Made by a program: the position numbers and the translations under genes. A DNA stretch of 64,000 nt from Bacillus sp. FJAT-27916 (GTDB lineage: Bacteria; Bacillota; Bacilli; Bacillales; Pradoshiaceae): the NCBI RefSeq assembly GCF_001183965.1, contig NZ_LFZV01000001.1, positions 2,717,031 to 2,781,030 on the forward strand, given 5' to 3'. The first letter of the stretch is position 1, and each line of letters starts with the position of its first letter. Positions 1 to 64,000 of this stretch are shown here, in pieces. The notes below the pieces were generated by a model that worked only from the letters and a program-made list of their open reading frames with translations, made no database searches and was not told the DNA's origin.

Positions 1-503
1 AATACCTTGATTTGCTCAGCCTCATATTCAGGCTTTAAGGTAATATAAGGATTTTCCCAATCCCCTCTAACGCCAAGGCGCTTGAATTGTTCACGCTGAT
101 TATGGATTTGTGTGTAGGCATATTCCTCACAAAGCTTACGGAATTCAGCAATAGACATTTCCTTGCGGTTCACTTTTTTATTTTTAGTTAGGGCCGTTTC
201 AATTGGAAGACCATGTGTGTCCCAGCCAGGTACATATGGGGCATTAAAGCCGCTCATAGACTTATAGCGGACGATGAAGTCTTTCAGAATTTTGTTCATT
301 GCATGCCCAATATGGATATTCCCATTTGCATATGGAGGGCCATCATGAAGGACAAACTTTGGAAGGTCTTTCGTGCGTTCCTGCACTTGTTTGTAGATAT
401 CTTCTTCATTCCATTTTTCTTGCATTTGAGGTTCTCTGTTTGGCAGATTCCCGCGCATTGGGAATTCTGTCTTCGGCATTAATAACGTGTCTTTTAATTC
501 CAT
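1..503 (-). CDS. ileS: Isoleucyl-tRNA synthetase, N-terminal part (gene runs off the left edge)
   Basis: This is the 5' part of isoleucyl-tRNA synthetase, a class I enzyme that charges tRNA-Ile in the cytoplasm; about 167 codons are in the window. The N-terminus contains the class I HIGH signature as HIGH within [16 protein letters not shown], together with the upstream sequence KFVLHDGPP typical of IleRS. The ATG at 503 begins [19 protein letters not shown] and has an SD-like GGAGTG just upstream. The gene is preceded by an isoleucine T-box leader (555-839) and a strong vegetative promoter, so expression should respond to uncharged tRNA-Ile. The next gene upstream is divIVA, as in Bacillus subtilis. 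The call is secure; only the 3' portion is missing. Confidence 0.97.
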
Positions 504-554
504 TCCATTCACTCCAGTCGAGATTCTACAATCTGTTAGAATCTTTTTAAAATA

Positions 555-593
555 CAAAAAGCCCTTCCATCCCGGTAAAGGGACGAAAAGGCT
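555..593 (-). terminator. T-box regulated terminator before ileS
   Basis: A 13-bp stem with G-U pairs around the loop TTTACC is followed by TTTTTG on the minus strand. It competes with the antiterminator that includes the T-box sequence. Confidence 0.85.
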
Positions 594-839
594 TGAATTT
601 CCGCGGTACCACCCTTATAGAATACCATTCTGGTCAGAATAATATTCCGCTTGGAATTCGTAACGTGAATGACTCGCCTCATCCTACTCACCTAATCAAG
701 AAAGGATTTCGAAAGAGGACTCGGGGATGATCTTCCATGCAGCGTCTTTTACCAGGCTCCCACCCTTCCCGGCTCGCTAAAAAAGATTGGCTGATGTACT
801 GTTCCCGTCTTCGTTTTGTGATATTTTCAATTGATTCGT
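555..839 (-). promoter_or_regulatory. T-box riboswitch leader of ileS, specifier ATC (Ile)
   Basis: The canonical T-box sequence AGGGTGGTACCGCGG lies on the minus strand at 615-601. It is followed by an antiterminator/terminator region whose 13-bp terminator stem and T-run lie at about 555-593. Upstream, stem I has the AGCGAGCC and GGGAGCCTGG segments at 780-750. The specifier context GAAGATCATCCCCGAG puts the codon ATC at 731-729. Known T-box logic implies read-through when uncharged tRNA-Ile pairs with the specifier and the T-box. Confidence 0.95.
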
Positions 840-845
840 TAAGGT

Positions 846-875
846 ATTATATTCAATTATGACCTCAAAAGTCAA
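846..875 (-). promoter_or_regulatory. Vegetative (sigma-A type) promoter of ileS
   Basis: On the minus strand TTGACT (875-870) and TATAAT (851-846) are separated by 18 bp. The predicted start lies just upstream of T-box stem I. The promoter sits between the divIVA stop and the leader. Confidence 0.85.
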
Positions 876-882
876 GAGGTCC

Positions 883-1392
883 TTACATTTCTTCTTCTAA
901 ATTAATATTAAGCTCGGTTGCATCGACATCATATTTCAAAAGCTTATCCCAATCCTCGCTGTTTAAGAGGTCAAGCTGAGCCTCAACGAGCATTTTAAAG
1001 CGCATTCTGAATACTTTTGATTGCTTTTTCAAATCTTCAATCTCAATAGCGATCTTTCTTGCTTTAGAGAGAGCTTCATTTACAATACGGTCAGCGTTCT
1101 TTTCGGCTTCCTTCATGATGAGCTTCGCTTCTTTTTGAGAGTTGCGTTTAACATCCTCTCCTGCTTCCTGTGCAATCACGATGGATTTATTCAAAGTCTC
1201 CTCAATGGTCGAGAAGTGCTCAAGGCGCTGTTCCAATTCTACAACTTTGTCTTCGAGTTCCTTCTTTTCTCTAATGACCAATTCATAATCCTTAATAATC
1301 TGGTCGAGGAATTCATTTACTTCGTCTTCATCGTAACCGCGGAATCCTCTGCCGAATTCCTTATTATGTATGTCTAGCGGTGATAATGGCAT
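883..1392 (-). CDS. divIVA: Cell-division/polarity protein DivIVA
   Basis: DivIVA is a membrane-curvature-sensing scaffold at division sites and poles that recruits Min proteins and, in sporulation, chromosome-anchoring factors. The protein here has 169 residues. The N-terminal lipid-binding region matches the family: MPLSPLDIHNKEFGRGFRGY followed by DEDEVNEFLDQI. It is followed by a long heptad-rich coiled coil (about residues 30-150) with many E, K and L residues. A GTG nine bases upstream is part of the ribosome-binding site GGAGGTG, so the ATG at 1392, eight bases after GGAGG, is the likely start. A TATAAT-like -10 lies at 1434-1429 without a convincing -35. It is the last gene of the ylm/sepF cluster before ileS. 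Confidence 0.96.
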   Translation of the reverse strand: MPLSPLDIHNKEFGRGFRGYDEDEVNEFLDQIIKDYELVIREKKELEDKVVELEQRLEHFSTIEETLNKSIVIAQEAGEDVKRNSQKEAKLIMKEAEKNADRIVNEALSKARKIAIEIEDLKKQSKVFRMRFKMLVEAQLDLLNSEDWDKLLKYDVDATELNINLEEEM

Positions 1393-1478
1393 ATACTGCA
1401 CCTCCGAATACTAAGTCTTATCTATATTATTATACTATGCTTTCGACACGAATGGTGATAATCCTGTGAATTTCTCAA

Positions 1479-2252
1479 TTATTTTTGTAATCCTATGACA
1501 ACTTTCCATTTATCCTTTTTTGTTTTCCCCTCAATAGAAAGAAGTTTCATCCGGCCTGTTCCTCTTATGGAAAGAATATCACCTTGCTTCAATTCGTAGG
1601 AGGGGGATTCAATCTGACGATGGTTCACCTTGACACGGCCTTGCCCGATCAACAGCTGGCTTTTTTGACGGGAGAATGAGGCCGCATTTGCGATAATAGT
1701 ATCTAAACGCAGTGATGATGACGTGATCGCCGCCTCCCTCCAAGTCTCCGTTACGTCAATGATTTTCTCATGGTTGATTGATTCACATTTCACACCTACA
1801 TTGCCGACCTTTGTCAAATTAGCTTCCATATAAGGCGACACTGTCTTCGCGACCGCAAATTGAACCGTTTCTCCCTCAACCCATATATCACCATACATTT
1901 CCCTCTTTAACCCAAGTGACATCAGCGTCCCTAGTACTTGGCGATGATCAATCGTCGTGAATTTGGATGGATAGGACAACTGATAGAAAGCAATCTCATA
2001 GTCTTCCTCCTCCGGTGTATAATAGTCCGGATAAATCATCGCGCGCTTCCTTTCCGCATGAGGTGCCCCTCCGAAAAAGGAAACGAGTACATCTCCCCCT
2101 TTTCCAATGAGCATACGAATGATTTCTGCCTCACGCGGATTCAGGAAATCAGTCAATTTAGGTGCATATTGTTCCCTTACCTGATCAGCCCAGCCGAGCA
2201 CTTGATCGATAAAGTCCTTCTCCTCTGGACGAAAATGCTGATAAATATCCAT
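1479..2252 (-). CDS. ylmH: S4-domain RNA-binding protein YlmH
   Basis: This 257-residue protein matches the length of B. subtilis YlmH. The C-terminal region, about residues 180-245, is an S4 RNA-binding fold with the pattern SLRLDTIIANAASFSRQKS and GRVKVNHRQI. The N-terminal two thirds form the YlmH-specific domain. Related S4 proteins bind stalled 50S-peptidyl-tRNA complexes, and YlmH has been linked to ribosome quality control. The link to cell division is mainly one of location, between ylmG and divIVA. The start ATG at 2252 follows AAGGAGG by a good distance. A terminator at 2278-2307 separates it from ylmG, so it may be read partly by read-through. The family call is firm; the exact cellular role in this organism is inference. 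Confidence 0.93.
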   Translation of the reverse strand: MDIYQHFRPEEKDFIDQVLGWADQVREQYAPKLTDFLNPREAEIIRMLIGKGGDVLVSFFGGAPHAERKRAMIYPDYYTPEEEDYEIAFYQLSYPSKFTTIDHRQVLGTLMSLGLKREMYGDIWVEGETVQFAVAKTVSPYMEANLTKVGNVGVKCESINHEKIIDVTETWREAAITSSSLRLDTIIANAASFSRQKSQLLIGQGRVKVNHRQIESPSYELKQGDILSIRGTGRMKLLSIEGKTKKDKWKVVIGLQK

Positions 2253-2270
2253 ATTGGTCCTCCTTGCCGA

Positions 2271-2307
2271 AAAACAAAAGCTCCCAAGCCTTTTTCAGCG
2301 GGAGCTT
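2271..2307 (-). terminator. Rho-independent terminator after ylmG
   Basis: The inverted repeat AAGCTCCC/GGGAGCTT (2278-2285 and 2300-2307) is followed on the minus strand by TTTTGTTTTT. It lies seven bases past the ylmG stop. Confidence 0.8.
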
Positions 2308-2313
2308 ACAGTT

Positions 2314-2574
2314 TTAGAAATAAAATTGTAAAGCGTAAATTCCTTGGCCTGCCAAATTTAAAACGATAATAGCCACTAATGGAGATAAATCAATCATGCC
2401 AAGCGGCGGAACAATCCTTCTAAATGGCTCAAGGAACGGCTCACAAATACGGGCAAGGAATGAGCCAATGCTCGACTCCCGTGCACCTGGGAACCAAGAC
2501 ATTAAAATATAAATAATTAATGCCCAGCTGTATATTTCTATTAAAGAACCTAGAATATTAATAATTAGACTCAT
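2314..2574 (-). CDS. ylmG: YggT-family membrane protein YlmG
   Basis: This 86-residue integral membrane protein of the YggT/YlmG family has two hydrophobic segments, about residues 3-25 and 60-83. They flank the conserved loop SWFPGARESSIGSFLARICE and PFLEPFRRIVPP, the family hallmark. Members are linked to division or nucleoid placement in bacteria and plastids, with no defined biochemical activity. The gene follows sepF by eight bases, and its ribosome-binding site AAGGTGG overlaps the last codons of sepF, suggesting translational coupling. The start is ATG at 2574. A terminator follows. Confidence 0.93.
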   Translation of the reverse strand: MSLIINILGSLIEIYSWALIIYILMSWFPGARESSIGSFLARICEPFLEPFRRIVPPLGMIDLSPLVAIIVLNLAGQGIYALQFYF

Positions 2575-2582
2575 TTATTTAA

Positions 2583-3038
2583 CTACCACCTTACATCCTC
2601 CAGCTCATCCTCTTGCGCATAGCCGGAAATCGAACCAGAAACATCAACATTCTCAGGAGTACATAAAAAGATATTAGAGCCGATTCGCTGAATATCCCCA
2701 GCAATTGCATAGACGGTACCGCTTAAAAAGTCTACGATACGGCGAGCCTGATCAGGAGAAATCCGTTGCAGGTTAACAACAACCCCGCGGCGGTTCTTGA
2801 GATGGTCGGCAATCTCCTGAGCATCGGCATACGCCCGAGGCTCAAGCAGAACTAATTTCGATGATTTCTGGATGCTTTGTAAACTTACGACATTTTGCTG
2901 TTTATGCGCTTGGTTCACTGCTTTATTTGTTGTTTTCATTGGAGTTGCTTCTTCTTTTTCTTGCACATATTCTTCTTCATATTCATATTCTTCATCATCA
3001 AGAGCAAAAAAAGTTTTCACTTTAGATACGATTGACAT
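2583..3038 (-). CDS. sepF: Cell-division protein SepF
   Basis: SepF bundles FtsZ filaments and anchors them to the membrane, working alongside FtsA. The 151-residue product starts with a short amphipathic membrane-targeting helix ([13 protein letters not shown]). Next come an acidic linker rich in E and Y, then a polar linker, and from about residue 58 the globular SepF domain with [20 protein letters not shown]-like and [20 protein letters not shown] motifs. The start ATG at 3038 follows GAGAGGTG. The gene sits between ylmE and ylmG as in B. subtilis, in a run of co-directional genes with tiny gaps. Confidence 0.95.
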
Positions 3039-3054
3039 ATTTTACACCTCTCTT

Positions 3055-3729
3055 TTATTCATTCCCTACCAGAGCAGTTCCAATTCTGACCATGGTTGAA
3101 CCTTCTTCAACGGCAATCTCAAAATCATTTGACATTCCCATTGACAATTCGTGGCAAGGGGCATATGGCAACAATAAATTCTGTATTTGGACCTGCAGTT
3201 CTTTCAAATCTCTGAAACATTGTCGTATTTCAGCTTTATTATCGGTTAACGGAGCCATTGTCATTAATCCTATTACCCTGATTTTATCAAAACTTGCAAG
3301 TTGTTTAACAAATTCTATTGTTTCTTGAGGGGTTATTCCATGTTTAGTATCTTCTCCGCTGACATTGACCTGTACGAGACAATCGACAGGCTTCTCTGCC
3401 CTTTTTTGAATCTCTTCAGCAAGGGAGATACGGTCAAGCGAATGAATCACATTTACTTTATCGATAATGCTTTTGACTTTTCTTGATTGAAGCGAGCCGA
3501 TGAAATGCCATACTGGCTGTTCGTCAAAAGAATCGCGTTTAGCGAGTATACCCTCAGAGCGGTTTTCCCCAAGATGATGGATTCCTGCTTCATACGCTTC
3601 TTTGGCACGTTCGGCTGTGACGTATTTCGTCACGGCAATGATCTTCACCTCTTTAGGATTCCGTCCTGCCCGTGCCGCCGCCTCATTGATGCGCTTTTCA
3701 ATATTATGTAGATTGCTTGCTACATCCAT
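3055..3729 (-). CDS. ylmE: Pyridoxal 5'-phosphate homeostasis protein YlmE (YggS/PLPBP family)
   Basis: This 224-residue protein belongs to the YggS/PROSC family. These proteins bind PLP without known catalysis and buffer free PLP and amino-acid pools. The fold is an alanine-racemase-like TIM barrel. The PLP lysine is expected at K35 in IIAVTKYV. Other family signatures are [36 protein letters not shown] and [20 protein letters not shown], the last being the phosphate-binding loop. The ATG at 3729 follows GGAGG with a spacing of about ten. ylmD lies five bases upstream and sepF 16 bases downstream, consistent with one operon. Confidence 0.95.
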
Positions 3730-3734
3730 TGCGT

Positions 3735-4556
3735 CTATTCCTCCTTAAAGCCAATAAAGCCCATCATTCGCCCAGTTTTCCCTTTATCCCTGCGATGGGA
3801 GAAAAAGAGCTGTTCGTCGCAGCTTGTACAGAACCTTGTTGTGATGATGTTCTCTTTTAAGATACCGGATTTACGAAGAATTAACGCGTTGGCCTTTTTT
3901 AAATCAAGCGCGAATTGTGTGTCTGTAATTTGATTATAAGCGGTTTTTGTCTCTTCTTCTAGTATTAGCTCCAATAAGTCAATTATTTTTTTGTCGACCA
4001 TGTAACATTTTGGGCAAATAGAAGGTCCGATTGCGACAAATATATCTTCAACAGGCACTCCCTCCACCTTTGTCCATTTTTCGACCATGGCAGCAGAGAT
4101 TCCTCCTACGGTTCCTTTCCAGCCGGCATGTGCTGCGCCGACTAGGTGATGCTTAGGGGCGAAAAAGAACACCGGTACACAATCAGCAAATAAAAGCGTC
4201 AATAAAATGCCGGATTCACTAGTATACATGCCATCTGTCCGCTTTAGTGCCGTATCATAGTCCAAAGCGCCCAACCCGGCTTCTTCAGCCGTTATTTTAG
4301 CAATATTCGTTTCATGTGTCTGTTCAGCTCCTGCCCAGCGCTCAGCGGGCATATGTATGCTATTTGCCACTATTTTTCGATTCCTTACAACATCATCGGC
4401 TAAATCATGAACATGAAAAGCCGGATTCATTGAATGAAAAGGCCCTTTGCTGACTCCCCCGTGCTTCGTCGTAAATCCTGCCGTAAGTGAGGGACAATCA
4501 GCAATCCAAGGTGTAATGGACAAAATTGATTCAGATGTTTGTACAAACGGTTCCAC
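3735..4556 (-). CDS. ylmD: Peptidoglycan editing factor / purine nucleoside phosphorylase family protein YlmD
   Basis: This is a 273-residue DUF152 (YfiH/PgeF, formerly multicopper-polyphenol-oxidase) protein. Characterised members act on purine nucleosides, and E. coli PgeF prevents misincorporation of amino acids into peptidoglycan precursors. The likely zinc/catalytic triad is visible: H81 in EQTHE, C126 in FADCVPVF and H143 in [10 protein letters not shown] second cysteine group, CPKC and later CTSC, is typical. The start is GTG at 4556, seven bases after AAGGAG. The gene is tightly followed by ylmE. Substrate in this organism is inferred from the family. Confidence 0.92.
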
Positions 4557-4629
4557 TGGTAAACTCCTTGACTTTTTCTTTTATTTTATCATAAACCGTC
4601 GTTTTGCGCTCTATTACCCAAGGTTTTTC

Positions 4630-4863
4630 CTATTGTCGGAATTCCACCAATATGACATCCTCCCCGATCATTTTAATCTTATTCCACGGGATGATGACTT
4701 CCTCTTCTTTATTCAAAAAGGATAGCATTTTTCCTGTTCCCACCGTGATGCTGTCAATTTTTCCGGTATGAAGGTTAATATCGATATCCTCTACATTTCC
4801 GAGCCTTTTTCCATCAAGAGTATTCACAATATCCTTCACTTGAAAATCTGATATTTTAATCAT
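4630..4863 (-). CDS. ylmC: PRC-barrel protein of the YlmC/YmxH family
   Basis: This small 77-residue protein has a PRC-barrel-like fold, with ISDFQVKDIVN, the GKRLGNVEDIDINLHTGKI hairpin and EEVIIPWNKIKMIGEDVILV. The family is widespread in spore formers, and members such as YmxH are sporulation-associated, but no activity is known. The start is taken as the ATG at 4863 (MIKISDF), because it gives the best spacing from GGATGGGA and fits homologues. Another ATG lies two codons upstream. It begins the ylmC-ylmD-ylmE-sepF run. Upstream is the repeat element at 5009-5181. Confidence 0.88.
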   Translation of the reverse strand: MIKISDFQVKDIVNTLDGKRLGNVEDIDINLHTGKIDSITVGTGKMLSFLNKEEEVIIPWNKIKMIGEDVILVEFRQ

Positions 4864-5008
4864 GCTCATCCCATCCTATTCCCATAAAGAGATTTAGGAC
4901 AGTATATGCCATTAGGGCAGTTTACAGAACCTCATGCTTTGACAAGGGCTTACCTATTCTATATTCCCCAGCCTGGCTGCTTGAAAACAACTTGCCTGTA
5001 TATAAAAT

Positions 5009-5181
5009 GGCTTGGTTAATTGATAGTCGTATACCGCCCATCACGTATCAGGCAGTTGACCTCTGGGGGAATTAACGCACAGGGGAGACTGAGCAGATGC
5101 CTGGGAACACCTCAAAGAGGCTCCCCGCCCCTTGTTTTCCTGCCGACTGCAGCGAAAATCAACACATAAGCGTAACAAGCC
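5009..5181. repeat. MITE-like inverted-repeat element (copy A)
   Basis: This 173-bp element has imperfect terminal inverted repeats, GGCTTGGTTA at 5009-5018 and TAACAAGCC at 5173-5181. It is flanked one base outside by ATAAAA on both sides (5002-5007 and 5183-5188), a possible target duplication. Its minus strand is clearly related to the plus strand at 50914-51102. Shared blocks in the same order include TGTTGATTTTCG-TGCAG, CGGGGAGCCT, CATCTGC, GTCTCCC, GTCAAC-GCCT and CGGTAT. It has no coding capacity; a 70-codon open frame inside is spurious. It abuts the T-tract of the sigG terminator. Confidence 0.75.
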
Positions 5182-5183
5182 CA

Positions 5184-5215
5184 TAAAAAAAGGAAGGGAG
5201 CAAACGCTCTCTTCC
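5184..5215 (-). terminator. Rho-independent terminator after sigG
   Basis: A 10-bp stem, GGAAGAGAGC/GCTCCCTTCC on the minus strand (5215-5206 and 5201-5192) with the loop GTTT, is followed by TTTTTTTAT. It lies about 100 bases past the sigG stop and directly next to repeat copy A. Confidence 0.88.
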
Positions 5216-5313
5216 ATTAAATAATGATGAGAATTGTCCATATTGTCCGCCAATATAAAAGAACGAGGTATTAGCTGCTTGTCCCATCCTTTTTGGCCTT
5301 CGGCAATAGGGCA

Positions 5314-6087
5314 TTATATATTTTTATTCATTTGTCGAATGGCTGCCTTTTCAAGTCTTGACACTTGCGCTTGAGAGATTCCAATTTCCTCTGCCACTTC
5401 CATTTGAGTTTTCCCTTGGAAGAAACGCTTTTTCAGTATCATTTTTTCTCGTTCATTCAACCGTCTCATACCATCCTTTAGAGCAATTTCATTGATCCAA
5501 GTATTGTCCTTGCTTTTCTCATCACTCAGCTGATCCATCACATAAATAGGGTCTCCCCCATCATTGTAGATAGGCTCAAACAGGGATACAGGATCTTGAA
5601 TAGCATCAAGGGCAAAGACAATTTCCTCATACGTAACATTCAGTTCTTTGGCGATTTCCTCTGAAGTTGGTTCTCTAGACGTTTCACTCGTCAATCTTTC
5701 CCTTACTTGAAGAGCCTTGTAAGCAATATCCCGGAGTGATCTGGAAACCCTGATAGGATTATTATCGCGTAAATACCTGCGAATCTCTCCAATAATCATC
5801 GGTACAGCATACGTTGAGAATTTAACATTCTGGCTTAAATCGAAGTTATCAATGGACTTCATCAGCCCGATGCAGCCGACCTGAAATAGATCATCGACGA
5901 ATTCACCGCGGTTATTGAAACGCTGAATAACACTTAGAACTAGTCTCAGGTTTCCATTAACGAGCTTTTCTCTGGCGCTTCTCTCACCAGCCTGCATCTC
6001 CTTAAACAATTCCCGCATTTCTTCATTTTTCAATACTGGTAATTTGGATGTATCCACACCGCATATCTCTACTTTGTTTCGAGTCAA
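5314..6087 (-). CDS. sigG: Sporulation sigma factor G (late forespore)
   Basis: Sigma-G directs late forespore transcription after engulfment. The 257-residue product is near the usual 260. It begins with the family-specific MTRNKVEICGVDTSKLPVLK and has region 2 (NGNLRLVLSVIQRF, DDLFQVGCIGLMKSIDNF, FSTYAVPMIIGEIRRYLRD), region 3 and region 4 (LNEREKMILKKRF, SQAQVSRLEKAA). The start is TTG at 6087, seven bases after AGGAGG; the nearby ATG is out of frame and stops at once. A weak start is consistent with the tight control of sigG. A sigma-F/G-type promoter lies at 6124-6153, and a terminator separates the gene from sigE. Confidence 0.97.
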   Translation of the reverse strand: MTRNKVEICGVDTSKLPVLKNEEMRELFKEMQAGERSAREKLVNGNLRLVLSVIQRFNNRGEFVDDLFQVGCIGLMKSIDNFDLSQNVKFSTYAVPMIIGEIRRYLRDNNPIRVSRSLRDIAYKALQVRERLTSETSREPTSEEIAKELNVTYEEIVFALDAIQDPVSLFEPIYNDGGDPIYVMDQLSDEKSKDNTWINEIALKDGMRRLNEREKMILKKRFFQGKTQMEVAEEIGISQAQVSRLEKAAIRQMNKNI

Positions 6088-6123
6088 TCCATTCCCTCCT
6101 AGCAGGAACTGATATACAAAGTA

Positions 6124-6153
6124 AAGTATCTCCCTGAGGAGAAATTATATTCA
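6124..6153 (-). promoter_or_regulatory. Candidate forespore (sigma-F/sigma-G type) promoter of sigG
   Basis: On the minus strand TGAATA (6153-6148), 17 bp, then GATACTT (6130-6124). This fits the sigma-G pattern TGAATA/CATACTA with two mismatches in the -10. It lies about 37 bases before the TTG start. B. subtilis sigG has its own forespore promoter, which supports the reading. Confidence 0.55.
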
Positions 6154-6275
6154 TATAAAAAATGAAGAAACGGTATGTGATGCTTCTGCAGGCTCATGAA
6201 TACTGGCACAAACGGAAAAAGACAATGGCAAACTTTTTCTTCTCTTTTCAGCGAGTCTGTTTAATTGCCTGAGGC

Positions 6276-6308
6276 AAAAAAATAAAATGGTTTGATTAAA
6301 CCATTTTA
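6276..6308 (-). terminator. Terminator overlapping the 3' end of sigE
   Basis: The stem AAATGGTTT/AAACCATTT with loop AATC is followed on the minus strand by TATTTTTTT. The left arm is made from the last sigE codons and the stop codon (6298-6296) falls within the loop region. It separates spoIIGA-sigE from sigG. Confidence 0.78.
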
Positions 6309-7015
6309 TTAAACTCTTTGCGAAGGCGCTTAATGATTCTCTTTTCTAGTCTTGAAATATACGATTGTGAAATCCCAAGCAGATCCGCCACATCCTTTTG
6401 CGTTTTTTCTTCTCCGCCGACGAGTCCGAATCTTAGCTCCATAATTTGTTTCTCCCGGTCATTCAATTGATCGAGTGCTTTCGATAAGAGCTTCTTGTCA
6501 ATAGAGGATTCCAGATTTTTTGTGATGATATCATCATCTGTCCCAAGAACATCTGAAAGCAGCAATTCATTTCCATCCCAATCAATGTTCAACGGTTCAT
6601 CAAAAGAGACCTCCGAGCGTGTTTTGCTGTTGCGGCGTAAGTACATTAAAATCTCATTTTCTATGCAGCGTGATGCATATGTTGCCAGTTTGATTTTCTT
6701 TTCAGGATTAAAGGTGTTTACTGCCTTAATCAGTCCAATCGTTCCAATACTGATGAGATCCTCAATATTTATGCCTGTGTTCTCAAATTTCCTCGCTATG
6801 TAAACGACCAGTCTGAGATTTCGTTCAATCAGTATCGCTCTTGCCGTTTCATCCCCTTTTGGGAGTTTATGAATGAGAATCTCTTCCTCTTCCTTACTGA
6901 GCGGAGGAGGCAGCGCCTCACTTCCTCCAATATAATAGACCTCTTTTGACTTGATTCTTAACTTCACCAGGATTTTTGTCCAATAGTATGATATCTTGAA
7001 TCGGATATTTTTCAT
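6296..7015 (-). CDS. sigE: Sporulation sigma factor E precursor (pro-sigma-E)
   Basis: Pro-sigma-E is the early mother-cell sigma factor, made inactive and processed by SpoIIGA. At 239 residues it has the same length as the B. subtilis protein. The pro-sequence, about residues 1-27, is hydrophobic and basic. The cleavage region [15 protein letters not shown] is conserved, with processing expected between Y27 and Y28. Region 2 ([37 protein letters not shown]) and region 4 ([32 protein letters not shown]) are intact. It follows spoIIGA by 34 bases, with the GAAAGGG ribosome-binding site. It is expected to be transcribed from the spoIIG promoter at 8020-8052. Confidence 0.98.
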
Positions 7016-7049
7016 TTACAGGACCGCCCTTTCCCCTTTTTTGGCATCC

Positions 7050-7979
7050 TTATGAGGCATGGACCGTCGTTGCTTCCGGCACAAGCTTCGGATGTATAAT
7101 GGCGTCAAAATTTCCATCAGATGACAACTGCTGCTTCGTAAAAGAAATCACACATTTGGAGGCTTCCTTGTATTCACCTGAAACTTCAATATAGAGTGCA
7201 TCCGGCTTAAATCCTATTAGGAGCTGGTTATCCTCGCCGACAACCCTACAAGGGATGATTCTCATTTTCCCCTGCCACCCATCAGGAAGTTCCTTGCTTT
7301 CCATGCTCATGTTCTCTACGCCCTTTTCAATCACCGCTACGACTTCTTTTGGAAGAAGCTTTTCTTTCCCGTGGATTGAAATGATGCAAACCGGACTGCC
7401 GGTAAGAGGGTCCATCAGTTGATTCCCTGTATCTACAAGCCCCTTCGCCTCAAAGGTCAGGCCGTTTAAAGCAATACGCAGCAGGACAGATTGTTTATCA
7501 CTCCAATTGGCAAGCTCAAGCACTTGGATATGCTTCTTCGTAAAGTGCCAGGCAAGCGGGAATCCAATGATGACAAATATCCAGCTGACAGGATCACCAA
7601 AGCTTCCAGATCCGCTCGCGAATCCATTAAGATAGCCTGCCGCCTTAAAATTGAAAAAATAATAGCATCCTAGCAGAATACCGCCTGACATGAAAGTCAC
7701 GGCATATAAGGTCAACAACCGCTTCAAAAAGATACCTGGCGCCCGGAATCCAAAAGAGACAAGAACCATAACGAATGAAAATGAGCCCTTCAGCCATATT
7801 TGATCTGCTAAATACGCATAAGGTGTGATATACAGCCATATAATCATGGAACCTGCCAATCCTCCGCCAAAGATCCTCATCCAGTTAACCTTTTCTCTCA
7901 AAAGCAAAGCTGACCAAACGAGGAGCAGAGAATCAAAGACAACATTCAGGAGCCAGATGGCATCAATATAGATTTCCAT
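7050..7979 (-). CDS. spoIIGA: Pro-sigma-E processing protease SpoIIGA
   Basis: SpoIIGA is a membrane-anchored aspartic protease that activates sigma-E on a signal from forespore SpoIIR. The 309-residue product has five hydrophobic segments in the first 145 residues and a cytoplasmic C-terminal protease domain. The catalytic aspartate is D183 in LVDTGNQLMDPLTG, the same position as reported for B. subtilis. The ATG at 7979 (MEIYIDAIWLLN) is chosen because GGGGGA lies seven bases upstream; a longer frame from 7994 has no ribosome-binding site. It is the first gene of the spoIIGA-sigE operon. Confidence 0.96.
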   Translation of the reverse strand: MEIYIDAIWLLNVVFDSLLLVWSALLLREKVNWMRIFGGGLAGSMIIWLYITPYAYLADQIWLKGSFSFVMVLVSFGFRAPGIFLKRLLTLYAVTFMSGGILLGCYYFFNFKAAGYLNGFASGSGSFGDPVSWIFVIIGFPLAWHFTKKHIQVLELANWSDKQSVLLRIALNGLTFEAKGLVDTGNQLMDPLTGSPVCIISIHGKEKLLPKEVVAVIEKGVENMSMESKELPDGWQGKMRIIPCRVVGEDNQLLIGFKPDALYIEVSGEYKEASKCVISFTKQQLSSDGNFDAIIHPKLVPEATTVHAS

Positions 7980-8019
7980 GCACCCATCCCCCATAAGCGT
8001 AATGCAGAATATACTAGAA

Positions 8020-8052
8020 ATTATACAGCCCCTCCTCCTAAAAGGTTGTCAC
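8020..8052 (-). promoter_or_regulatory. spoIIG promoter with long spacer and Spo0A-like boxes
   Basis: On the minus strand GTGACA (8052-8047) and TATAAT (8025-8020) are 21 bp apart. B. subtilis spoIIG is known for an abnormally long spacer and Spo0A activation. A near-consensus 0A box, TTTGTCGAG, lies on the plus strand at 8099-8107, about 90 bases before the predicted start. A poorer one, TTGTCACTT, overlaps the -35 at 8046-8054. Confidence 0.7.
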
Positions 8053-8130
8053 TTTCTGTAAAGAGGACAGGCTCTTTTTATTTGTAATTTCAACGGTATT
8101 TGTCGAGGAGGATGAGAAATGTCACAAAGT

Positions 8131-8179
8131 AAAAAAAGACTGCTCCACATTGTCATTTAATAGACAACATGAAGCAGCC
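8131..8179 (-). terminator. Terminator after ftsZ
   Basis: A long imperfect stem, GGCTGCTTCATGTTGTC against GACAATGTGGAGCAGTC on the minus strand, is followed by TTTTTTT. It ends the ftsA-ftsZ unit before the spoIIG promoter. Confidence 0.9.
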
Positions 8180-8201
8180 TTCTTCAGCTGCATCTATTTA
8201 C

Positions 8202-9365
8202 TTATCTGCGGCGGTTGCGGTTTCTCAAGAATGTTGGAATGTCTAAAGCCTCATCCTGATTACCTTGGTTTGACGTTTGATTGCTTCTGCTAGGCTCCTG
8301 TGCATACGTTTCTCTCTCTTCCCGTTTCGGCGCTTCTCTCTTCACAGGATTAGGGTTTGCAGCAGGTCTGCTTTGACCAAAATTCGGCCTTGCCGCCGGA
8401 CGTGCCTGCTCTACCTCACTGAAGCCAGTAGCAATGACTGTCACGACAATTTCATCCTTTAGATTCTCATTAATAACGGAACCAAAGATCATGTTTACTT
8501 CCTGGTCGGAGGCTGATGCGACAATGTCTGCTGCTTCCTGTACTTCAAACAAGCTCAAGTTCGTTCCGCCTGTAATGTTCATCAAAACACCCTGAGCACC
8601 GTCAATGGATGTTTCAAGAAGCGGACTGGAAATGGCTTTTTTAGCTGCCTCAGCTGCTCGGCTTTCACCAGATGCTACCCCAATACCCATTAAAGCAGAT
8701 CCTTTATTGGACATGATTGTCTTCACATCGGCAAAGTCCAAGTTGATAAGTCCAGGAACGGCAATCAAGTCAGAGATCCCTTGAACACCTTGTCTAAGGA
8801 CATTATCTGCCTCACGGAATGCTTCAAGCATCGGTGTGCTCTTATCAACAATCTCAAGTAATCGATCATTCGGGATGACAATCAAGGTATCAACGGATTC
8901 CTTCATAGAAGCAATACCGCCTTGGGCCTGTGTGGAACGCTTGCGGCCTTCAAACGTAAACGGTCTTGTTACGACACCGACCGTTAGAGCCCCAAGTTCG
9001 CGGGCAATCTGTGCGACAACCGGTGCAGCACCAGTTCCAGTTCCGCCGCCCATCCCGGCTGTGACGAACACCATGTCTGCTCCTTCTAGAGCCTGCTCAA
9101 TTTGTTCTTTACTTTCTTCAGCTGCTTTTTTTCCGACTTCTGGATTTGCTCCAGCTCCAAGACCGCGTGTCAGCTTTCCGCCGATTTGCATCTTTACTTC
9201 TGCCTTAGAGAGGTTAAGCGCTTGAGCATCTGTATTCACGGCAATGAATTCGACCCCTTGCAAGCCGTGTTCAATCATTCGGTTAACGGCATTATTACCG
9301 CCGCCACCTACTCCGATTACCTTTATAGTTGCTAACGAATCAATATTTGTATCAAATTCTAGCAT
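8202..9365 (-). CDS. ftsZ: Cell-division GTPase FtsZ
   Basis: FtsZ is the tubulin-like GTPase that polymerises into the division ring. The 387-residue protein has the GTP-binding signature [12 protein letters not shown] at residues 104-115 and the N-terminal [15 protein letters not shown]. The T7-loop region [17 protein letters not shown] provides the catalytic aspartates. A variable, proline- and asparagine-rich linker (about 320-370) leads to the C-terminal peptide [14 protein letters not shown], which binds FtsA, SepF and other partners. The ATG at 9365 follows AGGAGG. It lies 36 bases after ftsA and is followed by a strong terminator. Confidence 0.99.
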
Positions 9366-9401
9366 GGATAGTCCTCCTATTTTTTCAGTTAAATATATCC
9401 G

Positions 9402-10691
9402 CTATTCAAAAAACACTCCAAAGAATTTCTTCATCTTGTTGCTCATTTTATCTTCTGGGTTTTTCGGTGCTTTTTCTTTTTGTGGCGCTTTTTGAGATGG
9501 TCTCTTTTCAGCAGGCTCACTAGCAGCAGCTACCGTATGCGCTCCTAATTGCAGCCCTTGTGATCTCGCTTTTCTGCATGCATATGTAATGAGGCCGACA
9601 GAGGTGGTGTATTGCGGCTCCCTTACACCGATATAATTCGGTTCTGCTCCTCGGACACGATTTTGGAAAACATGCTGCGCCAAATCGAGCACTCCCGGTG
9701 TTTTGACAACACCGCCAGTCAAGACATAGCCGCCTAAAAGCTCTTTTACTCCCATTTTGGCAATCTCATCTTCTACCATTTCAAAGATTTCAATGAGTCT
9801 TGCCTCCATAATATCAGAAACAACGAATTGATTACACTTCTGCATTTTATCGCTGCCAATCACAGGAATAGTGAACATCTCTTCTTCAGCATCATCATCA
9901 ATGAATGCATGCCCATATCGAATCTTTATCTTCTCCGATTCCTCTGTTGGCGTCTTAAGCACAATGCTGATATCCTTCGTAATGGCATCGCCGCCAAGCT
10001 GGATAACAGAAGCCCCTTTCAGCTCGCCATCCTCGAATACAGCGACAGAAGTAGAGCCCCCTCCAATATCAACCAGGGCTATTCCTAGATTTCTTTCATC
10101 CTTGGACAAAACTAGTGAACCGGCTGCCATAGGCTGCAAAGCAATATCGGTTATTTCTAAACCTGCCCGTTCAACCGCGCGCAGAGTATTATGTAAAATG
10201 GTTCTGAGTCCGGTTATTAAAACACCTTTCATTTCCAAACGAACACCGGTCATACCTTTTGGATCGCTTATATCTTCAATTTCATCAACTTTATAGCTTA
10301 CTGGAATGCAGTCGATAATTTCTCTGTCAGAAGGAATCGTCACAAGCTCTGCTTGCTCCTTCACTCGAAGCTTATCTGCTTCCGTAATTTCCTTGTTTTC
10401 ATTTGAGACAGCTACAACCCCATGGCAAGGCTGTAAGCGTACATGATTTGCACTGATGCCAACAATTACGCGCTGTATTGTCATACCTACCATTCTTTCA
10501 GCCTGCTCAACTGCTTTTCGAATCGACTTGACCGTTTCATCGATGTCAACGATCTGTCCTTTTTTCAAGCCTTCAGATGCAACATTCCCCACGCCGATAA
10601 TGTTTAAGGAGTTGTTTTCCATCTCTCCTATAATCACTTTCACAGTGGATGTACCGATGTCCAAACTCACATAATATTCATTGTTGTGCAC
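9402..10691 (-). CDS. ftsA: Cell-division protein FtsA
   Basis: FtsA is an actin-like ATPase that tethers FtsZ filaments to the membrane and recruits the later divisome. The 429-residue product begins with the phosphate-1 motif VSLDIGTSTVKVIIGE. It contains the SHS2 1C domain (about 85-165) and the nucleotide motifs LVDIGGGSTSVAVF and GYVLTGGVVKTPG. It ends in an amphipathic helix, KMSNKMKKFFGVFFE, for membrane binding. The start is GTG at 10691, nine bases after AAAGGAGG. Upstream is a 560-bp AT-rich region holding a sigma-H-type promoter, in place of the sbp, ylxX and ylxW genes found in B. subtilis. Confidence 0.98.
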   Translation of the reverse strand: MHNNEYYVSLDIGTSTVKVIIGEMENNSLNIIGVGNVASEGLKKGQIVDIDETVKSIRKAVEQAERMVGMTIQRVIVGISANHVRLQPCHGVVAVSNENKEITEADKLRVKEQAELVTIPSDREIIDCIPVSYKVDEIEDISDPKGMTGVRLEMKGVLITGLRTILHNTLRAVERAGLEITDIALQPMAAGSLVLSKDERNLGIALVDIGGGSTSVAVFEDGELKGASVIQLGGDAITKDISIVLKTPTEESEKIKIRYGHAFIDDDAEEEMFTIPVIGSDKMQKCNQFVVSDIMEARLIEIFEMVEDEIAKMGVKELLGGYVLTGGVVKTPGVLDLAQHVFQNRVRGAEPNYIGVREPQYTTSVGLITYACRKARSQGLQLGAHTVAAASEPAEKRPSQKAPQKEKAPKNPEDKMSNKMKKFFGVFFE

Positions 10692-10865
10692 CCTTTGGCA
10701 CCTCCTTTTAATATAGCTATTCTCTATTTATTATCAGGTTTATGCCGGACGCTTGTCCCTCTCTAATCTTGGTCTGCGTACAAGACACGGGTGTTGCCGC
10801 TTCTGCTTATCTACTCATGTCCTTTATTGATTTACAGATATGATTAGTCAGAAAAGCAAAATGTC

Positions 10866-10884
10866 TGACATAGCCTATATGTCA
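10866..10884. promoter_or_regulatory. Perfect palindrome upstream of ftsA
   Basis: TGACATA, 5 bp, then TATGTCA forms a perfect 7-bp inverted repeat. A smaller palindrome, TGTCTGACA (10862-10870), overlaps it. It lies downstream of the sigma-H-type promoter, where a repressor site could act; no known regulator is assigned. Confidence 0.4.
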
Positions 10885-10904
10885 CATTTTTTGTCTTAAG
10901 AATA

Positions 10905-10933
10905 CTATTCGCCAAAAATTTATGATATCCTGT
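10905..10933 (-). promoter_or_regulatory. Sigma-H-type promoter of ftsA-ftsZ
   Basis: On the minus strand ACAGGATAT, 11 bp, then GGCGAATAG. The consensus is RNAGGAWWW, 11-12 bp, RNNGAATWW; only the last base differs. B. subtilis ftsAZ is known to have a sigma-H promoter (P2) that raises expression at sporulation onset. Confidence 0.7.
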
Positions 10934-11255
10934 TTTCATTTTGGCATTTACTTGCAATTTATAAGGTATTTGGTTTCAATTTGCACTATTTCACAAAAGT
11001 AATTCCATTATGCTAAAAATACCCTTGATAAATACAAGTCTACACTAAGATGAACGCCTAGAAAAGCCATATTTACAGCGAAAATGATATTACAAAAGAA
11101 TCTTCATTAAAATTTATTTAATTTTATTACTTTTTTTGCATTTTGATGATTTTCCATTGACAAAAGGTCTATCTTCTCGTCTTAAATGTCATAACCAAGA
11201 CAAATGAACTACAGCTAAAGTCCTAGGGAGATTTAAGAGAAAAACGGAGTTCATC

Positions 11256-12047
11256 TTACCCTTCTTCTTCTTCAGATGCTCCCTCTTCTTCTATATCGGT
11301 ATCATATGCTCTAAAATAAGAGCCTACCTCTAAATCAATGACACCTCTATCCTCCTCACCAAGCTGACTGATAATGGCAGGATAGTGAACCATTTTTTTG
11401 GCGAGCGTTTCTCCGCTCGCTGTTACTTCATAGCCGTCATTCATGTAGAGGATAATTCTATAAGGATCTGTTTCACGCGGACTATAATGAACCTCGGAGA
11501 TAGAATTCATGATTTCCGGTGAAAGATTATCCAGCTGTTCGATCACTTTTTGAAGCGCCTTTCCCTCCTTAAAGGAGACTAGCAGCGGACCAGAATCCGG
11601 AATAGACTCTACTTTTTTCTTTAAGATTGTCCCGTTCGTTAAAACTGGATAATAATCCTTGCCTTTTTGTACATATGCGCTGTAATCATATTCATTCACC
11701 GTGATGACAATGGTATTAGGAAGCTGCCTCGACACCTCGGCGGAATTAACCTCTTGATTCTTCTCAATAGCGGTAACAGCTGCCTCTTTTTTCACTTCCC
11801 AGAAGTTTTCATTTAATTGGATGCCGCTCGCCTCAACAATTTCCTTATCGGTCAAATATGAATTACCTTCAACCTTTATAGCTTTAATTCTGCTTAATGG
11901 CGATTGAAAATAGATAATGCTGAATATGAGCAAAAAGAAAATGGTCAATAAGGTAATCAATCTTCTATTCGCTTTCTTCTTCCGCATTTGCTTTAATTTT
12001 GGAATTCTATCTTCTATAGATACAATATTTTTTTCCAACCCATACAC
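11256..12047 (-). CDS. divIB: Cell-division protein DivIB (FtsQ family)
   Basis: DivIB is a bitopic membrane protein of the divisome that works with FtsL and DivIC. The 263-residue product has a basic N-terminus (IPKLKQMRKKKANRRLITL), one membrane span at about residues 32-48, and a POTRA domain (IKVEGNSYLTDKEIVEAS onward). It ends in the FtsQ/DivIB beta domain with ISEVHYSPRE and an acidic tail of glutamates. The start is uncertain: GTG at 12047 is used here. TTG at 12038 has better spacing from AGAGGTG and would give a product three residues shorter. Upstream is a 565-bp gap where murB lies in B. subtilis. Confidence 0.95.
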   Translation of the reverse strand: MYGLEKNIVSIEDRIPKLKQMRKKKANRRLITLLTIFFLLIFSIIYFQSPLSRIKAIKVEGNSYLTDKEIVEASGIQLNENFWEVKKEAAVTAIEKNQEVNSAEVSRQLPNTIVITVNEYDYSAYVQKGKDYYPVLTNGTILKKKVESIPDSGPLLVSFKEGKALQKVIEQLDNLSPEIMNSISEVHYSPRETDPYRIILYMNDGYEVTASGETLAKKMVHYPAIISQLGEEDRGVIDLEVGSYFRAYDTDIEEEGASEEEEG

Positions 12048-12612
12048 CTCTACTTCATCACGTGTTAATACCTGCTCAGCCTAAAGAAGTAATAACCGGC
12101 CTATTAAACTCTGCTGAAACACTCAAGAATCCAAGCGGCAACAATAGCACTGATGAAATTGTACACCCATGGTTGGTATATTTTCTTTATCAAATTACCC
12201 ATTTCCCCTGTAAAAGGTCAAGTGGTTCTTGGTTATTATCTATCCTGTTGCGGCAGTTTGCTGAGATGAACACCCATGAAAAAGCATGGAGCGAACATTT
12301 CAGCCGAATACTTTCATTATTCTTTTGGCCTTTATAAAGAACAAAAGAAAAGGCACAAATGATGCCTAATTATGAGAAAATTATAACATATCGCACCCTA
12401 TATTTTTCTATTTTTTTCATTTCATGCACAAATGATTTTCAGGGGCTGAAATACAGCTTAGCAAGCTGGTGATTCCGGGTTGTTTAACAACCTTAAAAGG
12501 GAATTTTGTTCCATTATGGAAAAGAAAAGGATGAATGCAGATACTGCCAAATTGGCGATTCTTACACCCAACCTTTTCCCGGTTCCATCCTCATCGGTTT
12601 CAGCTTAAAGCC
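12048..12612. other. Gene-free region between murG and divIB
   Basis: No gene is supported. A 91-codon plus-strand frame (12062-12337) starts with GTG without a ribosome-binding site and resembles nothing known. The region holds a perfect palindrome (GGTTGTT T AACAACC, 12478-12492) and a weak stem AGGCA/TGCCT near 12350-12370 followed by TTTTCTTTT on the minus strand. murB occupies this slot in B. subtilis. Confidence 0.55.
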
Positions 12613-13704
12613 TCATTTCTGCAAATCTTTAATGATTTGAAGCAGACGTTCAGCTGAATCCGGCATGCCTTTTCGCTTGGCAGCCTCTTTCATCATTGTA
12701 TTCTTATCTTCATCAAGCATGATGTCATCAATGGTCTTGAGCAAGGTGTTTCCATTCAGCTCATTTTCTTTGATCATCATCGCGGCTCCGTCAGCAACAA
12801 GTGCCTGCGCATTCTTCTCTTGATGGTTATTGGTGACATATGGGCTCGGAATAAGGATACTGGCAATACCAAGGGCCGTCAGCTCTGCAATGGTTGTTGC
12901 TCCAGCTCTTGAAACGACCAAATCAACCGCCGGCAGGATTTCCGGCATATTGTGGATGAACGGTTTCACAATAATATTCGGCGGTGTACCTACAAGATCC
13001 AACTCATCCTTCACAGATTGATAATGAACCTCACCCGTTATATAAATCACCTGATATGGTTTATCCTTCAAGGCTTCAATATTCTTTAAGACAGCTTCAT
13101 TTATCGCCTTCGCACCGCGGCTGCCGCCAAAGATCAGCACAACTGGTTTCGTTGGATCGACACCGAGAGATTCAATTTCTTTCGATCCAATATGAGAGAC
13201 AACCTCTGATCCGCGGGGATTACCTGTTAAGATGACTTTATCTTTTGGGAAGAATTGAGCAGATTCCTCGAAACTGATGGCAACCTTGCTCACATAGCGG
13301 CTCAAGAATTTATTGGTTAAACCAGGCACACTGTTTTGTTCATGGATAATGGTAGGGACTTTCAAGCGGGAGGCTGCATAGACTACAGGACCACACACAT
13401 AACCGCCTGTTCCAATTACGACATCAGGCTTGTATTCCTTTAAGAGCTTCTTGCTCTTCGAAACACCTGTGAGGAATCTCGTGATGGTCTTAATATTCTC
13501 AAAGCTTAGGGAGCGTTTGAACCCTGTAATCTCGATTGCTTCAAATGGAATTCCTTCTCTTCTGACCAAATCACTTTCCAACCCTTTTTCAGTACCTATG
13601 TATAAAAAGCTTGCTTCTGGATTTAATTTCTTAATTTCTCTCGCCAAGGCAAGTGCCGGATAAATATGTCCTCCGGTGCCACCGCCGCTTAATACAATTT
13701 TCAT
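12613..13704 (-). CDS. murG: UDP-GlcNAc:lipid I GlcNAc transferase MurG
   Basis: MurG adds N-acetylglucosamine to lipid I to make lipid II at the inner face of the membrane. The 363-residue enzyme has the N-terminal glycine-rich loop [16 protein letters not shown] and the acceptor-site segment [14 protein letters not shown]. The donor-site region includes [26 protein letters not shown] and [14 protein letters not shown]. The ATG at 13704 follows AAAGGTG. It lies downstream of the spoVE terminator with a 190-bp leader, so it probably has its own promoter; the inverted repeat TAAACG-T-CGTTTA at 13767-13779 lies in that leader. Confidence 0.98.
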
Positions 13705-13766
13705 TTATATTCACCTTTCAATGCTAATATAGCAACTCTACTGTTTACCCATATTCTACTACACTA

Positions 13767-13779
13767 TAAACGTCGTTTA
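13767..13779. promoter_or_regulatory. Perfect palindrome upstream of murG
   Basis: TAAACG T CGTTTA lies 63 bases before the murG start, between the spoVE terminator and murG. It could be an operator; this is inference from symmetry and position only. Confidence 0.3.
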
Positions 13780-13895
13780 CATAGTATCTTTTACATATTA
13801 TTCATCTTTACACCAACTGCTAAGCAGAGCCCATCTAACCTGATGACATATGAATGGTACCTGGCTGCAGGTGTAGACAAAATATAAAATAACAC

Positions 13896-13924
13896 AAAAA
13901 AAGGGACTAATCCAAGCAGTCCCC
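13896..13924 (-). terminator. Terminator after spoVE
   Basis: The stem GGGACT/AGTCCC (13924-13919 and 13908-13903) is followed on the minus strand by TTTTTTTGTG. It begins right after the spoVE stop and separates it from murG. Confidence 0.85.
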
Positions 13925-13925
13925 C

Positions 13926-15026
13926 TTAATAATTTGAATATCGGCTGATATTTAAAAGCACCCCTACCGCCATAAGCATTAAAGTGAGAGAAGAGCCTCC
14001 ATAGCTGAGAAATGGCAAAGTGATTCCCGTTACCGGCATCAAGCCAGTCACCACCCCGATATTGATCATAACTTGAATCGCAATCATCACAATGATTCCA
14101 ACCGCTAGGAAGGTACCGAACAAATCAGGGGCACCAAGGGCAATCCGTATCCCTCTCCAAAGGAGCAGCGCAAACAGGAAGATGACTAGTGACCCTCCAA
14201 TAAAACCAAGCTCCTCAGACAGAATTGCGAAGATAAAATCCGTTTGCGGCTCAGGCAAGTAGAAGAACTTCTGCCGGCTTTGCCCAAGACCAAGCCCGAA
14301 CAAACCGCCCGGTCCAATAGCATACAGTGACTGGATGATTTGAAAGCCGCTTCCGAGCGGATCCTGCCATGGATCAAGAAATGAGGTAATCCGCTGCATC
14401 CGGTACGGGGCTGAAACCACCAGCCCGATAAAGCCTATGACCCCAATCATCGCAAGGCCGGCAAAATGGCTGATTCTTGCTCCAGCGATAAAAATCATCG
14501 CTATGCATGTCCCTACCATTACGGTTCCTGTCCCAAGGTCAGGCTGAAGCATAATGAGTGCAAAGGCAATGAACACAAGACCGAGCGATGGAACAAGTCC
14601 ATTTTTGAAGGAGGTTATGTATTTTTGCCGCTCAGACAGAAACTTAGACAGGAACACAATCATCGCCAGCTTCATGAACTCTGATGGCTGGATGGAAAAG
14701 GCTCCTACCCCAATCCAGCTCCTCGAGCCATTCCGAACCGTCCCTATCCCCGGAATCAGTACTACTAAAAGCAAGATGAAACAGAGAATGATGATTGGCT
14801 TGGCCCATCTGCGCCAATTCCAATAATCGATATTCATTATGACAAACATTGCAGCAATTCCCACACCCGCAAATAACAGCTGCCTCTTCGCAAAGAAGAA
14901 GGTATCGTCAAATTTATGCGTCGCCCATATGGCACTGGCACTGTAAACCATGATTAGACCAATTGACAATAAGCTCAGCATGGCGATGATTAGGATAAAA
15001 TCAGGTGTCGTTTTCTTAGCAGGCAC
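13926..15026 (-). CDS. spoVE: SEDS-family peptidoglycan polymerase SpoVE
   Basis: SpoVE is a SEDS glycosyltransferase required for spore cortex synthesis, paired with the transpeptidase SpoVD. The 366-residue protein has ten predicted membrane spans. SEDS signatures include GSRSWIGVGAFSIQPSEFMK, LQPDLGTGTVMVG, GLGQSRQKFFYLPEPQTDF and GITLPFLSYGGSSL. The name is based on its place between murD and murG, where B. subtilis has spoVE; a second SEDS gene next to pycA is the ftsW candidate. The start is GTG at 15026, eight bases after GAGGTG; the nearby ATG is out of frame. Terminators on both sides make it a separate unit. Confidence 0.93.
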   Translation of the reverse strand: MPAKKTTPDFILIIAMLSLLSIGLIMVYSASAIWATHKFDDTFFFAKRQLLFAGVGIAAMFVIMNIDYWNWRRWAKPIIILCFILLLVVLIPGIGTVRNGSRSWIGVGAFSIQPSEFMKLAMIVFLSKFLSERQKYITSFKNGLVPSLGLVFIAFALIMLQPDLGTGTVMVGTCIAMIFIAGARISHFAGLAMIGVIGFIGLVVSAPYRMQRITSFLDPWQDPLGSGFQIIQSLYAIGPGGLFGLGLGQSRQKFFYLPEPQTDFIFAILSEELGFIGGSLVIFLFALLLWRGIRIALGAPDLFGTFLAVGIIVMIAIQVMINIGVVTGLMPVTGITLPFLSYGGSSLTLMLMAVGVLLNISRYSNY

Positions 15027-15074
15027 TTGGCATGCACCTCACGCATTCTAAATTAGGGATGAACCGGCTAGTAA

Positions 15075-15112
15075 CAAAAAGAGACGATTATTCCTCGTAA
15101 TCGTCTCTTTTT
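15075..15112 (-). terminator. Terminator after murD
   Basis: The stem AAAGAGACGATTA/TAATCGTCTCTTT around a 7-base loop has T-runs on both strands. On the minus strand it lies about 50 bases after the murD stop and before spoVE. Confidence 0.9.
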
Positions 15113-15159
15113 CTGCATTCGCAAGCAAAGAACATACATCCTTGCTTTGGAACAAGCCC

Positions 15160-16512
15160 CTATTTTAGCTTATGCACGGCATCCATAAACATGTCACCGC
15201 GGACCTCAAAAGTTTTGTATTGGTCCCAGCTTGCGCATGCAGGAGAAAGCAAAATAGTATCCCCGCTCTCGGATAGCTCGTATGCTTCACGAGCGGCTAT
15301 TCCTACATTATCGACATGTTTAATGATGGATATTCCTGCTTTTTTCGCTGTATCTGTAAGTTTTCCCGCTGTTTCGCCAAAGACGACCATTGCTTTCACA
15401 TTCTGAAGCAATGGGATAAGCTCATCAAATCCATTTCCACGGTCAAGACCTCCAGCAAGAAGGATCAGCGGACCGTCAAAGGATGAGATGGCTGCACTGG
15501 CAGCAAGGATATTAGTTGCTTTAGAATCATTGTAAAATCTGCGTCCATTCAGCTCGCGGACAAATTGAGTACGGTGCTTAACACCCTCAAAGGTCGTCAA
15601 AACCTTCCTAATAGCTTCATTGGTTACACCGTATAATTTAACTGCTGCGACAGCGGATAATATATTCTCAAGATTATGCCTTCCTGGAAGAACAATGTCT
15701 GCGATCGGCATAATCTGTTCCTCACGGAAGCATATGTACCCGTTTTCTGCATAGGCACCGTCTCTTTGAATCGTGTCCGTGCTAAATGGCACGGACACAG
15801 CAGAAGACCCCCGAGAAACAGCCGTTGTCACCTCTTGATCAGCATTATAGATAAAGTAATCTCCATTTGTTTGGTTAGCGGTTATACGCGCCTTTGCTTT
15901 TCCATATTCTTCCTTTGAACCATGATAATCCAAATGGGCATCATACAGATTTAAGAATACGGCTATATGAGGACGGAATTCCTGAATCCCCATCAATTGG
16001 AAGGAGGATAATTCGATAACGATCACATTGTCTTTTGTCGCTTCTTGAGCCACTCCGCTCGCTACTGTCCCGATATTTCCGGCGATCAGTGGATTTTTGC
16101 CGCCCTCTTTCAGCATTTCATAAATCAACGTGGTTGTCGTCGTCTTGCCGTTTGTTCCCGTAATACCGATAAACGGCGCCTCTGAAATCTTATAGGCAAG
16201 CTCAACCTCCGTGATAACCGGTATGTTTTTCTCCATGGCAGCTTGAATCATTGGATTCGTGTAAGGGATACCTGGATTTTTGACAATCAGCTCAAATCCG
16301 TCATCTAACAGCTCAATTGGATGTGAGCCGCAGATTACCTTAATCCCCTCCTCCAAAAGACCCTGTGCCTCCGGATTCTCGTCAAACGGCTTAAAATCAT
16401 TTACCGTAACAAATGCACCGAGCTTGTGCAGCAAGGTTGCTGCACTCACTCCGCTTTTAGCTAAACCTAATACCAATACTTTCTTGCGAAGATAGTCATT
16501 AATAGGTTTCAT
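15160..16512 (-). CDS. murD: UDP-MurNAc-L-alanine:D-glutamate ligase MurD
   Basis: MurD adds D-glutamate to UDP-MurNAc-L-alanine in the cytoplasm. The 450-residue Mur ligase has the N-terminal Rossmann-like domain (VLVLGLAKSGVSAATLL). The central ATPase domain contains the P-loop [15 protein letters not shown] and the LSSFQL and NLYDAHLDYHGSKEEY motifs. The C-terminal domain begins near VKHRTQFV and includes YNDSKATN, LLAGGLDRG and LLSPACASWD. The ATG at 16512 lies one base after the mraY stop, and its ribosome-binding site AGGTG is inside mraY, so the two are probably translationally coupled. Confidence 0.98.
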   Translation of the reverse strand: MKPINDYLRKKVLVLGLAKSGVSAATLLHKLGAFVTVNDFKPFDENPEAQGLLEEGIKVICGSHPIELLDDGFELIVKNPGIPYTNPMIQAAMEKNIPVITEVELAYKISEAPFIGITGTNGKTTTTTLIYEMLKEGGKNPLIAGNIGTVASGVAQEATKDNVIVIELSSFQLMGIQEFRPHIAVFLNLYDAHLDYHGSKEEYGKAKARITANQTNGDYFIYNADQEVTTAVSRGSSAVSVPFSTDTIQRDGAYAENGYICFREEQIMPIADIVLPGRHNLENILSAVAAVKLYGVTNEAIRKVLTTFEGVKHRTQFVRELNGRRFYNDSKATNILAASAAISSFDGPLILLAGGLDRGNGFDELIPLLQNVKAMVVFGETAGKLTDTAKKAGISIIKHVDNVGIAAREAYELSESGDTILLSPACASWDQYKTFEVRGDMFMDAVHKLK

Positions 16513-16513
16513 T

Positions 16514-17488
16514 TTATAACCACACCTCTATATAAATTCCAAGAATGGATAACAACAGGCCAACAGACCAGAACGTGACAACAACACGCCACTCTGACCA
16601 GCCGCTTAATTCATAATGGTGATGCAGCGGACTCATCTTAAAGATCCGTTTACCGGTCGTTTTAAAGGAAGCCACCTGCAAAATAACGGATAATGTTTCA
16701 ATAACAAACACGCCGCCGATAATGACGAGCAATAATTCAAGCTTTAATAAAATAGCCACAGTTGCAAGGGCCCCACCAAGAGCAAGGGAACCAGTATCCC
16801 CCATAAACACCTTCGCGGGGTGGGCATTAAACACAAGGAAACCTAATACCGCTCCGACAACTGCCACACAGAAAAGGGCAACCTCATAGTTTTGCTGGTT
16901 CCACGCAAGTACCGCAAAAGCACCGAATGCAATGGCTGAAGTACCAGAAACCAGTCCATCCAATCCATCTGTCAAATTGACTGCATTTGAGAACCCAACA
17001 AGCCAGAAGATGACAATAAATACATAGAACCAACCAAAATCAAGCTCATAATTGGTAAATGGAATCTCAATGGCCGTAGACATATTGCTTTGGCGGCAAA
17101 TGAGATAAAAAATAACCGAGATCACAACCTGGCCCAAGAACTTTTGTTTGGATGTTAAACCAAGATTACGCTTCATGGCAATCTTGATAAAATCATCTAA
17201 AAAGCCCAGAAGACCGAAGCCAATCGTCACAAATAACAGCAAATAGGTTTCTTCACTTACATCTGTGAATTTCCCTGTCATAACCAAGGTTGTCACAAGA
17301 ATAGCAAGAAGGAAGACAACGCCTCCCATCGTCGGTGTCCCCGTTTTCTTCTGATGTGATTTAGGCCCTTCTTCCCTTATGCTTTGCCCAAATTTGAGCC
17401 TCCTAAGAAACGGGATAAATATAGGAGAGAGCAGAACCGTAATTAAAAATGATACGAGTATCGTAAAAAATAAAACTTGTTCAAGCAT
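16514..17488 (-). CDS. mraY: Phospho-MurNAc-pentapeptide translocase MraY
   Basis: MraY transfers phospho-MurNAc-pentapeptide to undecaprenyl phosphate, making lipid I. The 324-residue membrane enzyme has about ten spans. Conserved cytoplasmic motifs are [56 protein letters not shown] and [15 protein letters not shown], which contain the Mg-binding aspartates and the histidine cluster. The ATG at 17488 is preceded by GAGGG. It lies four bases after murE and one before murD in a compact murE-mraY-murD unit. Confidence 0.98.
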
Positions 17489-17492
17489 TGTC

Positions 17493-18983
17493 TTAAACCC
17501 TCTCTTCTTTCTGCTGACTATTCAATTTTTCTTGGATCGCTTCCATCGCGACCTCTCTGTCATCAAAGTGGATGACTTCCTTGCCGATAATTTGATAATC
17601 CTCATGCCCTTTGCCGGCAATCAAGATGACATCCTTTGGCTGAGCCTGCCGGATTGCTTCATAAATGGCTTCCTTCCGGTCAGTAATTCTCTCGTAGCTC
17701 ATGCCGGGCACGCCATCTGTCATATCATCAAGAATGGCCTCTGGGTCTTCGCTGCGCGGATTATCAGATGTAAAGATTGGGTTCGTGCTATATTCACAGG
17801 CCACTTGAGCCATGAGAGGGCGCTTCGTCTTATCTCTGTCTCCCCCGCATCCAACAATGGCAAAGACCTTATTCTCTGCAAATTCATTAATGGTTTTCAA
17901 GGCATTCTCAAGACTGTCTGGTGTATGGGAATAATCAACGAGCACGGTGAAATCCTGTCCGCCGTATACTCTTTCAAATCTTCCTGAAACACCCTTGATT
18001 TCCTTGAGAGACTGAATAATCTCATGAAGCGGTATATTCGATACTAATCCGACAGCAATGGCTGCAAGACAGTTATAAATATTAAATTTCCCAACCAGCG
18101 GCAGAGTGACCTCTACGCTCTCATTAGGCGTTATTAGCTTAAAGGACGACCCTTGAGCGGTAATCTGGATATTCTCCGCTTTAATATCTGCTGCTTGGTG
18201 AATCCCATATGTAACGACATTCGCAGAAGTTGCCTTTTCATACATAAGGGATGCCTGATCATCGGCATTCAATATGGCGTATTTCGGTTTTCCGTCTGTA
18301 TAGGTATTACCTAAACGAGAGAAGAGGAGGCCTTTCGCATACTGGTAGTTCTCCATCGTCCCATGGTAATCCAAATGATCCTGGGTCAGATTTGAAAATA
18401 CAGCGATATCATAATCACACCCAAAGACACGGCCCATATCAAGGGCATGAGAGGAGACCTCCATGACCGCTGTCTCGACACTTGCTTCCACCATCTGATG
18501 GAAGGTCTTTTGGAGTGTAAGACTATCAGGAGTTGTATTTTTTGTTTCAAAAATTTCTTTACCTATCTTTGTATACATGGTTCCAATTAACCCGGTCGTT
18601 TGGTTCTTATCGTTGAACAGCTTCTCAATAAGATGACTGATTGTTGTTTTGCCATTCGTACCGGTAATCCCTATTAAGGTTAGCTTTTGTGTAGGATGCC
18701 CGTAAAACTGATCCGCTACTTGCGCCATAACCTTAGACGTATTCTTTACAATCACAACGGGAACATCCACATTCAGCGGCTTCTCGGAAATGATCGCTGC
18801 GGCCCCATTCTTAACGGCATCGGGTGCCAGGTCATGCCCATCAACGGTATACCCTTTAATACAGATGAACAAGCTGCCTTCTTTCACTTTACGGTGATCA
18901 TTTTCAACAGATGACAGGAGGGGGTTCCCTTCACCCTGTTTCTGCTTAAACGGTATTATACTGATTAAATCATCGAGTCTCAT
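17493..18983 (-). CDS. murE: UDP-MurNAc-tripeptide synthetase MurE (meso-DAP-adding)
   Basis: MurE adds the third amino acid to UDP-MurNAc-L-Ala-D-Glu. The 496-residue product has the P-loop [15 protein letters not shown] and the second-domain motif [16 protein letters not shown]. The C-terminal motif SDNPRSEDP carries the DNPR tetrad associated with meso-diaminopimelate specificity, so direct (A1gamma-type) cross-linking is expected. The ATG at 18983 ([12 protein letters not shown]) is preceded by AAGAAAGGAA; a 28-residue longer frame upstream is not supported. A terminator separates the gene from spoVD, so murE-mraY-murD likely has a promoter near 19000-19080, where no clear sigma-A match was found. 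Confidence 0.97.
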
Positions 18984-19097
18984 AAAACAGGTTCCTTTCT
19001 TTTTAAAGCAATCTTCCTTATTGTATCGTAATTTAATGCTATTAGAAATAAGAAAGTATATATTCAAGCTTTAAAAAATTGACAGCTTGCCGTGCAG

Positions 19098-19129
19098 AAA
19101 AAAATGGCGGCCGATAAAATCAGCCGCCA
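19098..19129 (-). terminator. Terminator after spoVD
   Basis: The stem TGGCGGC/GCCGCCA (19129-19123 and 19111-19105) is followed on the minus strand by TTTTTTTCTG. It lies about 17 bases past the spoVD stop. Confidence 0.9.
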
Positions 19130-19145
19130 AAGCTCAGAATCTCTG

Positions 19146-21065
19146 TCACTCATCCTCATCCAGATAAATGCGGATGGTTGAACCCTCCTTTAACTTAACA
19201 CCTGGTTTTGGCGACTGCTGGACTATCCGGCTCCCCTTGCCGGAAGTGACGATTTTAAACCTTGAATATTGCTCACTTAGATCCCTTAATGTCAGCCCGA
19301 CTAAATCAGGTACCTCCTCCTCCACGGGATCAAGATATGTTTTTTCCTTTTCCACCTGATCTTTCCTCGGCTTGATGCCAAGGGCCGGCAAGCTATCCTT
19401 CATGATTCTGCCTACAATCGGCGCGGCAACGACACCGCCGAATTGTACGGTCCCTTTTGGATTATCGATTGCAATGTAGACAACAATTTGAGGATCATCT
19501 GCTGGAGCGAAGCCGATAAAGGAAACGATGAAATTGTTTTCTAGATAGCGGCCGTTTTGTGCTTTCTGGGCAGTCCCTGTCTTACCGCCCACACGATAGC
19601 CATCCACAAATGCACCCTTCCCGGACCCCTTTGCCACAACCGTCTCAAGAGCTCTCCTTATTTCCTTCGATGTCTCCTTTGAAATAACCTGCCTTTTCGC
19701 CTTCGGACTCTTTTTCATGATGGTTTCTCCTGTCGCGGGATCCTTTATTTCCTTTGCGATATAGGGAGTATATAATGTCCCGCCGTTCACGGCAGCCGAT
19801 ACAGCCATCACCTGCTGAATTGGTGTTACAGAGACACCTTGGCCAAATGCCGTCGTTGCCTGCTCAACTGGACCGACCCTGTCCACATTAAAGAGAATCC
19901 CTTTTCCCTCCCCTTGTAAGTCAATTCCCGTTTTCTCCCCAAATCCGAAATCATGTATATAATTAAAAAGCTTATCTTTTCCAAGTCTCTCCCCAAGCTC
20001 AACAAAACCAGGGTTGCATGAATTCTGAACTACCTCTAGAAAACTCTCTGAACCATGTCCGCCCCTTTTCCAGCACCTAAGATTGGCTCCGCCTACCTTG
20101 ACATATCCACCATCATAGAATCGGTCATTTTGAAGGTCCACCTTCTTCTCTTCAAGCGCAGCAGCAAGCGTAATGATCTTAAAGGTTGAACCAGGCTCAT
20201 ACGTACTCCAGACAGGCAGGTTCCGATTGTAAATTTCCGGTGCGACATTGCGGAAATTAGCCGGGTCAAACGTCGGCCTGCTGGACATGGCCAGAATCTC
20301 TCCTGTGTTCGGGTTGACGGCAACACCGACAATTCCATCAGGGTTATAGGTTTCCTGAGCAATATCCATCTCTCTTTCAATAATGGTTTGGATGCGGTTG
20401 TCCACCGTCAGGGTTAAGTCATACCCGTTCAGCGGAGATTTATAGTCATCCGCCATATTCTCCATCCGCTTGCCCTTAGCATCCGCATAAAATTTCACAT
20501 ACCCTTTGTTCCCCTTTAATTCATCTTCATAGGCAAGCTCAAGGCCCATAAGCCCCTGATTATCGATTCCGGCAAATCCGAGAACATGGGCAAGCGCCGA
20601 GCCTTTCGGATAATAGCGAATCGAATCCTCGGCAATATATACACCAGAGAGGTCCAGGTTGCGAACAGCCTTCGCTTTGCCATGACTGATTTTCCTTCCT
20701 TCAGGAATCTTGACGATTGAGGTGTTCGTAGTGATTAACTTATACGCCTTTTCCGTCTGCATATTCAACACGGCTGCAAGCTGCTTAGCTGTTTCTGCCG
20801 GATCCTTTACCTGCCTCGGCACTACCCATACGGTCGGGGCCGATTTATTCGTCGCATACACCACACCGTTTCGGTCCTTAATTTCTCCTCTTTTCGGCTC
20901 AAACGGGATGTTACGACTCCACGAATCCTTTGCGAGGTCCGTCAAGTAATTCCCCATATAAATCTGTACATATCCAAGCCGCAGGTCAATGACTAAGAAG
21001 ACGCCTAACCCAATTAACAAAGCCGCAATCAATCGTTTGCGAACCGTATGATTTGAAGCCCTCAC
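19146..21065 (-). CDS. spoVD: Sporulation-specific penicillin-binding protein SpoVD
   Basis: SpoVD is a class B transpeptidase for spore cortex synthesis and the partner of SpoVE. The 639-residue protein has one N-terminal membrane anchor (about 11-30) and a pedestal domain (PKRGEIKDRNGVVYATN). The transpeptidase domain has SxxK as STFK in YEPGSTFKIIT, SxN as SCN in VQNSCNPGF, and KTG in VGGKTGTAQK. A single C-terminal PASTA domain (EEVPDLVGLTLRDLSEQY onward) follows. The start is GTG at 21065 with GGAGGG eight bases upstream. The gene lies downstream of pbpB behind a terminator, and a weak sigma-E-type promoter is possible at 21095-21122. Confidence 0.96.
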   Translation of the reverse strand: MRASNHTVRKRLIAALLIGLGVFLVIDLRLGYVQIYMGNYLTDLAKDSWSRNIPFEPKRGEIKDRNGVVYATNKSAPTVWVVPRQVKDPAETAKQLAAVLNMQTEKAYKLITTNTSIVKIPEGRKISHGKAKAVRNLDLSGVYIAEDSIRYYPKGSALAHVLGFAGIDNQGLMGLELAYEDELKGNKGYVKFYADAKGKRMENMADDYKSPLNGYDLTLTVDNRIQTIIEREMDIAQETYNPDGIVGVAVNPNTGEILAMSSRPTFDPANFRNVAPEIYNRNLPVWSTYEPGSTFKIITLAAALEEKKVDLQNDRFYDGGYVKVGGANLRCWKRGGHGSESFLEVVQNSCNPGFVELGERLGKDKLFNYIHDFGFGEKTGIDLQGEGKGILFNVDRVGPVEQATTAFGQGVSVTPIQQVMAVSAAVNGGTLYTPYIAKEIKDPATGETIMKKSPKAKRQVISKETSKEIRRALETVVAKGSGKGAFVDGYRVGGKTGTAQKAQNGRYLENNFIVSFIGFAPADDPQIVVYIAIDNPKGTVQFGGVVAAPIVGRIMKDSLPALGIKPRKDQVEKEKTYLDPVEEEVPDLVGLTLRDLSEQYSRFKIVTSGKGSRIVQQSPKPGVKLKEGSTIRIYLDEDE

Positions 21066-21094
21066 TATTTATCCCTCCAATACAAGCACATTCC

Positions 21095-21122
21095 ACTTTA
21101 TGCTTGTACGAACAGAAATAGA
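21095..21122 (-). promoter_or_regulatory. Possible sigma-E-type promoter of spoVD
   Basis: On the minus strand TCTATTT, 13 bp, then CATAAAGT. This resembles the sigma-E pattern (TCATATT, 13-15 bp, CATACAAT) with two mismatches in each half. spoVD is mother-cell expressed in B. subtilis, which makes the position plausible. Confidence 0.35.
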
Positions 21123-21159
21123 ACTGAACCGAAATCCCTTTTGCACACCCATCTAAAGC

Positions 21160-21203
21160 AAAAAAAAGAATCCAGCTGTTGCTCCTTTGCATCAGCTGGA
21201 TTC
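21160..21203 (-). terminator. Terminator after pbpB
   Basis: An 11-bp perfect stem, GAATCCAGCTG/CAGCTGGATTC, is followed on the minus strand by TTTTTTTTGC. It ends the mraZ-rsmH-ftsL-pbpB unit. Confidence 0.92.
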
Positions 21204-21260
21204 CTAATTAACCTATTACTCTTACGGATTGCTTCTATTTCAGATTTAGCGGCGGACTCA

Positions 21261-23459
21261 TCATCCGCCTTCCTCTTCTACTTCTTCATCATCCGCTTTT
21301 GCTTTTGATTTCTCAAAAATGGTTTCCGGATCTTCAAATTGCACAACGATTGATTGGTTTGATTTCAGAGCCGTGCCTGCTTTCGGCTTTTGGCTTGAAG
21401 CATATCCCGATCCGGATGTATTTAAATCAACCCCCATTAGAGAGGCTGCTTTCATGACATCCCTTACTGACCAGCCCGTAAAGTCCGGCATGGTCAGCTC
21501 ACCATCAGTCAACAGGAGAACTTTCTCTCCTTCTATAACCGATGTACCGCTCGGCGACTGCTCCTTAATTCTCGTCCCGCTGCCAATGACTACCGGGGTC
21601 AAACCTGCTTTTTCTACCTGTGTCTTGGCAAGCTCTTTATTTGTTCCTGTTACATCAGGTATCTCAACGGATGTTTTCGTATCCGTTTCCTCTGATTCGA
21701 TATTTAAATACTTCAATGTATTTTCCATGACACTATTGAATACCTTTGAAACAGGCGCCGAGCCTGATTCATTCGGCTTCAGCTGCGGCTGCTGTACAGC
21801 AATATAGACAATCACTTCCGGGTCATCCTTAGGTGCCATTCCCAGGAATGAGAATATATAGTTATTCTGACCTGTCAAATAACTGCCTTTTTCACTTGAA
21901 TAAATAGAGGCTGTACCTGTTTTGCCGATAACATCATATCCATCAATCTTATAGGGTTTACCTGTTCCTTTTTCTGAGGTGACAACCGTCTCTAAAATGT
22001 TTCTTACCTCACCGGCTGTTTCGCTTGATACAGGCTTGGCCACCACAGTCGGCTTCGTTTCCTTAATGGTTTTCCCTGTCGCTGCATTCGTGATTTTCTC
22101 TACGACATACGGCTTCATCATTTTACCGTCATTAGCAATGGCTGTCGCTGCCTGAATCAACTGAATAGGGGTAACGGTTGTACCTTGTCCATAGGCAGTC
22201 GTCACTTTCTCTGACTCCCATTTATAGGCGAACGCCCCTGTTGTTTCAGCCGGAAGATCAATTCCGGTTTTCTTGCCAAACCCGAATTCCTCCAAATATT
22301 CAAGTAAGGTATCTGACCCAATTTTCTCGACGGCCAGTTTTGCAAAGGCTACATTAGAGGAGCGCTGCACACCTTCTAAATACGTAATGGCACCCCAGCC
22401 TCTTTTTCCATTGTGGTCGCCAATTGTCGTCGATTTGTCAATTTTATAGGTGCCTGATTGATAGGTTTCATTTGCATTCCAGACCCCTTCTTCAATCGCG
22501 GTTGCAAGCGTGAATACCTTCATTGTTGAACCAGGCTCATAGGATTCTTCTACCGCAAGGTTCTGCCATGTGTTTTCAAGACCTTGCCTTGTATTTAAAT
22601 CATAGGTTGGACGCTGGGACATGGCAAGTATCTTTCCTGTGTCCGGATCTGCCACGATTCCAATCATCTTCGCAGGGCTGTATTCCTCATTGACCTGAGA
22701 CATCGCGTCCTCTAGGAAAATTTGAATCTTGCTGTCCAACGTCAATTGAATAGTAGCCCCATCTGATGGCTCCACAACCTCCGTTTGCTTATTCGGCAGA
22801 ATATTACGCCATAAATCCCCTTGGAAGGTAATAGATCCATCCTCTTCCTGCAAGTATTTATCAAGCATCTTTTCGACACCAAGCGCTCCAGTCACCTTGC
22901 CTGTATCCTCATTTTCTTCCACAAATCCGATTACATGAGAGGCAAAGATCCCATTTGGGTAAAATCTTTTCGAATCTTTAATAAAGGTGATTCCCGGAAG
23001 CTCCAGTTCTTCTATAGCCAGCTTTGTCTGATGGGACAGGTCGCGGCCTGCAGAGCCAAATTCTGTTTGGTAAACATTCTTCTTTTGAAGTTTAGCAAGA
23101 ATCTCACTTTCATCCATATCAATATGTTCCGCAAGGACTCTCGCCGTTTCCTCTTTATCAACCACATGCTGAGGATTATCCTCATCCTCTGTCATGGAAT
23201 CATCCAGGATGGCGATTAATTTATATGAAGAGGTATCACGTGCGAGTACCTCTCCGTTTGTATCTACAATCGACCCCCGCTGTGCAGTCAGGGTTCTGCT
23301 AACCTGATACTTATCCTGCGCCTTTGCAGCCAATTCCTCCCCGCCGGCAACCCCGGTATATTGGATGATCAGGAATCGTACAAATACTACACAAAAAAAC
23401 AGCCCAAATATCATGAATAAGAAGGCTGCCCCTTTGTTCCGGCTCTTTTTATTGTTCAT
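21261..23459 (-). CDS. pbpB: Division penicillin-binding protein 2B
   Basis: PBP2B is the septal class B transpeptidase partnered with FtsW. The 732-residue product has an N-terminal membrane anchor (about 10-28) and a pedestal domain with QRGSIVDTNGEVLARD. The transpeptidase motifs are STMK in YEPGSTMKVFT, SSN in QRSSNVAFAK, and KTG in VIGKTGTASIY. Two C-terminal PASTA repeats start near EIPDVTGTNKELAKTQ and TMPDFTGWSVRDVMKA. The ATG at 23459 overlaps the ftsL stop as TGATG, indicating translational coupling; a TTG one codon upstream is less likely. It ends with an acidic tail. Confidence 0.97.
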   Translation of the reverse strand: MNNKKSRNKGAAFLFMIFGLFFCVVFVRFLIIQYTGVAGGEELAAKAQDKYQVSRTLTAQRGSIVDTNGEVLARDTSSYKLIAILDDSMTEDEDNPQHVVDKEETARVLAEHIDMDESEILAKLQKKNVYQTEFGSAGRDLSHQTKLAIEELELPGITFIKDSKRFYPNGIFASHVIGFVEENEDTGKVTGALGVEKMLDKYLQEEDGSITFQGDLWRNILPNKQTEVVEPSDGATIQLTLDSKIQIFLEDAMSQVNEEYSPAKMIGIVADPDTGKILAMSQRPTYDLNTRQGLENTWQNLAVEESYEPGSTMKVFTLATAIEEGVWNANETYQSGTYKIDKSTTIGDHNGKRGWGAITYLEGVQRSSNVAFAKLAVEKIGSDTLLEYLEEFGFGKKTGIDLPAETTGAFAYKWESEKVTTAYGQGTTVTPIQLIQAATAIANDGKMMKPYVVEKITNAATGKTIKETKPTVVAKPVSSETAGEVRNILETVVTSEKGTGKPYKIDGYDVIGKTGTASIYSSEKGSYLTGQNNYIFSFLGMAPKDDPEVIVYIAVQQPQLKPNESGSAPVSKVFNSVMENTLKYLNIESEETDTKTSVEIPDVTGTNKELAKTQVEKAGLTPVVIGSGTRIKEQSPSGTSVIEGEKVLLLTDGELTMPDFTGWSVRDVMKAASLMGVDLNTSGSGYASSQKPKAGTALKSNQSIVVQFEDPETIFEKSKAKADDEEVEEEGG

Positions 23460-23809
23460 CAATCTTCCACGACCTTAACATTTTGATCTTTCAGAGTAAG
23501 CCCAAGCTTTTTGGCCTTTTCCCAAATTCGATCATACGTTTTCAATTCACTGACTTGGTCGGTTAAATCTTTATTCTCTTTCGTTTGATTCTCTATTTTC
23601 GATTCAACAGACACGATGTCGCGGTTAACGGCATAAATATCAGCCTGTGTTGAGATGATTTTGACAGCAAAGAAAGCGATAAACAAAGCAAAGCTTATGT
23701 ACAGAACCTTCTCTCCTAATGTAATTCCATTAGGTATGATCACTTTCTTCGTCTTGACTTCGGTGCGTTTATTTTGTTCCTGTTGAAGTTTTCTCGCTAA
23801 ACTGCTCAT
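23459..23809 (-). CDS. ftsL: Cell-division protein FtsL
   Basis: FtsL is a small bitopic divisome protein that forms a complex with DivIB and DivIC. The 116-residue product has a cytoplasmic N-terminus, a membrane span at about residues 33-52 (KVLYISFALFIAFFAVKII) and an extracellular leucine-zipper-like coiled coil (about 60-100) with VSVESKIENQTKENKDL and VSELKTYDRI. The ATG at 23809 follows AGGAGGGG. The gene sits between rsmH and pbpB as in most Firmicutes and overlaps pbpB by one base. Primary sequence is poorly conserved in this family, so the call rests on topology and context. Confidence 0.95.
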   Translation of the reverse strand: MSSLARKLQQEQNKRTEVKTKKVIIPNGITLGEKVLYISFALFIAFFAVKIISTQADIYAVNRDIVSVESKIENQTKENKDLTDQVSELKTYDRIWEKAKKLGLTLKDQNVKVVED

Positions 23810-23836
23810 GTTTATCCCCTCCTAATAAAATCTGTT

Positions 23837-24772
23837 CTATTTAATCTTTTCAGCTACTCTGAGCTTGGCAGACCTGGCACGGTTATTAACGGCCAATTCT
23901 TCCTCACTCGGTATAATCGGCTTTCTCGTAATTAATTTAAGCTCTGGCTCAAATTCTTTCGGGATAACCGGCAAGCCGTGCGGCATTGGCGGCAATTCAG
24001 ACTTTTCCTTAAAGAAGCTCTTACAAATCCGGTCTTCGAGTGAATGGAAGGTAATTACAGAAATTCTTCCGCCTTTATTCAGCATAGGAAGGGCCTTTTC
24101 TAAAGAAACCTCAAATACTCTTAGTTCATCATTGACCGCTATGCGGATTGCCTGGAATATACGTTTGGCAGGATGTCCGCCTTTTCGGCGGGCTGGAGCC
24201 GGAATTCCTTCTTTAATGAGTTCCACTAGCTCAAATGTTGTTTCAATCGGCTTGTTTTCTCTCGCCTGCTCAATCTTCCTCGCAATTTGCTTGGAGAACT
24301 TCTCTTCTCCATATTTAAAGAACACCTTGACTAATTCTTCATAAGACCACTCATTGACAACGTGATAGGCACTTAGCGGAGCTGATTGGTCCATCCTCAT
24401 ATCAAGAGGAGCGTCATAATTATAACTAAATCCTCTTTCTGGCGTATCAAACTGTGGAGATGAAACACCAAGGTCATAGAGGATTCCATCAATCTTCTCA
24501 ATGCCCAGCTCTTTCAGTCTTTCATCGAAGTGGACAAAATTGCTGTTCACCAAGGTAACCCGATCCATATAGGCTCCAAGCTTCTGCTTGGCATTTTCGA
24601 GTGCTGTAATATCTTGATCAAAAGCAATTAACCTGCCCTTTTCAGATAAAGCTTTCGCTATCAGTTCACTATGCCCTGCCCCGCCAAGCGTGCAATCCAC
24701 ATAGATTCCGTCAGGCTTTATATTTAGTCCATCGACAGCTTCATGTAACAGTACAGTAGTATGATTAAACAT
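23837..24772 (-). CDS. rsmH: 16S rRNA (cytosine1402-N4)-methyltransferase RsmH (MraW)
   Basis: RsmH methylates N4 of C1402 in 16S rRNA using SAM. The 311-residue product has the SAM-binding motifs [15 protein letters not shown] and [14 protein letters not shown]. It also has [24 protein letters not shown] and the C-terminal [18 protein letters not shown]. The start at 24772 ([16 protein letters not shown]) is chosen over a 12-residue upstream extension because AAGGTG lies nine bases before it and it fits the family length. It lies 35 bases after mraZ in the dcw cluster. Confidence 0.97.
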
Positions 24773-24807
24773 TTCTTTCTTCACCTTCCTGAAAGGAAGT
24801 ATGCGCA

Positions 24808-25239
24808 TTAAATATCAAAACCAATCATGTTTTCAGCAATCTCTGAGAAAGAATCCTCTGACTCAGCGAAATACTCTTCCCAAATGGACTTGCTCCAAAT
24901 TTCTATACGGTTTGATACACCTAAAACAACGCATTCTTTTTCCAATTTTCCATAGTTTAAAAGCGAACTTGGGATATTCACTCGCCCTTGCTTATCAAGC
25001 TCACATTCCGTTGCACCGGAAAAGAAGAAACGGGTGAATGCCCTCGCATCCTTCTTCGTAAGCGGGAGACCTTTCAGCTTCTCTTCAAGCTCGGACCATT
25101 CATTCATGGGATACCCGAACAAACATTGATCAAGGCCGCGTGTAAGCACAAACGTCTCCCCTAAAGTCTCACGGAATTTAGAGGGGATAATGATGCGTCC
25201 CTTATTATCAATAGAATGATGGTATTCACCCAAAAACAT
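24808..25239 (-). CDS. mraZ: Transcriptional regulator MraZ
   Basis: MraZ is a DNA-binding protein of the AbrB-like fold that represses its own dcw operon. The 143-residue product, exactly the usual length, contains two SpoVT/AbrB-like MraZ repeats, each with a conserved core: [20 protein letters not shown] and [15 protein letters not shown]. The ATG at 25239 follows GGGTGAAGG; a 15-residue upstream extension from 25284 is not supported and runs into the operator region. Three GTGG boxes spaced exactly 10 bp lie upstream (25271-25294), a likely binding site for MraZ itself. Confidence 0.97.
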
Positions 25240-25270
25240 GTCCTTCACCCCACTTCTCCACCTTAATGTA

Positions 25271-25294
25271 CCACATCCCCCCACTTTTCACCAC
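25271..25294 (-). promoter_or_regulatory. MraZ operator: three GTGG boxes with 10-bp period
   Basis: On the minus strand GTGG occurs at 25294-25291, 25284-25281 and 25274-25271, exactly one helical turn apart, within a G-rich tract. Known MraZ operators are short direct repeats with a GTGG or TGGG core at 10-bp spacing, upstream of mraZ. Further GTGG-like words lie on both sides. Confidence 0.75.
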
Positions 25295-25445
25295 CATTTC
25301 ACCAAAAAAACTTTGGTATCCGGGTAAAGTATCTAAATATTCAATTTAAACTAGTTATTCATTGCTAATACACACACAATTTACCATCTAAGTGTGCAAA
25401 GTAAACCTAGAGTTCACATTTTCTCTGCCACTTCAATTGAAGCCA

Positions 25446-25476
25446 CAAAAAAAGACCTTCTTGAAAAAGAAGGTCC
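25446..25476 (-). terminator. Terminator after bshC
   Basis: The stem GACCTTCTT/AAGAAGGTC with a 4-base loop is followed on the minus strand by TTTTTTT. It sits about ten bases past the bshC stop and insulates mraZ from it. Confidence 0.92.
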
Positions 25477-25486
25477 TAAGTCCTAT

Positions 25487-27115
25487 CTATAAATAAATGA
25501 CATAATGGGAACCATCAAAGGCCAAATCTTCCTGAAGAAGTGCCTCAATCCATGAAGAACCGTAATGGTTAAGGAAATAAAACGGATTCCAAATCCGTTC
25601 CTGCAAGCCCCCTTGTGGATGCAAGCTGTTTTCGACACGGTTATATTTACCTATTGTATCAGCATTCTTCCTAGCCAGATGTTCTTCTACCTTTTTCTGC
25701 ATAAACAGCAGTTGGTTCACGAGAATCTGACGGTTTTTTTCGAATAGAGGTTCTAAGCCGGCATCAAGTGGAGCGGTTTCCTCCTGCCATTTTAAATGAT
25801 CACTTTCCAACGTTTTTATTATCGCAGCATATGTATTTGGTACATTTTTGCGAAGCTCCTCCAGATACGCCTCCTTTTCACCAGAACAGCCATTGACGAG
25901 CACATTCTCTAGGGATAAGTTCAATTCCTTCAGCAATCGATCAATCGCACCTTCAAGGAGCGTGAAGGATAAACGAGGCCAGATCGGCGGCATCTGTTCA
26001 CCGAGCATTTGAAAGACCGGCATAATTTCACTCCAGTAGGCAATCTCACCTGGACCGCCGATAAAGCCTAACACAGGGAATATTTTCTCCTGCAGCAATG
26101 GTCTTGTCACAACATTTGTACTGAAGTTCTCTGGCGTTTTGGAGAGAAGGCGGTCTAATTCCGCTTCCGTAAAGGCAATATTGGCCCCTTTTCCGACAAA
26201 CTCATCTGTTCCAGGCTTTCTCTCCAGCAAGATTCGATTTTGTGTAGACGGCTCATAATAGAAAAGGTTGCAGCATGCATCATCAATCTCAATGATTGGT
26301 TTATAGCCAGACTCTCTAAGGCTTGCTTGCTGCTTGAGCACTTCACTGCTTATCCCGCTTCCTTCAAAGGCAATCTGATGGTAATAAGGAGCCGCAAGCC
26401 TTCTAAACCTTGGATCACCGGAATCAACCAGCAGAAGACCCGTATCATGAAACAAATCATTGATTAAGAAGGCAAAGAAATCAGTGAAGGTTTCTGAGCG
26501 GCTGATGACATCCTCCACCCAATCCATTAGCATGTAAGTCCGGTCTGTTTCACCAAGCTCAGCAAATACAGCCTCTGCCCATTCCATTGCTGTTTCTTTT
26601 TCAAGCTTAATATCGGATACCATCCTTTTCCCAGTTGGCGGGCCTGGATATGTCAGCTTCTGCATGGTGCTTTCTGTATCTACGTATACATGATTGACCT
26701 CGTTGTAATCATGGTCTTCACCAGCAATCCAGAACACAGGAATAACCGTTTTCTTTAATTTAGCGCTTTGCTCCTTCGCTAATTTAATAATTGAGATGAC
26801 CTTATGGATGGAATAGAGCGGTCCAGTCAAAAGACCTGCCTGCTGCCCCCCAATGACAACCAGGGCATCTTTACGCAAAGCATCAATATTCATCTTGGAA
26901 CGTTCTGATATTCCAAATCTCTCCATATACGATTCTATATAGGAGGCTGCTTCCTCGCGCGGAAACGATTTTGAATCAAGCCATTCTGCTCGCTTGGCAA
27001 CGTCACTCTCCATCCGCCAATCGTATTGAAAGAAGTCTCCCTTCTTCAATTTGCCATTCATATAATCTGTGGCAAAGCGATTTAACGCCGGCAGATTCAT
27101 TTTTATGTAATCCAT
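25487..27115 (-). CDS. bshC: Bacillithiol biosynthesis cysteine-adding enzyme BshC
   Basis: BshC is believed to add cysteine to glucosaminyl-malate in the last step of bacillithiol synthesis, the low-molecular-weight thiol of many Firmicutes. The 542-residue protein has the Rossmann-type core with VVIGGQQAGLLTGPLYSIHK, FWIAGEDHDYNEVNHVYV and VLGFIGGPGEIAYWSEIMP. A C-terminal coiled-coil region begins at about residue 440, and the characteristic end HPQGGLQERIWN is present. The ATG at 27115 follows AAGGAG by nine bases; a later ATG (27100) is also possible. It is upstream of mraZ as in B. subtilis. Confidence 0.95.
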   Translation of the reverse strand: MDYIKMNLPALNRFATDYMNGKLKKGDFFQYDWRMESDVAKRAEWLDSKSFPREEAASYIESYMERFGISERSKMNIDALRKDALVVIGGQQAGLLTGPLYSIHKVISIIKLAKEQSAKLKKTVIPVFWIAGEDHDYNEVNHVYVDTESTMQKLTYPGPPTGKRMVSDIKLEKETAMEWAEAVFAELGETDRTYMLMDWVEDVISRSETFTDFFAFLINDLFHDTGLLLVDSGDPRFRRLAAPYYHQIAFEGSGISSEVLKQQASLRESGYKPIIEIDDACCNLFYYEPSTQNRILLERKPGTDEFVGKGANIAFTEAELDRLLSKTPENFSTNVVTRPLLQEKIFPVLGFIGGPGEIAYWSEIMPVFQMLGEQMPPIWPRLSFTLLEGAIDRLLKELNLSLENVLVNGCSGEKEAYLEELRKNVPNTYAAIIKTLESDHLKWQEETAPLDAGLEPLFEKNRQILVNQLLFMQKKVEEHLARKNADTIGKYNRVENSLHPQGGLQERIWNPFYFLNHYGSSWIEALLQEDLAFDGSHYVIYL

Positions 27116-27257
27116 CAAGGTTGTCTCCTTTTACACAATTTCATATTATCATTCAGTATAGCATTTACCTATAAAACCATGAAATCACATGCTTCATAAA
27201 ATAAAGAAGAATGGACTCATATTGAAAGAATCCATCCATCATTTTTCGCTGATTAAT

Positions 27258-27647
27258 TTATATAAACGCTTTTATCACTCTTCCGGCTATCCCAGCCAGA
27301 CAAAGGATGAAGTAGGCTGCTGCAAACAACAAAAACGTCATCCTCCAAAATCCTTTCACAAACCGGGGGAGGTCGACCTCGTCCTTCTTTTTGTATTGCA
27401 CAATCAAGACAACGGATGCTGTCAAGGCAAGAATTATGAATATCAGCCAAATATACGATTCTCCAAGCATTGCCTGTACGGCAAAATGCACGGCCAATAT
27501 AAGAAAGAATGTTGTCACATCAACCGAAAGCTTTGCTGCTCTTCTGTTATTTCCGTATGCCGATTTCGCAATGGTGTATACAATTATATAAACGAATGCC
27601 GGTACAATCACACATACAGCAATCAGACCCGCAACCAAGTTTCCCAT
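27258..27647 (-). CDS. DUF3397-type small membrane protein
   Basis: This 129-residue protein has four strongly hydrophobic segments (about 5-25, 43-62, 65-83 and 105-124) and a basic loop, YKKKDEVDLPRFVKGFW, between the third and fourth. It resembles the DUF3397 family, small Bacillales membrane proteins often encoded between panE and bshC. No function is known. The ATG at 27647 begins immediately after the TGA of panE, with GGGGGA as ribosome-binding site inside the panE end, so it is co-translated with panE. Family assignment is from memory of the pattern and is moderate. Confidence 0.75.
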   Translation of the reverse strand: MGNLVAGLIAVCVIVPAFVYIIVYTIAKSAYGNNRRAAKLSVDVTTFFLILAVHFAVQAMLGESYIWLIFIILALTASVVLIVQYKKKDEVDLPRFVKGFWRMTFLLFAAAYFILCLAGIAGRVIKAFI

Positions 27648-28541
27648 TCACTTCCCCCCGCTTTCTTCCAGTCCTTTTACCATCATATATAAAGAAGAGA
27701 CCATACCCACCTTTTCCTTGCGTTTTTCCGCTTCCTCCAGGCAAAAGCCAAGAATGGACTCGATCTCTGTTTTTCTTTGCAGCTCCATATCACGAAGCAT
27801 GGATGATTTATTGTCAGCTGTTCGCTCACATATAAGGAGGACCTTTTCCTGATAATCACGATGCTCCCCTTCCTCAATACCGAGACCGCGGCACACCTCC
27901 TTGCATATCTCACACAGCAATCGCCGGAAATATGAATTAGTGATTAATTCGCCATTCTTCACACCAAGGACAGCTGTCAACGGATTAATGCAAGCATTAA
28001 CAACAAGCTTTTCTATTAATCTCGGGTAAATATCGGAGACGATCTCGATAGGGAATTCATGATGAATGGCATCAAAGATATCATCCCTTCTTTCTCCTTT
28101 ATATAAACCTATTCGTACGGAACCTAAGCCTGTATGAATGGTCTCTGTCTCATGATTGCGGAGGGCCCCATGCTCCGTAATCCCAACATAGACAGAGGCA
28201 CTATGTAAGCTATCTAATTTCTTTAAATGGCTCATCCCATTTTGCAAGAAAACAATCGGAGATTTCAGATGATGAATGGAAGGCAGAACCGCCTCAATCG
28301 CTCCTTGCTTCACTGTAACAATCAGAAGCTCTTGATCACCAACCGTACTCGATGGAGAAAGGGTCTCTGCCTTGCACTCAGTGAAGACTGGATGAATGCC
28401 TTTAATGTTAATTCCTCCGGCACAATTTATTGCATCAGCTTGACTCTCCGTACGCGTGAACACGGTAACCTTATGTCCCCTGCCCAATCTCCCTGCCAAG
28501 AGTAAGCCGATGGAACCTCCGCCAATAATTCCGATCCTCAT
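27648..28541 (-). CDS. panE: 2-dehydropantoate 2-reductase (ketopantoate reductase)
   Basis: This enzyme reduces ketopantoate to pantoate with NADPH in the pantothenate/CoA pathway. The 297-residue protein has the N-terminal dinucleotide motif MRIGIIGGGSIGLLLAGRLG. The central TVKQGAIEAVLPSI and IVFLQNGMSHL segments are typical of ApbA/PanE. The C-terminal domain with KLVVNACINPLTAVLGVKNGEL carries the catalytic lysine and conserved asparagine. The ATG at 28541 lies five bases after GGAGG; a nine-codon upstream extension is not supported. It overlaps functionally with the downstream DUF3397 gene. Confidence 0.93.
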   Translation of the reverse strand: MRIGIIGGGSIGLLLAGRLGRGHKVTVFTRTESQADAINCAGGINIKGIHPVFTECKAETLSPSSTVGDQELLIVTVKQGAIEAVLPSIHHLKSPIVFLQNGMSHLKKLDSLHSASVYVGITEHGALRNHETETIHTGLGSVRIGLYKGERRDDIFDAIHHEFPIEIVSDIYPRLIEKLVVNACINPLTAVLGVKNGELITNSYFRRLLCEICKEVCRGLGIEEGEHRDYQEKVLLICERTADNKSSMLRDMELQRKTEIESILGFCLEEAEKRKEKVGMVSSLYMMVKGLEESGGK

Positions 28542-28716
28542 ATATACCTCCATCAGCCCTTTTGTCATAATTGTAACAAAACCTTTGTATCATGGAAAGA
28601 TAGCCAATCAACGTTCATAGCTGAAATGCCCCCCTTGACTAAACAATATGAATTTTCCTTCATTTTATATATAATGGAAGCATAAGGGTGAGATACAAAC
28701 AAGGGGAGGACATGGG

Positions 28717-29190
28717 ATGAGTGTAAATGTTGAGAGATTACTGGTAAATTATCGTACATTAGAGGAATTCAAGAAATTCAAGGAATACGGACTGCAGGAA
28801 TTATCCATGCTTGAAGACTTGCAGGCAAACCTTATCGAGGATGACAGTGAGTCACCTTTCTATGGCATCTATTACGGAGACAAACTAGTGGCACGCATGA
28901 GCCTTTACAAAATCGAATCACGCTTTGATAAATATTTCAATCCCCCGCATGATTACTATGAAATTTGGAAGCTCGAAGTACTGCCAGATTACCAGGGCAA
29001 GGGGTACGGGACCTTGCTTGTTGATTTCGCCAAATCTTTCGGTCTTCCAATCAAGACAAATCCAAGGGTTCACTCAAGAACCTTCTGGGAAAAGCAAGGG
29101 TTTGAATCCGTCTCATATGATGTAGAGAGAGACCTTGGAGAGAATCCACTCATCTGGCGCCCAGAAGGAATCAATCTGCTTGAAAAATAA
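28717..29190 (+). CDS. ylbP: GNAT-family N-acetyltransferase YlbP
   Basis: This 157-residue GNAT-fold protein matches YlbP by length and location. The acetyl-CoA binding region is EIWKLEVLPDYQGKGYGTLLV (about residues 87-107), with the Q/R-x-x-G-x-G/A signature as QGKGYG. It has an N-terminal strand-helix part (MSVNVERLLVNYRTLEEFKKF). The substrate is unknown. The ATG at 28717 follows AGGGGAGG by seven bases. It is divergent from panE and convergent with gerR across a bidirectional terminator. A TATAAT lies about 50 bases upstream without an obvious -35. Confidence 0.92.
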   Translation: MSVNVERLLVNYRTLEEFKKFKEYGLQELSMLEDLQANLIEDDSESPFYGIYYGDKLVARMSLYKIESRFDKYFNPPHDYYEIWKLEVLPDYQGKGYGTLLVDFAKSFGLPIKTNPRVHSRTFWEKQGFESVSYDVERDLGENPLIWRPEGINLLEK

Positions 29191-29220
29191 AAATAACGGA
29201 TAAATCAAGAACAAACCGCT

Positions 29221-29253
29221 AAAAAGAGCACATCATCAGCATGTGCTCTTTTT
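29221..29253. terminator. Bidirectional terminator between ylbP and gerR
   Basis: A 13-bp stem, AAAAAGAGCACAT/ATGTGCTCTTTTT, with a 7-base loop serves both convergent genes. Confidence 0.93.
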
Positions 29254-29256
29254 CTA

Positions 29257-29811
29257 CTATTTCCCCGCAGAGAATCTTCTAGCCTTCTCAAGCACTTCCA
29301 ATAGTCCGTAATACTCTGATTCAATCAACGCATAACGCTCCTCAAGCCTTTTCTTTTCCTCCATTAATACATCAGCATGCCTTTTCAGCAGTTCATGGGC
29401 CTTTTGCAGCTCTTTATAGGATTCAACCGAATACTGTTCCAGCATCCCTGCCAGCTCGGCTAAATAAGCAATAACCTCCTGAAGCGTTAGGTCTCTTCTT
29501 TCTTCAGCCGCCTCAGCTTCTGCCGTCCGCCCTTCTGGCATAGCCAAAGGAACACCAACGCTGTCATCCACCGAAGCCGGCGTCTTCATGCCCTTGCGAA
29601 TTTTCTTAGCTTCTTCAATCTCACTCTTGAACTGCTTTCTGACAAATGAATTCCATCTGAATCCGCAAGCAGCTGCGGTTCTTGATACTCCCTTGCCCAC
29701 TTCTTCGAATGCTTTAAGCTGCGTGCTCCCTTCCTTGATATGTCTTAGCACCACTTCTGCCAAATAGGCATCTTCATCTTCTGTCCAGCCATCCTGCCTC
29801 GACCCTGACAT
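29257..29811 (-). CDS. gerR: RsfA-family sporulation transcription factor (GerR/YlbO)
   Basis: This 184-residue regulator has an N-terminal Myb-like helix-turn-helix: [20 protein letters not shown] through [20 protein letters not shown]. It has a C-terminal coiled coil (about 105-178) with [16 protein letters not shown] and [19 protein letters not shown]. The RsfA family in Bacillus includes RsfA (forespore) and GerR/YlbO (mother cell, sigma-E regulon). Its position beside ylbP and ylbN identifies the GerR branch. The ATG at 29811 follows GGAGGAG. In B. subtilis GerR tunes sigma-E genes and spore germination properties; the role here is by homology. Confidence 0.9.
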
Positions 29812-29907
29812 CTATTCTCCTCCCATCCCTTGCATGGTTATATATTCATGCTTATGCGGTTGGTAGGATAGATAGAATGAAGAAAGATTCTACCAAATAA
29901 GGATTTC

Positions 29908-30663
29908 TTATTTGGATATAAAACGATTGACCGCCTCTAAGTGGGCAGGTTTTTCCCATAAAAGGGCACACCGCTCCACCTCCTGCTCCATTCTCTCAGC
30001 AAGACCGGTTTCTCTCCATTTGCGGATAAGCATTTCTTTGTATGCCATCACGGCTGTTCCTTCATGCTGCATATATGGCTCAAGCTTGTTCATCATGTCA
30101 TCCTTTTCCATCGTGTCCATAGAGGAGAGGATAAAACGAGATTCAACCCCTTCCTCGACCGAAATAATCCGGCCGCTCATGAGCCAATCAAGCGCTCTTT
30201 GGGAATCAAGCTTCTCAAGCAGCAGACTCCCTCCTCCCCAGCCTGTGGTAATCGCCTGGCGAACCTGAATAAACCCAAGTCGGGCCCCCTTTTTGACAAA
30301 TCGAAAATCACATGCAGTCGCTAGCTCCAGACCTCCGCCGACTGCTGCTCCATTCACGAAACAAAAGGATGGCTTCGGCAGGAAAGCCAGCTGCCTTAAC
30401 ACATTAGACATCTTGAAGAGCATTCTATGGGCATCCTGGAAGGTATGCAGCTGATGAAATTCACGCAAGTCTCCTCCCGAGCAAAAGGCATCCTCGCCCG
30501 CTCCGGTTAAAACAAAGGCTTTAACTCCTTCATCCTCCGAAGCAAGCTGAATGGCAGCAGCCAGTTGGTCCATCATTTCGAAATTAACGGCATTGCGTAC
30601 CTCCGGCCTGTTCAAAACCGCCACTAAACATCCATCTAAACGCTCAATTTCAACTGCACTCAG
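29908..30663 (-). CDS. Enoyl-CoA hydratase/isomerase family protein
   Basis: This is a crotonase-fold protein of 251 residues, if started at CTG 30663. Conserved segments are VLNRPEVRNAVNFEMMDQL, FCSGGDLREF (oxyanion hole) and NGAAVGGGLELATACDFRF (second oxyanion loop). The glutamates expected for hydratase chemistry are not both obvious, so the reaction is uncertain (hydratase, isomerase or hydrolase). GTG at 30624 would give a product 13 residues shorter, without a ribosome-binding site. CTG at 30663 lies six bases after GGGGGAG, an in-frame TGA lies eight codons upstream, and the extra residues (SAVEIERLDGCL) fit the family. The gene lies between rpmF and gerR, an arrangement not seen in B. 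subtilis 168. Confidence 0.85.
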   Translation of the reverse strand: MSAVEIERLDGCLVAVLNRPEVRNAVNFEMMDQLAAAIQLASEDEGVKAFVLTGAGEDAFCSGGDLREFHQLHTFQDAHRMLFKMSNVLRQLAFLPKPSFCFVNGAAVGGGLELATACDFRFVKKGARLGFIQVRQAITTGWGGGSLLLEKLDSQRALDWLMSGRIISVEEGVESRFILSSMDTMEKDDMMNKLEPYMQHEGTAVMAYKEMLIRKWRETGLAERMEQEVERCALLWEKPAHLEAVNRFISK

Positions 30664-30712
30664 AACAATCTCCCCCTTTTGTCAAATCCATGCTTTCCCT
30701 ATCCATAACAAC

Positions 30713-30740
30713 AAAAAAAACACAGGTCTCCCTGTGTTTT
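30713..30740 (-). terminator. Terminator after rpmF
   Basis: The stem AAAACACAGG/CCTGTGTTTT with loop GAGA is followed on the minus strand by TTTTTTTT. It ends the ylbN-rpmF unit about ten bases past the rpmF stop. Confidence 0.9.
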
Positions 30741-30750
30741 CCTGAGTTGA

Positions 30751-30924
30751 TTATTTATTTACAACTTCTTTTCCTTTGTATGTTCCACATGCTTTACAGA
30801 TACGGTGAGCCAATTTCATTTCACCGCAGTTTGGGCATTCAACCATACCAGGGACTTGAAGTTTGAAATGCGTACGACGCAATCTCTTTCTAGTTTTAGA
30901 AGTTCTTCTAAAAGGTACAGCCAT
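30751..30924 (-). CDS. rpmF: 50S ribosomal protein L32
   Basis: This 57-residue ribosomal protein of the large subunit begins [19 protein letters not shown]. It has the zinc-ribbon type cysteine pairs CPNC and CKAC ([20 protein letters not shown]), i.e. the zinc-containing form. The ATG at 30924 follows AAGGAGGTG. It lies directly downstream of ylbN, the usual Bacillus arrangement in which the DUF177 gene and rpmF are co-transcribed, and is followed by a strong terminator. It is short and easily missed. Confidence 0.97.
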
Positions 30925-30977
30925 GTTTTACACCTCCTTAAAAAACGATGGTTCTATGGAAGACTGTATGTAGTCTT

Positions 30978-31511
30978 TCATTTGTCTTTGTCATGATCAT
31001 GGTTGTCAAAAAGCTGGGCTAGCTTTGCAAGTCTTGGATCCACCTTTTTGACCTGCTGATCTTCAGAGATTACTTCCCAATCATCACCTGATTGCGGAGC
31101 TCCGTTCACAGGATTATCTGAATCACAGAAAATCTGCATTGGAATCTCTGTAAGGATAATCTCTTGAATGACCGGCGTCAAATCCACTACATCACCTTCT
31201 GCTAAATGGAACTCCCCGTCTTCATCCTCCATGCCGTCCAATCGGTTATACAAATATGTTTCTGTTGTCTGTACATCGATTGGGAATGGAACGTCAACCA
31301 AAGTTCTTGAGCAAGGCAATGTTAATGTACCTGATATTTTCAAATGAAAAGTTACTCGGTTAGAGCCAAGATCAGCTTTGCCAAATACTCGTATTGGTGA
31401 AATGCGGCGTATTTGCGGGTCAATTTTCATTAACTCCGACATATCAGCCGTTTCATCAATTGTAAATCCATTATCGCGGAATTTTTGCAGTTGTGGAATT
31501 GTCCATTTCAA
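30978..31511 (-). CDS. ylbN: DUF177 (YceD-family) protein YlbN, rRNA accumulation factor
   Basis: This 177-residue YceD/DUF177 protein belongs to a family tied to accumulation of 23S rRNA and nearly always encoded next to rpmF. It has the N-terminal MKWTIPQLQKF, a central CSRTLVDVPFPIDVQTTETY segment with the conserved cysteine, and the DLTPVIQEIILTEIPMQIFC region near the C-terminal third. The ATG at 31511 follows GAGGTG. A perfect consensus vegetative promoter (TTGACA, 17 bp, TATAAT) lies at 31541-31569, implying strong growth-linked expression of ylbN-rpmF. Confidence 0.93.
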   Translation of the reverse strand: MKWTIPQLQKFRDNGFTIDETADMSELMKIDPQIRRISPIRVFGKADLGSNRVTFHLKISGTLTLPCSRTLVDVPFPIDVQTTETYLYNRLDGMEDEDGEFHLAEGDVVDLTPVIQEIILTEIPMQIFCDSDNPVNGAPQSGDDWEVISEDQQVKKVDPRLAKLAQLFDNHDHDKDK

Positions 31512-31540
31512 ATCCTATCACCTCTAAGGCAACAAAGGTA

Positions 31541-31569
31541 ATTATAGCTTTGGTAAACTCATTTGTCAA
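31541..31569 (-). promoter_or_regulatory. Consensus sigma-A promoter of ylbN-rpmF
   Basis: On the minus strand TTGACA (31569-31564) and TATAAT (31546-31541) with a 17-bp spacer match the consensus in every base. The start site would lie about 25 bases before the ylbN ATG. Confidence 0.92.
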
Positions 31570-31688
31570 TGTTTTTTCTTTACAGCCATAAGTGATACCC
31601 TTATCCATATTTTAAGCGCTTGTCTTGTTATTTTACCCGAATCTGAGCGTTTTGAAAACAAGGGATTTTCCCCGATCAGTCTGACCGT

Positions 31689-31716
31689 TTGCACCCAGTG
31701 TTTCTCGTCATATACT
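31689..31716 (+). promoter_or_regulatory. Sigma-A-type promoter of ylbM
   Basis: TTGCAC (31689-31694), a 16-bp spacer, then TATACT (31711-31716), about 38 bases before the TTG start. Confidence 0.65.
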
Positions 31717-31753
31717 ATTAAGACACAAAGAACTTGTAAGGAGGTACATTATT

Positions 31754-32962
31754 TTGAAAGCAGCAGGACTTGTCGTTGAATACAATCCGTTTCATAATGG
31801 GCATCTTTATCATCTTGCCCAATCCCTCAAACATACGAAAGCCGACCTGGCGATAGGTGTCATGAGCGGTAATTTCCTCCAAAGAGGCGAGCCCGCCATT
31901 GTTAATAAATGGGCAAGAGCTAAAATGGCCTTGCTGGCGGGGGTAGACCTAATTGTCGAGCTGCCTTTCGTCCACGCTGTCCAAAAAGCAGAATATTTCT
32001 CTGAAGCAGCTGTCCTTCTGCTCGAGGAGCTCCAATGCGAATGGGTATGCTTCGGCAGTGAACAAGGTACAATTGAGCCTTTTATCAATACATATACATT
32101 ATTAGAGAAAAATGCTCATTTTATTGATGATCATGCAAAACGATTCATGGCTGAGGGATATAGTTACCCAAAAGCAATGGCCCTCTCATATGGAGAACTA
32201 AAAAAAAGTCACCCCGATATGCTGACCTTGGACCAGCCAAATAATATCCTGGGCTTTCATTACGTATCAGCTGTATTAAAGAATCATCTATCCATTAAGC
32301 CGACGACCATTCAACGAACAGGAGCCGGTTATCACGACCCCTCGCTGCCGAAGGATGCCATTGCAAGTGCGACAGCCATAAGAAAAGAATTAACCGCAAA
32401 CGGAAGATTAGTGGATGTGGCGCAGTACATGCCAGATTCTTCATTTAAAGTTCTTTGCGAGTATGAGCAAGAAATGAAAATATGGCACACATGGGATCAG
32501 TATTGGCCATTCGTAAAGCTGAAGCTCCTAACAACCCCGCCCTCTGCCCTCAAGGAAATATACGAAATGAAGGAGGGGCTTGAAAACCGATTGGTGAGTG
32601 CAGCCCAGACTTCAACAACCTTCCTTGAATTTATGAATAAGATAAAGACGAAAAGGTATACATGGACAAGGCTGCAGCGCCTCCTCACCTACCTGCTCAT
32701 GAATCTCACAAAGGAGGAAGTGCCAACGGAGCTTAAACCAAGCTACATCCGAGTTCTCGGCTTTTCCCCAAAAGGCAGAGAATATATGCAGTCACTAAAG
32801 AAAGAGAAAGGGCATTTATTCCTCACCCGCCCAGCTGCTTCCAACGATCCTGTCTTAGCTATTGAACAGCGTGCAGCTAATGTTCATGCCTCCATTCTTC
32901 CTCCCCAGCTGTGGCAGCAGGTGCAAAAAAGGGAATATCAGCCGCCTGTTATGCTGTCTTAA
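31754..32962 (+). CDS. tmcAL: tRNA(Met) cytidine acetate ligase TmcAL (YlbM)
   Basis: TmcAL makes N4-acetylcytidine at the wobble position of elongator tRNA-Met, using acetate and ATP. The 402-residue product has the nucleotidyltransferase-like N-terminus LVVEYNPFHNGHLYHLAQS (HxGH at about residues 16-19). It continues with VMSGNFLQRGEPAIVNKWARA, FGSEQG and the RTGAGYHDPSLP and ASATAIRKEL segments. The start is TTG at 31754, nine bases after AAGGAGG; no in-frame ATG is near. A promoter lies at 31689-31716. It is divergent from ylbN and convergent with ylbL across a shared terminator. Confidence 0.94.
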   Translation: MKAAGLVVEYNPFHNGHLYHLAQSLKHTKADLAIGVMSGNFLQRGEPAIVNKWARAKMALLAGVDLIVELPFVHAVQKAEYFSEAAVLLLEELQCEWVCFGSEQGTIEPFINTYTLLEKNAHFIDDHAKRFMAEGYSYPKAMALSYGELKKSHPDMLTLDQPNNILGFHYVSAVLKNHLSIKPTTIQRTGAGYHDPSLPKDAIASATAIRKELTANGRLVDVAQYMPDSSFKVLCEYEQEMKIWHTWDQYWPFVKLKLLTTPPSALKEIYEMKEGLENRLVSAAQTSTTFLEFMNKIKTKRYTWTRLQRLLTYLLMNLTKEEVPTELKPSYIRVLGFSPKGREYMQSLKKEKGHLFLTRPAASNDPVLAIEQRAANVHASILPPQLWQQVQKREYQPPVMLS

Positions 32963-32964
32963 GA

Positions 32965-33004
32965 AAACAAAAAGGCAATGAGGTGCACTACACACCCATT
33001 GCCT
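32965..33004. terminator. Bidirectional terminator between ylbM and ylbL
   Basis: The stem AGGCAATG/CATTGCCT, with a 16-base loop, has T-rich tails on both strands (TTTTTGTTTT on the minus strand). Confidence 0.82.
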
Positions 33005-33008
33005 CTGT

Positions 33009-34028
33009 TTATTTCAGTTGTTCAAGATAGGTAATAGCATCATCAAATGTATCAACAGGAACGATGACCATATCTGAGTCAATGTCCTTGGCTGTTTTAA
33101 GGGCTGTTTGATAATCAGAATCCTCCGCCCCCTCTTCATTTGGCGCAAAGAAAATTTCTGCTCCCTCCTCATCTGCTGCAACTATTTTCTGGTCGATGCC
33201 TCCGATTGGCCCTACTTTCCCATCCTCCGAAATGGTTCCTGTACCGGCGATTTTTTTGCCGTCTGTATAATCCTCATCCGTTAATTGGTTGTAGATCTCA
33301 AGGCTGAACATGAGACCAGCAGAGGGACCTCCAATTGTTTCTGTATTGAATTTCACCTCTGGATCCGCTTCAACACTTCTATCCTCAACGAGCGATATCC
33401 CCATTCCAATCTTGCCCGTTTCCTTTAATCGCTCAAGAGTAAGAGTTTTCTCCATCGTTTCATCCTCACGCTCTACCTTCACCTTAACTTCATCACCGGC
33501 TTCTTTCCCTGATACGTAATCAACAAAGAATTGCTGTGAAGCAATCGTTTTACCGTCTATCTCGAGAATTCGATCTCCTGCCTTTAGACTCCCCTCAGCA
33601 GGAGTCCCTTTTCCGACATGCAATATGTAAATACCATTTGTTCTGATCTTCGCTTCATAACCGGCTTTCTTATAAGCGTTCAGGATAGCCGTGATTTGGC
33701 TTTCATCCATCATCTTTAATTGCCGTACAGCATATTCCTCATCCGTCTCTTCCTCAGAACGCACCTCATTAAGCCTATAGATTTTATGATAATCTGCCAC
33801 TTTCGCCCATAGATAGGAATAGATATTAGCCCGGCCCATCCGAACGGTCGTAAACATGAATTCCCCATCTGAATTGTTTCCATCCTCAACTTCTACATAA
33901 TCGCTGATCACTTCAGCTGAGCCTGGTGCCGATACATAATAAGGCAGTTTATAAAATGCTGCCAACACGATCATTGCCAAAAGGATAATCCAAATCTTTC
34001 CCGAAAATAACCGACGTTTCTTATTCAA
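33009..34028 (-). CDS. ylbL: Membrane-anchored PDZ/Lon-type protease YlbL (DdcP)
   Basis: This 339-residue secreted-face protease has an N-terminal membrane anchor (about 10-27), a PDZ domain (about 130-195, ILHVGKGTPAEGSLKAGDRILEIDG) and a C-terminal Lon (S16) protease domain. The catalytic serine is in IGGPSAGLMFSLEIYNQL, and the lysine is expected in GPIGGIDQKIVAA. In B. subtilis YlbL (DdcP) degrades the SOS cell-division inhibitor YneA after DNA damage. The start is TTG at 34028, eight bases after GGAGC and directly after the ylbK stop. It is the second gene of a ylbK-ylbL pair and ends at the shared terminator. Confidence 0.93.
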   Translation of the reverse strand: MNKKRRLFSGKIWIILLAMIVLAAFYKLPYYVSAPGSAEVISDYVEVEDGNNSDGEFMFTTVRMGRANIYSYLWAKVADYHKIYRLNEVRSEEETDEEYAVRQLKMMDESQITAILNAYKKAGYEAKIRTNGIYILHVGKGTPAEGSLKAGDRILEIDGKTIASQQFFVDYVSGKEAGDEVKVKVEREDETMEKTLTLERLKETGKIGMGISLVEDRSVEADPEVKFNTETIGGPSAGLMFSLEIYNQLTDEDYTDGKKIAGTGTISEDGKVGPIGGIDQKIVAADEEGAEIFFAPNEEGAEDSDYQTALKTAKDIDSDMVIVPVDTFDDAITYLEQLK

Positions 34029-34814
34029 TCATTTTTGCTCCTTCCATTGCTGTATCACATCTCTAATTTCAGGCATTCTTCTCCTCGCCTCTTCCTCACC
34101 AGCTTCAATAATCTCTGAGATATTGGTGAATGCCATAGAATTATACATTTTAACCGCTGGGTCAAGTGTTACATCTGCCTTGATTCCCCTTGCCTTCACC
34201 ACTTCCATTTGCAGAATATCCAAGCTTTTCATAATAACATCATAAATCGATTGTATCTCTGTTTCTTCATAGGAGCTTGATACATCACAAGCAATGACGA
34301 TATCAGCCCCCATTTCCTGTGCAACCGATACAGGGACCCTATCAACCACTCCGCCGTCAACGAGTAATCTGCCGCCAATTCGTTTTGGCACAAAGATTCC
34401 AGGAACCGCGATGCTCGCTCGGACAGCTTCATAAACAGGTCCTTCTCTGAACACCACCTTCTCTCCTTTTTCAATATCAGTCGCAATAACTGCAAGTGGA
34501 ATGGAGAGATCTTCAATCCTTTTATTCTTCGTGAACAGCCTTATGTATTCTTCTATTTTCTTTCCCGCCACGAATCCCATCTTTGGAACCGTCCAATCAA
34601 GGAAATATTTCCGTTTGAATTGGAGGGACACCTTCTCTAATAATTCCAAATCACTTCCGCTGGCATAGAAGCAGCCCATCAGCGCGCCCATACTGCTCCC
34701 GGCAATATAATCAACCTGAATACCCTCTTTGTCCAGCTCTTTGAGCAGGCCTATATGCGCAAATCCTCGTGCTCCTCCAGAACCGAGCGCAAGGCCGATT
34801 TTAGGATTTCTCAT
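34029..34814 (-). CDS. ylbK: Patatin-like phospholipase YlbK
   Basis: This 261-residue patatin/RssA-NTE family protein has the oxyanion-hole motif GLALGSGGARGFAHIG. The nucleophile elbow GxSxG is AGSSMGA, and the dyad aspartate lies in LLVDGGVVDRVPV. These predict a lipid acyl hydrolase, but no substrate is established for YlbK. The start at 34814 (MRNPKIGLALG) follows AAGGGAAG and gives the usual length; an N-terminal extension from 34898 lacks support. It is immediately upstream of ylbL and divergent from ylbJ. Confidence 0.92.
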   Translation of the reverse strand: MRNPKIGLALGSGGARGFAHIGLLKELDKEGIQVDYIAGSSMGALMGCFYASGSDLELLEKVSLQFKRKYFLDWTVPKMGFVAGKKIEEYIRLFTKNKRIEDLSIPLAVIATDIEKGEKVVFREGPVYEAVRASIAVPGIFVPKRIGGRLLVDGGVVDRVPVSVAQEMGADIVIACDVSSSYEETEIQSIYDVIMKSLDILQMEVVKARGIKADVTLDPAVKMYNSMAFTNISEIIEAGEEEARRRMPEIRDVIQQWKEQK

Positions 34815-34981
34815 ATTCTGACTTCCCTTCATCCTAAAGTAAGTTTCCTGAGTTCTAAAAGCATGATGCATAAGCATATTTTCAAGTATAGAGGACAAAC
34901 TCCCGCCAATAAAAGACGGATATTCATCATCTATTGTAGCACCTCATTCAGTAAGGTTAAACCAGATAAGGGAAGGGATCT

Positions 34982-36214
34982 ATGTTGAATAAATCGGTTT
35001 TTAAATCCATCACCCTGGCAGGTGCCGCTGTCTTAATGGCCTCTGCTCTTATTATCATGCCCGAGGAATCCTTTGAAGCTTCCGTGCGCGGTCTTGATAT
35101 TTGGCTTGAAATTGTCTTTCCTTCCTTATTGCCATTTCTCATCATATCAGAAATGCTGATTGCCTTTGGCGTGGTCAAATTCCTCGGGGTTTTTCTCGAG
35201 CCCTTCATGCGTCCTTTATTCAAGGTACCAGGTGCCGGCGGTTTCGTCTGGGCTATGGGCCTTGCCTCAGGCAACCCCTCCGGCGCCAAGCTAACTGCAC
35301 GCCTCAGACAGGATGGTCAGCTGACAAGGGTAGAAGCGGAACGTTTAGTTTCCTTCACGAGCTCTTCTAACCCCTTGTTTATTTTTGGCGCTGTTTCGGT
35401 AGGTTTTTTTCTTAATCCCGAGCTCGGTATTCTACTTGCGATCTCTCATTATGCCAGCAATATTGGCGTTGGACTGATGATGCGGTTCTATGGCCGCAAT
35501 GAGGAAAAGAAACAGCTTGAAGAAGAAGGGAGCAAAAAGCCTTTTTCTATTTTAGAGGCCTTCAAAATCATGCATCGTACGCGTTTGGATGATAAGCGCC
35601 CTTTTGGGAAAATTCTTGGAGAAGCCGTTAATTCCTCTGTCCAGACGCTCTTAATGATCGGTGGATTTATCATTATTTTCTCTGTCATTAATAAAGTTTT
35701 ATTCCATTTACATATCACCGCTTTTGCTGCCAGCCTGTTTTCAAGTATTTTTGTCTTTTTGGACTTGCCGCAAACGTTAAGTATTCCCTTTGTCTCAGGT
35801 CTTTTTGAAATCACCCTGGGCAGCCAGCTCACCAGTCAGGTCGAAAATGTCACACTTATGCAGCAGGCTGTCATTACAAGCGCCCTGTTGGCCTTTGGCG
35901 GCTTCAGTATCCAGGCACAGGTGGCCAGTATCCTCGCTGAAACAGACATCCGCTTTAAGCCTTTCTTCCTGGCAAGGCTGCTTCATACCCTTTTATCCGG
36001 CTTAATAACCTGGCTGTTATTTAACCCCATCTACGTGGGTCTTAGAAACCGAAGTCAAAATTCCAACGTTGAGGAGACCTTTGCAGCCTCCCATGGAAAG
36101 GCCGAAGAGATTCTTAGCTTCCTTGCCCAAAGTGGTCCTTTAATAACCCTGCTCACCCTGCTGGCTTATTGTCTATTATTGCTGCATGCCCACAGGCAGG
36201 CTCACCTCAAATAA
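34982..36214 (+). CDS. ylbJ: Sporulation integral membrane protein YlbJ
   Basis: This 410-residue polytopic membrane protein of the nucleoside-recognition (Gate) family has about nine spans. It contains LDIWLEIVFPSLLPFLIISEML and the family motifs MGLASGNPSGAKLTARLRQ and SFTSSSNPLFIFGAVSVGF. The second Gate domain includes IGGFIIIFSVINKVL and LFEITLGSQLTSQ. In B. subtilis ylbJ is sigma-E dependent and needed for heat-resistant spores. The ATG at 34982 follows GGGAAGGG. It is divergent from ylbK and ends at a strong bidirectional terminator shared with coaD. Confidence 0.94.
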   Translation: MLNKSVFKSITLAGAAVLMASALIIMPEESFEASVRGLDIWLEIVFPSLLPFLIISEMLIAFGVVKFLGVFLEPFMRPLFKVPGAGGFVWAMGLASGNPSGAKLTARLRQDGQLTRVEAERLVSFTSSSNPLFIFGAVSVGFFLNPELGILLAISHYASNIGVGLMMRFYGRNEEKKQLEEEGSKKPFSILEAFKIMHRTRLDDKRPFGKILGEAVNSSVQTLLMIGGFIIIFSVINKVLFHLHITAFAASLFSSIFVFLDLPQTLSIPFVSGLFEITLGSQLTSQVENVTLMQQAVITSALLAFGGFSIQAQVASILAETDIRFKPFFLARLLHTLLSGLITWLLFNPIYVGLRNRSQNSNVEETFAASHGKAEEILSFLAQSGPLITLLTLLAYCLLLLHAHRQAHLK

Positions 36215-36250
36215 AAGAAGGATTCCGTACAAATGGAATCCTTCTTTTAT
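36212..36250. terminator. Bidirectional terminator between ylbJ and coaD
   Basis: A 15-bp stem, TAAAAGAAGGATTCC/GGAATCCTTCTTTTA, with an 8-base loop. It overlaps the ylbJ stop codon. Confidence 0.93.
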
Positions 36251-36258
36251 TAATTAAG

Positions 36259-36771
<513 letters not shown>

Positions 36772-37335
36772 CTATGCTTCATCCTGATGTCGATAAAATG
36801 AAATAGCCGTAATTCCGTACCTCTCTTGGCGGTATTTAACGAAAACACCGACCTCCTCAGGCAGGTCCAGCTCCTCACCATGCTCACATATAATCAATCC
36901 ATCCTTCGTTAATAGATGATTTTCCTCAATTTCGTTCAGGATGGCCGGAATCGTATTAGCCACTTTGTATGGAGGGTCCATTAAAATCAAACTGAATTGA
37001 ATCCCCCTCGCACCAAGCGTCTTTACAGAACGGAGCGCATCGCTTCTAAGCACCTCTGATTCCTCTTCCATTCGGCAGGCTTGGATATTGGCTTTGATTA
37101 CCTGCAGGGCTTTCGGGTCTTTCTCTACAAAGATCCCTTTCTCCATCCCTCTGCTCAAAGCTTCCAGACCTAGTGAACCGCTGCCTGAGAATAAATCCAG
37201 CACTTCTCCGCCTTCAAAGTAAGGGCCTATAATATTAAATAATGATTCCTTCACTTTATCTGTCGTAGGTCTCGTTGTCATGCCTGGGACAGCCTTTAAC
37301 GGCCTTCCTTTGCATACACCTGAAATGACTCTCAT
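36772..37335 (-). CDS. rsmD: 16S rRNA (guanine966-N2)-methyltransferase RsmD
   Basis: RsmD methylates N2 of G966 in 16S rRNA. The 187-residue SAM-dependent enzyme begins MRVISGVCKGRPLKAVPG and has TRPTTDKVKESLFNII. Motif I is VLDLFSGSGSLGLEALSRG and the catalytic DPPY motif lies in LILMDPPYKV. The ATG at 37335 is preferred over an upstream TTG at 37359, since the family starts at this methionine, although the ribosome-binding site (GGTG) is weak. It is the first gene of an rsmD-coaD pair and is divergent from the gene at 37670. Confidence 0.95.
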   Translation of the reverse strand: MRVISGVCKGRPLKAVPGMTTRPTTDKVKESLFNIIGPYFEGGEVLDLFSGSGSLGLEALSRGMEKGIFVEKDPKALQVIKANIQACRMEEESEVLRSDALRSVKTLGARGIQFSLILMDPPYKVANTIPAILNEIEENHLLTKDGLIICEHGEELDLPEEVGVFVKYRQERYGITAISFYRHQDEA

Positions 37336-37669
37336 GATTTTGTCACCAAATTTCTTCAATATTCAACTTCTCAAATATCCTACCACAAAATTTCCCGCTT
37401 TCACAATTCAGATGGGGAAATTTACGCTATCCATGAATAGCCCTGATTTTTATGGTCATACTGTTAGTAACAGCATCTCTAACTGATGTTGTTGCCAACC
37501 GCGGAGAAGACTTACGTTTCCCCATAAGTTCTTCCTCCGGTTTCTCCTCTCCCTTTGCCTTCTGCCCTCCAACGCTTGGAGGAATATAGAAGGACCCTGC
37601 GAATTCCGATTCGCAGGGCTTTTTTTATGGTACACTGTTGGTGTAGGAATCCGAGGAGGAGGTTTAATA
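37336..37669. other. Divergent intergenic region with a structured plus-strand leader
   Basis: There is no gene on either strand. On the plus strand two hairpins follow each other: CCTCCAA CGC TTGGAGG (37567-37583), then CCCTGCGAA/TTCGCAGGG with a T-run (37596-37627), 42 bases before the start of the next gene. No clear promoter was found. Confidence 0.6.
37596..37627 (+). terminator. Terminator in the leader upstream of the gene at 37670
   Basis: A 9-bp perfect stem, CCCTGCGAA/TTCGCAGGG, with the loop TTCCGA and a tail of C plus seven T. No plus-strand gene lies upstream, so it is either an attenuator or the end of a small RNA. Confidence 0.85.
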
Positions 37670-38062
37670 ATGAATCAACGTTTTATTGAGCTGGGACAAG
37701 GCTTTTCAGACCTGTATGAGCTGCTCGAGCTCGCCAAGTCAAATGCATACAGGACTAATTACTTCTTATGCTTAGAGGCCGTATCTTCTACAGGCAAAAA
37801 AAGCATGTCCTTTGTGCTTATTCTGAAGAAATCCTCTTTTGGCGATTTCATTCCTTTATATATTTGCCGGGAAGGCATTCCCGTGCTTGAAGGGAAACTC
37901 ACCAAGCGATATGAGTTATTTGAGCAGGCCGCCAAAGAGCAAAGCAAGACCGTTATACATATGGAGGTACGCCATTCCGATACATTTGCCGACCGGGAGC
38001 TTTATTATCAATACTTAATCGGTATTTTAAGAATGAACCGCTACCTGCCGCCATTGCAATAA
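37670..38062 (+). CDS. Conserved protein, DUF7147-like (sometimes misnamed methylthioribose kinase)
   Basis: This 130-residue soluble protein has conserved-looking segments MNQRFIELGQGFSDLYELLE, DFIPLYICREGIP and ELYYQYLIGILRMNRYLPP. I recognise it as a small Bacillaceae family that is often mislabelled methylthioribose kinase in databases; it has no kinase motifs. It is now, to my recollection, DUF7147. No function is known. The ATG at 37670 follows GAGGAGGAGG, a very strong ribosome-binding site. A terminator-like hairpin just upstream suggests regulation of its transcript. It is convergent with ylbG. Confidence 0.8.
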   Translation: MNQRFIELGQGFSDLYELLELAKSNAYRTNYFLCLEAVSSTGKKSMSFVLILKKSSFGDFIPLYICREGIPVLEGKLTKRYELFEQAAKEQSKTVIHMEVRHSDTFADRELYYQYLIGILRMNRYLPPLQ

Positions 38063-38063
38063 C

Positions 38064-38096
38064 AAAAGAACCGGACAAGACTTGTCCGGTTTCTTT
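38064..38096. terminator. Bidirectional terminator between the gene at 37670 and ylbG
   Basis: The stem AACCGGACAA/TTGTCCGGTT with a 3-base loop has T-rich tails both ways. It lies between the two stop codons. Confidence 0.88.
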
Positions 38097-38367
38097 ATAT
38101 GCCTATCTTATATTCATCTTTCTCTTTTTCATGCTTCTTGCTTTCAAACTCAGTCTTAATGAACGGCTTCTGCGAAAGATCCACCCGTTTGACAAACGAA
38201 TAAGAGGATAATTTCTGCGAGACTGCCTCAATATCGTCCATATTTACATATAATACAGCATATTTTAATTTGCGCGAAACATAATGGAGGTTCCCAATTT
38301 TACGCAGCGTTTTCACCTGTTTTAAACTATGCAGCCATACTACCAGGCTTTGTCTTTCTACAAACAT
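38095..38367 (-). CDS. ylbG: DUF2129 protein YlbG
   Basis: This 90-residue protein of the DUF2129 family has the same length as B. subtilis YlbG. It shows VERQSLVVWLHSLKQVKTLR, YVSRKLKYAVLYVNMDD and the KRVDLSQKPFIKTEF segment, followed by a charged tail. The structure of such proteins is a small ferredoxin-like fold; no function is known. The start is taken as the ATG at 38367, six bases after AGGGGA; an ATG two codons upstream is too close to the ribosome-binding site. It lies beside ylbF and rsmD, as in B. subtilis. Confidence 0.9.
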   Translation of the reverse strand: MFVERQSLVVWLHSLKQVKTLRKIGNLHYVSRKLKYAVLYVNMDDIEAVSQKLSSYSFVKRVDLSQKPFIKTEFESKKHEKEKDEYKIGI

Positions 38368-38455
38368 ATTCATTCCCCTTTAAGCTGCCATTTATGTTAA
38401 GTGTACCACAAGTTTAAAATGGGTATCAATACTTACAAATTGTTTAGGGGAAAGG

Positions 38456-38794
38456 ATGACAATCATGGACCTTGACGTCATTTGGCTCAGCTTTCTCACC
38501 AGTCTCGAACAATCTGCTTCCATCTTAGAAGCAAAGCGAATGACCTACGCAGGCATTCCATTTCTATATATTACCACCAAGAACGATCAAGTATCCAGAA
38601 GTGAGCTTGAAAGAACAATCTCTCTTTGCGCAGGAAGGGTCATGAAGGGGAAACAGCTTCATTCTAAAACCCAGTTCGTTCGCAATGAAGCATCCCTCTA
38701 TGTCTTCAAGCATCGATTTCTTGTCCCGCAGCGGAAAATGTTTTGCTGCGGAAATGGATGCATCGATTGCATCCGCCTTCTCCCCCCATCATAG
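38456..38794 (+). CDS. Unknown small protein with a C-terminal CCxxxCxxC motif
   Basis: I do not recognise this 112-residue protein with confidence. The N-terminal part is mixed alpha/beta (DLDVIWLSFLTSLEQSASIL, AGIPFLYITT). The C-terminus ends in FCCGNGCIDCIRLLPPS, a tight CCxxxCxxC cluster that suggests metal or Fe-S binding. It resembles the cysteine signature of the oxidoreductase-like (UPF0651) domain, but the rest does not obviously match. Two ATGs (38456 and 38465) follow GGGGAAAGG. The gene lies between ylbG and ylbF, convergent with ylbF across a terminator. ylbF is itself a cysteine-rich, Fe-S-linked protein, so the neighbourhood is suggestive only. Confidence 0.7.
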   Translation: MTIMDLDVIWLSFLTSLEQSASILEAKRMTYAGIPFLYITTKNDQVSRSELERTISLCAGRVMKGKQLHSKTQFVRNEASLYVFKHRFLVPQRKMFCCGNGCIDCIRLLPPS

Positions 38795-38832
38795 AAAAAG
38801 GCAATCCTGTCTAAAATCAGGATTGCCTTTTT
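38795..38832. terminator. Bidirectional terminator before ylbF
   Basis: A 15-bp perfect stem, AAAAAGGCAATCCTG/CAGGATTGCCTTTTT, with an 8-base loop. Confidence 0.94.
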
Positions 38833-38849
38833 CCGCCGTAAGATAGACG

Positions 38850-39287
38850 TTATGAGCAGCCGCAGCTGCCGCCGCTTCCGCAGCCTCCTCCACAGGAAGA
38901 CTCGAAGAAAGGATTGCCCGTCGGCACCTTAATATGCGGAGATACAGAATGCCCGATCAGCACACTAACCTCATCAAGCAATTGCTGCAAATGATTCTCA
39001 GCTTGTTTATATTCTATAATGGATGGATGTAAATCCATTTCTCTTTTTGCCTCGCGAATGGCCTTCGTCACCGTTCTGTAATCCGGATGATATCTTCCAA
39101 AACGCTGAACCTCTTCATAGGAATCCTTCATGGAATTGAAGGTTCGTATTTTTTCTTGTGCAGCCTGATCCAGTCTCATCTTCTTGAGGCTGTCTAAGTA
39201 ATGAAGTCCAACCTCTGACTGGATAATTTCCTGTGCTAGTCTTTCCGCATGATCCATTATTTCTACGGTTTCAATAGTTGCAAGCAT
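38850..39287 (-). CDS. ylbF: RicAFT complex subunit YlbF (RicF)
   Basis: YlbF forms a complex with YmcA and YaaT that carries Fe-S clusters, promotes RNase Y-dependent mRNA maturation and affects competence, biofilm and sporulation. The 145-residue product has the Com_YlbF helical domain (HAERLAQEIIQSEVGLHYLD through QAENHLQQLLDEVSVLIG). It ends in a glycine/cysteine tail, SCGGGCGSGGSCGCS, the likely cluster-ligand region. The ATG at 39287 is preceded by GAGGTGAG. It stands alone between terminator-flanked genes. Confidence 0.94.
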   Translation of the reverse strand: MLATIETVEIMDHAERLAQEIIQSEVGLHYLDSLKKMRLDQAAQEKIRTFNSMKDSYEEVQRFGRYHPDYRTVTKAIREAKREMDLHPSIIEYKQAENHLQQLLDEVSVLIGHSVSPHIKVPTGNPFFESSCGGGCGSGGSCGCS

Positions 39288-39446
39288 AAAATACTCACCT
39301 CCCGCCTTATTTTAACATGTATTTATGACAGATGCGAATCTTCCTGACATATCGTTCCAGCCTCTGTCCCACTTGCAGAAAGATTAGCGGGCAAATAAAA
39401 AAAAGCAGCGAGGGATGTCCTCCCTTCAACTGCTGAGATAGGCGGT

Positions 39447-39692
39447 TCAAGAACCGCTGTTCATAGACATGGACTGGAACATTGAAACCATCATGGAGGC
39501 CATTTGAACGCTGTTCGACAGCTGCAAGACTCGGTCTGGGATAGATTTCTTAAAAAAATATTTTGCCTCCGTTTCAAAGACGGCTAAATCCTGAGGATTC
39601 CTGGACAATCGTTTATACCACATCGGCTGCTGTCTCAAAAAATTCTGCAAATCCTCGTTTCCTTGAATCTGTTCATACACATCCTGCCTCAG
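39447..39692 (-). CDS. ylbE: YlbE-like protein
   Basis: This 81-residue member of the YlbE family has the core NFLRQQPMWYKRLSRNPQDL and YFFKKSIPDRVLQLSNSVQM, ending in a methionine-rich tail. No function is known. A GTG at 39680 would start it at residue 5, but has no good ribosome-binding site. CTG at 39692 lies seven bases after AAGGGGTG and gives the start M-R-Q-D-V, so CTG is preferred. It is 18 bases after the ylbD stop and probably translated with it. Confidence 0.82.
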   Translation of the reverse strand: MRQDVYEQIQGNEDLQNFLRQQPMWYKRLSRNPQDLAVFETEAKYFFKKSIPDRVLQLSNSVQMASMMVSMFQSMSMNSGS

Positions 39693-39710
39693 AGGTACTC
39701 ACCCCTTCTT

Positions 39711-40130
39711 TTAGTCTTGACGAAAACTGAATGGATTCTTGCTTACCGGTGCGGATGAAGGCTGCTCATTCTTCCCTGGAGAGGATTGAAACTGGGAAAT
39801 AACACCTTGAATGGCCCCTAGCGCTTGGCTGATATTCGATATTTGCTTTTGTATTTGATCAGGGTCCATATTCTTCAACTGGCTAAACAGCTGCGATATC
39901 AATTCAACCTTCTCTCCTTTTGGCGGGCTCTCCTCAACAGCTTTTGGCGCTTTGACATCATCATCCATATATTCTGTCCATCGCTCATCCTTTTCCCCAA
40001 GCAAGGACCAGTCCTCATAAAGATCCTGCCATGTCTTTTTGCCAAGCCTCACATCTTTGACTATTTTGGGGTTATCCTTTAAAAATTGTTTGAATTCCCT
40101 CACGGAAGGATGCAGCTTAGAGTCATCCAT
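39711..40130 (-). CDS. ylbD: Coat-associated protein YlbD
   Basis: This 139-residue protein of the YlbD-like family has KLHPSVREFKQFLKDNPKIV, WQDLYEDWSLLGEKD and a C-terminal region of helical NMDPDQIQKQISNISQAL followed by a flexible tail. In B. subtilis ylbD is a sporulation gene whose product is found in the spore coat. The ATG at 40130 is used because it begins at the conserved MDDSKLHPSV; an upstream ATG at 40154 adds eight unsupported residues. It is co-directional with ylbE. Two short gaps with no other genes flank the pair. Confidence 0.88.
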   Translation of the reverse strand: MDDSKLHPSVREFKQFLKDNPKIVKDVRLGKKTWQDLYEDWSLLGEKDERWTEYMDDDVKAPKAVEESPPKGEKVELISQLFSQLKNMDPDQIQKQISNISQALGAIQGVISQFQSSPGKNEQPSSAPVSKNPFSFRQD

Positions 40131-40272
40131 TTCCCTCACCTCATCACAAGACATTCGCCTATGCCACAGTATATGTTGTGATGTGCCAATGTGTGTATCT
40201 CCCCTGCTCGTTCCTGCTCGATAACTAAAAATAGAGCTTACAAGGAAATCCCTTATAAGCTCTATTCATTCA

Positions 40273-41343
40273 TCAACGAATGCCGATAAAATTCTGTGTA
40301 TAATATTTATGATAGACACCCACGCCTAGTTGCGTATAATCCTTATTCAGGATATTTTCACGATGCCCCTTGCTGTTAAGCCATCCCTCAACGGCAGCAA
40401 CAGCATCCGAATAGTTGGCTGCTATATTTTCGCCAGCTGTCGTGTAGGAGACATCACCATCCTTCAGCCGGTCGGCTAATGTACTTCCATCTAAGGATTC
40501 ATGAGAGAAATAATCATTTTCCATCATATCCTCACTATGCAAATAGGCTACTTCAGCGGCCCCTTTATCCGAATCTAAAGGTGACAGACCCGCACGTACA
40601 CGAATAATATTAGTCAAATCCAGCACTTGGGCTTCACTGCCAGACTCAATCTGCCTCCACTCATTCTCACTCGGTTCAGGTGCCTCGTGCAGCTTGCCCC
40701 GATAGGTCAATTCATATGGACGGTGAAGAACGAGCGTTTCTTTATCCAAATATCTAACGCCGGATATTTCCCCCAAGAATTTATCCAAATACACCTGTGC
40801 ATAAATATCCCCTAATTTCACAAGAGGACGATAATGCAGGTCTTCTTCAGATAATTCAAAGCGATAGGTTGTGCCGCTGTATTCAACCTCCACAAAGCTG
40901 CTCATATTCAGCTTCTTATAAAGGCTATCCACTTCCTGACCTATATAAAACGGGTAGAGATTCACTTCTTCTGCTGAACTGAAAAGCGTGACAATCTTAT
41001 TATCTTCATCTACCCCGAATTGCACATAGCTGCTGAGTGATTCATTATAAACCCACCATTCATACCCATAGGCAGATAAATCGACACGATCCGGCTCTCC
41101 TATATCCTCAATCAAATCTTCCCCCGTCCTCCCTATCCACGTTGAAAGTCCTTGCTTTGGATTGGTATCTTCATCAGTAAAACTTTCTATCGATTCTTTC
41201 TTTTTTTCTTGTTGGTCCTCTTGGTTAACGGAATTATCCTCGATTAATGCCTGATCATCCGGTTCCTCCTTCTGGATGGAGAAATACAGGGTTCCGGCCA
41301 AAATGAAAATCAAGCTAATCAATATTCTAAAAAGAGCTTTCAG
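40273..41343 (-). CDS. ylbC: CAP-domain (SCP/PR1-like) secreted protein YlbC
   Basis: This 356-residue exported protein has an N-terminal signal/anchor (KALFRILISLIFILAGTLYF), then an acidic linker. A CAP-associated domain (about 90-220: GLSTWIGRTGEDLIEDIGEP) follows, then a C-terminal CAP domain with DLTNIIRVRAGLSPL, HSEDMMENDYFSHESLDG, AGENIAANY and GHRENILNKDY. Activity is unknown. The only good ribosome-binding site, AGGAGG, lies seven bases before CTG at 41343; the ATG six codons upstream precedes that site and has none of its own. It is a single-gene unit downstream of a divergent YugN-like gene. Confidence 0.9.
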   Translation of the reverse strand: MKALFRILISLIFILAGTLYFSIQKEEPDDQALIEDNSVNQEDQQEKKKESIESFTDEDTNPKQGLSTWIGRTGEDLIEDIGEPDRVDLSAYGYEWWVYNESLSSYVQFGVDEDNKIVTLFSSAEEVNLYPFYIGQEVDSLYKKLNMSSFVEVEYSGTTYRFELSEEDLHYRPLVKLGDIYAQVYLDKFLGEISGVRYLDKETLVLHRPYELTYRGKLHEAPEPSENEWRQIESGSEAQVLDLTNIIRVRAGLSPLDSDKGAAEVAYLHSEDMMENDYFSHESLDGSTLADRLKDGDVSYTTAGENIAANYSDAVAAVEGWLNSKGHRENILNKDYTQLGVGVYHKYYTQNFIGIR

Positions 41344-41361
41344 AGGTAGCCCTCCTAACAT

Positions 41362-41675
41362 TTATTACTATATATCGCTATTAGTATAACATTATCTTCT
41401 ATCTAAAATATACGATTACACTTCTGAAAGCTACAGGAAAAAAAAAGATAGTCCGTTCACATTAACCTTAGGACACGGCATCGAGTTAAAGAAAGAATGG
41501 CTAAACAGTCATGAAAAAGAAAAAAACACACAAGGAAGAATATTATTTCTGACGAAACAGAGAGAAATATAAACAATTGTTTGCAGTTATGCCAAATTCA
41601 TACTATTATTAAAAATGAGAATTTCCAAAACTTGTTTATCTTTTGGCTCGTTTACAGGATAGGAGGAATGGAGAA
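41362..41675. other. Divergent intergenic region between ylbC and the YugN-like gene
   Basis: There is no gene. It contains the promoter at 41581-41609 for the plus-strand gene. No other structure was seen. Confidence 0.6.
41581..41609 (+). promoter_or_regulatory. Sigma-A-type promoter of the YugN-like gene
   Basis: TTGCAG (41581-41586), a 17-bp spacer, then TATTAT (41604-41609), about 65 bases before the ATG. Confidence 0.65.
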
Positions 41676-42044
41676 ATGAAATTTGAAAATACCGGTTTAG
41701 AAAAATACCAAGTTGACCTCAATCGTCTTGATGAGGTGATGCTTGAAAATGGACTTGTTCGTGCTGAACAATGGGATTATGAACGTGTATCCTATGATAA
41801 AAAGTTCGAAATCAAGGATGGTACATATTATCTCCGTGTATTCGGCTATGCCGTAGAAGGAGATGTAGGCGCCCACCGTGCGACTATTCAATTATTGACG
41901 CCTGTACTTGGGAAACATTATTACCCTCATGGTGTCGAATATGGTGAGAATGAGTATTTCCCTGAATCACTCCAGAAACAATGCGAAACAACCTTGGCTG
42001 CTGTTAAAGCTGAGCTCAATGTATTCGTTGAAGTATTCGAATAA
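41676..42044 (+). CDS. YugN-like family protein
   Basis: This 122-residue soluble protein has MKFENTGLEKYQVDLNRLDE, EQWDYERVSYDKKFEI, GTYYLRVFGYAVEGDVG and LLTPVLGKHYYPHGVEYG. This pattern fits the YugN-like family (PF08868) of Bacillales. No function is known. The ATG at 41676 follows AGGAGG; a frame extending 11 codons upstream contains that ribosome-binding site and is not used. It has its own promoter and is convergent with the GNAT gene at 42084. Confidence 0.8.
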   Translation: MKFENTGLEKYQVDLNRLDEVMLENGLVRAEQWDYERVSYDKKFEIKDGTYYLRVFGYAVEGDVGAHRATIQLLTPVLGKHYYPHGVEYGENEYFPESLQKQCETTLAAVKAELNVFVEVFE

Positions 42045-42083
42045 ATGACTGCAGGCCTTTGGATAGTTCTTAGTATCCGGAGG

Positions 42084-42587
42084 CTATTTTTCATTTATTT
42101 TTCTAATAAACTGCATATAACCACTTTTATTAAAGCAATGAAACCCCTTCTGCTCCAGCATCGATTGCGCCGTACAGGCCCCCTCCCTCATTTCAGTGAT
42201 TACATAAATGATTTTCTTATTCGCCAAAAAAGAGAGCAGCCAATCGACGCATTCCTCTCCAAAAGCGATTTCATGGTCAAATGTATCAAAGGTAAAGGTA
42301 AATTGAACGGTTGTATCATCAGACTTTTTCTTCCCAAGGATCAACTCGCCTATTAGGCTTTTTTTCTCAACATCTATCACGAACCACAGCCAGGACAATG
42401 GTTCCCGTTCCTGCTCAAGTCCTTCAATTACATAAGGCAGCGTTGCCTTTGCCTGACTGGTAGGAAAACAATCTGGAATATAGACAGGAGCATTCTTCCT
42501 TAAAGCCTCTGCATGCAACAAAAGTGACCTTGCCATTGCTATTGAGCATGGAATAAACACCAAATGCTCCGTTCTCTGATCATTCAT
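42084..42587 (-). CDS. Putative GNAT-family acetyltransferase
   Basis: This 167-residue protein has a GNAT-like arrangement: an N-terminal strand (LVFIPCSIAMARSLLLHAE), the central WLWFVIDVEKKSLIGELILG, and a C-terminal helix-strand pair (ECVDWLLSFLANKKIIYVIT, AQSMLEQKGFHCFNKSGYMQ). The usual R/Q-x-x-G-x-G acetyl-CoA loop is not obvious; AFGEECVDWLL stands in its place. It may therefore be a degenerate or divergent member. The ATG at 42587 lies seven bases after GGAGG; the upstream GTG is closer. It sits between the YugN-like gene and the cta cluster. Confidence 0.72.
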   Translation of the reverse strand: MNDQRTEHLVFIPCSIAMARSLLLHAEALRKNAPVYIPDCFPTSQAKATLPYVIEGLEQEREPLSWLWFVIDVEKKSLIGELILGKKKSDDTTVQFTFTFDTFDHEIAFGEECVDWLLSFLANKKIIYVITEMREGACTAQSMLEQKGFHCFNKSGYMQFIRKINEK

Positions 42588-42610
42588 GGTCACACCTCCG
42601 CATATTCAAT

Positions 42611-42652
42611 AAAAAGGGCCGTCTCTAATTACTATGAGACAGCCCTTTTTTC
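42611..42652 (-). terminator. Terminator after the DUF420 gene
   Basis: The stem AAAAAGGGCTGTCTC/GAGACGGCCCTTTTT on the minus strand (one G-T pair) with a 10-base loop. It separates the ctaG-DUF420 unit from the GNAT gene. Confidence 0.9.
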
Positions 42653-42663
42653 ATATGCTAAAT

Positions 42664-43131
42664 TTATAACCCAAGAATGGCTTTGAACACGCTCGTTGTT
42701 TCCCCGCCGCTGTAGATGACATAGAGCAGCAAGTATACAGCCACGCCTGCAAATGCATTTGGTATCCAAATGGCACTCGCTATCGGTCCAATTGTTCTAT
42801 GCTTAACGAAATTTTTCTTATAGCCGTAATACAAAGACATAATGCCGAGCACGGCTCCGATGGTCGCAAACGTGATATGCATAATCAAGAAAATCGTATA
42901 ATAAATCTTCAGGGAGTCTGGTCCGCCAAACGCTGTGTTTCCAATGAAGATTGTTCTGCTTGCATAGATGACAAAAAACACAACTGCAAAGACCGCAGCC
43001 CAAAACATTAATTTTTCATGTGTTTCTCGATTTTTCTTTTTAATCTGCCAAACACCAAAGCCAACTAAGATGGCACTAATAACAATACAGGCAGTGCTGA
43101 TCGTCGGCAAAACAGGAATGGAACTGCTCAT
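42664..43131 (-). CDS. DUF420 membrane protein (YozB/CtaM-like), heme-copper oxidase assembly
   Basis: This 155-residue protein of the DUF420 family has four to five membrane spans. It shows STACIVISAILVGFGVWQIK, EKLMFWAAVFAVVFFVIYAS and IYYTIFLIMHITFATIGAVL. Histidines include those in MHITF and VKHRTIG. The Staphylococcus homologue CtaM is needed for maturation of cytochrome aa3 oxidase, so a role in caa3 assembly is likely. The ATG at 43131 follows GAGG by nine bases. It lies directly downstream of ctaG, a more telling position than in B. subtilis, where yozB is elsewhere. Confidence 0.85.
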   Translation of the reverse strand: MSSSIPVLPTISTACIVISAILVGFGVWQIKKKNRETHEKLMFWAAVFAVVFFVIYASRTIFIGNTAFGGPDSLKIYYTIFLIMHITFATIGAVLGIMSLYYGYKKNFVKHRTIGPIASAIWIPNAFAGVAVYLLLYVIYSGGETTSVFKAILGL

Positions 43132-43234
43132 AATCTTGAACCTCGTTTCTAGCATTTCTATTAACTACTTAAGTTTAAAATATATTCACCTATTTCTCAA
43201 TGAACATTAAAAATGTTCATCATATTGAAACAAC

Positions 43235-44119
43235 TTACAAATGTCTGACATGAGGGTTAGCCTCTAAATATTGCTCTGTTGCATCATTGCTCTTTTTCGT
43301 ATCCTCTCTGAACCAGGTGAAGAAAGTTGTAGCCAGGATAATCCCATAAACAATCTCCTGAATGATTTTCATGATTACTCCGCCTGTTTGCTGATCCTCT
43401 AATACAGGCATAGAAATGAACATTTCAGGACCGCTTAAATTCAAGCCTGACAGCGTTCCAGCCGGCACACAAAGCTTCAATGCCTCTGCCCATACAGCAG
43501 GGTCTGCGTACGTATCATACATGGGTACCTTCGAAAAAATAATCAAGGCACATGCCGGTGTAATTAAGATGCCATTGGCAAAGATATAGCCTATTTTCTT
43601 CAAGCCTGACAGACGGACGCTGCCCTCTACCTTATTAACGAGATGCCACCACATGAATAAGGAGGACAGAAATAATATCCCAGTAAATAAGGTATGCAGC
43701 ACCATATCAACCTTAACCACGTCAAAAATAGATGGAACATGGTAAAAGGAGAAGATTCCATTAAAGAAAATCAGCGTAAACAATGGATTTGAAATCGCAA
43801 TAAACCATTTCTTAAAGACAAACTTCCTGTAGATCCATTCTGGAATCCCAAGAAGAAGAATCGGCGGAATAACCAAGAACAAGAAAGCCATTTGCACCAT
43901 ATGGACCGAGAATGATAAATGGCCAAGCAAATCAACCGGAGACCCTTTAATGATATAAAAAAGGATCATTGCACTAGTAAAATAAAAACCTTCCTTTTTC
44001 TTGAAACTCTCCCTTGATTTGATGTATGTCACATAAAAATACGCAAGGATGATCACCAATGTACTGACTAACAGATACGGGCTCCACAAAGCCTCAAATC
44101 CAAATATTCGTATATCCAT
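43235..44119 (-). CDS. ctaG: Cytochrome caa3 oxidase assembly factor CtaG
   Basis: CtaG of the Bacillus caa3 type is a polytopic membrane protein needed for active cytochrome caa3, probably in copper-centre assembly. The 294-residue product has seven or so spans. The conserved histidine-containing segments are DLLGHLSFSVHMVQMAFLFL, FFNGIFSFYHVPSIF and HTLFTGILFLSSLFMWWHLV. The ATG at 44119 (MDIRIFG) follows AGGTGG by eight bases; a GTG/TTG extension upstream is not needed. It follows ctaF after a 210-bp gap that holds a terminator and a small inverted-repeat element. Confidence 0.95.
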   Translation of the reverse strand: MDIRIFGFEALWSPYLLVSTLVIILAYFYVTYIKSRESFKKKEGFYFTSAMILFYIIKGSPVDLLGHLSFSVHMVQMAFLFLVIPPILLLGIPEWIYRKFVFKKWFIAISNPLFTLIFFNGIFSFYHVPSIFDVVKVDMVLHTLFTGILFLSSLFMWWHLVNKVEGSVRLSGLKKIGYIFANGILITPACALIIFSKVPMYDTYADPAVWAEALKLCVPAGTLSGLNLSGPEMFISMPVLEDQQTGGVIMKIIQEIVYGIILATTFFTWFREDTKKSNDATEQYLEANPHVRHL

Positions 44120-44192
44120 TTCAAATCCCACCTCTTTCTGACATCATGATTAATTATGCTCGCGGCAGAAATGACAGATTCCTATTTTAAAA

Positions 44193-44281
44193 GACTCTGT
44201 TAAACGGTACGCATCGATTAAGCTAATCTCAAGGAAGCGCAAAAGGAGTACCGTAATACAAATCAATGGTTTAACAGAGCC
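44193..44281. repeat. MITE-like inverted-repeat element (copy C, 89 bp)
   Basis: The ends GACTCTGTTAAAC (44193-44205) and GTTTAACAGAGCC (44269-44281) are inverted repeats with one mismatch. An inner perfect repeat ACGGTAC/GTACCGT lies at 44204-44210 and 44248-44254. The 8-bp flanks TTTTAAAA (44185-44192) and TTCTAAAA (44282-44289) match in 7 of 8, a likely target duplication. It has no coding capacity. The ends match those of the elements at 5009 and 50914, but the interior differs. Confidence 0.72.
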
Positions 44282-44285
44282 TTCT

Positions 44286-44320
44286 AAAAAAATCGGCCTA
44301 ACGATAGCGTTAAGCCGATT
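44286..44320 (-). terminator. Terminator after ctaF
   Basis: The stem AATCGGCTTAACG/CGTTAGGCCGATT with a 4-base loop is followed on the minus strand by TTTTTTTAG. The tract is shared with the edge of repeat copy C. Confidence 0.88.
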
Positions 44321-44329
44321 CCCCATTCT

Positions 44330-44662
44330 TTAGATCCATACAATGAGAACAAAAGCAACAACAGCAGAAAGACCGATTATTAAACCTGTATATAGGAAAG
44401 TAGCAATCGTTCCATGCCCCTTTTGACTCATATGCATGAAGTAATACAACTGAAAGATGACTTGTATGATTGCCAAGAGAAGGATGAACGGCTTTACAAA
44501 CCATTTAGAATAACCGTCATATCCAACCGCAAAGAAGGCAATCACTGTCAGCAGGATCATCATCACGAAGGTAATGACCTGTTGCTTCATATCTTCCGCA
44601 TGTTTTTTGCGTCTATATTTCAGGGCTTCTTTACTAAGATGAGTATTTGTATGATTTTCCAT
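44330..44662 (-). CDS. ctaF: Cytochrome caa3 oxidase subunit IV
   Basis: This 110-residue small subunit of the caa3 oxidase has three membrane spans (about 31-50, 55-75 and 88-108). A basic N-terminal region, SKEALKYRRKKHAEDMKQQ, precedes TFVMMILLTVIAFFAVGY, and the conserved IIQVIFQLYYFMHMSQKGHG lies in the second span. The ATG at 44662 follows GGGGTG. It is the last gene of the ctaCDEF block, six bases after ctaE, and is followed by a terminator. Confidence 0.95.
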   Translation of the reverse strand: MENHTNTHLSKEALKYRRKKHAEDMKQQVITFVMMILLTVIAFFAVGYDGYSKWFVKPFILLLAIIQVIFQLYYFMHMSQKGHGTIATFLYTGLIIGLSAVVAFVLIVWI

Positions 44663-44668
44663 CTACTA

Positions 44669-45301
44669 TCACCCCACCATTCCCATTAAGTAAACAACCG
44701 TGAAAATGAACACCCAAACAACGTCGATGAAATGCCAATAAAGGCTTGCTATATAGAATTTAGGTGCATTATTTAAATTAAGGCCGCGCTTCGAGTGTCT
44801 CAGCATTAATGTAATAATCCATAAGAGACCAAACGTTACGTGGGCTCCGTGGAAGCCAACTAATGTATAGAAGGCAGAGCCAAATGCAGAGCTCGTAAAT
44901 GTATGATTGAACTCATGAACATAATGATTGAACTCATAAATTTCAAGACCAAGGAAGGCCAATCCAAGCACGACGGTCACAAATAACCAGAACTGCATTT
45001 GCTTAAAGTCGAAATTCTTCATATGGTACATGGCATACACACTGGTCAAGGAACTTGTCAAAAGGAGCATGGTTGCAATAAAAGCAAGCTCCAATCCATA
45101 AATATCAGAGGCAAGTGCCATTTCTTTATTAGCCGGTACACTGTCCTTCAAAGCAAGATAGGTCGCAAACAAGGATGCAAAAAGGACCGTTTCAGCTGCA
45201 ATAAACAGCCAGAACCCGAGAAACTTATGCTTTCCTTCTTCAGTGAATCGCTCCGGGTGGGATGGCCATGTTTCAGGAGTGAATTTTTGCTGCACTGCCA
45301 T
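44669..45301 (-). CDS. ctaE: Cytochrome caa3 oxidase subunit III
   Basis: This 210-residue subunit III of the heme-copper oxidase has five spans. It shows HKFLGFWLFIAAETVLFASLF, FYTLVGFHGAHVTFGLLWI and FYIASLYWHFIDVVWVFIF, which carry the conserved glutamate and histidines of the family. The ATG at 45301 overlaps the ctaD stop by one base (TAATG), with AAGGGGG inside the ctaD end as ribosome-binding site, so the two are translationally coupled. Confidence 0.97.
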   Translation of the reverse strand: MAVQQKFTPETWPSHPERFTEEGKHKFLGFWLFIAAETVLFASLFATYLALKDSVPANKEMALASDIYGLELAFIATMLLLTSSLTSVYAMYHMKNFDFKQMQFWLFVTVVLGLAFLGLEIYEFNHYVHEFNHTFTSSAFGSAFYTLVGFHGAHVTFGLLWIITLMLRHSKRGLNLNNAPKFYIASLYWHFIDVVWVFIFTVVYLMGMVG

Positions 45302-47181
45302 TATAGATCAACCCCCTTATTGTCATTATGCTCGGAAGCGATTAGGTCTTCTTTATGAATATGATAGCCAGGATCATCCTTGATCGCACGAACCAGCATG
45401 GCTATAAAGGTAATCAGTAAACCAATAATCATAACCGGTACAGTCCACTCTTTATCTGTCGCATTGTACAACGCACCAAATGCGGCAATGAATAAACCAA
45501 GTGAGATAAAGATTGGCAGAATAGACCCGCTAGGCATATGGATATCTCCAAGCGGTTCAGCCGGTGTCAATGTTTTTCGTCCTTCCATCTTCTCAATCCA
45601 CCATGTATCATAACCTCTTACAAGTGGTGTCCTGTCAAAGTTATGCTCAGGCGGCGGTGATGGAATAGCCCATTCCAATGTACGACCATCGTGCCATGGG
45701 TCGTTACCGACTCTAACATTTTTGATTGAAGTCATGACAATATTAATCAATAGGATAATGACCGCTACAGCCATTAAGAATGCCCCTATCGTAGATATCA
45801 GGTTGGCATTATCCCAGCCTTGATCATTCAGATAAGTGAACACACGTCTCGGCATACCAAGCAGTCCGAGGAAATGCTGGATAAAGAATGTCAGATGGAA
45901 ACCAATTAAGAATAGCCAGAAGGTTACTTTTCCCCAGAATTCATTCAACATCGTTCCAAACATTTTCGGCCAATAGAAATGTGTACCTGCAAGCAGCGCC
46001 AGCACAACTCCACCAACGATAACATAATGGAAGTGAGCAACGACGAAATAACTGTCATGATATTGGTAATCTGCAGGTGCTGCCGCATTCATGATTCCCG
46101 TTACACCGCCCATTACAAAGGAAGGTATGAAGGCCACTGCATAAAGCATTGGAGTCGTGAACGTAATCTGACCGCCCCACATCGTAAACAGCCAGTTAAA
46201 GATTTTAATACCGGTCGGTACAGCGATAGCCATTGTGGCAACCGCAAAGATTGCATTAGCTACTGGTCCAAGACCTACTGTGAACATATGGTGGGCCCAA
46301 ACCATGAAGCCAAGGAAACCAATCAAAATCGTCGCGAATACCATGGATGAATAACCAAACAATCTTTTCCGAGAGAACGTCGGAATAATTTCTGAGAAGA
46401 TTCCGAAAGCCGGCAATATAAGAATATATACTTCCGGGTGTCCAAATATCCAGAATAAATGCTCCCAGATAATCGTGTTACCGCCCATAGCAGTGACGAA
46501 GAAGTTCGAACCGAACATGCGGTCAAACATCATCAATGTTAATCCTACCGTTAACGGAGGAAACGCGAAAAGAATAAGCGCTGATGCCACGAAAGTCGTC
46601 CAAGTGAACAACGGCATGCGCATAAATGTCATTCCAGGGGCACGCATATTGATAATGGTCACTAAGAAGTTAATACCCCCGATTAACGTTCCCATACCTG
46701 ATATTTGAAGACCAAGTACATAGAAATCAATCCCATGGCCCTCCGATTCAAGAGATAAGGACGCATAAGATGTCCAGCCCGCATCCGGCGCTCCTCCCAT
46801 AAACCAGCTGAGATTCAAGAAAATCCCGCCGAAGAAGAACAGCCAAAAGCCCAAGGAATTCAAGAATGGAAATGCGACGTCACGCGCCCCGATTTGGAGC
46901 GGCATGATGGCATTCATAAAGCCCAATAACAGCGGCATGGCAGCAAGGAAGATCATGGTGGTTCCATGCATCGTAATAATTTCATTAAATGTTCCGCCGC
47001 TGATAAAATCATTCTCAGGCTTTGCAAGCTGAATCCTGATAAACATTGCTTCAAGACCGCCTATGAGGAAGAAAAATCCTCCGGCGATTAAATATAACTT
47101 GGCGATTTTTTTATGGTCAACCGTTGTCAGGTAATCCCAAATCGTCCCAAGAACCCCTTTTTTCTGAGTAAGAGTACTCAC
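45301..47181 (-). CDS. ctaD: Cytochrome caa3 oxidase subunit I
   Basis: This is the catalytic subunit, binding heme a and the heme a3-CuB centre and reducing O2. The 626-residue protein has twelve or more spans, with MHGTTMIFLAAMPLL (heme a histidine), WIFGHPEVYILILPAFG (CuB histidine and cross-linked tyrosine), VWAHHMFTVGL (CuB histidines) and VAHFHYVIVGG (heme histidines). Its C-terminal extension includes the SPPPEHNFDRTPLVRGYD region. The start is GTG at 47181, seven bases after AGGGGAGG; an upstream TTG lies within that site. It is the second gene of ctaCDEF. Confidence 0.98.
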   Translation of the reverse strand: MSTLTQKKGVLGTIWDYLTTVDHKKIAKLYLIAGGFFFLIGGLEAMFIRIQLAKPENDFISGGTFNEIITMHGTTMIFLAAMPLLLGFMNAIMPLQIGARDVAFPFLNSLGFWLFFFGGIFLNLSWFMGGAPDAGWTSYASLSLESEGHGIDFYVLGLQISGMGTLIGGINFLVTIINMRAPGMTFMRMPLFTWTTFVASALILFAFPPLTVGLTLMMFDRMFGSNFFVTAMGGNTIIWEHLFWIFGHPEVYILILPAFGIFSEIIPTFSRKRLFGYSSMVFATILIGFLGFMVWAHHMFTVGLGPVANAIFAVATMAIAVPTGIKIFNWLFTMWGGQITFTTPMLYAVAFIPSFVMGGVTGIMNAAAPADYQYHDSYFVVAHFHYVIVGGVVLALLAGTHFYWPKMFGTMLNEFWGKVTFWLFLIGFHLTFFIQHFLGLLGMPRRVFTYLNDQGWDNANLISTIGAFLMAVAVIILLINIVMTSIKNVRVGNDPWHDGRTLEWAIPSPPPEHNFDRTPLVRGYDTWWIEKMEGRKTLTPAEPLGDIHMPSGSILPIFISLGLFIAAFGALYNATDKEWTVPVMIIGLLITFIAMLVRAIKDDPGYHIHKEDLIASEHNDNKGVDL

Positions 47182-47214
47182 TGATAAACCTCCCCTTTGC
47201 AACCTTAGAATCTC

Positions 47215-48285
47215 TTAATCTTCAACGGATAAGGTTCCCAAGTATTTTGTTAGCGCGTTAATCTGCTCATCGGTCAGTTTTCCGTATGTATCTGTCATTC
47301 TGTTACCTTCTTTAACTGACTCAGGATCCTCTAACCATTTCTTTACGTTTTCCTCATTATTCTCGAGATATCCTGCAACGAGTGCACGATCAGCAAAGTT
47401 AGCTAAGCTCGGGGCAAGTCTGGCCTGTTCCGGCCTTTGGTCGTTGGAGTCAATGGCATGGCAGCCAATACAGCTCTTGTTGAAAATCTCCTGTCCCTCT
47501 TTTGCTGTGGCATCTGTCAATTCCACTTCAGATTGCTTCGTTTCTTTCATTTCCGCAACCCATGCATCATACTCATCCCTTGGCAATGCTTTTACCTTGA
47601 AGTCCATCAAAGCATGCGAAGGTCCGCATAGTTCAGCACATTTTCCATAGAACGTCCTTCCAGCCTCTTCACTTTTCCCCTCATTAAACTCAAGCCAGAA
47701 TTCGTTCACATTATCTGTGTTCGTATCAAGCTTTCCGCCTGCTGAAGGAATCCAGAAGGAGTGCTTAACATCAGATGCCTTTAGATTAAAGTAAACCTTT
47801 TCATCAGTCGGCACGACAAGCTCCTGCCCTGTGATGAAGCCGTCATTTGGGTATTCAAACTCCCACCAATATAAACTGGCCCTTACATTAATTTGTACTG
47901 CAGTAGGATTCCCATCGGCGTCCTTTCCGTCCTTTGCTGATACGTCTGAGAAATAAAACGTATAGTAAATAGTCGGAACAGCCAATATGATCAATAATAC
48001 GATTGGGATGACTGTCCAAAGGATCTCCAGCTTATGATTGCCTTCAATCTGCTTCGGAATAGAGTTGTCCCCTTTCTTGCGACGAAACTTTAAAAGTGCG
48101 AGAACAAACAAAATTACGACAACTATGATGACTAAAACCATGATGGATGTACTTAAAAGCATTAAGTCATATTGCTTCTTCGCTACCTCGCCTGCAGGGT
48201 TCAGCGCTGACAAATACGGTTGCCCGCATCCTGATAAGATTAGCGTGAACACTGCAATCAAGGAAGCAATTCGCCATTTTTTCAT
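47215..48285 (-). CDS. ctaC: Cytochrome caa3 oxidase subunit II with cytochrome c domain
   Basis: This 356-residue lipoprotein-type subunit II has a signal peptide ending in a lipobox, LILSGCGQP (Cys20), and two membrane spans (about 43-67 and 90-111). The cupredoxin CuA domain ends in GKCAELCGPSHALMDF, with the two cysteines, histidine and methionine ligands. A C-terminal cytochrome c domain carries CIGCH, with an axial methionine in GNRMTDTYGKL. This fusion marks the caa3 class, which takes electrons from cytochrome c. The ATG at 48285 follows GAGGGG. It heads the ctaC-ctaD-ctaE-ctaF operon. Confidence 0.98.
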   Translation of the reverse strand: MKKWRIASLIAVFTLILSGCGQPYLSALNPAGEVAKKQYDLMLLSTSIMVLVIIVVVILFVLALLKFRRKKGDNSIPKQIEGNHKLEILWTVIPIVLLIILAVPTIYYTFYFSDVSAKDGKDADGNPTAVQINVRASLYWWEFEYPNDGFITGQELVVPTDEKVYFNLKASDVKHSFWIPSAGGKLDTNTDNVNEFWLEFNEGKSEEAGRTFYGKCAELCGPSHALMDFKVKALPRDEYDAWVAEMKETKQSEVELTDATAKEGQEIFNKSCIGCHAIDSNDQRPEQARLAPSLANFADRALVAGYLENNEENVKKWLEDPESVKEGNRMTDTYGKLTDEQINALTKYLGTLSVED

Positions 48286-48375
48286 AGCAATGATCTACCC
48301 CTCTTTCGTGAAAAATTTCTTCTTTCCAAAGGACCATTTATATAATGAATTTCTTAAAGAAAGAACCCCCGTTGT

Positions 48376-49338
48376 TCAAAAAAGGTTAATCAATGAAATG
48401 ATAACCATTGTAACGAATGATATCGTTAAATAATTCAAGGAATAAATGAACATCTTGCTAGCCCACTTCAAATCTTCTTCCTTCGTGAATTTCTTCTTAA
48501 AGGACAACCCCTTGATACTTAATAGAAGCCAGCCGATGTTCAGCAAAGTAACCAGTACGACAATCGGCATGCCGATAGGCGCCAATAAAACAGGAATTGG
48601 CAGCAATAACACCACCCAAACGAGCATATGGACCTTCGTTGTATGGAATCCTTTCACAACTGGAAGCATTGGGATGGCTGCAGCCCGATATTCCTCCGTC
48701 CGTTTCATTGCCAGTGCATAAAAATGCGGCGGCTGCCAGACAAACATCAGCAAAAACAGCCCCCAGGCTACTGGATGAAGTGATGGATCGACGACTGCCC
48801 AGCCAATTAACGGAGGCATTGCTCCTGATATGCTTCCGACAACCGTATTCGATACAATTTTTCTCTTCGTCCAGATTGTGTACATCACTACGTAAGCAAA
48901 AACTCCAAACAATCCAAGCAATGCTGCTGTCGGTGATGCGGCCAATAGCATGAGCGTACCAATTAGTACCATAGCCAGCCCTGTATAAAGAACCTTTAAC
49001 GGATTAACTTTGCCAGTTACCGTTGGACGTTTCTTCGTCCGCTCCATATAAAGGTCAATATCCCGGTCAATATAATTGTTCAAGCATCCTGACCCGCCGA
49101 TAATAAGCGCGATGCCGACAACTCCAAGCAAAACAATATCCAAATTAGCAAAAAAATGCTGATCAGTGAAATATAATCCCAGCCAAATACCTGTAAATGC
49201 AGTTATAACATTGGAATTGACAATTCCAATCTTAATTAATACCAAAAAGTCCTTCAAAAGAGTGTTCCCCGTTTCCTTCTCCGTTTTCAGGCCTTCTTGG
49301 TTTTCAAATGAGGTGTGTGCAGCTGCTTTCGATTCCAC
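48376..49338 (-). CDS. ctaB: Protoheme IX farnesyltransferase (heme O synthase)
   Basis: CtaB converts heme B to heme O by adding a farnesyl group. The 320-residue UbiA-family membrane enzyme has about nine spans. The first aspartate-rich motif is NNYIDRDIDLYMERTKKRPT and the second region is MKRTEEYRAAAIPMLPVVKG; the loop SGAMPPLIGWAVVD is also present. The start is GTG at 49338, six bases after GGGGGG; a TTG five codons upstream lies in that site. It precedes the ctaCDEF operon and is divergent from ctaA. Confidence 0.96.
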   Translation of the reverse strand: MESKAAAHTSFENQEGLKTEKETGNTLLKDFLVLIKIGIVNSNVITAFTGIWLGLYFTDQHFFANLDIVLLGVVGIALIIGGSGCLNNYIDRDIDLYMERTKKRPTVTGKVNPLKVLYTGLAMVLIGTLMLLAASPTAALLGLFGVFAYVVMYTIWTKRKIVSNTVVGSISGAMPPLIGWAVVDPSLHPVAWGLFLLMFVWQPPHFYALAMKRTEEYRAAAIPMLPVVKGFHTTKVHMLVWVVLLLPIPVLLAPIGMPIVVLVTLLNIGWLLLSIKGLSFKKKFTKEEDLKWASKMFIYSLNYLTISFVTMVIISLINLF

Positions 49339-49548
49339 GGATGATCCCCCCAATCAATAATAAATTCCAACATATCTATGAAAATTCCATTTCGGCCAAA
49401 CCGCCAAGCATGCGTTTTCCAATATTTTACCTATATATATTTAAACATAGAAATTGCCTAATATGTGAATGAAATTTGTCTAAATTTTGTAATATGCGTG
49501 CCCTTGTCATTATATAGCGGCAAAATTAACCTGTAAATGATTATATTG

Positions 49549-49561
49549 TGACAATTTGTCA
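49549..49561. promoter_or_regulatory. Palindrome between ctaA and ctaB
   Basis: TGACAA T TTGTCA is a perfect 6-bp inverted repeat preceded by TTG, giving TTGTGACAA, similar to half-sites of redox regulators such as ResD or Rex. The match to neither is full. Confidence 0.4.
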
Positions 49562-49744
49562 AATATATGAAAAAGCAAACTCTCCCTTATTTCTAACAAA
49601 CTATACCGGAACTTTCAACTATTAACCCCCTTTAAACCTGTTCTAACTCCTTTTCCCTTTCCTATCGTGAAATATATTCATTCAATATCCTGTAAATCTA
49701 TTGTCACAAATAACAAGGGAATAGAGCAAAATCGAATATTTCCT

Positions 49745-49773
49745 TTGTAATTCCCAGAAATATTCATTATGAT
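49745..49773 (+). promoter_or_regulatory. Candidate sigma-A promoter of ctaA
   Basis: TTGTAA (49745-49750), a 17-bp spacer, then TATGAT (49768-49773), about 105 bases before the ctaA ATG. Confidence 0.55.
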
Positions 49774-49881
49774 ATGTAAGTAATGATTATCCAAGATTGG
49801 TATTTTTATCATATTACATAAGCATGCATCCTTTCATTTTGACCTTTACTCTACTATCTATAAAGCAGGTGTATTATCAAC

Positions 49882-50856
49882 ATGCATACAAAGTTAAAAT
49901 GGTTCTCTGTTATGACGACCTTTGTCATGCTTTGCATCCTCCTCGGGGGAGCACTTGTCACGAAAACCGACTCCGGTATGGGCTGCGGGCGTTCATGGCC
50001 ACTGTGCCACGGACAGCTGATTCCCGAAAACATCACACCTGAGCTGGTCATCGAGCTGGCTCATCGGGTATTCTCCGGTGTCGGCACATTCATGGTTGCA
50101 GGCTTAGCCCTTTGGTCATGGAAGGCAATCGGCCGTATCAGAGAAACAAAATTTCTAGCTGTACTGTCTATTTCATTTCTCATTATTCAGGCATTAATCG
50201 GTGCTGCAGCAGTCATCTGGAGCCAATCAGACTTTGTCATGGCCCTTCATTTTGGAATTTCGTTAATTTCTTTTGCTGCCGTGCTGCTTCTCACCCTGCT
50301 GATCTTTGAGGTTGACAAAAAATTCGAAGCAGATCAACTGATTATCCCAAGACGGCTTTCTTTTCATTTCATTGCCATAACCATCTATTCTTACCTAGTC
50401 ATCTACACGGGTGCTCTCGTTCGCCATACGGAGGCAAGTCTTGTCTGCCCAGATTGGCCATTTTGCTTTAATAATGCAGTCGGGTTTAACTATAATATGT
50501 ACCAATGGATTCAAATGGGGCATCGCCTGGCTGCCGGCCTCTTGTTTATTTGGATTGTTTATCTGGCATTTGTTATCTGGCGTCATCATAGACATATCAA
50601 GGTCATGTTTCACGGCTGGAACATTGCCCTCATACTTGTTTCTTTACAAGTGATTGCCGGCGCCTTTATTATCTATACCCGTTCAAACCTTTATATAGCC
50701 TTAATGCATGCATTATTCATCTCATGTCTTTTCGGTCTCTTTTCTTACTTTCTTTTACTCGTGTCAAGAAACCGGAAGAATAGTCAGAGACTTTCTGCTG
50801 CAGACCGGAGCAATCCGAACAAGGAGCATTCAGATAAAACCTATACGGCCTTATGA
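49882..50856 (+). CDS. ctaA: Heme A synthase CtaA
   Basis: CtaA oxidises the C8 methyl of heme O to give heme A. The 324-residue membrane protein has eight spans in two four-helix halves. The conserved features are [20 protein letters not shown] with a cysteine pair loop, [13 protein letters not shown] and MALHFGISL in the first half. The second half has [19 protein letters not shown] (second cysteine pair) and [13 protein letters not shown] and LMHALFISC. These include the four heme-ligand histidines. The ATG at 49882 follows GCAGGTG. It is transcribed away from ctaB and followed by repeat copy B. Confidence 0.96.
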
Positions 50857-50913
50857 CGGATCATACATCCGATTCCTATCGATGCTTAATAGTGAGTTAC
50901 CATCTAAACAAAA

Positions 50914-51102
50914 GGCTCTGTTAATTCAAGGTGTTGATTTTCGTTGCAGACGGCTGCGCACCTAGGGGCACTCGGGGAGCCTCCTTGAGTGCTTGTTCAC
51001 ATCTGCAGGGTCTCCCTGTCCGCTAATCTAAGCAAGGCGTCAACCGCCTTCCACCACATTCGACGGTATTCTCATATCTCAACATTCATCGTTAACAACA
51101 CC
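50914..51102. repeat. MITE-like inverted-repeat element (copy B, 189 bp)
   Basis: The ends GGCTCTGTTAA (50914-50924) and TTAACAACACC (51092-51102) are imperfect inverted repeats. The element is flanked exactly by ACAAAA at 50908-50913 and 51103-51108, a likely 6-bp target duplication. It is homologous to the minus strand of 5009-5181 along its length. The core is GC-rich with the CGGGGAGCCTCC and GGGTCTCCCTGTCCGC words typical of a repeat dispersed in Bacillaceae intergenic DNA (from memory). It has no gene. It abuts the pycA terminator. Confidence 0.8.
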
Positions 51103-51104
51103 AC

Positions 51105-51148
51105 AAAAAAAAGCTGTACACCTGCTACTAACACAGATGTACAGCTTT
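51105..51148 (-). terminator. Terminator after pycA
   Basis: An 11-bp perfect stem, AAAGCTGTACA/TGTACAGCTTT, is followed on the minus strand by T8 and GTGG. The tract forms the edge of repeat copy B. Confidence 0.9.
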
Positions 51149-51157
51149 ATTCATGAT

Positions 51158-54100
51158 TTATTTTTCCATTTCAAGCAATAGATCTCCGGTTTCTACTGCT
51201 TCACCGCTCACTACGTTAATCATTTTGATAACTCCGTCAAATGGGGCTTGTACAGTAGTTTCCATTTTCATCGCTTCAGTGATCATTAAATGATCGCCTT
51301 TTTTTACATGGTCTCCCTTTTGTACATTTACCTTCACGACAGTTCCTGGCATCGTAGCCCCAAGCTGTCCCGGGATGGAAGGGTCACTTTTCCTTTTGGT
51401 AACGGCCGTTGACTTAACGCTTTCGTCCTTAATCGACACTTCCCTAGCCTGTCCATTCAACTCAAAATACACGGTTCTCGTTCCATCAGCAAGTGGTTCG
51501 CCAATAGAGATTAATTTAATAATCAGTGTCTTGCCTCTTTCAATTTCAACCTCAATCTCCTCGCCTACTCTCATACCGTAATGGAAGGACGGCGTATCCA
51601 AAACAGAAAGGTCTCCATACGTATTTCTAGCTGTTTCGTAATCCAGAAACACCTTTGGATAAAGCGCATAGGCAAGCACATCGAACTGTGTAGCAGGATG
51701 AGTCAATTTAGCATCAAGCTCATCTTTTAATTGCTCGAAATTTACATCCTCTAAAAGCTCTCCTGGGCGGACCGTTATCGGCTCTTGCCCTTTTAGGATT
51801 ACCCTTTGAAGTTCCTCAGGGAACCCACCATACGGCTGGCCAAGCTGACCGCTGAATAATTCGATGACTGAATCAGGGAAGTCAAGTGAATCACCATGTT
51901 TTAGTACATCCTGCTCTGAGAGGTGATTTTGCACCATGAATAGAGCCATGTCACCTACAACCTTTGAGGAAGGCGTTACTTTTACCAAATCTCCAAACAA
52001 GATGTTTACGCGGGCATACATTTCTTTTACTTCATCCCATCGGTCGGATAGCCCTACACCCTTCGCCTGCTGCTGCAGATTCGAGTATTGTCCTCCCGGC
52101 ATCTCATGCTGATACACTTCTGTATGCGGGGACTTCATGCCGCTCTCAAAGTCCTGATAATAGCTTCTAACGCCTTCCCAGTATTGAGATAATTGCTCCA
52201 CTGCCGCAATATCTGTCTGTGGCTGCCTTGGGTTCCCTTCCAGTGCATAATACAGCGTATTCAATCCAGGCTGAGAGGTTAATCCAGCCATGGAGCCAAG
52301 CGCGGTATCGACGATATCTACTCCTGCATCAATAGCCCTTGTATACTGGAAGATTCCATTTCCGCTCGTATCATGTGTATGAAGATGAATAGGCAGTTCA
52401 ACAGCCTCTTTAAGCTCAGACACTAATCGGTACGCTGCTTCAGGCTTCAGCAGGCCAGCCATATCCTTAATAGCAAGAATATGGGCCCCTTGTGCTTCCA
52501 GCTCCTTTGCCAGCTCCTTATAATAATTCAAGTCATACTTTGTTCTTGTTGGGTCCAAGATGTCTCCTGTATAGCAAATCGCAGCCTCTGCCACCCGATT
52601 CACATCACGGACTGACTCAATGGTCTTCTCCATCCCCTTCACCCAGTTCAAACTATCAAAAATACGGAAAACGTCTACACCAGCATAGGCCGATTTCGTA
52701 ACGAACTCTTTAATGCAATTATCTGGATAATTGCTATAGCCGACCGCATTGGAAGAACGAAGCAGCATTTGGAATAACAGATTCGGCATTTCCTGTCTCA
52801 GCTTTAATAACCGCTCCCACGGGTCCTCCTTCAAGAATCGATAAGCTACATCAAATGTTGCTCCACCCCACAGTTCCATCGAGAACAAATTCGGCAGGAG
52901 CTTGGCTGTCGGCTCAGCGATGCGCAGCATATCCTGTGTCCGTACACGTGTTGCCAGCAAGGATTGGTGTGCATCCCTGAATGTCGTATCCGTAATAAGG
53001 ACCTTCTTTTGTTCCTTTACCCATGCCGCTAATCCTTCAGGTCCTCTTGAATCAAGCAATTGCTTTGTTCCTGATTCATGGCTAAACCCCTTTGGGAGAG
53101 CAGGGATTTTGACCGGATCAAAATGCGGCTTTTCCTTTTTACCGATTCCTGGGAAGCCGTTCACAGTGACATTGGCTAAGTAGTTCAACATCTTTGTTCC
53201 CCGGTCCTTTTGTTCTGGAAAGACAAAGAGCTCAGGTGTCATATCGATAAAGGATGTGTCATATTCGCCCTTTAAAAATTTCTCATGTCTTATAACATTC
53301 TCAAGAAACGGGATATTCGTTTTTATGCCGCGAATCCGGAATTCACGAAGATTGCGGAGCATTTTCGCACTAGCCTGTTTAAATTCAGACGCATGGGTAG
53401 AAACCTTTACAAGCAAGGAATCATAATAAGGAGTAATGACTGACCCTTGATAAGCATTGCCTGCATCAAGGCGAACACCGAAGCCGCCTCCTGAACGGTA
53501 TGCTTTAATGCGCCCTGTGTCCGGCATGAAATGATTCAGTGGGTCCTCGGTTGTTACCCTTGCTTGAATGGCATACCCATTTATTTTTAGATTCTCTTGA
53601 GCAGGGATATGCATATACTTGTCATGCAATCGATGTCCCTCGGCTATCATGATTTGCGACTGGACAATATCCACTCCTGTAATCATTTCCGTAATTGTGT
53701 GCTCTACCTGAACGCGAGGATTGACCTCAATGAAATAAAACTCATCTCCAGAAACGAGGAATTCAACCGTGCCAGCATTAACATACTGGACATTCTCCAT
53801 TAATTGAACAGCCGCACGGCAAATTCTCTCCCGCAAGTCTGTGGATAAGGAAACGCTCGGTGCTACTTCAACGACTTTTTGATGGCGGCGCTGTACGGAG
53901 CAGTCACGCTCAAATAAATGAACGATATCTCCATATTGATCCCCAAGAATCTGGACCTCGATATGCTTAGGATTCTCGATGAATCGTTCCACATAGACTT
54001 CATCACTTCCAAACGAAGCCTTTGCTTCAGATTTAGCACGCTGATAGCCTTCTTCAATTTCACTCTCCTGCCGGACAATTCTCATCCCTCGTCCGCCGCC

Positions 54101-54619
54101 GCCAAGAGCAGCTTTAATGATTATCGGGAAGCCATTTTCCTTCCCGAAACGGATGACGTCATCCAACCCGGATACAGGGCCGTCACTACCTGGAATAATT
54201 GGAATACCAGCAAGCTTCGCCTGTTCCTTCGCCTCCACCTTGTCGCCAAACATATCCAGATGCTTTATCCCAGGACCGATGAAAATGAAACCTTCCTCAT
54301 GACAGCGCTTGGCAAACTCAATATTTTCTGACAAGAACCCATATCCCGGATGGATGGCATCCGCACCGCTCATTTTCGCAATTTCAAGAATACCCTCGAT
54401 ATCAAGATAGGCATCAATCGGCTTCTTACCAGCACCGACCAAATAAGCTTCATCTGCTTTATAGCGGTGATAAGAAATGTAATCCTCCTTCGAATAGATT
54501 CCAACAGTCCGGATACCGAGCTCATTGCAGGCCCTGAACACACGAATAGCAATCTCTCCGCGATTTGCTACAAGAACCTTTTTTATTTTTTTCTTTTTTA
54601 AATCCTCTGTCTTCTTCAT
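51158..54619 (-). CDS. pycA: Pyruvate carboxylase
   Basis: Pyruvate carboxylase makes oxaloacetate from pyruvate, bicarbonate and ATP, replenishing the TCA cycle. The 1153-residue protein has the biotin carboxylase domain (about 15-465: VLVANRGEIAIRVFRA, KAALGGGGRGMRIV, FIEVNPRVQVEHTITEM) and the carboxyltransferase domain (about 535-810: TDTTFRDAHQSLLATRVRT, KDMAGLLKP, LHTHDTSGNG). The C-terminal biotin carboxyl carrier domain has the biotinyl lysine in ITEAMKMETTVQ. The ATG at 54619 follows AGGAG; a TTG one codon upstream is a less likely start. It is downstream of ftsW as in B. subtilis. Confidence 0.98.
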   Translation of the reverse strand: MKKTEDLKKKKIKKVLVANRGEIAIRVFRACNELGIRTVGIYSKEDYISYHRYKADEAYLVGAGKKPIDAYLDIEGILEIAKMSGADAIHPGYGFLSENIEFAKRCHEEGFIFIGPGIKHLDMFGDKVEAKEQAKLAGIPIIPGSDGPVSGLDDVIRFGKENGFPIIIKAALGGGGRGMRIVRQESEIEEGYQRAKSEAKASFGSDEVYVERFIENPKHIEVQILGDQYGDIVHLFERDCSVQRRHQKVVEVAPSVSLSTDLRERICRAAVQLMENVQYVNAGTVEFLVSGDEFYFIEVNPRVQVEHTITEMITGVDIVQSQIMIAEGHRLHDKYMHIPAQENLKINGYAIQARVTTEDPLNHFMPDTGRIKAYRSGGGFGVRLDAGNAYQGSVITPYYDSLLVKVSTHASEFKQASAKMLRNLREFRIRGIKTNIPFLENVIRHEKFLKGEYDTSFIDMTPELFVFPEQKDRGTKMLNYLANVTVNGFPGIGKKEKPHFDPVKIPALPKGFSHESGTKQLLDSRGPEGLAAWVKEQKKVLITDTTFRDAHQSLLATRVRTQDMLRIAEPTAKLLPNLFSMELWGGATFDVAYRFLKEDPWERLLKLRQEMPNLLFQMLLRSSNAVGYSNYPDNCIKEFVTKSAYAGVDVFRIFDSLNWVKGMEKTIESVRDVNRVAEAAICYTGDILDPTRTKYDLNYYKELAKELEAQGAHILAIKDMAGLLKPEAAYRLVSELKEAVELPIHLHTHDTSGNGIFQYTRAIDAGVDIVDTALGSMAGLTSQPGLNTLYYALEGNPRQPQTDIAAVEQLSQYWEGVRSYYQDFESGMKSPHTEVYQHEMPGGQYSNLQQQAKGVGLSDRWDEVKEMYARVNILFGDLVKVTPSSKVVGDMALFMVQNHLSEQDVLKHGDSLDFPDSVIELFSGQLGQPYGGFPEELQRVILKGQEPITVRPGELLEDVNFEQLKDELDAKLTHPATQFDVLAYALYPKVFLDYETARNTYGDLSVLDTPSFHYGMRVGEEIEVEIERGKTLIIKLISIGEPLADGTRTVYFELNGQAREVSIKDESVKSTAVTKRKSDPSIPGQLGATMPGTVVKVNVQKGDHVKKGDHLMITEAMKMETTVQAPFDGVIKMINVVSGEAVETGDLLLEMEK

Positions 54620-54672
54620 CAAGTTACCACTCCTCTAGCAGCTATTCTTTGCTGTTTTCTGTAAAAAAGACA

Positions 54673-54704
54673 TAAAAAATGAGCAGGACACTTGTCCCTG
54701 CTCA
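54673..54704 (-). terminator. Terminator after ftsW
   Basis: The stem TGAGCAGG/CCTGCTCA, with a loop of 9 bases, is followed on the minus strand by TTTTTTATG. It overlaps the last codon and stop of ftsW and precedes pycA. Confidence 0.88.
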
Positions 54705-55910
54705 CAATTTACTACTTATCATCCGCTTATCATCCATTTGTTCCGGGACGGCTTGTCCTTTCTTATAAAAAGCATCATACCTCGTCTTCATGGATACATT
54801 TACCAATATCCCAACTGATAGGAATAACTGAATAAGCGATGAGCCCCCATAACTGATAAACGGAAGAGTAACACCTGTAATCGGGATTAAACCAGTGATT
54901 CCCCCTAAGTTAATCATAGACTGAATGCCAATCATACTGGAAATTCCTGCTGCCAGCATACTTCCGAAAGGATCGTCGCTCTTAATGGCTGTACGGATCC
55001 CCTTCAGCACAATTGTCGCAAGGCAGATAATGACAAATGCCACACCAATCAAGCCAAGCTCTTCAGAAATAACAGCCATAATAAAGTCTGTGTGCGGCTC
55101 AGGCAAATACCCGTATTTCTGGGTGCTTTGTCCGAAGCCGACGCCAGTCAGACCGCCGTTACCGATAGCCACATATGAATTGACCAACTGGTATCCTTCA
55201 TATTTCTCCGTAGAGAAAGGATCAAGGAAACCCGTGAACCTTTCTAAACGCTTCTCTGTGAAGATCTTATCTTTATTCAAGATGATGACTGGTATCGCGA
55301 TCAGAATCGTTCCCAAAAGGATAGAAAGAAGCTTTGCAAAGCTCTTCCAATTCATTCCTGAACAAATGATAATCGTACAAGCGACCATAAAGATAATCAT
55401 CGCCGTCCCAATATCCGGCTGCAGAACAATTAGCCCGCAGACGATTAATAAATAAACCAGCGGAGGAATGACTCCTTTATTAAATACGTTTATGTATTTC
55501 TGCTTTTTGGAATAGACAGCAGACAGGTAAATAATCACGCCAAGCTTAACAAACTCAGATGGCTGCAGGCTCCCAAGCGCTCCTAGCTTAAACCAGCTTT
55601 CTGCATTCCCGGCTGTATGACCGAAGAACTGCAAGGCAAACAGTCCAACAATGGAGCCGAACACAAGAGGCACCAATACTTTATTTGATTTATACAGCGG
55701 ATAAGGAATGATTGCCATAATCGTAAAGAGAATTAAGCCGATGACTAAATGCCGAATTTGCTTCATATAGAAAAAATCGCTCGGCAAGTCCCATCTAGCT
55801 ACAGCTGTCACCATACTTGAGCTGTATACCATAACAAGCCCAAAAATGCTCAAAACGAGAATGACAGCAATAAGCGTATAATCATACGATCTTACTATTC
55901 GTTTTAACAT
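54702..55910 (-). CDS. ftsW: SEDS-family septal peptidoglycan polymerase FtsW
   Basis: FtsW polymerises lipid II at the septum together with PBP2B. The 402-residue protein has ten spans and SEDS motifs: GNAESWFKLGALGSLQPSEFVK, LQPDIGTAMIIFMV, GVGFGQSTQKYGYLPEPHTDF and GVTLPFISYGGSSL. It is a paralogue of the spoVE product at 13926-15026, and its place beside pycA identifies FtsW. The start is taken at the ATG 55910 (MLKRIVRSYDYTL), nine bases after AAGG. The frame extends 17 codons upstream without better support. Confidence 0.94.
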   Translation of the reverse strand: MLKRIVRSYDYTLIAVILVLSIFGLVMVYSSSMVTAVARWDLPSDFFYMKQIRHLVIGLILFTIMAIIPYPLYKSNKVLVPLVFGSIVGLFALQFFGHTAGNAESWFKLGALGSLQPSEFVKLGVIIYLSAVYSKKQKYINVFNKGVIPPLVYLLIVCGLIVLQPDIGTAMIIFMVACTIIICSGMNWKSFAKLLSILLGTILIAIPVIILNKDKIFTEKRLERFTGFLDPFSTEKYEGYQLVNSYVAIGNGGLTGVGFGQSTQKYGYLPEPHTDFIMAVISEELGLIGVAFVIICLATIVLKGIRTAIKSDDPFGSMLAAGISSMIGIQSMINLGGITGLIPITGVTLPFISYGGSSLIQLFLSVGILVNVSMKTRYDAFYKKGQAVPEQMDDKRMISSKL

Positions 55911-56016
55911 CATAATCATCCTTGCTCTAATTCGCATAGTGAATTTTGGTGTGTCATACATATTTATAAAACAAAAAACTCAAACAAATACTGTATCGTT
56001 TGAGTTTCGACTCTAC

Positions 56017-56298
56017 TTATTTTCTCATGGAAGCATCATGAAGAGCGGATAATTCCTTCTCCAGAAACTCTAGCAAGCCTTTGCCGTCTTGTTCCTCTAT
56101 TAACCCTAATCTAACAGCAAAGTCAATTTCTCTGGATAAGCCAAACATTTGTGTATCCAAAACCTCTTCATACAAAGGACATTGAGGCATAGTCAAGTTA
56201 TCCATTTGAACCTTAATAAGTTTAAATATTTTATCAGCATCGGCCTTGAGTAATGCGTAGGCCTTTTCTTGATGATTGACAAGGATATCAGATGTCAA
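56017..56298 (-). CDS. ylaN: DUF1507 protein YlaN
   Basis: This 93-residue helical protein has [40 protein letters not shown] and [17 protein letters not shown]. YlaN is essential in B. subtilis under standard conditions. It has been tied to iron homeostasis through interaction with the Fur regulator and Fe(II) binding. The start is TTG at 56298 with GGGGGGA seven bases upstream; no in-frame ATG is nearby. It is divergent from ylaL and lies 107 bases upstream of ftsW on the same strand. Confidence 0.92.
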
Positions 56299-56490
56299 TG
56301 TACAATCCCCCCATTATGGCCCAATGAACCAATCTATTATAAAATTTTACCCTTAAAACCCCAAAAATGCAAGGACAGTGAGGCAGACAATTACTCTTTT
56401 ATGTAAAAAAACAAGAATGTAAGATAGACGCGTATTACTGTACAAGAATTTGCAGGAATTATAAGATTAATAGGTAAAGGAGTGAGTGGG

Positions 56491-56997
56491 ATGGCAGAAG
56501 TCATACAGATTAAAGGTAATGTGAAATACCCGATTTATATTGATGCAGGTGTTTGGATATTCGATGAGCGAAAATTCAATATAGAGGACTGGCATCCTGA
56601 AGAGCATTCAAAGGATGACAGCGAGCATGAGAGCTATTTGAAATCCGTCTCTTCCCAATGGGACAAGGAAATCATTGAGGGCTCCTCACCTCCTCCAAGC
56701 GAAAAACCTGCCCGAAAGACGAAAAAGCAGGAGCTTCTTGAAGGAAATTTTGTCATCGCTTTCAAGCCGTTTATTTTGAATACTGAACCTATGCCTGATG
56801 CTGCCAAGGTCATCATACATACCCGCACAGAAGAGCTGGAGTATCCTTTAGAAGAAGCCTTGGCTTTTATCGCCGGCTTCTCCTCAAATGGCAAACCGCT
56901 CTCACATGAAGAGGGAGGACCCCTTTACCTCTACAAAGGGGATGGCTCTAATCGAAATGAGCCCATTAAGAATATAATAAGCATTACGGTTATCTAA
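56491..56997 (+). CDS. ylaL: Conserved protein YlaL
   Basis: This 168-residue soluble protein of unknown function matches YlaL by position. It starts MAEVIQIKGNVKYPIYIDAG, followed by VWIFDERKFNIEDW, a charged low-complexity stretch (about 45-75) and a C-terminal domain with NFVIAFKPFILNTEPMPD and EYPLEEALAFIAGFSSNGKP. The ATG at 56491 lies eight bases after AAGGAG; a GTG three codons earlier is too close. It is convergent with ylaK across a terminator. No catalytic motif is visible. Confidence 0.85.
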   Translation: MAEVIQIKGNVKYPIYIDAGVWIFDERKFNIEDWHPEEHSKDDSEHESYLKSVSSQWDKEIIEGSSPPPSEKPARKTKKQELLEGNFVIAFKPFILNTEPMPDAAKVIIHTRTEELEYPLEEALAFIAGFSSNGKPLSHEEGGPLYLYKGDGSNRNEPIKNIISITVI

Positions 56998-57000
56998 AGG

Positions 57001-57032
57001 ATAGGGAGCACCAATTAAAAGGTGCTCCCTAT
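57001..57032. terminator. Bidirectional terminator between ylaL and ylaK
   Basis: A 12-bp perfect stem, ATAGGGAGCACC/GGTGCTCCCTAT, with an 8-base loop; the tails are only moderately T-rich. Confidence 0.82.
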
Positions 57033-57045
57033 TATTAATATCACC

Positions 57046-58374
57046 TTACAGCAGATCTGCAGCCAGCTGGGCCAGTTCAGAACGTTCTCCCTTTACCAGG
57101 TTGACATGCCCTGCAATCGGCTCCCCTTTAAACTTCTCAAGAACATATGTCAATCCATTATTCCCTTCATCTAAATAGGGGTGGTCGATTTGTGCAGGGT
57201 CGCCAAGAAGAATAATCTTGCTGCGCTCCCCTACCCTCGTCATGATGGTTTTAACCTCATGCTTCGTCAGGTTCTGAGCCTCATCCATGACGATGAAGCT
57301 GTCCGGCAGACTCCTGCCTCGTATATAAGTCAGCGCCTCTACTTCGATGGAATGGATACCAGCTAGAATGGAATCTAGTTCTCCTGGTTTCTTTGTATTG
57401 AACAAGTACTCGAGATTATCATAGATAGGCTGCATCCACGGTCTCAGCTTCTCTTCCTTTTCTCCGGGCAGAAACCCAAGATCCTTTCCCATTGGCACGA
57501 TTGGCCTTGATACAAGAAGCTTATTGTACTCCCCTAGATCTTCGGTTTGCAAAAGAGCTGCAGCTAGAGCTAACAGGGTCTTTCCTGTACCTGCCTTACC
57601 AGTCATTGTTACAAGCTGGATATCCTTTCTCAGAAGCAATTCAAAAGCCATATGCTGTTGAGCATTGCGTGGTTTTACTCCCCATATTTGCTCATGGTTG
57701 TATCTCGACTTCACTATTCTATCTCCGTCTCGTACAATCCCAATGGCTGACAAAGAGGGAACCTCATGGTTTTTCATGATGATAAACTGATTTGGGTATA
57801 CCGTTTCACCAATCAATGCATCCTCAAGAGGGATTTCCCCTTTAGAGTAGAATTGATTGATTGCCTCCCGTTTTACATAAGCCTCTTTGAAGCCTGCATA
57901 CTGCTGATTAACCGTTACAACACGGTCACTTAAGAAATCCTCCGCAATCAAGCCGATAACATCTGCCTTCACTCTCATTAATATATCCTTTGAAACGAGT
58001 ATAACGGCTTTTCCATCTGCTTTGCTCTCTTCTTCCAGAGAAAGATTTTTTGCAACCGCCAATATACGGTTATCATTTGATTTCTCAAGGAAATAATCCT
58101 GAACATTTTGGATCGAGCGATGATTCAGTTCTATCTTCAGCTTCCCGCCATTATGCAAAGGGATTTTCTCATGCAATTTCCCGGTCGTTCGAAGCTGGTC
58201 AATCAATCTTGACACATAGCGTGCATTCTTTCCTACTTCGTCTAGATTTCGCTTCTTTGAATCCAATTCCTCTAACACAACTGCCGGAATAACCACCTCA
58301 TTATCAGAGAATGAATAAATTGACATTGGATCTTGCAGCAGCACATTCGTATCCAGAACATAGATTTTGCTCAA
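57046..58374 (-). CDS. ylaK: PIN-PhoH fusion protein (PhoH2 type) YlaK
   Basis: This 442-residue protein has an N-terminal PIN-type RNase domain (IYVLDTNVLLQDPMSIYSF, EELDSKKRNLDEVGKNAR, VILVSKDILMRVKADVIG) and a C-terminal PhoH ATPase domain. The Walker A motif is VTMTGKAGTGKTLLALAAAL and Walker B lies in SFIVMDEAQNLTKHEV; FLPGEKEEKLRPWMQPIYD is also typical. PhoH2 proteins of mycobacteria are sequence-specific RNA helicase/RNases and may act as a toxin module; no antitoxin gene is visible next to it here. The start is TTG at 58374, seven bases after AGGAGG. Confidence 0.94.
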   Translation of the reverse strand: MSKIYVLDTNVLLQDPMSIYSFSDNEVVIPAVVLEELDSKKRNLDEVGKNARYVSRLIDQLRTTGKLHEKIPLHNGGKLKIELNHRSIQNVQDYFLEKSNDNRILAVAKNLSLEEESKADGKAVILVSKDILMRVKADVIGLIAEDFLSDRVVTVNQQYAGFKEAYVKREAINQFYSKGEIPLEDALIGETVYPNQFIIMKNHEVPSLSAIGIVRDGDRIVKSRYNHEQIWGVKPRNAQQHMAFELLLRKDIQLVTMTGKAGTGKTLLALAAALLQTEDLGEYNKLLVSRPIVPMGKDLGFLPGEKEEKLRPWMQPIYDNLEYLFNTKKPGELDSILAGIHSIEVEALTYIRGRSLPDSFIVMDEAQNLTKHEVKTIMTRVGERSKIILLGDPAQIDHPYLDEGNNGLTYVLEKFKGEPIAGHVNLVKGERSELAQLAADLL

Positions 58375-58607
58375 ACCATATCCTCCTGTCCCCAGTAAAT
58401 TATCCAGCCATGTTTTTTATTTCAATAACAATTTATGTCCGGGACAATCTTCATGCTCAAATATATGAGCTTTCATTCAAAAAAAGACGGCTATGACAAA
58501 AAAGACAAAATTCCGAGCCAGGTCATCACCCAAAAAACGTCCGTCCTCTCTACAAGCTTCTGCAAAAATGATATACTGGTGGAAGAGAAATGGATTGGGG
58601 TGTTAAC

Positions 58608-58808
58608 ATGAGAGTGAAATGTGTGATTTGCGATAAAATCGAATCCATCGAGGACGAAACATTGATGGCCAAAAGGCTTCGCAATCGTCCCATTCATACA
58701 TATATGTGCAACGAATGCAGTGAACGTATAACAGAGCGTACGAACGATAGGAAGGAAACCGGGAAATTCCGCCTGTATCGTGCCGCAAAAAACGAGGATA
58801 ATTGGTAA
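58608..58808 (+). CDS. ylaI: Zinc-ribbon-like protein YlaI
   Basis: This 66-residue protein of the YlaI (DUF2197) family has two CxxC knuckles, CVIC and CNEC, in VKCVICDKIESIEDETL and HTYMCNECSERITERT, predicting a zinc site. No function is known. The ATG at 58608 lies five bases after GGGGTG; the frame extends six codons upstream without need. It is divergent from ylaK and convergent with the small gene at 58861. A 176-codon frame on the opposite strand is a shadow. Confidence 0.9.
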   Translation: MRVKCVICDKIESIEDETLMAKRLRNRPIHTYMCNECSERITERTNDRKETGKFRLYRAAKNEDNW

Positions 58809-58824
58809 AAGGCGAAATGTGTAT

Positions 58825-58862
58825 AAAAAAAAGAGAAATGGATGATCCATTTCTCTTTTTTT
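58825..58862. terminator. Bidirectional terminator after ylaI
   Basis: A 17-bp perfect stem, AAAAAAAGAGAAATGGA/TCCATTTCTCTTTTTTT, with a 3-base loop. Confidence 0.94.
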
Positions 58863-59151
58863 ATTCGGAAGGAAATTGTTCATAGCGTTCCGGATATTTA
58901 AGAATCTGCTTAAGCATGACCTCAACCATCTCCTCACGGTAGCGGAACTGATCTTCCTTTCCATCCTTTGTGAAGACGACTGTATACCAGCCGTCCTTTT
59001 TCTCATAGGCATAACGGTCAATCCCGTGATCCTCCTCTAAGTTCTTCTCGAACATTTGAACGGTGTCACGTGCTGCCGTATCATCAGGCCTGACATCATA
59101 AACGATTCGAATGGTAAGCCAATTATAGACCGCATCCATTAGAACATTCAT
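58861..59151 (-). CDS. Small unknown protein coupled to ylaH
   Basis: I do not recognise this 96-residue soluble protein by name. It shows NVLMDAVYNWLTIRIVYDVR, a charged middle, and the paired strands DGWYTVVFTKDGKEDQFRYR, then a C-terminal helix VEVMLKQILKYPERYEQF. The ATG at 59151 overlaps the ylaH stop as TGATG, with GGAAGGGA inside ylaH, so the two are translationally coupled. This suggests a role linked to the YlaH membrane protein. It ends at the strong terminator shared with ylaI. Confidence 0.78.
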   Translation of the reverse strand: MNVLMDAVYNWLTIRIVYDVRPDDTAARDTVQMFEKNLEEDHGIDRYAYEKKDGWYTVVFTKDGKEDQFRYREEMVEVMLKQILKYPERYEQFPSE

Positions 59152-59498
59152 CAGCCAGCATCCCTTCCTTCTTCCTCAATCTCCCGTCTCATTTCTTTAT
59201 GAAGGCGGTATTTATAAAGCGCTAGGAATACTGCCGCCACTGCCAATACTTCTGTAACCGGCAGAAACAAAGCAAGGAAGGTAAGGAAAGAACAAGAAAA
59301 AGCCATGATCCCATAGACAACGATTGTTTTCCCCCATGATAGCTTTCTCGCAAAGCCAAGCTTAAAAACTAAGCCGCTAAGTAGAACAATGGTCAAGTAT
59401 AACGCCCACATTCCAATCTTCGTATACGCTGGGTCACCTACCCTGTATAACTCGGCAAAGAACGGCAAATTACTTGTAATATCCACTCTAAATAGCAC
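59151..59498 (-). CDS. ylaH: YlaH-like membrane protein
   Basis: This 115-residue protein has three hydrophobic segments (about 27-45, 59-78 and 80-95), with IGMWALYLTIVLLSGLVFKL and FCSFLTFLALFLPVTEVLAVA-like stretches. It ends in a charged tail, LHKEMRREIEEEGRDAG. Length and position next to typA fit YlaH of B. subtilis; no function is known. The start is GTG at 59498 right after GGAGAGGGA; GTG four codons later is possible. It lies 23 bases downstream of typA and overlaps the next gene by one base. Confidence 0.85.
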   Translation of the reverse strand: MLFRVDITSNLPFFAELYRVGDPAYTKIGMWALYLTIVLLSGLVFKLGFARKLSWGKTIVVYGIMAFSCSFLTFLALFLPVTEVLAVAAVFLALYKYRLHKEMRREIEEEGRDAG

Positions 59499-59521
59499 TC
59501 CCTCTCCCCAAAAGGTAATGA

Positions 59522-61360
59522 TTATTCAGCGAGTTTCTTCTTCTTAGCTGCCTTTTCACGTTCATTTTTCTCAAGGATTTTCTTACGCAGACGGATGGAT
59601 TCTGGAGTAACCTCGCAGTATTCATCATCGTTCAAATATTCAAGCGCTTCTTCAAGTGACATGATTCTTGGTTTCTTCATTGTCACCGTGTTATCCTTGG
59701 TTGCTGAACGTACGTTAGTTTGTTGTTTCGCACGAACAATGTTTACAGTCAAATCATTCTCACGGTTATGTTCTCCGACAATCATTCCCTCATAGATTTC
59801 CGTACCCGGCTCAACAAAGATTACGCCGCGGTCCTCTACTTGGATGATACCATATTGGGTTGCTTTTCCTGTCTCCATGGAAACAAGCACCCCTTGTCTT
59901 CTTCCGCCTACTTGACCAGCTTGCATTGGCTGATAAGAATCGAATGTATGGTTCAAGATTCCATATCCGCGTGTCAATGTAAGGAATTCAGTTGTATATC
60001 CAATCAATCCACGGGATGGAACATTAAACACAAGGCGAACTTGTCCGCTTCCGTTATTGATCATATCAAGCATTTCGCCTTTTCTTTCCCCGAGAGATTC
60101 CATAATGGCACCTGTATACTCTTCAGGGATATCCACTTGAACACGCTCAACAGGCTCACATCTTACGCCATCAACTTCACGGATAATAACTTCAGGTTTT
60201 GAAACTTGAAGCTCATATCCCTCACGGCGCATATTCTCAATCAAGATTGATAAGTGAAGCTCACCACGTCCGGATACGATCCACGCATCTGGAGAATCTG
60301 TTGGATCAACTCTCAATGATACATCCGTTTGAAGCTGTGCCATTAAGCGTTCTTCGATTTTACGGGATGTTACCCATTTCCCTTCACGGCCTGCAAATGG
60401 GCTGTTATTGACGACAAATGTCATTTGAAGGGTAGGCTCATCAATACGAAGCACTGGCAGCGGATCTTGAGCATCAACAGGACAGACGGTCTCACCGACA
60501 TTGATGTCCTCCATTCCGCTGACAGCAACTAAATCACCAGGGAATGCCTCATCAATTTCCACACGTTTTAATCCTTGGAATCCAAAGATTTTTGTTACAC
60601 GGAAGTTTTTCGCTGTACCATCAAGTTTCATCAAGGAGACTTGCTGACCAACTTTCATGGTTCCGCGGAAAACACGTCCGATTCCAATTCTTCCTAAGTA
60701 GTCGCTGTAATCAAGAAGGGCTACTTGGAATTGTAGTGGCTCTTCACGGTTGTCAACAGGAGATGGAATGTTTTGAACGATTGATTCAAACAAGCATTCC
60801 ATATTCTCTTCCTGATCAGCTGGATCCGGGCTTAATGATGCCGTTCCGTTAATACCTGAAGCATAGATGACAGGGAATTCCAATTGGTCTTCTGTCGCGT
60901 CAAGCTCGATGAATAAATCAATAACCTCATCGACTACTTCCTCCGGTCTTGCAAAATCACGGTCGATTTTATTGACGACAACGATTGGTGTCAATTTTTG
61001 CTCAAGCGCTTTTTTCAAAACGAAGCGTGTTTGCGGCATACAGCCTTCATACGCATCGACGATTAAAAGTACGCCGTCAACCATTTTCATGATCCGTTCT
61101 ACTTCGCCGCCAAAGTCAGCATGTCCAGGTGTATCCAAAATATTGATACGTGTATCTTTATAGTTAACCGCCGTATTTTTAGCCAGGATGGTAATACCGC
61201 GTTCTCTTTCAAGATCATTTGAATCCATTGCACGTTCAGCGACCTGCTCATTTGAACGGAATGTACCAGCTTGTTTTAACAGCTGATCCACCAATGTAGT
61301 TTTACCATGGTCAACGTGAGCAATAATCGCTATATTCTTAATATCATTTCTGTATTGCAA
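59522..61360 (-). CDS. typA: Translational GTPase TypA/BipA
   Basis: TypA is a ribosome-binding GTPase related to EF-G and LepA, involved in ribosome assembly and stress. The 612-residue protein has the G1 motif AHVDHGKTTLVDQLL, G2 in LERERGITILAKN, G3 in DTPGHADFGGEVER and G4 as NKID. Beta-barrel and EF-G-like domains follow, then the TypA-specific C-terminus with GRRQGVLVSMETGKATQYGI. The start is TTG at 61360, with GGGAG about ten bases upstream. An extended -10 promoter (TGGTATAAT) lies at 61415-61407. Confidence 0.97.
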   Translation of the reverse strand: MQYRNDIKNIAIIAHVDHGKTTLVDQLLKQAGTFRSNEQVAERAMDSNDLERERGITILAKNTAVNYKDTRINILDTPGHADFGGEVERIMKMVDGVLLIVDAYEGCMPQTRFVLKKALEQKLTPIVVVNKIDRDFARPEEVVDEVIDLFIELDATEDQLEFPVIYASGINGTASLSPDPADQEENMECLFESIVQNIPSPVDNREEPLQFQVALLDYSDYLGRIGIGRVFRGTMKVGQQVSLMKLDGTAKNFRVTKIFGFQGLKRVEIDEAFPGDLVAVSGMEDINVGETVCPVDAQDPLPVLRIDEPTLQMTFVVNNSPFAGREGKWVTSRKIEERLMAQLQTDVSLRVDPTDSPDAWIVSGRGELHLSILIENMRREGYELQVSKPEVIIREVDGVRCEPVERVQVDIPEEYTGAIMESLGERKGEMLDMINNGSGQVRLVFNVPSRGLIGYTTEFLTLTRGYGILNHTFDSYQPMQAGQVGGRRQGVLVSMETGKATQYGIIQVEDRGVIFVEPGTEIYEGMIVGEHNRENDLTVNIVRAKQQTNVRSATKDNTVTMKKPRIMSLEEALEYLNDDEYCEVTPESIRLRKKILEKNEREKAAKKKKLAE

Positions 61361-61406
61361 CCTATTTCAACTCCCAGTTTTTATGCATATTGTAACCAAC
61401 CTTCCC

Positions 61407-61415
61407 ATTATACCA
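61407..61415 (-). promoter_or_regulatory. Extended -10 promoter of typA
   Basis: TGGTATAAT on the minus strand (61415-61407) gives the TG motif one base before a perfect -10. No good -35 is present at 17 bp, which an extended -10 can compensate for. Confidence 0.6.
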
Positions 61416-61480
61416 TACTGAAAGTAGAAAACCGCCAACATTTTGTGTACAATGATGATTAAGATTGGAGTGTGATACTT

Positions 61481-61657
61481 TTGAATATTAAAATTGTTTT
61501 CTTAGCTTTATCCCTATTGGCTGTTGCCAGCCTTTCGGGCATTGCCATCTCCATTTCCGAGGGAAGTGCCGTTTTTAGCATGATCAGCTTAGCTGCATTC
61601 ATCGCAATTATGGGCAGCGGATTCACCCTAAAGAAACGCTGGAGAGAAAAATTATAA
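61481..61657 (+). CDS. ylaF: Small membrane protein YlaF
   Basis: This 58-residue protein has two membrane spans (about 4-22 and 31-49) and a basic end, LKKRWREKL. It fits the YlaF/DUF5325 group of small Bacillus membrane proteins next to typA. No function is known. The start is taken as TTG at 61481 (L-N-I-K-I), about ten bases after GGAG; GTG at 61472 lies too close to that site. It is divergent from typA and convergent with the inositol monophosphatase gene across two hairpins. Confidence 0.82.
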   Translation: MNIKIVFLALSLLAVASLSGIAISISEGSAVFSMISLAAFIAIMGSGFTLKKRWREKL

Positions 61658-61712
61658 AGCCGTACGATACAATAATTAGGCAATTCTCCCACATTTTATC
61701 TATTTTTGCAAC

Positions 61713-61742
61713 AAAAAAGCATCCGCTATTAAACCGGATGCT
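61713..61742 (-). terminator. Terminator after the inositol monophosphatase gene
   Basis: The stem AGCATCCG/CGGATGCT with a 9-base loop is followed on the minus strand by TTTTTTG. Confidence 0.88.
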
Positions 61743-61748
61743 CCAATT

Positions 61749-61778
61749 AACGCCGGCAAGCCTATTCCTGCCGGCGTT
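61749..61778 (+). terminator. Second hairpin between ylaF and the inositol monophosphatase gene
   Basis: A GC-rich 10-bp perfect stem, AACGCCGGCA/TGCCGGCGTT, with a 10-base loop and a short T-tail on the plus strand. It may end ylaF read-through, but the tail is weak. Confidence 0.6.
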
Positions 61779-61790
61779 TTCCATGCTTAT

Positions 61791-62579
61791 TCACGTTAAA
61801 TAATGCTCCATGATAACTTTGTGAAGCTGTGGAGTAGTCGCTATCAGCGAGCTCTTATTCAAATAATCAATAGGGCTTCCATGAAGATCCGTCACTATAC
61901 CGCCGAGCTCTTCAATGATAATCGTTCCCCCGGCAAAATCCCATGGGGCGAGACGCATGGAAATATAGGCGTTCATCCTCCCAGTAGCCACATAAATCAG
62001 CTCTAAAGCTGCTGATCCGTATGACCTTGTCCCCCGCACGTCTCTAACAAGCTTAGCAGTGATATTCTTATCGATTTTCTTATTATCTGTCAGCCATATG
62101 GCGTTCAGCCCAACAATGGATTCTTCAAGCTTCGCCTCCTGCATAGGGGCTATTTTCTTTTCGTTCAAGTAGGCCCCTTCTCCTTTAATGCAGTGATACA
62201 ATTCATCATGAACCACATCATAAATCAGACCGATCCTTCCAATGCCATTCTCTACAATTCCAATAGAGATAGCAAAGTTTCTTTGCTGGTGCACAAAATT
62301 CATTGTCCCGTCAATCGGGTCGATAATCCACACTATGCCCTCCAGCTCCTTTAGATCATGGCCAGCCCCCTCTTCCCCAAGCACCTTATGCTCAGGGAAG
62401 CGCTCAGCAATTCGCTTCAAGAAGAACTGTTCAACATCCTTGTCCATATTCGTGACTAAATCATTCATGTTTGATTTCGTTTCTATATTCAGGCTCGTTT
62501 CAAAGGAATGGATAATTCTCTGACCGGCTTCTTTCATCCATTGAACGGCTTGTGCATGTATTTCTTTCATACCTGCCAT
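61791..62579 (-). CDS. yktC: Inositol monophosphatase family protein (YktC)
   Basis: This is a 262-residue Mg-dependent phosphatase of the inositol monophosphatase/SuhB family. The metal-binding motifs are GEEGAGHD (glutamate), IIDPIDGTMNFVHQ (DPxDGT) and, near the C-terminus, APWDFAGGTIIIEELGG. The substrate may be inositol phosphate, NADP-like or another small sugar phosphate. The start is taken at the ATG 62579, six bases after GAGGTG; the alternatives are GTG 62588 and ATG 62570. It lies between ylaF and yktB, as in B. subtilis. Confidence 0.93.
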   Translation of the reverse strand: MAGMKEIHAQAVQWMKEAGQRIIHSFETSLNIETKSNMNDLVTNMDKDVEQFFLKRIAERFPEHKVLGEEGAGHDLKELEGIVWIIDPIDGTMNFVHQQRNFAISIGIVENGIGRIGLIYDVVHDELYHCIKGEGAYLNEKKIAPMQEAKLEESIVGLNAIWLTDNKKIDKNITAKLVRDVRGTRSYGSAALELIYVATGRMNAYISMRLAPWDFAGGTIIIEELGGIVTDLHGSPIDYLNKSSLIATTPQLHKVIMEHYLT

Positions 62580-62662
62580 TTCTCCCACCTCAAATCCAAA
62601 AGTCCTTCAGACCTTATTATGTATATAATTTACAGTTTAATCCCGTCAGGCAAAATAAACAA

Positions 62663-62705
62663 GAAAAGACAGACCATGAAAGATGAACATGAAATCCGTC
62701 TTTTC
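62663..62705 (-). terminator. Terminator after the small gene at 62746
   Basis: The stem GAAAAGACGGA/TCTGTCTTTTC (one mismatch) with further ATG/CAT pairing in the loop is followed on the minus strand by TTGTTTATTTT. Confidence 0.65.
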
Positions 62706-62745
62706 CGCTTGCTTTTCGCATCAAAATTGCCTTTGTACGTATCAA

Positions 62746-62943
62746 TCAAATCGCTTTTAAGCGCATCAATTCTCTTCGTATTCTTTCAAGTTTTTGCTTT
62801 GATTTCGTCTTTTGCTTTTCATTTTGCTGCTCCATTGCCTCAAATAAGGTGGCAAGCTCATAGTCCATTTCCATTCTAAGGACCGCTTTCCGATGTCTTT
62901 CTACTTCCGTCGCTTTTAAAACATGATTGACTGCTTGTTTCAT
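62746..62943 (-). CDS. Small charged helical protein, unknown
   Basis: I do not recognise this 65-residue protein. It is highly charged and likely one long helix or coiled coil: ATEVERHRKAVLRMEMDYEL, FEAMEQQNEKQKTKSKQKL and ERIRRELMRLKAI. The ATG at 62943 has an excellent ribosome-binding site, AAGGAG, about ten bases upstream. A hairpin follows the stop, so it looks like a real single-gene unit. It sits between the inositol monophosphatase gene and yktB. Confidence 0.75.
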   Translation of the reverse strand: MKQAVNHVLKATEVERHRKAVLRMEMDYELATLFEAMEQQNEKQKTKSKQKLERIRRELMRLKAI

Positions 62944-63118
62944 AGAAATCCACTCCTTAATATATTTGAAAATTCAGTTATTTAATTGTAATTTGTATAT
63001 AGTATGTCTTCCTCAATACATTTGCAACCAAAATGCACAGATGCCCAGTTACCCAAGCTTTATCCTATTTCTCCATAGTATTCTTATGGTAAAATAAACG
63101 AGAATAGGAGGGAAACTT

Positions 63119-63739
63119 ATGACATTCAAAGGCTTTACGAATGATGATTTTAATGTATTTCAAATAGATGGTTTAGATGCACGGATGGATGCGATTAAAA
63201 CAATCATCCGCCCTAAGTTCGAACTGTTAAGCGATGTATTTACGGAAGAGCTTTCAGTATTAACAAAAGAGCCCATGTATCCTCACATTGCTAAGCATGC
63301 CAGACGCACCATCAACCCGCCTAATGATACGTGGATTGCCTTTTCTTCCAATCCGCGCGGCTACAAAATGGTTCCTCACTTCCAAATAGGACTATGGGAA
63401 ACCCATTTATTTATTTGGTATGCTGTCATTTATGAGGCAAAAGGGAAAGAACCGATAGGACAGCACTTTTTATCAAGAACACAAGAAATCCAAGAATCCA
63501 TCCCGGCAAATTACGTCTGGTCAATCGATCATATGAAACCCGATGTCATTCATCATGATACTTTATCCACAGAAGATTTAAACAAGATGTTTGAGAGATT
63601 GGCTACTGTGAAGAAGGCGGAGCTTCTATGCGGTTTCCAGCTATCTCGTGACGAGGCTGTTAAGATTCCCGGGGATGAATTAATTGAGATGATCCGTGAT
63701 GTGTTTGTACATTTATTACCCCTCTATAATGTCGAATAA
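63119..63739 (+). CDS. yktB: DUF1054 protein YktB
   Basis: This 206-residue protein of the DUF1054/YktB family has GFTNDDFNVFQIDGLDARM, HIAKHARRTINPPNDTWIAF, YKMVPHFQIGLWETHLFIWY and QLSRDEAVKIPGDELIEMI. Structures of the family show a heme-uptake-like/PvuII-like fold without a set function. The ATG at 63119 follows AGGAGGG. It is divergent from the small gene at 62746 and convergent with yktA across a strong terminator. Confidence 0.94.
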   Translation: MTFKGFTNDDFNVFQIDGLDARMDAIKTIIRPKFELLSDVFTEELSVLTKEPMYPHIAKHARRTINPPNDTWIAFSSNPRGYKMVPHFQIGLWETHLFIWYAVIYEAKGKEPIGQHFLSRTQEIQESIPANYVWSIDHMKPDVIHHDTLSTEDLNKMFERLATVKKAELLCGFQLSRDEAVKIPGDELIEMIRDVFVHLLPLYNVE

Positions 63740-63746
63740 ACTCAAA

Positions 63747-63788
63747 AAACATGGAGGGACTGTTTAGAAAAACAGTCCCTCCATGTTT
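63747..63788. terminator. Bidirectional terminator between yktB and yktA
   Basis: A 19-bp perfect stem beginning AAACATGGAGGGACTG, with a short loop, has T-runs on both strands. Confidence 0.95.
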
Positions 63789-63828
63789 ATATTTTCATTT
63801 GTGTGCTTCTTTTGAAAGAAGGCGCCAT

Positions 63829-64000
63829 TTACATTCTGACAAGCTCTCCATCCTGGCTTTTCTTGGCTTTCTGCATAGCTCGATAGCTTGAGTAACCGCT
63901 CACTTCCTCAAACTCGCCGCACACTTTCTTCTCCTCCGCTATGGAAGGAACAATCTGCTTAAAATCCTTATAAAGCATCATTAACTCTTCACGTGGAATG
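63829..64000 (-). CDS. yktA: UPF0223 protein YktA, C-terminal part (runs off the right edge)
   Basis: The last 56 codons of a minus-strand gene are present, with the stop at 63829. The visible protein contains [37 protein letters not shown] and the ending DGELVRM, which match the UPF0223 (YktA) family of small Firmicute proteins. No function is known. The 5' end is outside the window. Its position beside yktB is the B. subtilis order. Confidence 0.88.

Follow-up and report, generated by a model that had tools for sequence, protein, structure and literature searches.

Three repeats in a 64,000-nucleotide stretch (hereafter the window) of a 4.15-Mb Bacillus-like genome are MITEs: their ends are inverted repeats (GGCTCTGTTAAA..TGTTGAT), and each is flanked by an 8-bp target duplication rich in A/T. 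Each adjoins a terminator with an intact hairpin, belonging to a gene on the minus strand, and meets it at the A-tract, the T-tract of the coding strand. We think it likely that a transposase of the IS1595 family mobilises these MITEs in trans and chooses the T-tract behind a terminator hairpin about half the time.

Results

The elements lie downstream of genes for which we keep the names sigG, ctaF, and pycA given in the sequence-only reading of the window. Downstream of sigG, a decayed copy of a ~190-bp MITE (5009..5182, minus strand) is flanked by the 8-mers TATAAAAT and ATAAAAAA; the latter, the right copy of the target duplication (5183-5190), overlaps the A-tract (~5185-5191) of the sigG terminator (5183..5215, minus strand; hairpin 5192-5215). 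The pycA element, 189 bp long (50914..51102, plus strand), belongs to the same ~190-bp family and lies between AAACAAAA (50906-50913) and ACAAAAAA (51103-51110), next to a terminator at 51103..51148 on the minus strand (A-tract 51105-51112) whose hairpin (51148-51110) is one of the strongest in its stretch. Downstream of ctaF is an 89-bp MITE (44193..44281, no strand assigned) that has the common ends (GACTCTGTTAAAC and GTTTAACAGAGCC) with a different interior; its target duplication is TTTTAAAA (44185-44192) and TTCTAAAA (44282-44289), and the ctaF terminator occupies 44282..44320 on the minus strand (A-tract 44286-44292, hairpin ~44291-44320). One duplicate of every window copy belongs to the A/T tract of the terminator, and the duplications are imperfect, with 6-7 of 8 positions matching, as in old copies. 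The sequence-only reading had described three repeats docked on the terminator tails of these genes, and both its coordinates and its description are borne out. An Rfam search of the window returned just ylbH and one T-box, both away from the elements.

The order of events can be read from congeners. G002 has the sigG and pycA terminators, and G001 the ctaF terminator, in element-free form; the ctaF element itself is common to our genome and G002 (L122). Since the congeners keep the terminators without the elements, the terminators are older, having served as targets, and do not owe their existence to the elements.

The GGCTCTGTTAAA end is strongly over-represented in relatives, with 164 matches against 6 for the reversed pattern in 11 genomes, and the elements that it delimits are mostly 60-300 bp long and carry 8-bp duplications. 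Such ends and duplications were seen across about 65 copies; many duplications in relatives are perfect (e.g., TTTTATTA, AAAATCAA, AAAATAAA, TAAATAAA, and TATCTAAA), in a sample that favours perfect ends. A search with a degenerate-end pattern gave mostly noise. None of eight element loci had an Rfam match; given this, and given DNA-transposon ends and duplications, a group IIC intron (a self-splicing RNA with a reverse transcriptase) was rejected as the identity of the repeats. A GC-rich core, GCTTTCCGCGGGGCGGTCGGGGAGCC..., is also found without GGCTCTGTTAAA ends in G012 and other relatives (one of which has as many as 256 candidates) and in a second type of composite repeat in our genome (L101, L104, L108, and L112); it may be an abundant repeat in its own right.

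Of the 22 copies that could be mapped in our own genome, 15 come within 20 nt of the start of a T-tract at one edge; L103 and L107, judged by eye, bring the number to 17. A larger dispersed repeat, with flanks like TTGGGACATAACT, carries the MITE and a shared terminator-like hairpin at L002, L003, L004, L006, L009, and L064. Because this repeat carries MITE and hairpin together, the docked pair spread as one unit; L002, L003, L004, L006, and L009 look like a single old docking event copied within the larger repeat, and their arrangement was counted once. Other copies have distinctive neighbours: at L055 (717-2818, near C1:291583) a MITE lies within an IS1182-type element with ends AAAAGGGGCTGTCCCATAAGTC, and two further copies, assessed by eye, lie directly behind an apparent group II intron 3′ end (L007, 1340-1440) and, in the right flank of L068, behind an apparent T-box leader terminator, between leader and gene.

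Docking was tested by rebuilding the empty site of each well-delimited copy and calling terminators on both strands; a copy was scored as docked when its target lay -3 to +8 nt from the start of a T-tract. The nulls were drawn from the copy's own intergenic region, either from all of its positions or from all of its 8-mers with at least 7 of 8 A/T. After deduplication, 27 of 60 well-delimited intergenic MITEs from several genomes were docked, with gene borders taken from mechanical ORFs and terminators predicted from sequence, against 4.6 expected under uniform placement and 12.6 at AT-matched sites (p<5e-6 for both). Within the same intergenic regions, docking is enriched about 6-fold relative to uniform placement and 2-fold relative to AT-matched sites; about half of the copies remain undocked, and the docked position is narrow, 1-7 nt from the T-tract start. 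Because stems as first called ran into the T-tract, terminal T pairs were trimmed from them, and the docking window and thresholds underwent a single adjustment; the untrimmed measure gave 30 of 59, and the deduplicated, trimmed count should be preferred. Hairpins with long loops escape the terminator caller, so we added a threshold-free folding test, which agrees with the adjusted window: the 36 nt beside the MITE target fold with a median of -11.7 versus -4.6 kcal/mol (p=1.8e-7; p=1.7e-5 against AT-matched sites). The enrichment over random intergenic placement that the sequence-only reading proposed to look for is therefore found, and the insertion orientation relative to the hairpin, which it also raised, is free (9 versus 12).

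Survivorship could in principle yield such a pattern: elements would insert at any A/T-rich intergenic site, and those that fell behind a terminator, hurting no gene, promoter, or transcript, would persist. All of the insertions that we see are fixed and have already passed through selection, and only 4 of 65 well-delimited copies lie within a predicted ORF, as this explanation would have it. The null, however, was drawn within the same intergenic regions, and the position remains sharp; the neighbouring genes are mostly tandem or divergent and not convergent (22 ++, 16 --, 12 -+, and 9 +-); and IS1182 in the same genome occupies the hairpin loop instead, so that position is specific to the family. 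We consider survivorship by itself unlikely, though it may have contributed, and the suggestion in the sequence-only reading that the elements target these sites, as opposed to surviving there at random, gains support from the within-intergenic null, the sharp position, and a hairpin effect beyond AT content.

That hairpin effect also bears on a pure A/T preference, in which the transposase would simply want A/T-rich 8-mers and the T-tract would be the commonest such site between genes. In a conditional logit model the target's AT content predicts insertion strongly (coefficient 1.45 per A/T base), and AT matching lifts the expected number of docked MITEs from 4.6 to 12.6; yet the excess over AT-matched sites remains, and with AT content and homopolymer run in the model a neighbouring hairpin still carries an odds ratio of 7.3 (p=3e-8), which makes this explanation quite improbable. 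Homopolymer runs count for ISL3 only and not for the MITEs. Terminator A/T tracts, singled out as the target in the sequence-only reading, are indeed targets; since the neighbouring hairpin matters, the tract alone is insufficient as an explanation.

The predicted parent of the MITEs is an IS1595-family transposon with identical ends. When viral contigs were scanned, an element of 1611 bp (L316) came to light that has MITE-type ends and a perfect 8/8 duplication, TTAAATTA; its 342-aa protein is an IS1595-family transposase by model NF033547 (221 bits, cut-off 75) and by PF12762. Homologues occur in 97 of 397 Bacillales genomes, including G001 of the same genus, and the ends of their elements, ..AATGTTGATTTT and ..AATGTTGATATT, match both MITE ends; GGCTCTGTTAAA..TGTTGATTTT and ..TGTTGATATT are common to MITEs and autonomous IS1595 elements. 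These autonomous elements dock as well (7 of 14; expected 0.7 uniform, 1.4 AT-matched). Our own genome (G000) has no IS1595 transposase match at E<=1e-30; in the absence of an autonomous copy by this measure, mobilisation there is historical and the copies are now orphans, and a transposase in the same genome is not a defining feature of MITEs. The autonomous element also has a second gene (L316, 4155-4427) for a 90-aa zinc-ribbon protein (PF12674).

Other parents were considered. IS1182/IS1272 was set aside because the IS1182 ends in our genome differ, and an IS1272-type (IS1182) insertion into the hairpin because the hairpins are intact and 8-bp duplications are present. Plasmid records with end-like sequence yielded no autonomous parent; a Geobacillus match has a nested IS1182 beside the end. 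Mobilisation by the resident ISL3-family transposase in place of IS1595 is very unlikely: our genome has five ISL3 copies, four of them on terminator T-tracts with 8-bp duplications, and GG[CT]TCT..TGTTG is common to ISL3 and MITE ends, but the ISL3 terminal repeats (GG[CT]TCTA..TGTTGGGGT, not ..TGTTGAT) are absent from the MITEs, the IS1595 ends fit them much better, the target habit differs in the ISL3 preference for homopolymer runs, and ISL3 matches are absent from 13 of 14 genomes tested, almost all of which carry the MITE.

ISL3 has a terminator habit of its own. Elements of this family were docked in 17 of 44 cases (expected 3.6 uniform, 10.2 AT-matched; p=0.0018 AT-matched), folding beside their targets has a median of -12.05 versus -4.95 kcal/mol and is significant against AT-matched sites too, and a neighbouring hairpin has an odds ratio of 3.8 (p=5e-4, conditional logit). 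The 8-bp targets of the four docked copies in our genome (L091, L092, L094, and L095), such as TTTTTTTT and CTTTTTTA, lie in the terminator T-tract. All four near-identical IS1182 copies of our genome (L056, L057, L058, and L059, at C1:730589, 1072866, 2058519, and 3347960) have inserted into a hairpin that resembles a terminator, within its loop, where a short stretch of loop sequence (for example TCATATAG, CTTTAAAG, or GCAATTAG) is duplicated; with IS1182 in the loop in the same genome, each family has its own position at the terminator. Targeting is thus not confined to this repeat: it characterises two families of transposons, IS1595 and, independently of it, ISL3.

Discussion

We suggest that an IS1595-family transposase mobilises the non-autonomous MITEs in trans and would insert them into A/T-rich DNA with an 8-bp target duplication, probably choosing the T-tract immediately behind an intrinsic-terminator hairpin about half the time. 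The element would end up downstream of the hairpin, with the duplication keeping hairpin and T-tail adjoining, and from the intact hairpin and tail we expect that the terminator still works. Site choice, and not survival, would produce the pattern; the hairpin may be read as structure (a cruciform or bent DNA) or by way of a paused or terminating RNA polymerase. Docking of this kind may amount to the "safe-haven strategy" that the sequence-only reading saw in it. If active targeting is true, it offers a simple reason for spread without harm to genes, makes the prediction of sites possible, and poses a tractable question, namely whether the transposase reads DNA structure or termination itself.

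More tentatively, we speculate that IS1595 (with its MITEs), ISL3, and, in the loop, IS1182, as mutually unrelated DDE families of Bacillaceae, have all converged on intrinsic terminators, that their transposases could sense the extruded hairpin or the terminating RNA polymerase complex, and that DNA transposons of bacteria could use termination generally as a signal for docking; this broader proposal is possible, though we would not call it probable.

Terminator docking is already known for group IIC introns, which insert behind terminators, and for the hairpin-breaking IS1272. Here it takes the form of clean insertion, with a duplication, by two additional families of transposons, unrelated to one another, and by their miniature derivatives in many Bacillales; a search of a literature library, subscription papers and ISfinder pages apart, returned no report of terminator targeting by IS1595 or ISL3. 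A large survey of IS goes no further than to note that IS1595 and ISL3 are over-represented between same-direction genes (PMC9208149). In Enterococcus, a vanHAX insertion that is bounded at one end by an ISL3 element and accompanied by an 8-bp duplication lies in the terminator of an rRNA operon (PMC11702846); it is in keeping with the docking pattern, even though the authors report that the hairpin is disrupted.

The elements described here share with IS1595-family IS and their MITEs the same ends, the 8-bp duplication, and the transposase family of the autonomous relatives. IS1272 and TnSha1 of the IS1182 family target terminator hairpins, deleting part of the hairpin and making no target duplication (PMC4923244), whereas the elements described here target the T-tract, leave the hairpin whole, and generate an 8-bp duplication. 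For group IIC introns the recognised target is a stem-loop, and they insert beside this DNA structure (PMC10190682), but they are ribozyme retroelements that have neither terminal inverted repeats nor duplications, and the elements here are DNA elements. The Mutator-like TnGBS, ISLre2, and ISKra4 target sites 15-17 bp upstream of sigma-A promoters, mostly in one orientation (PMC3942029); as here, their position is fixed relative to a transcription signal, and the difference is that our elements use terminators, in either orientation.
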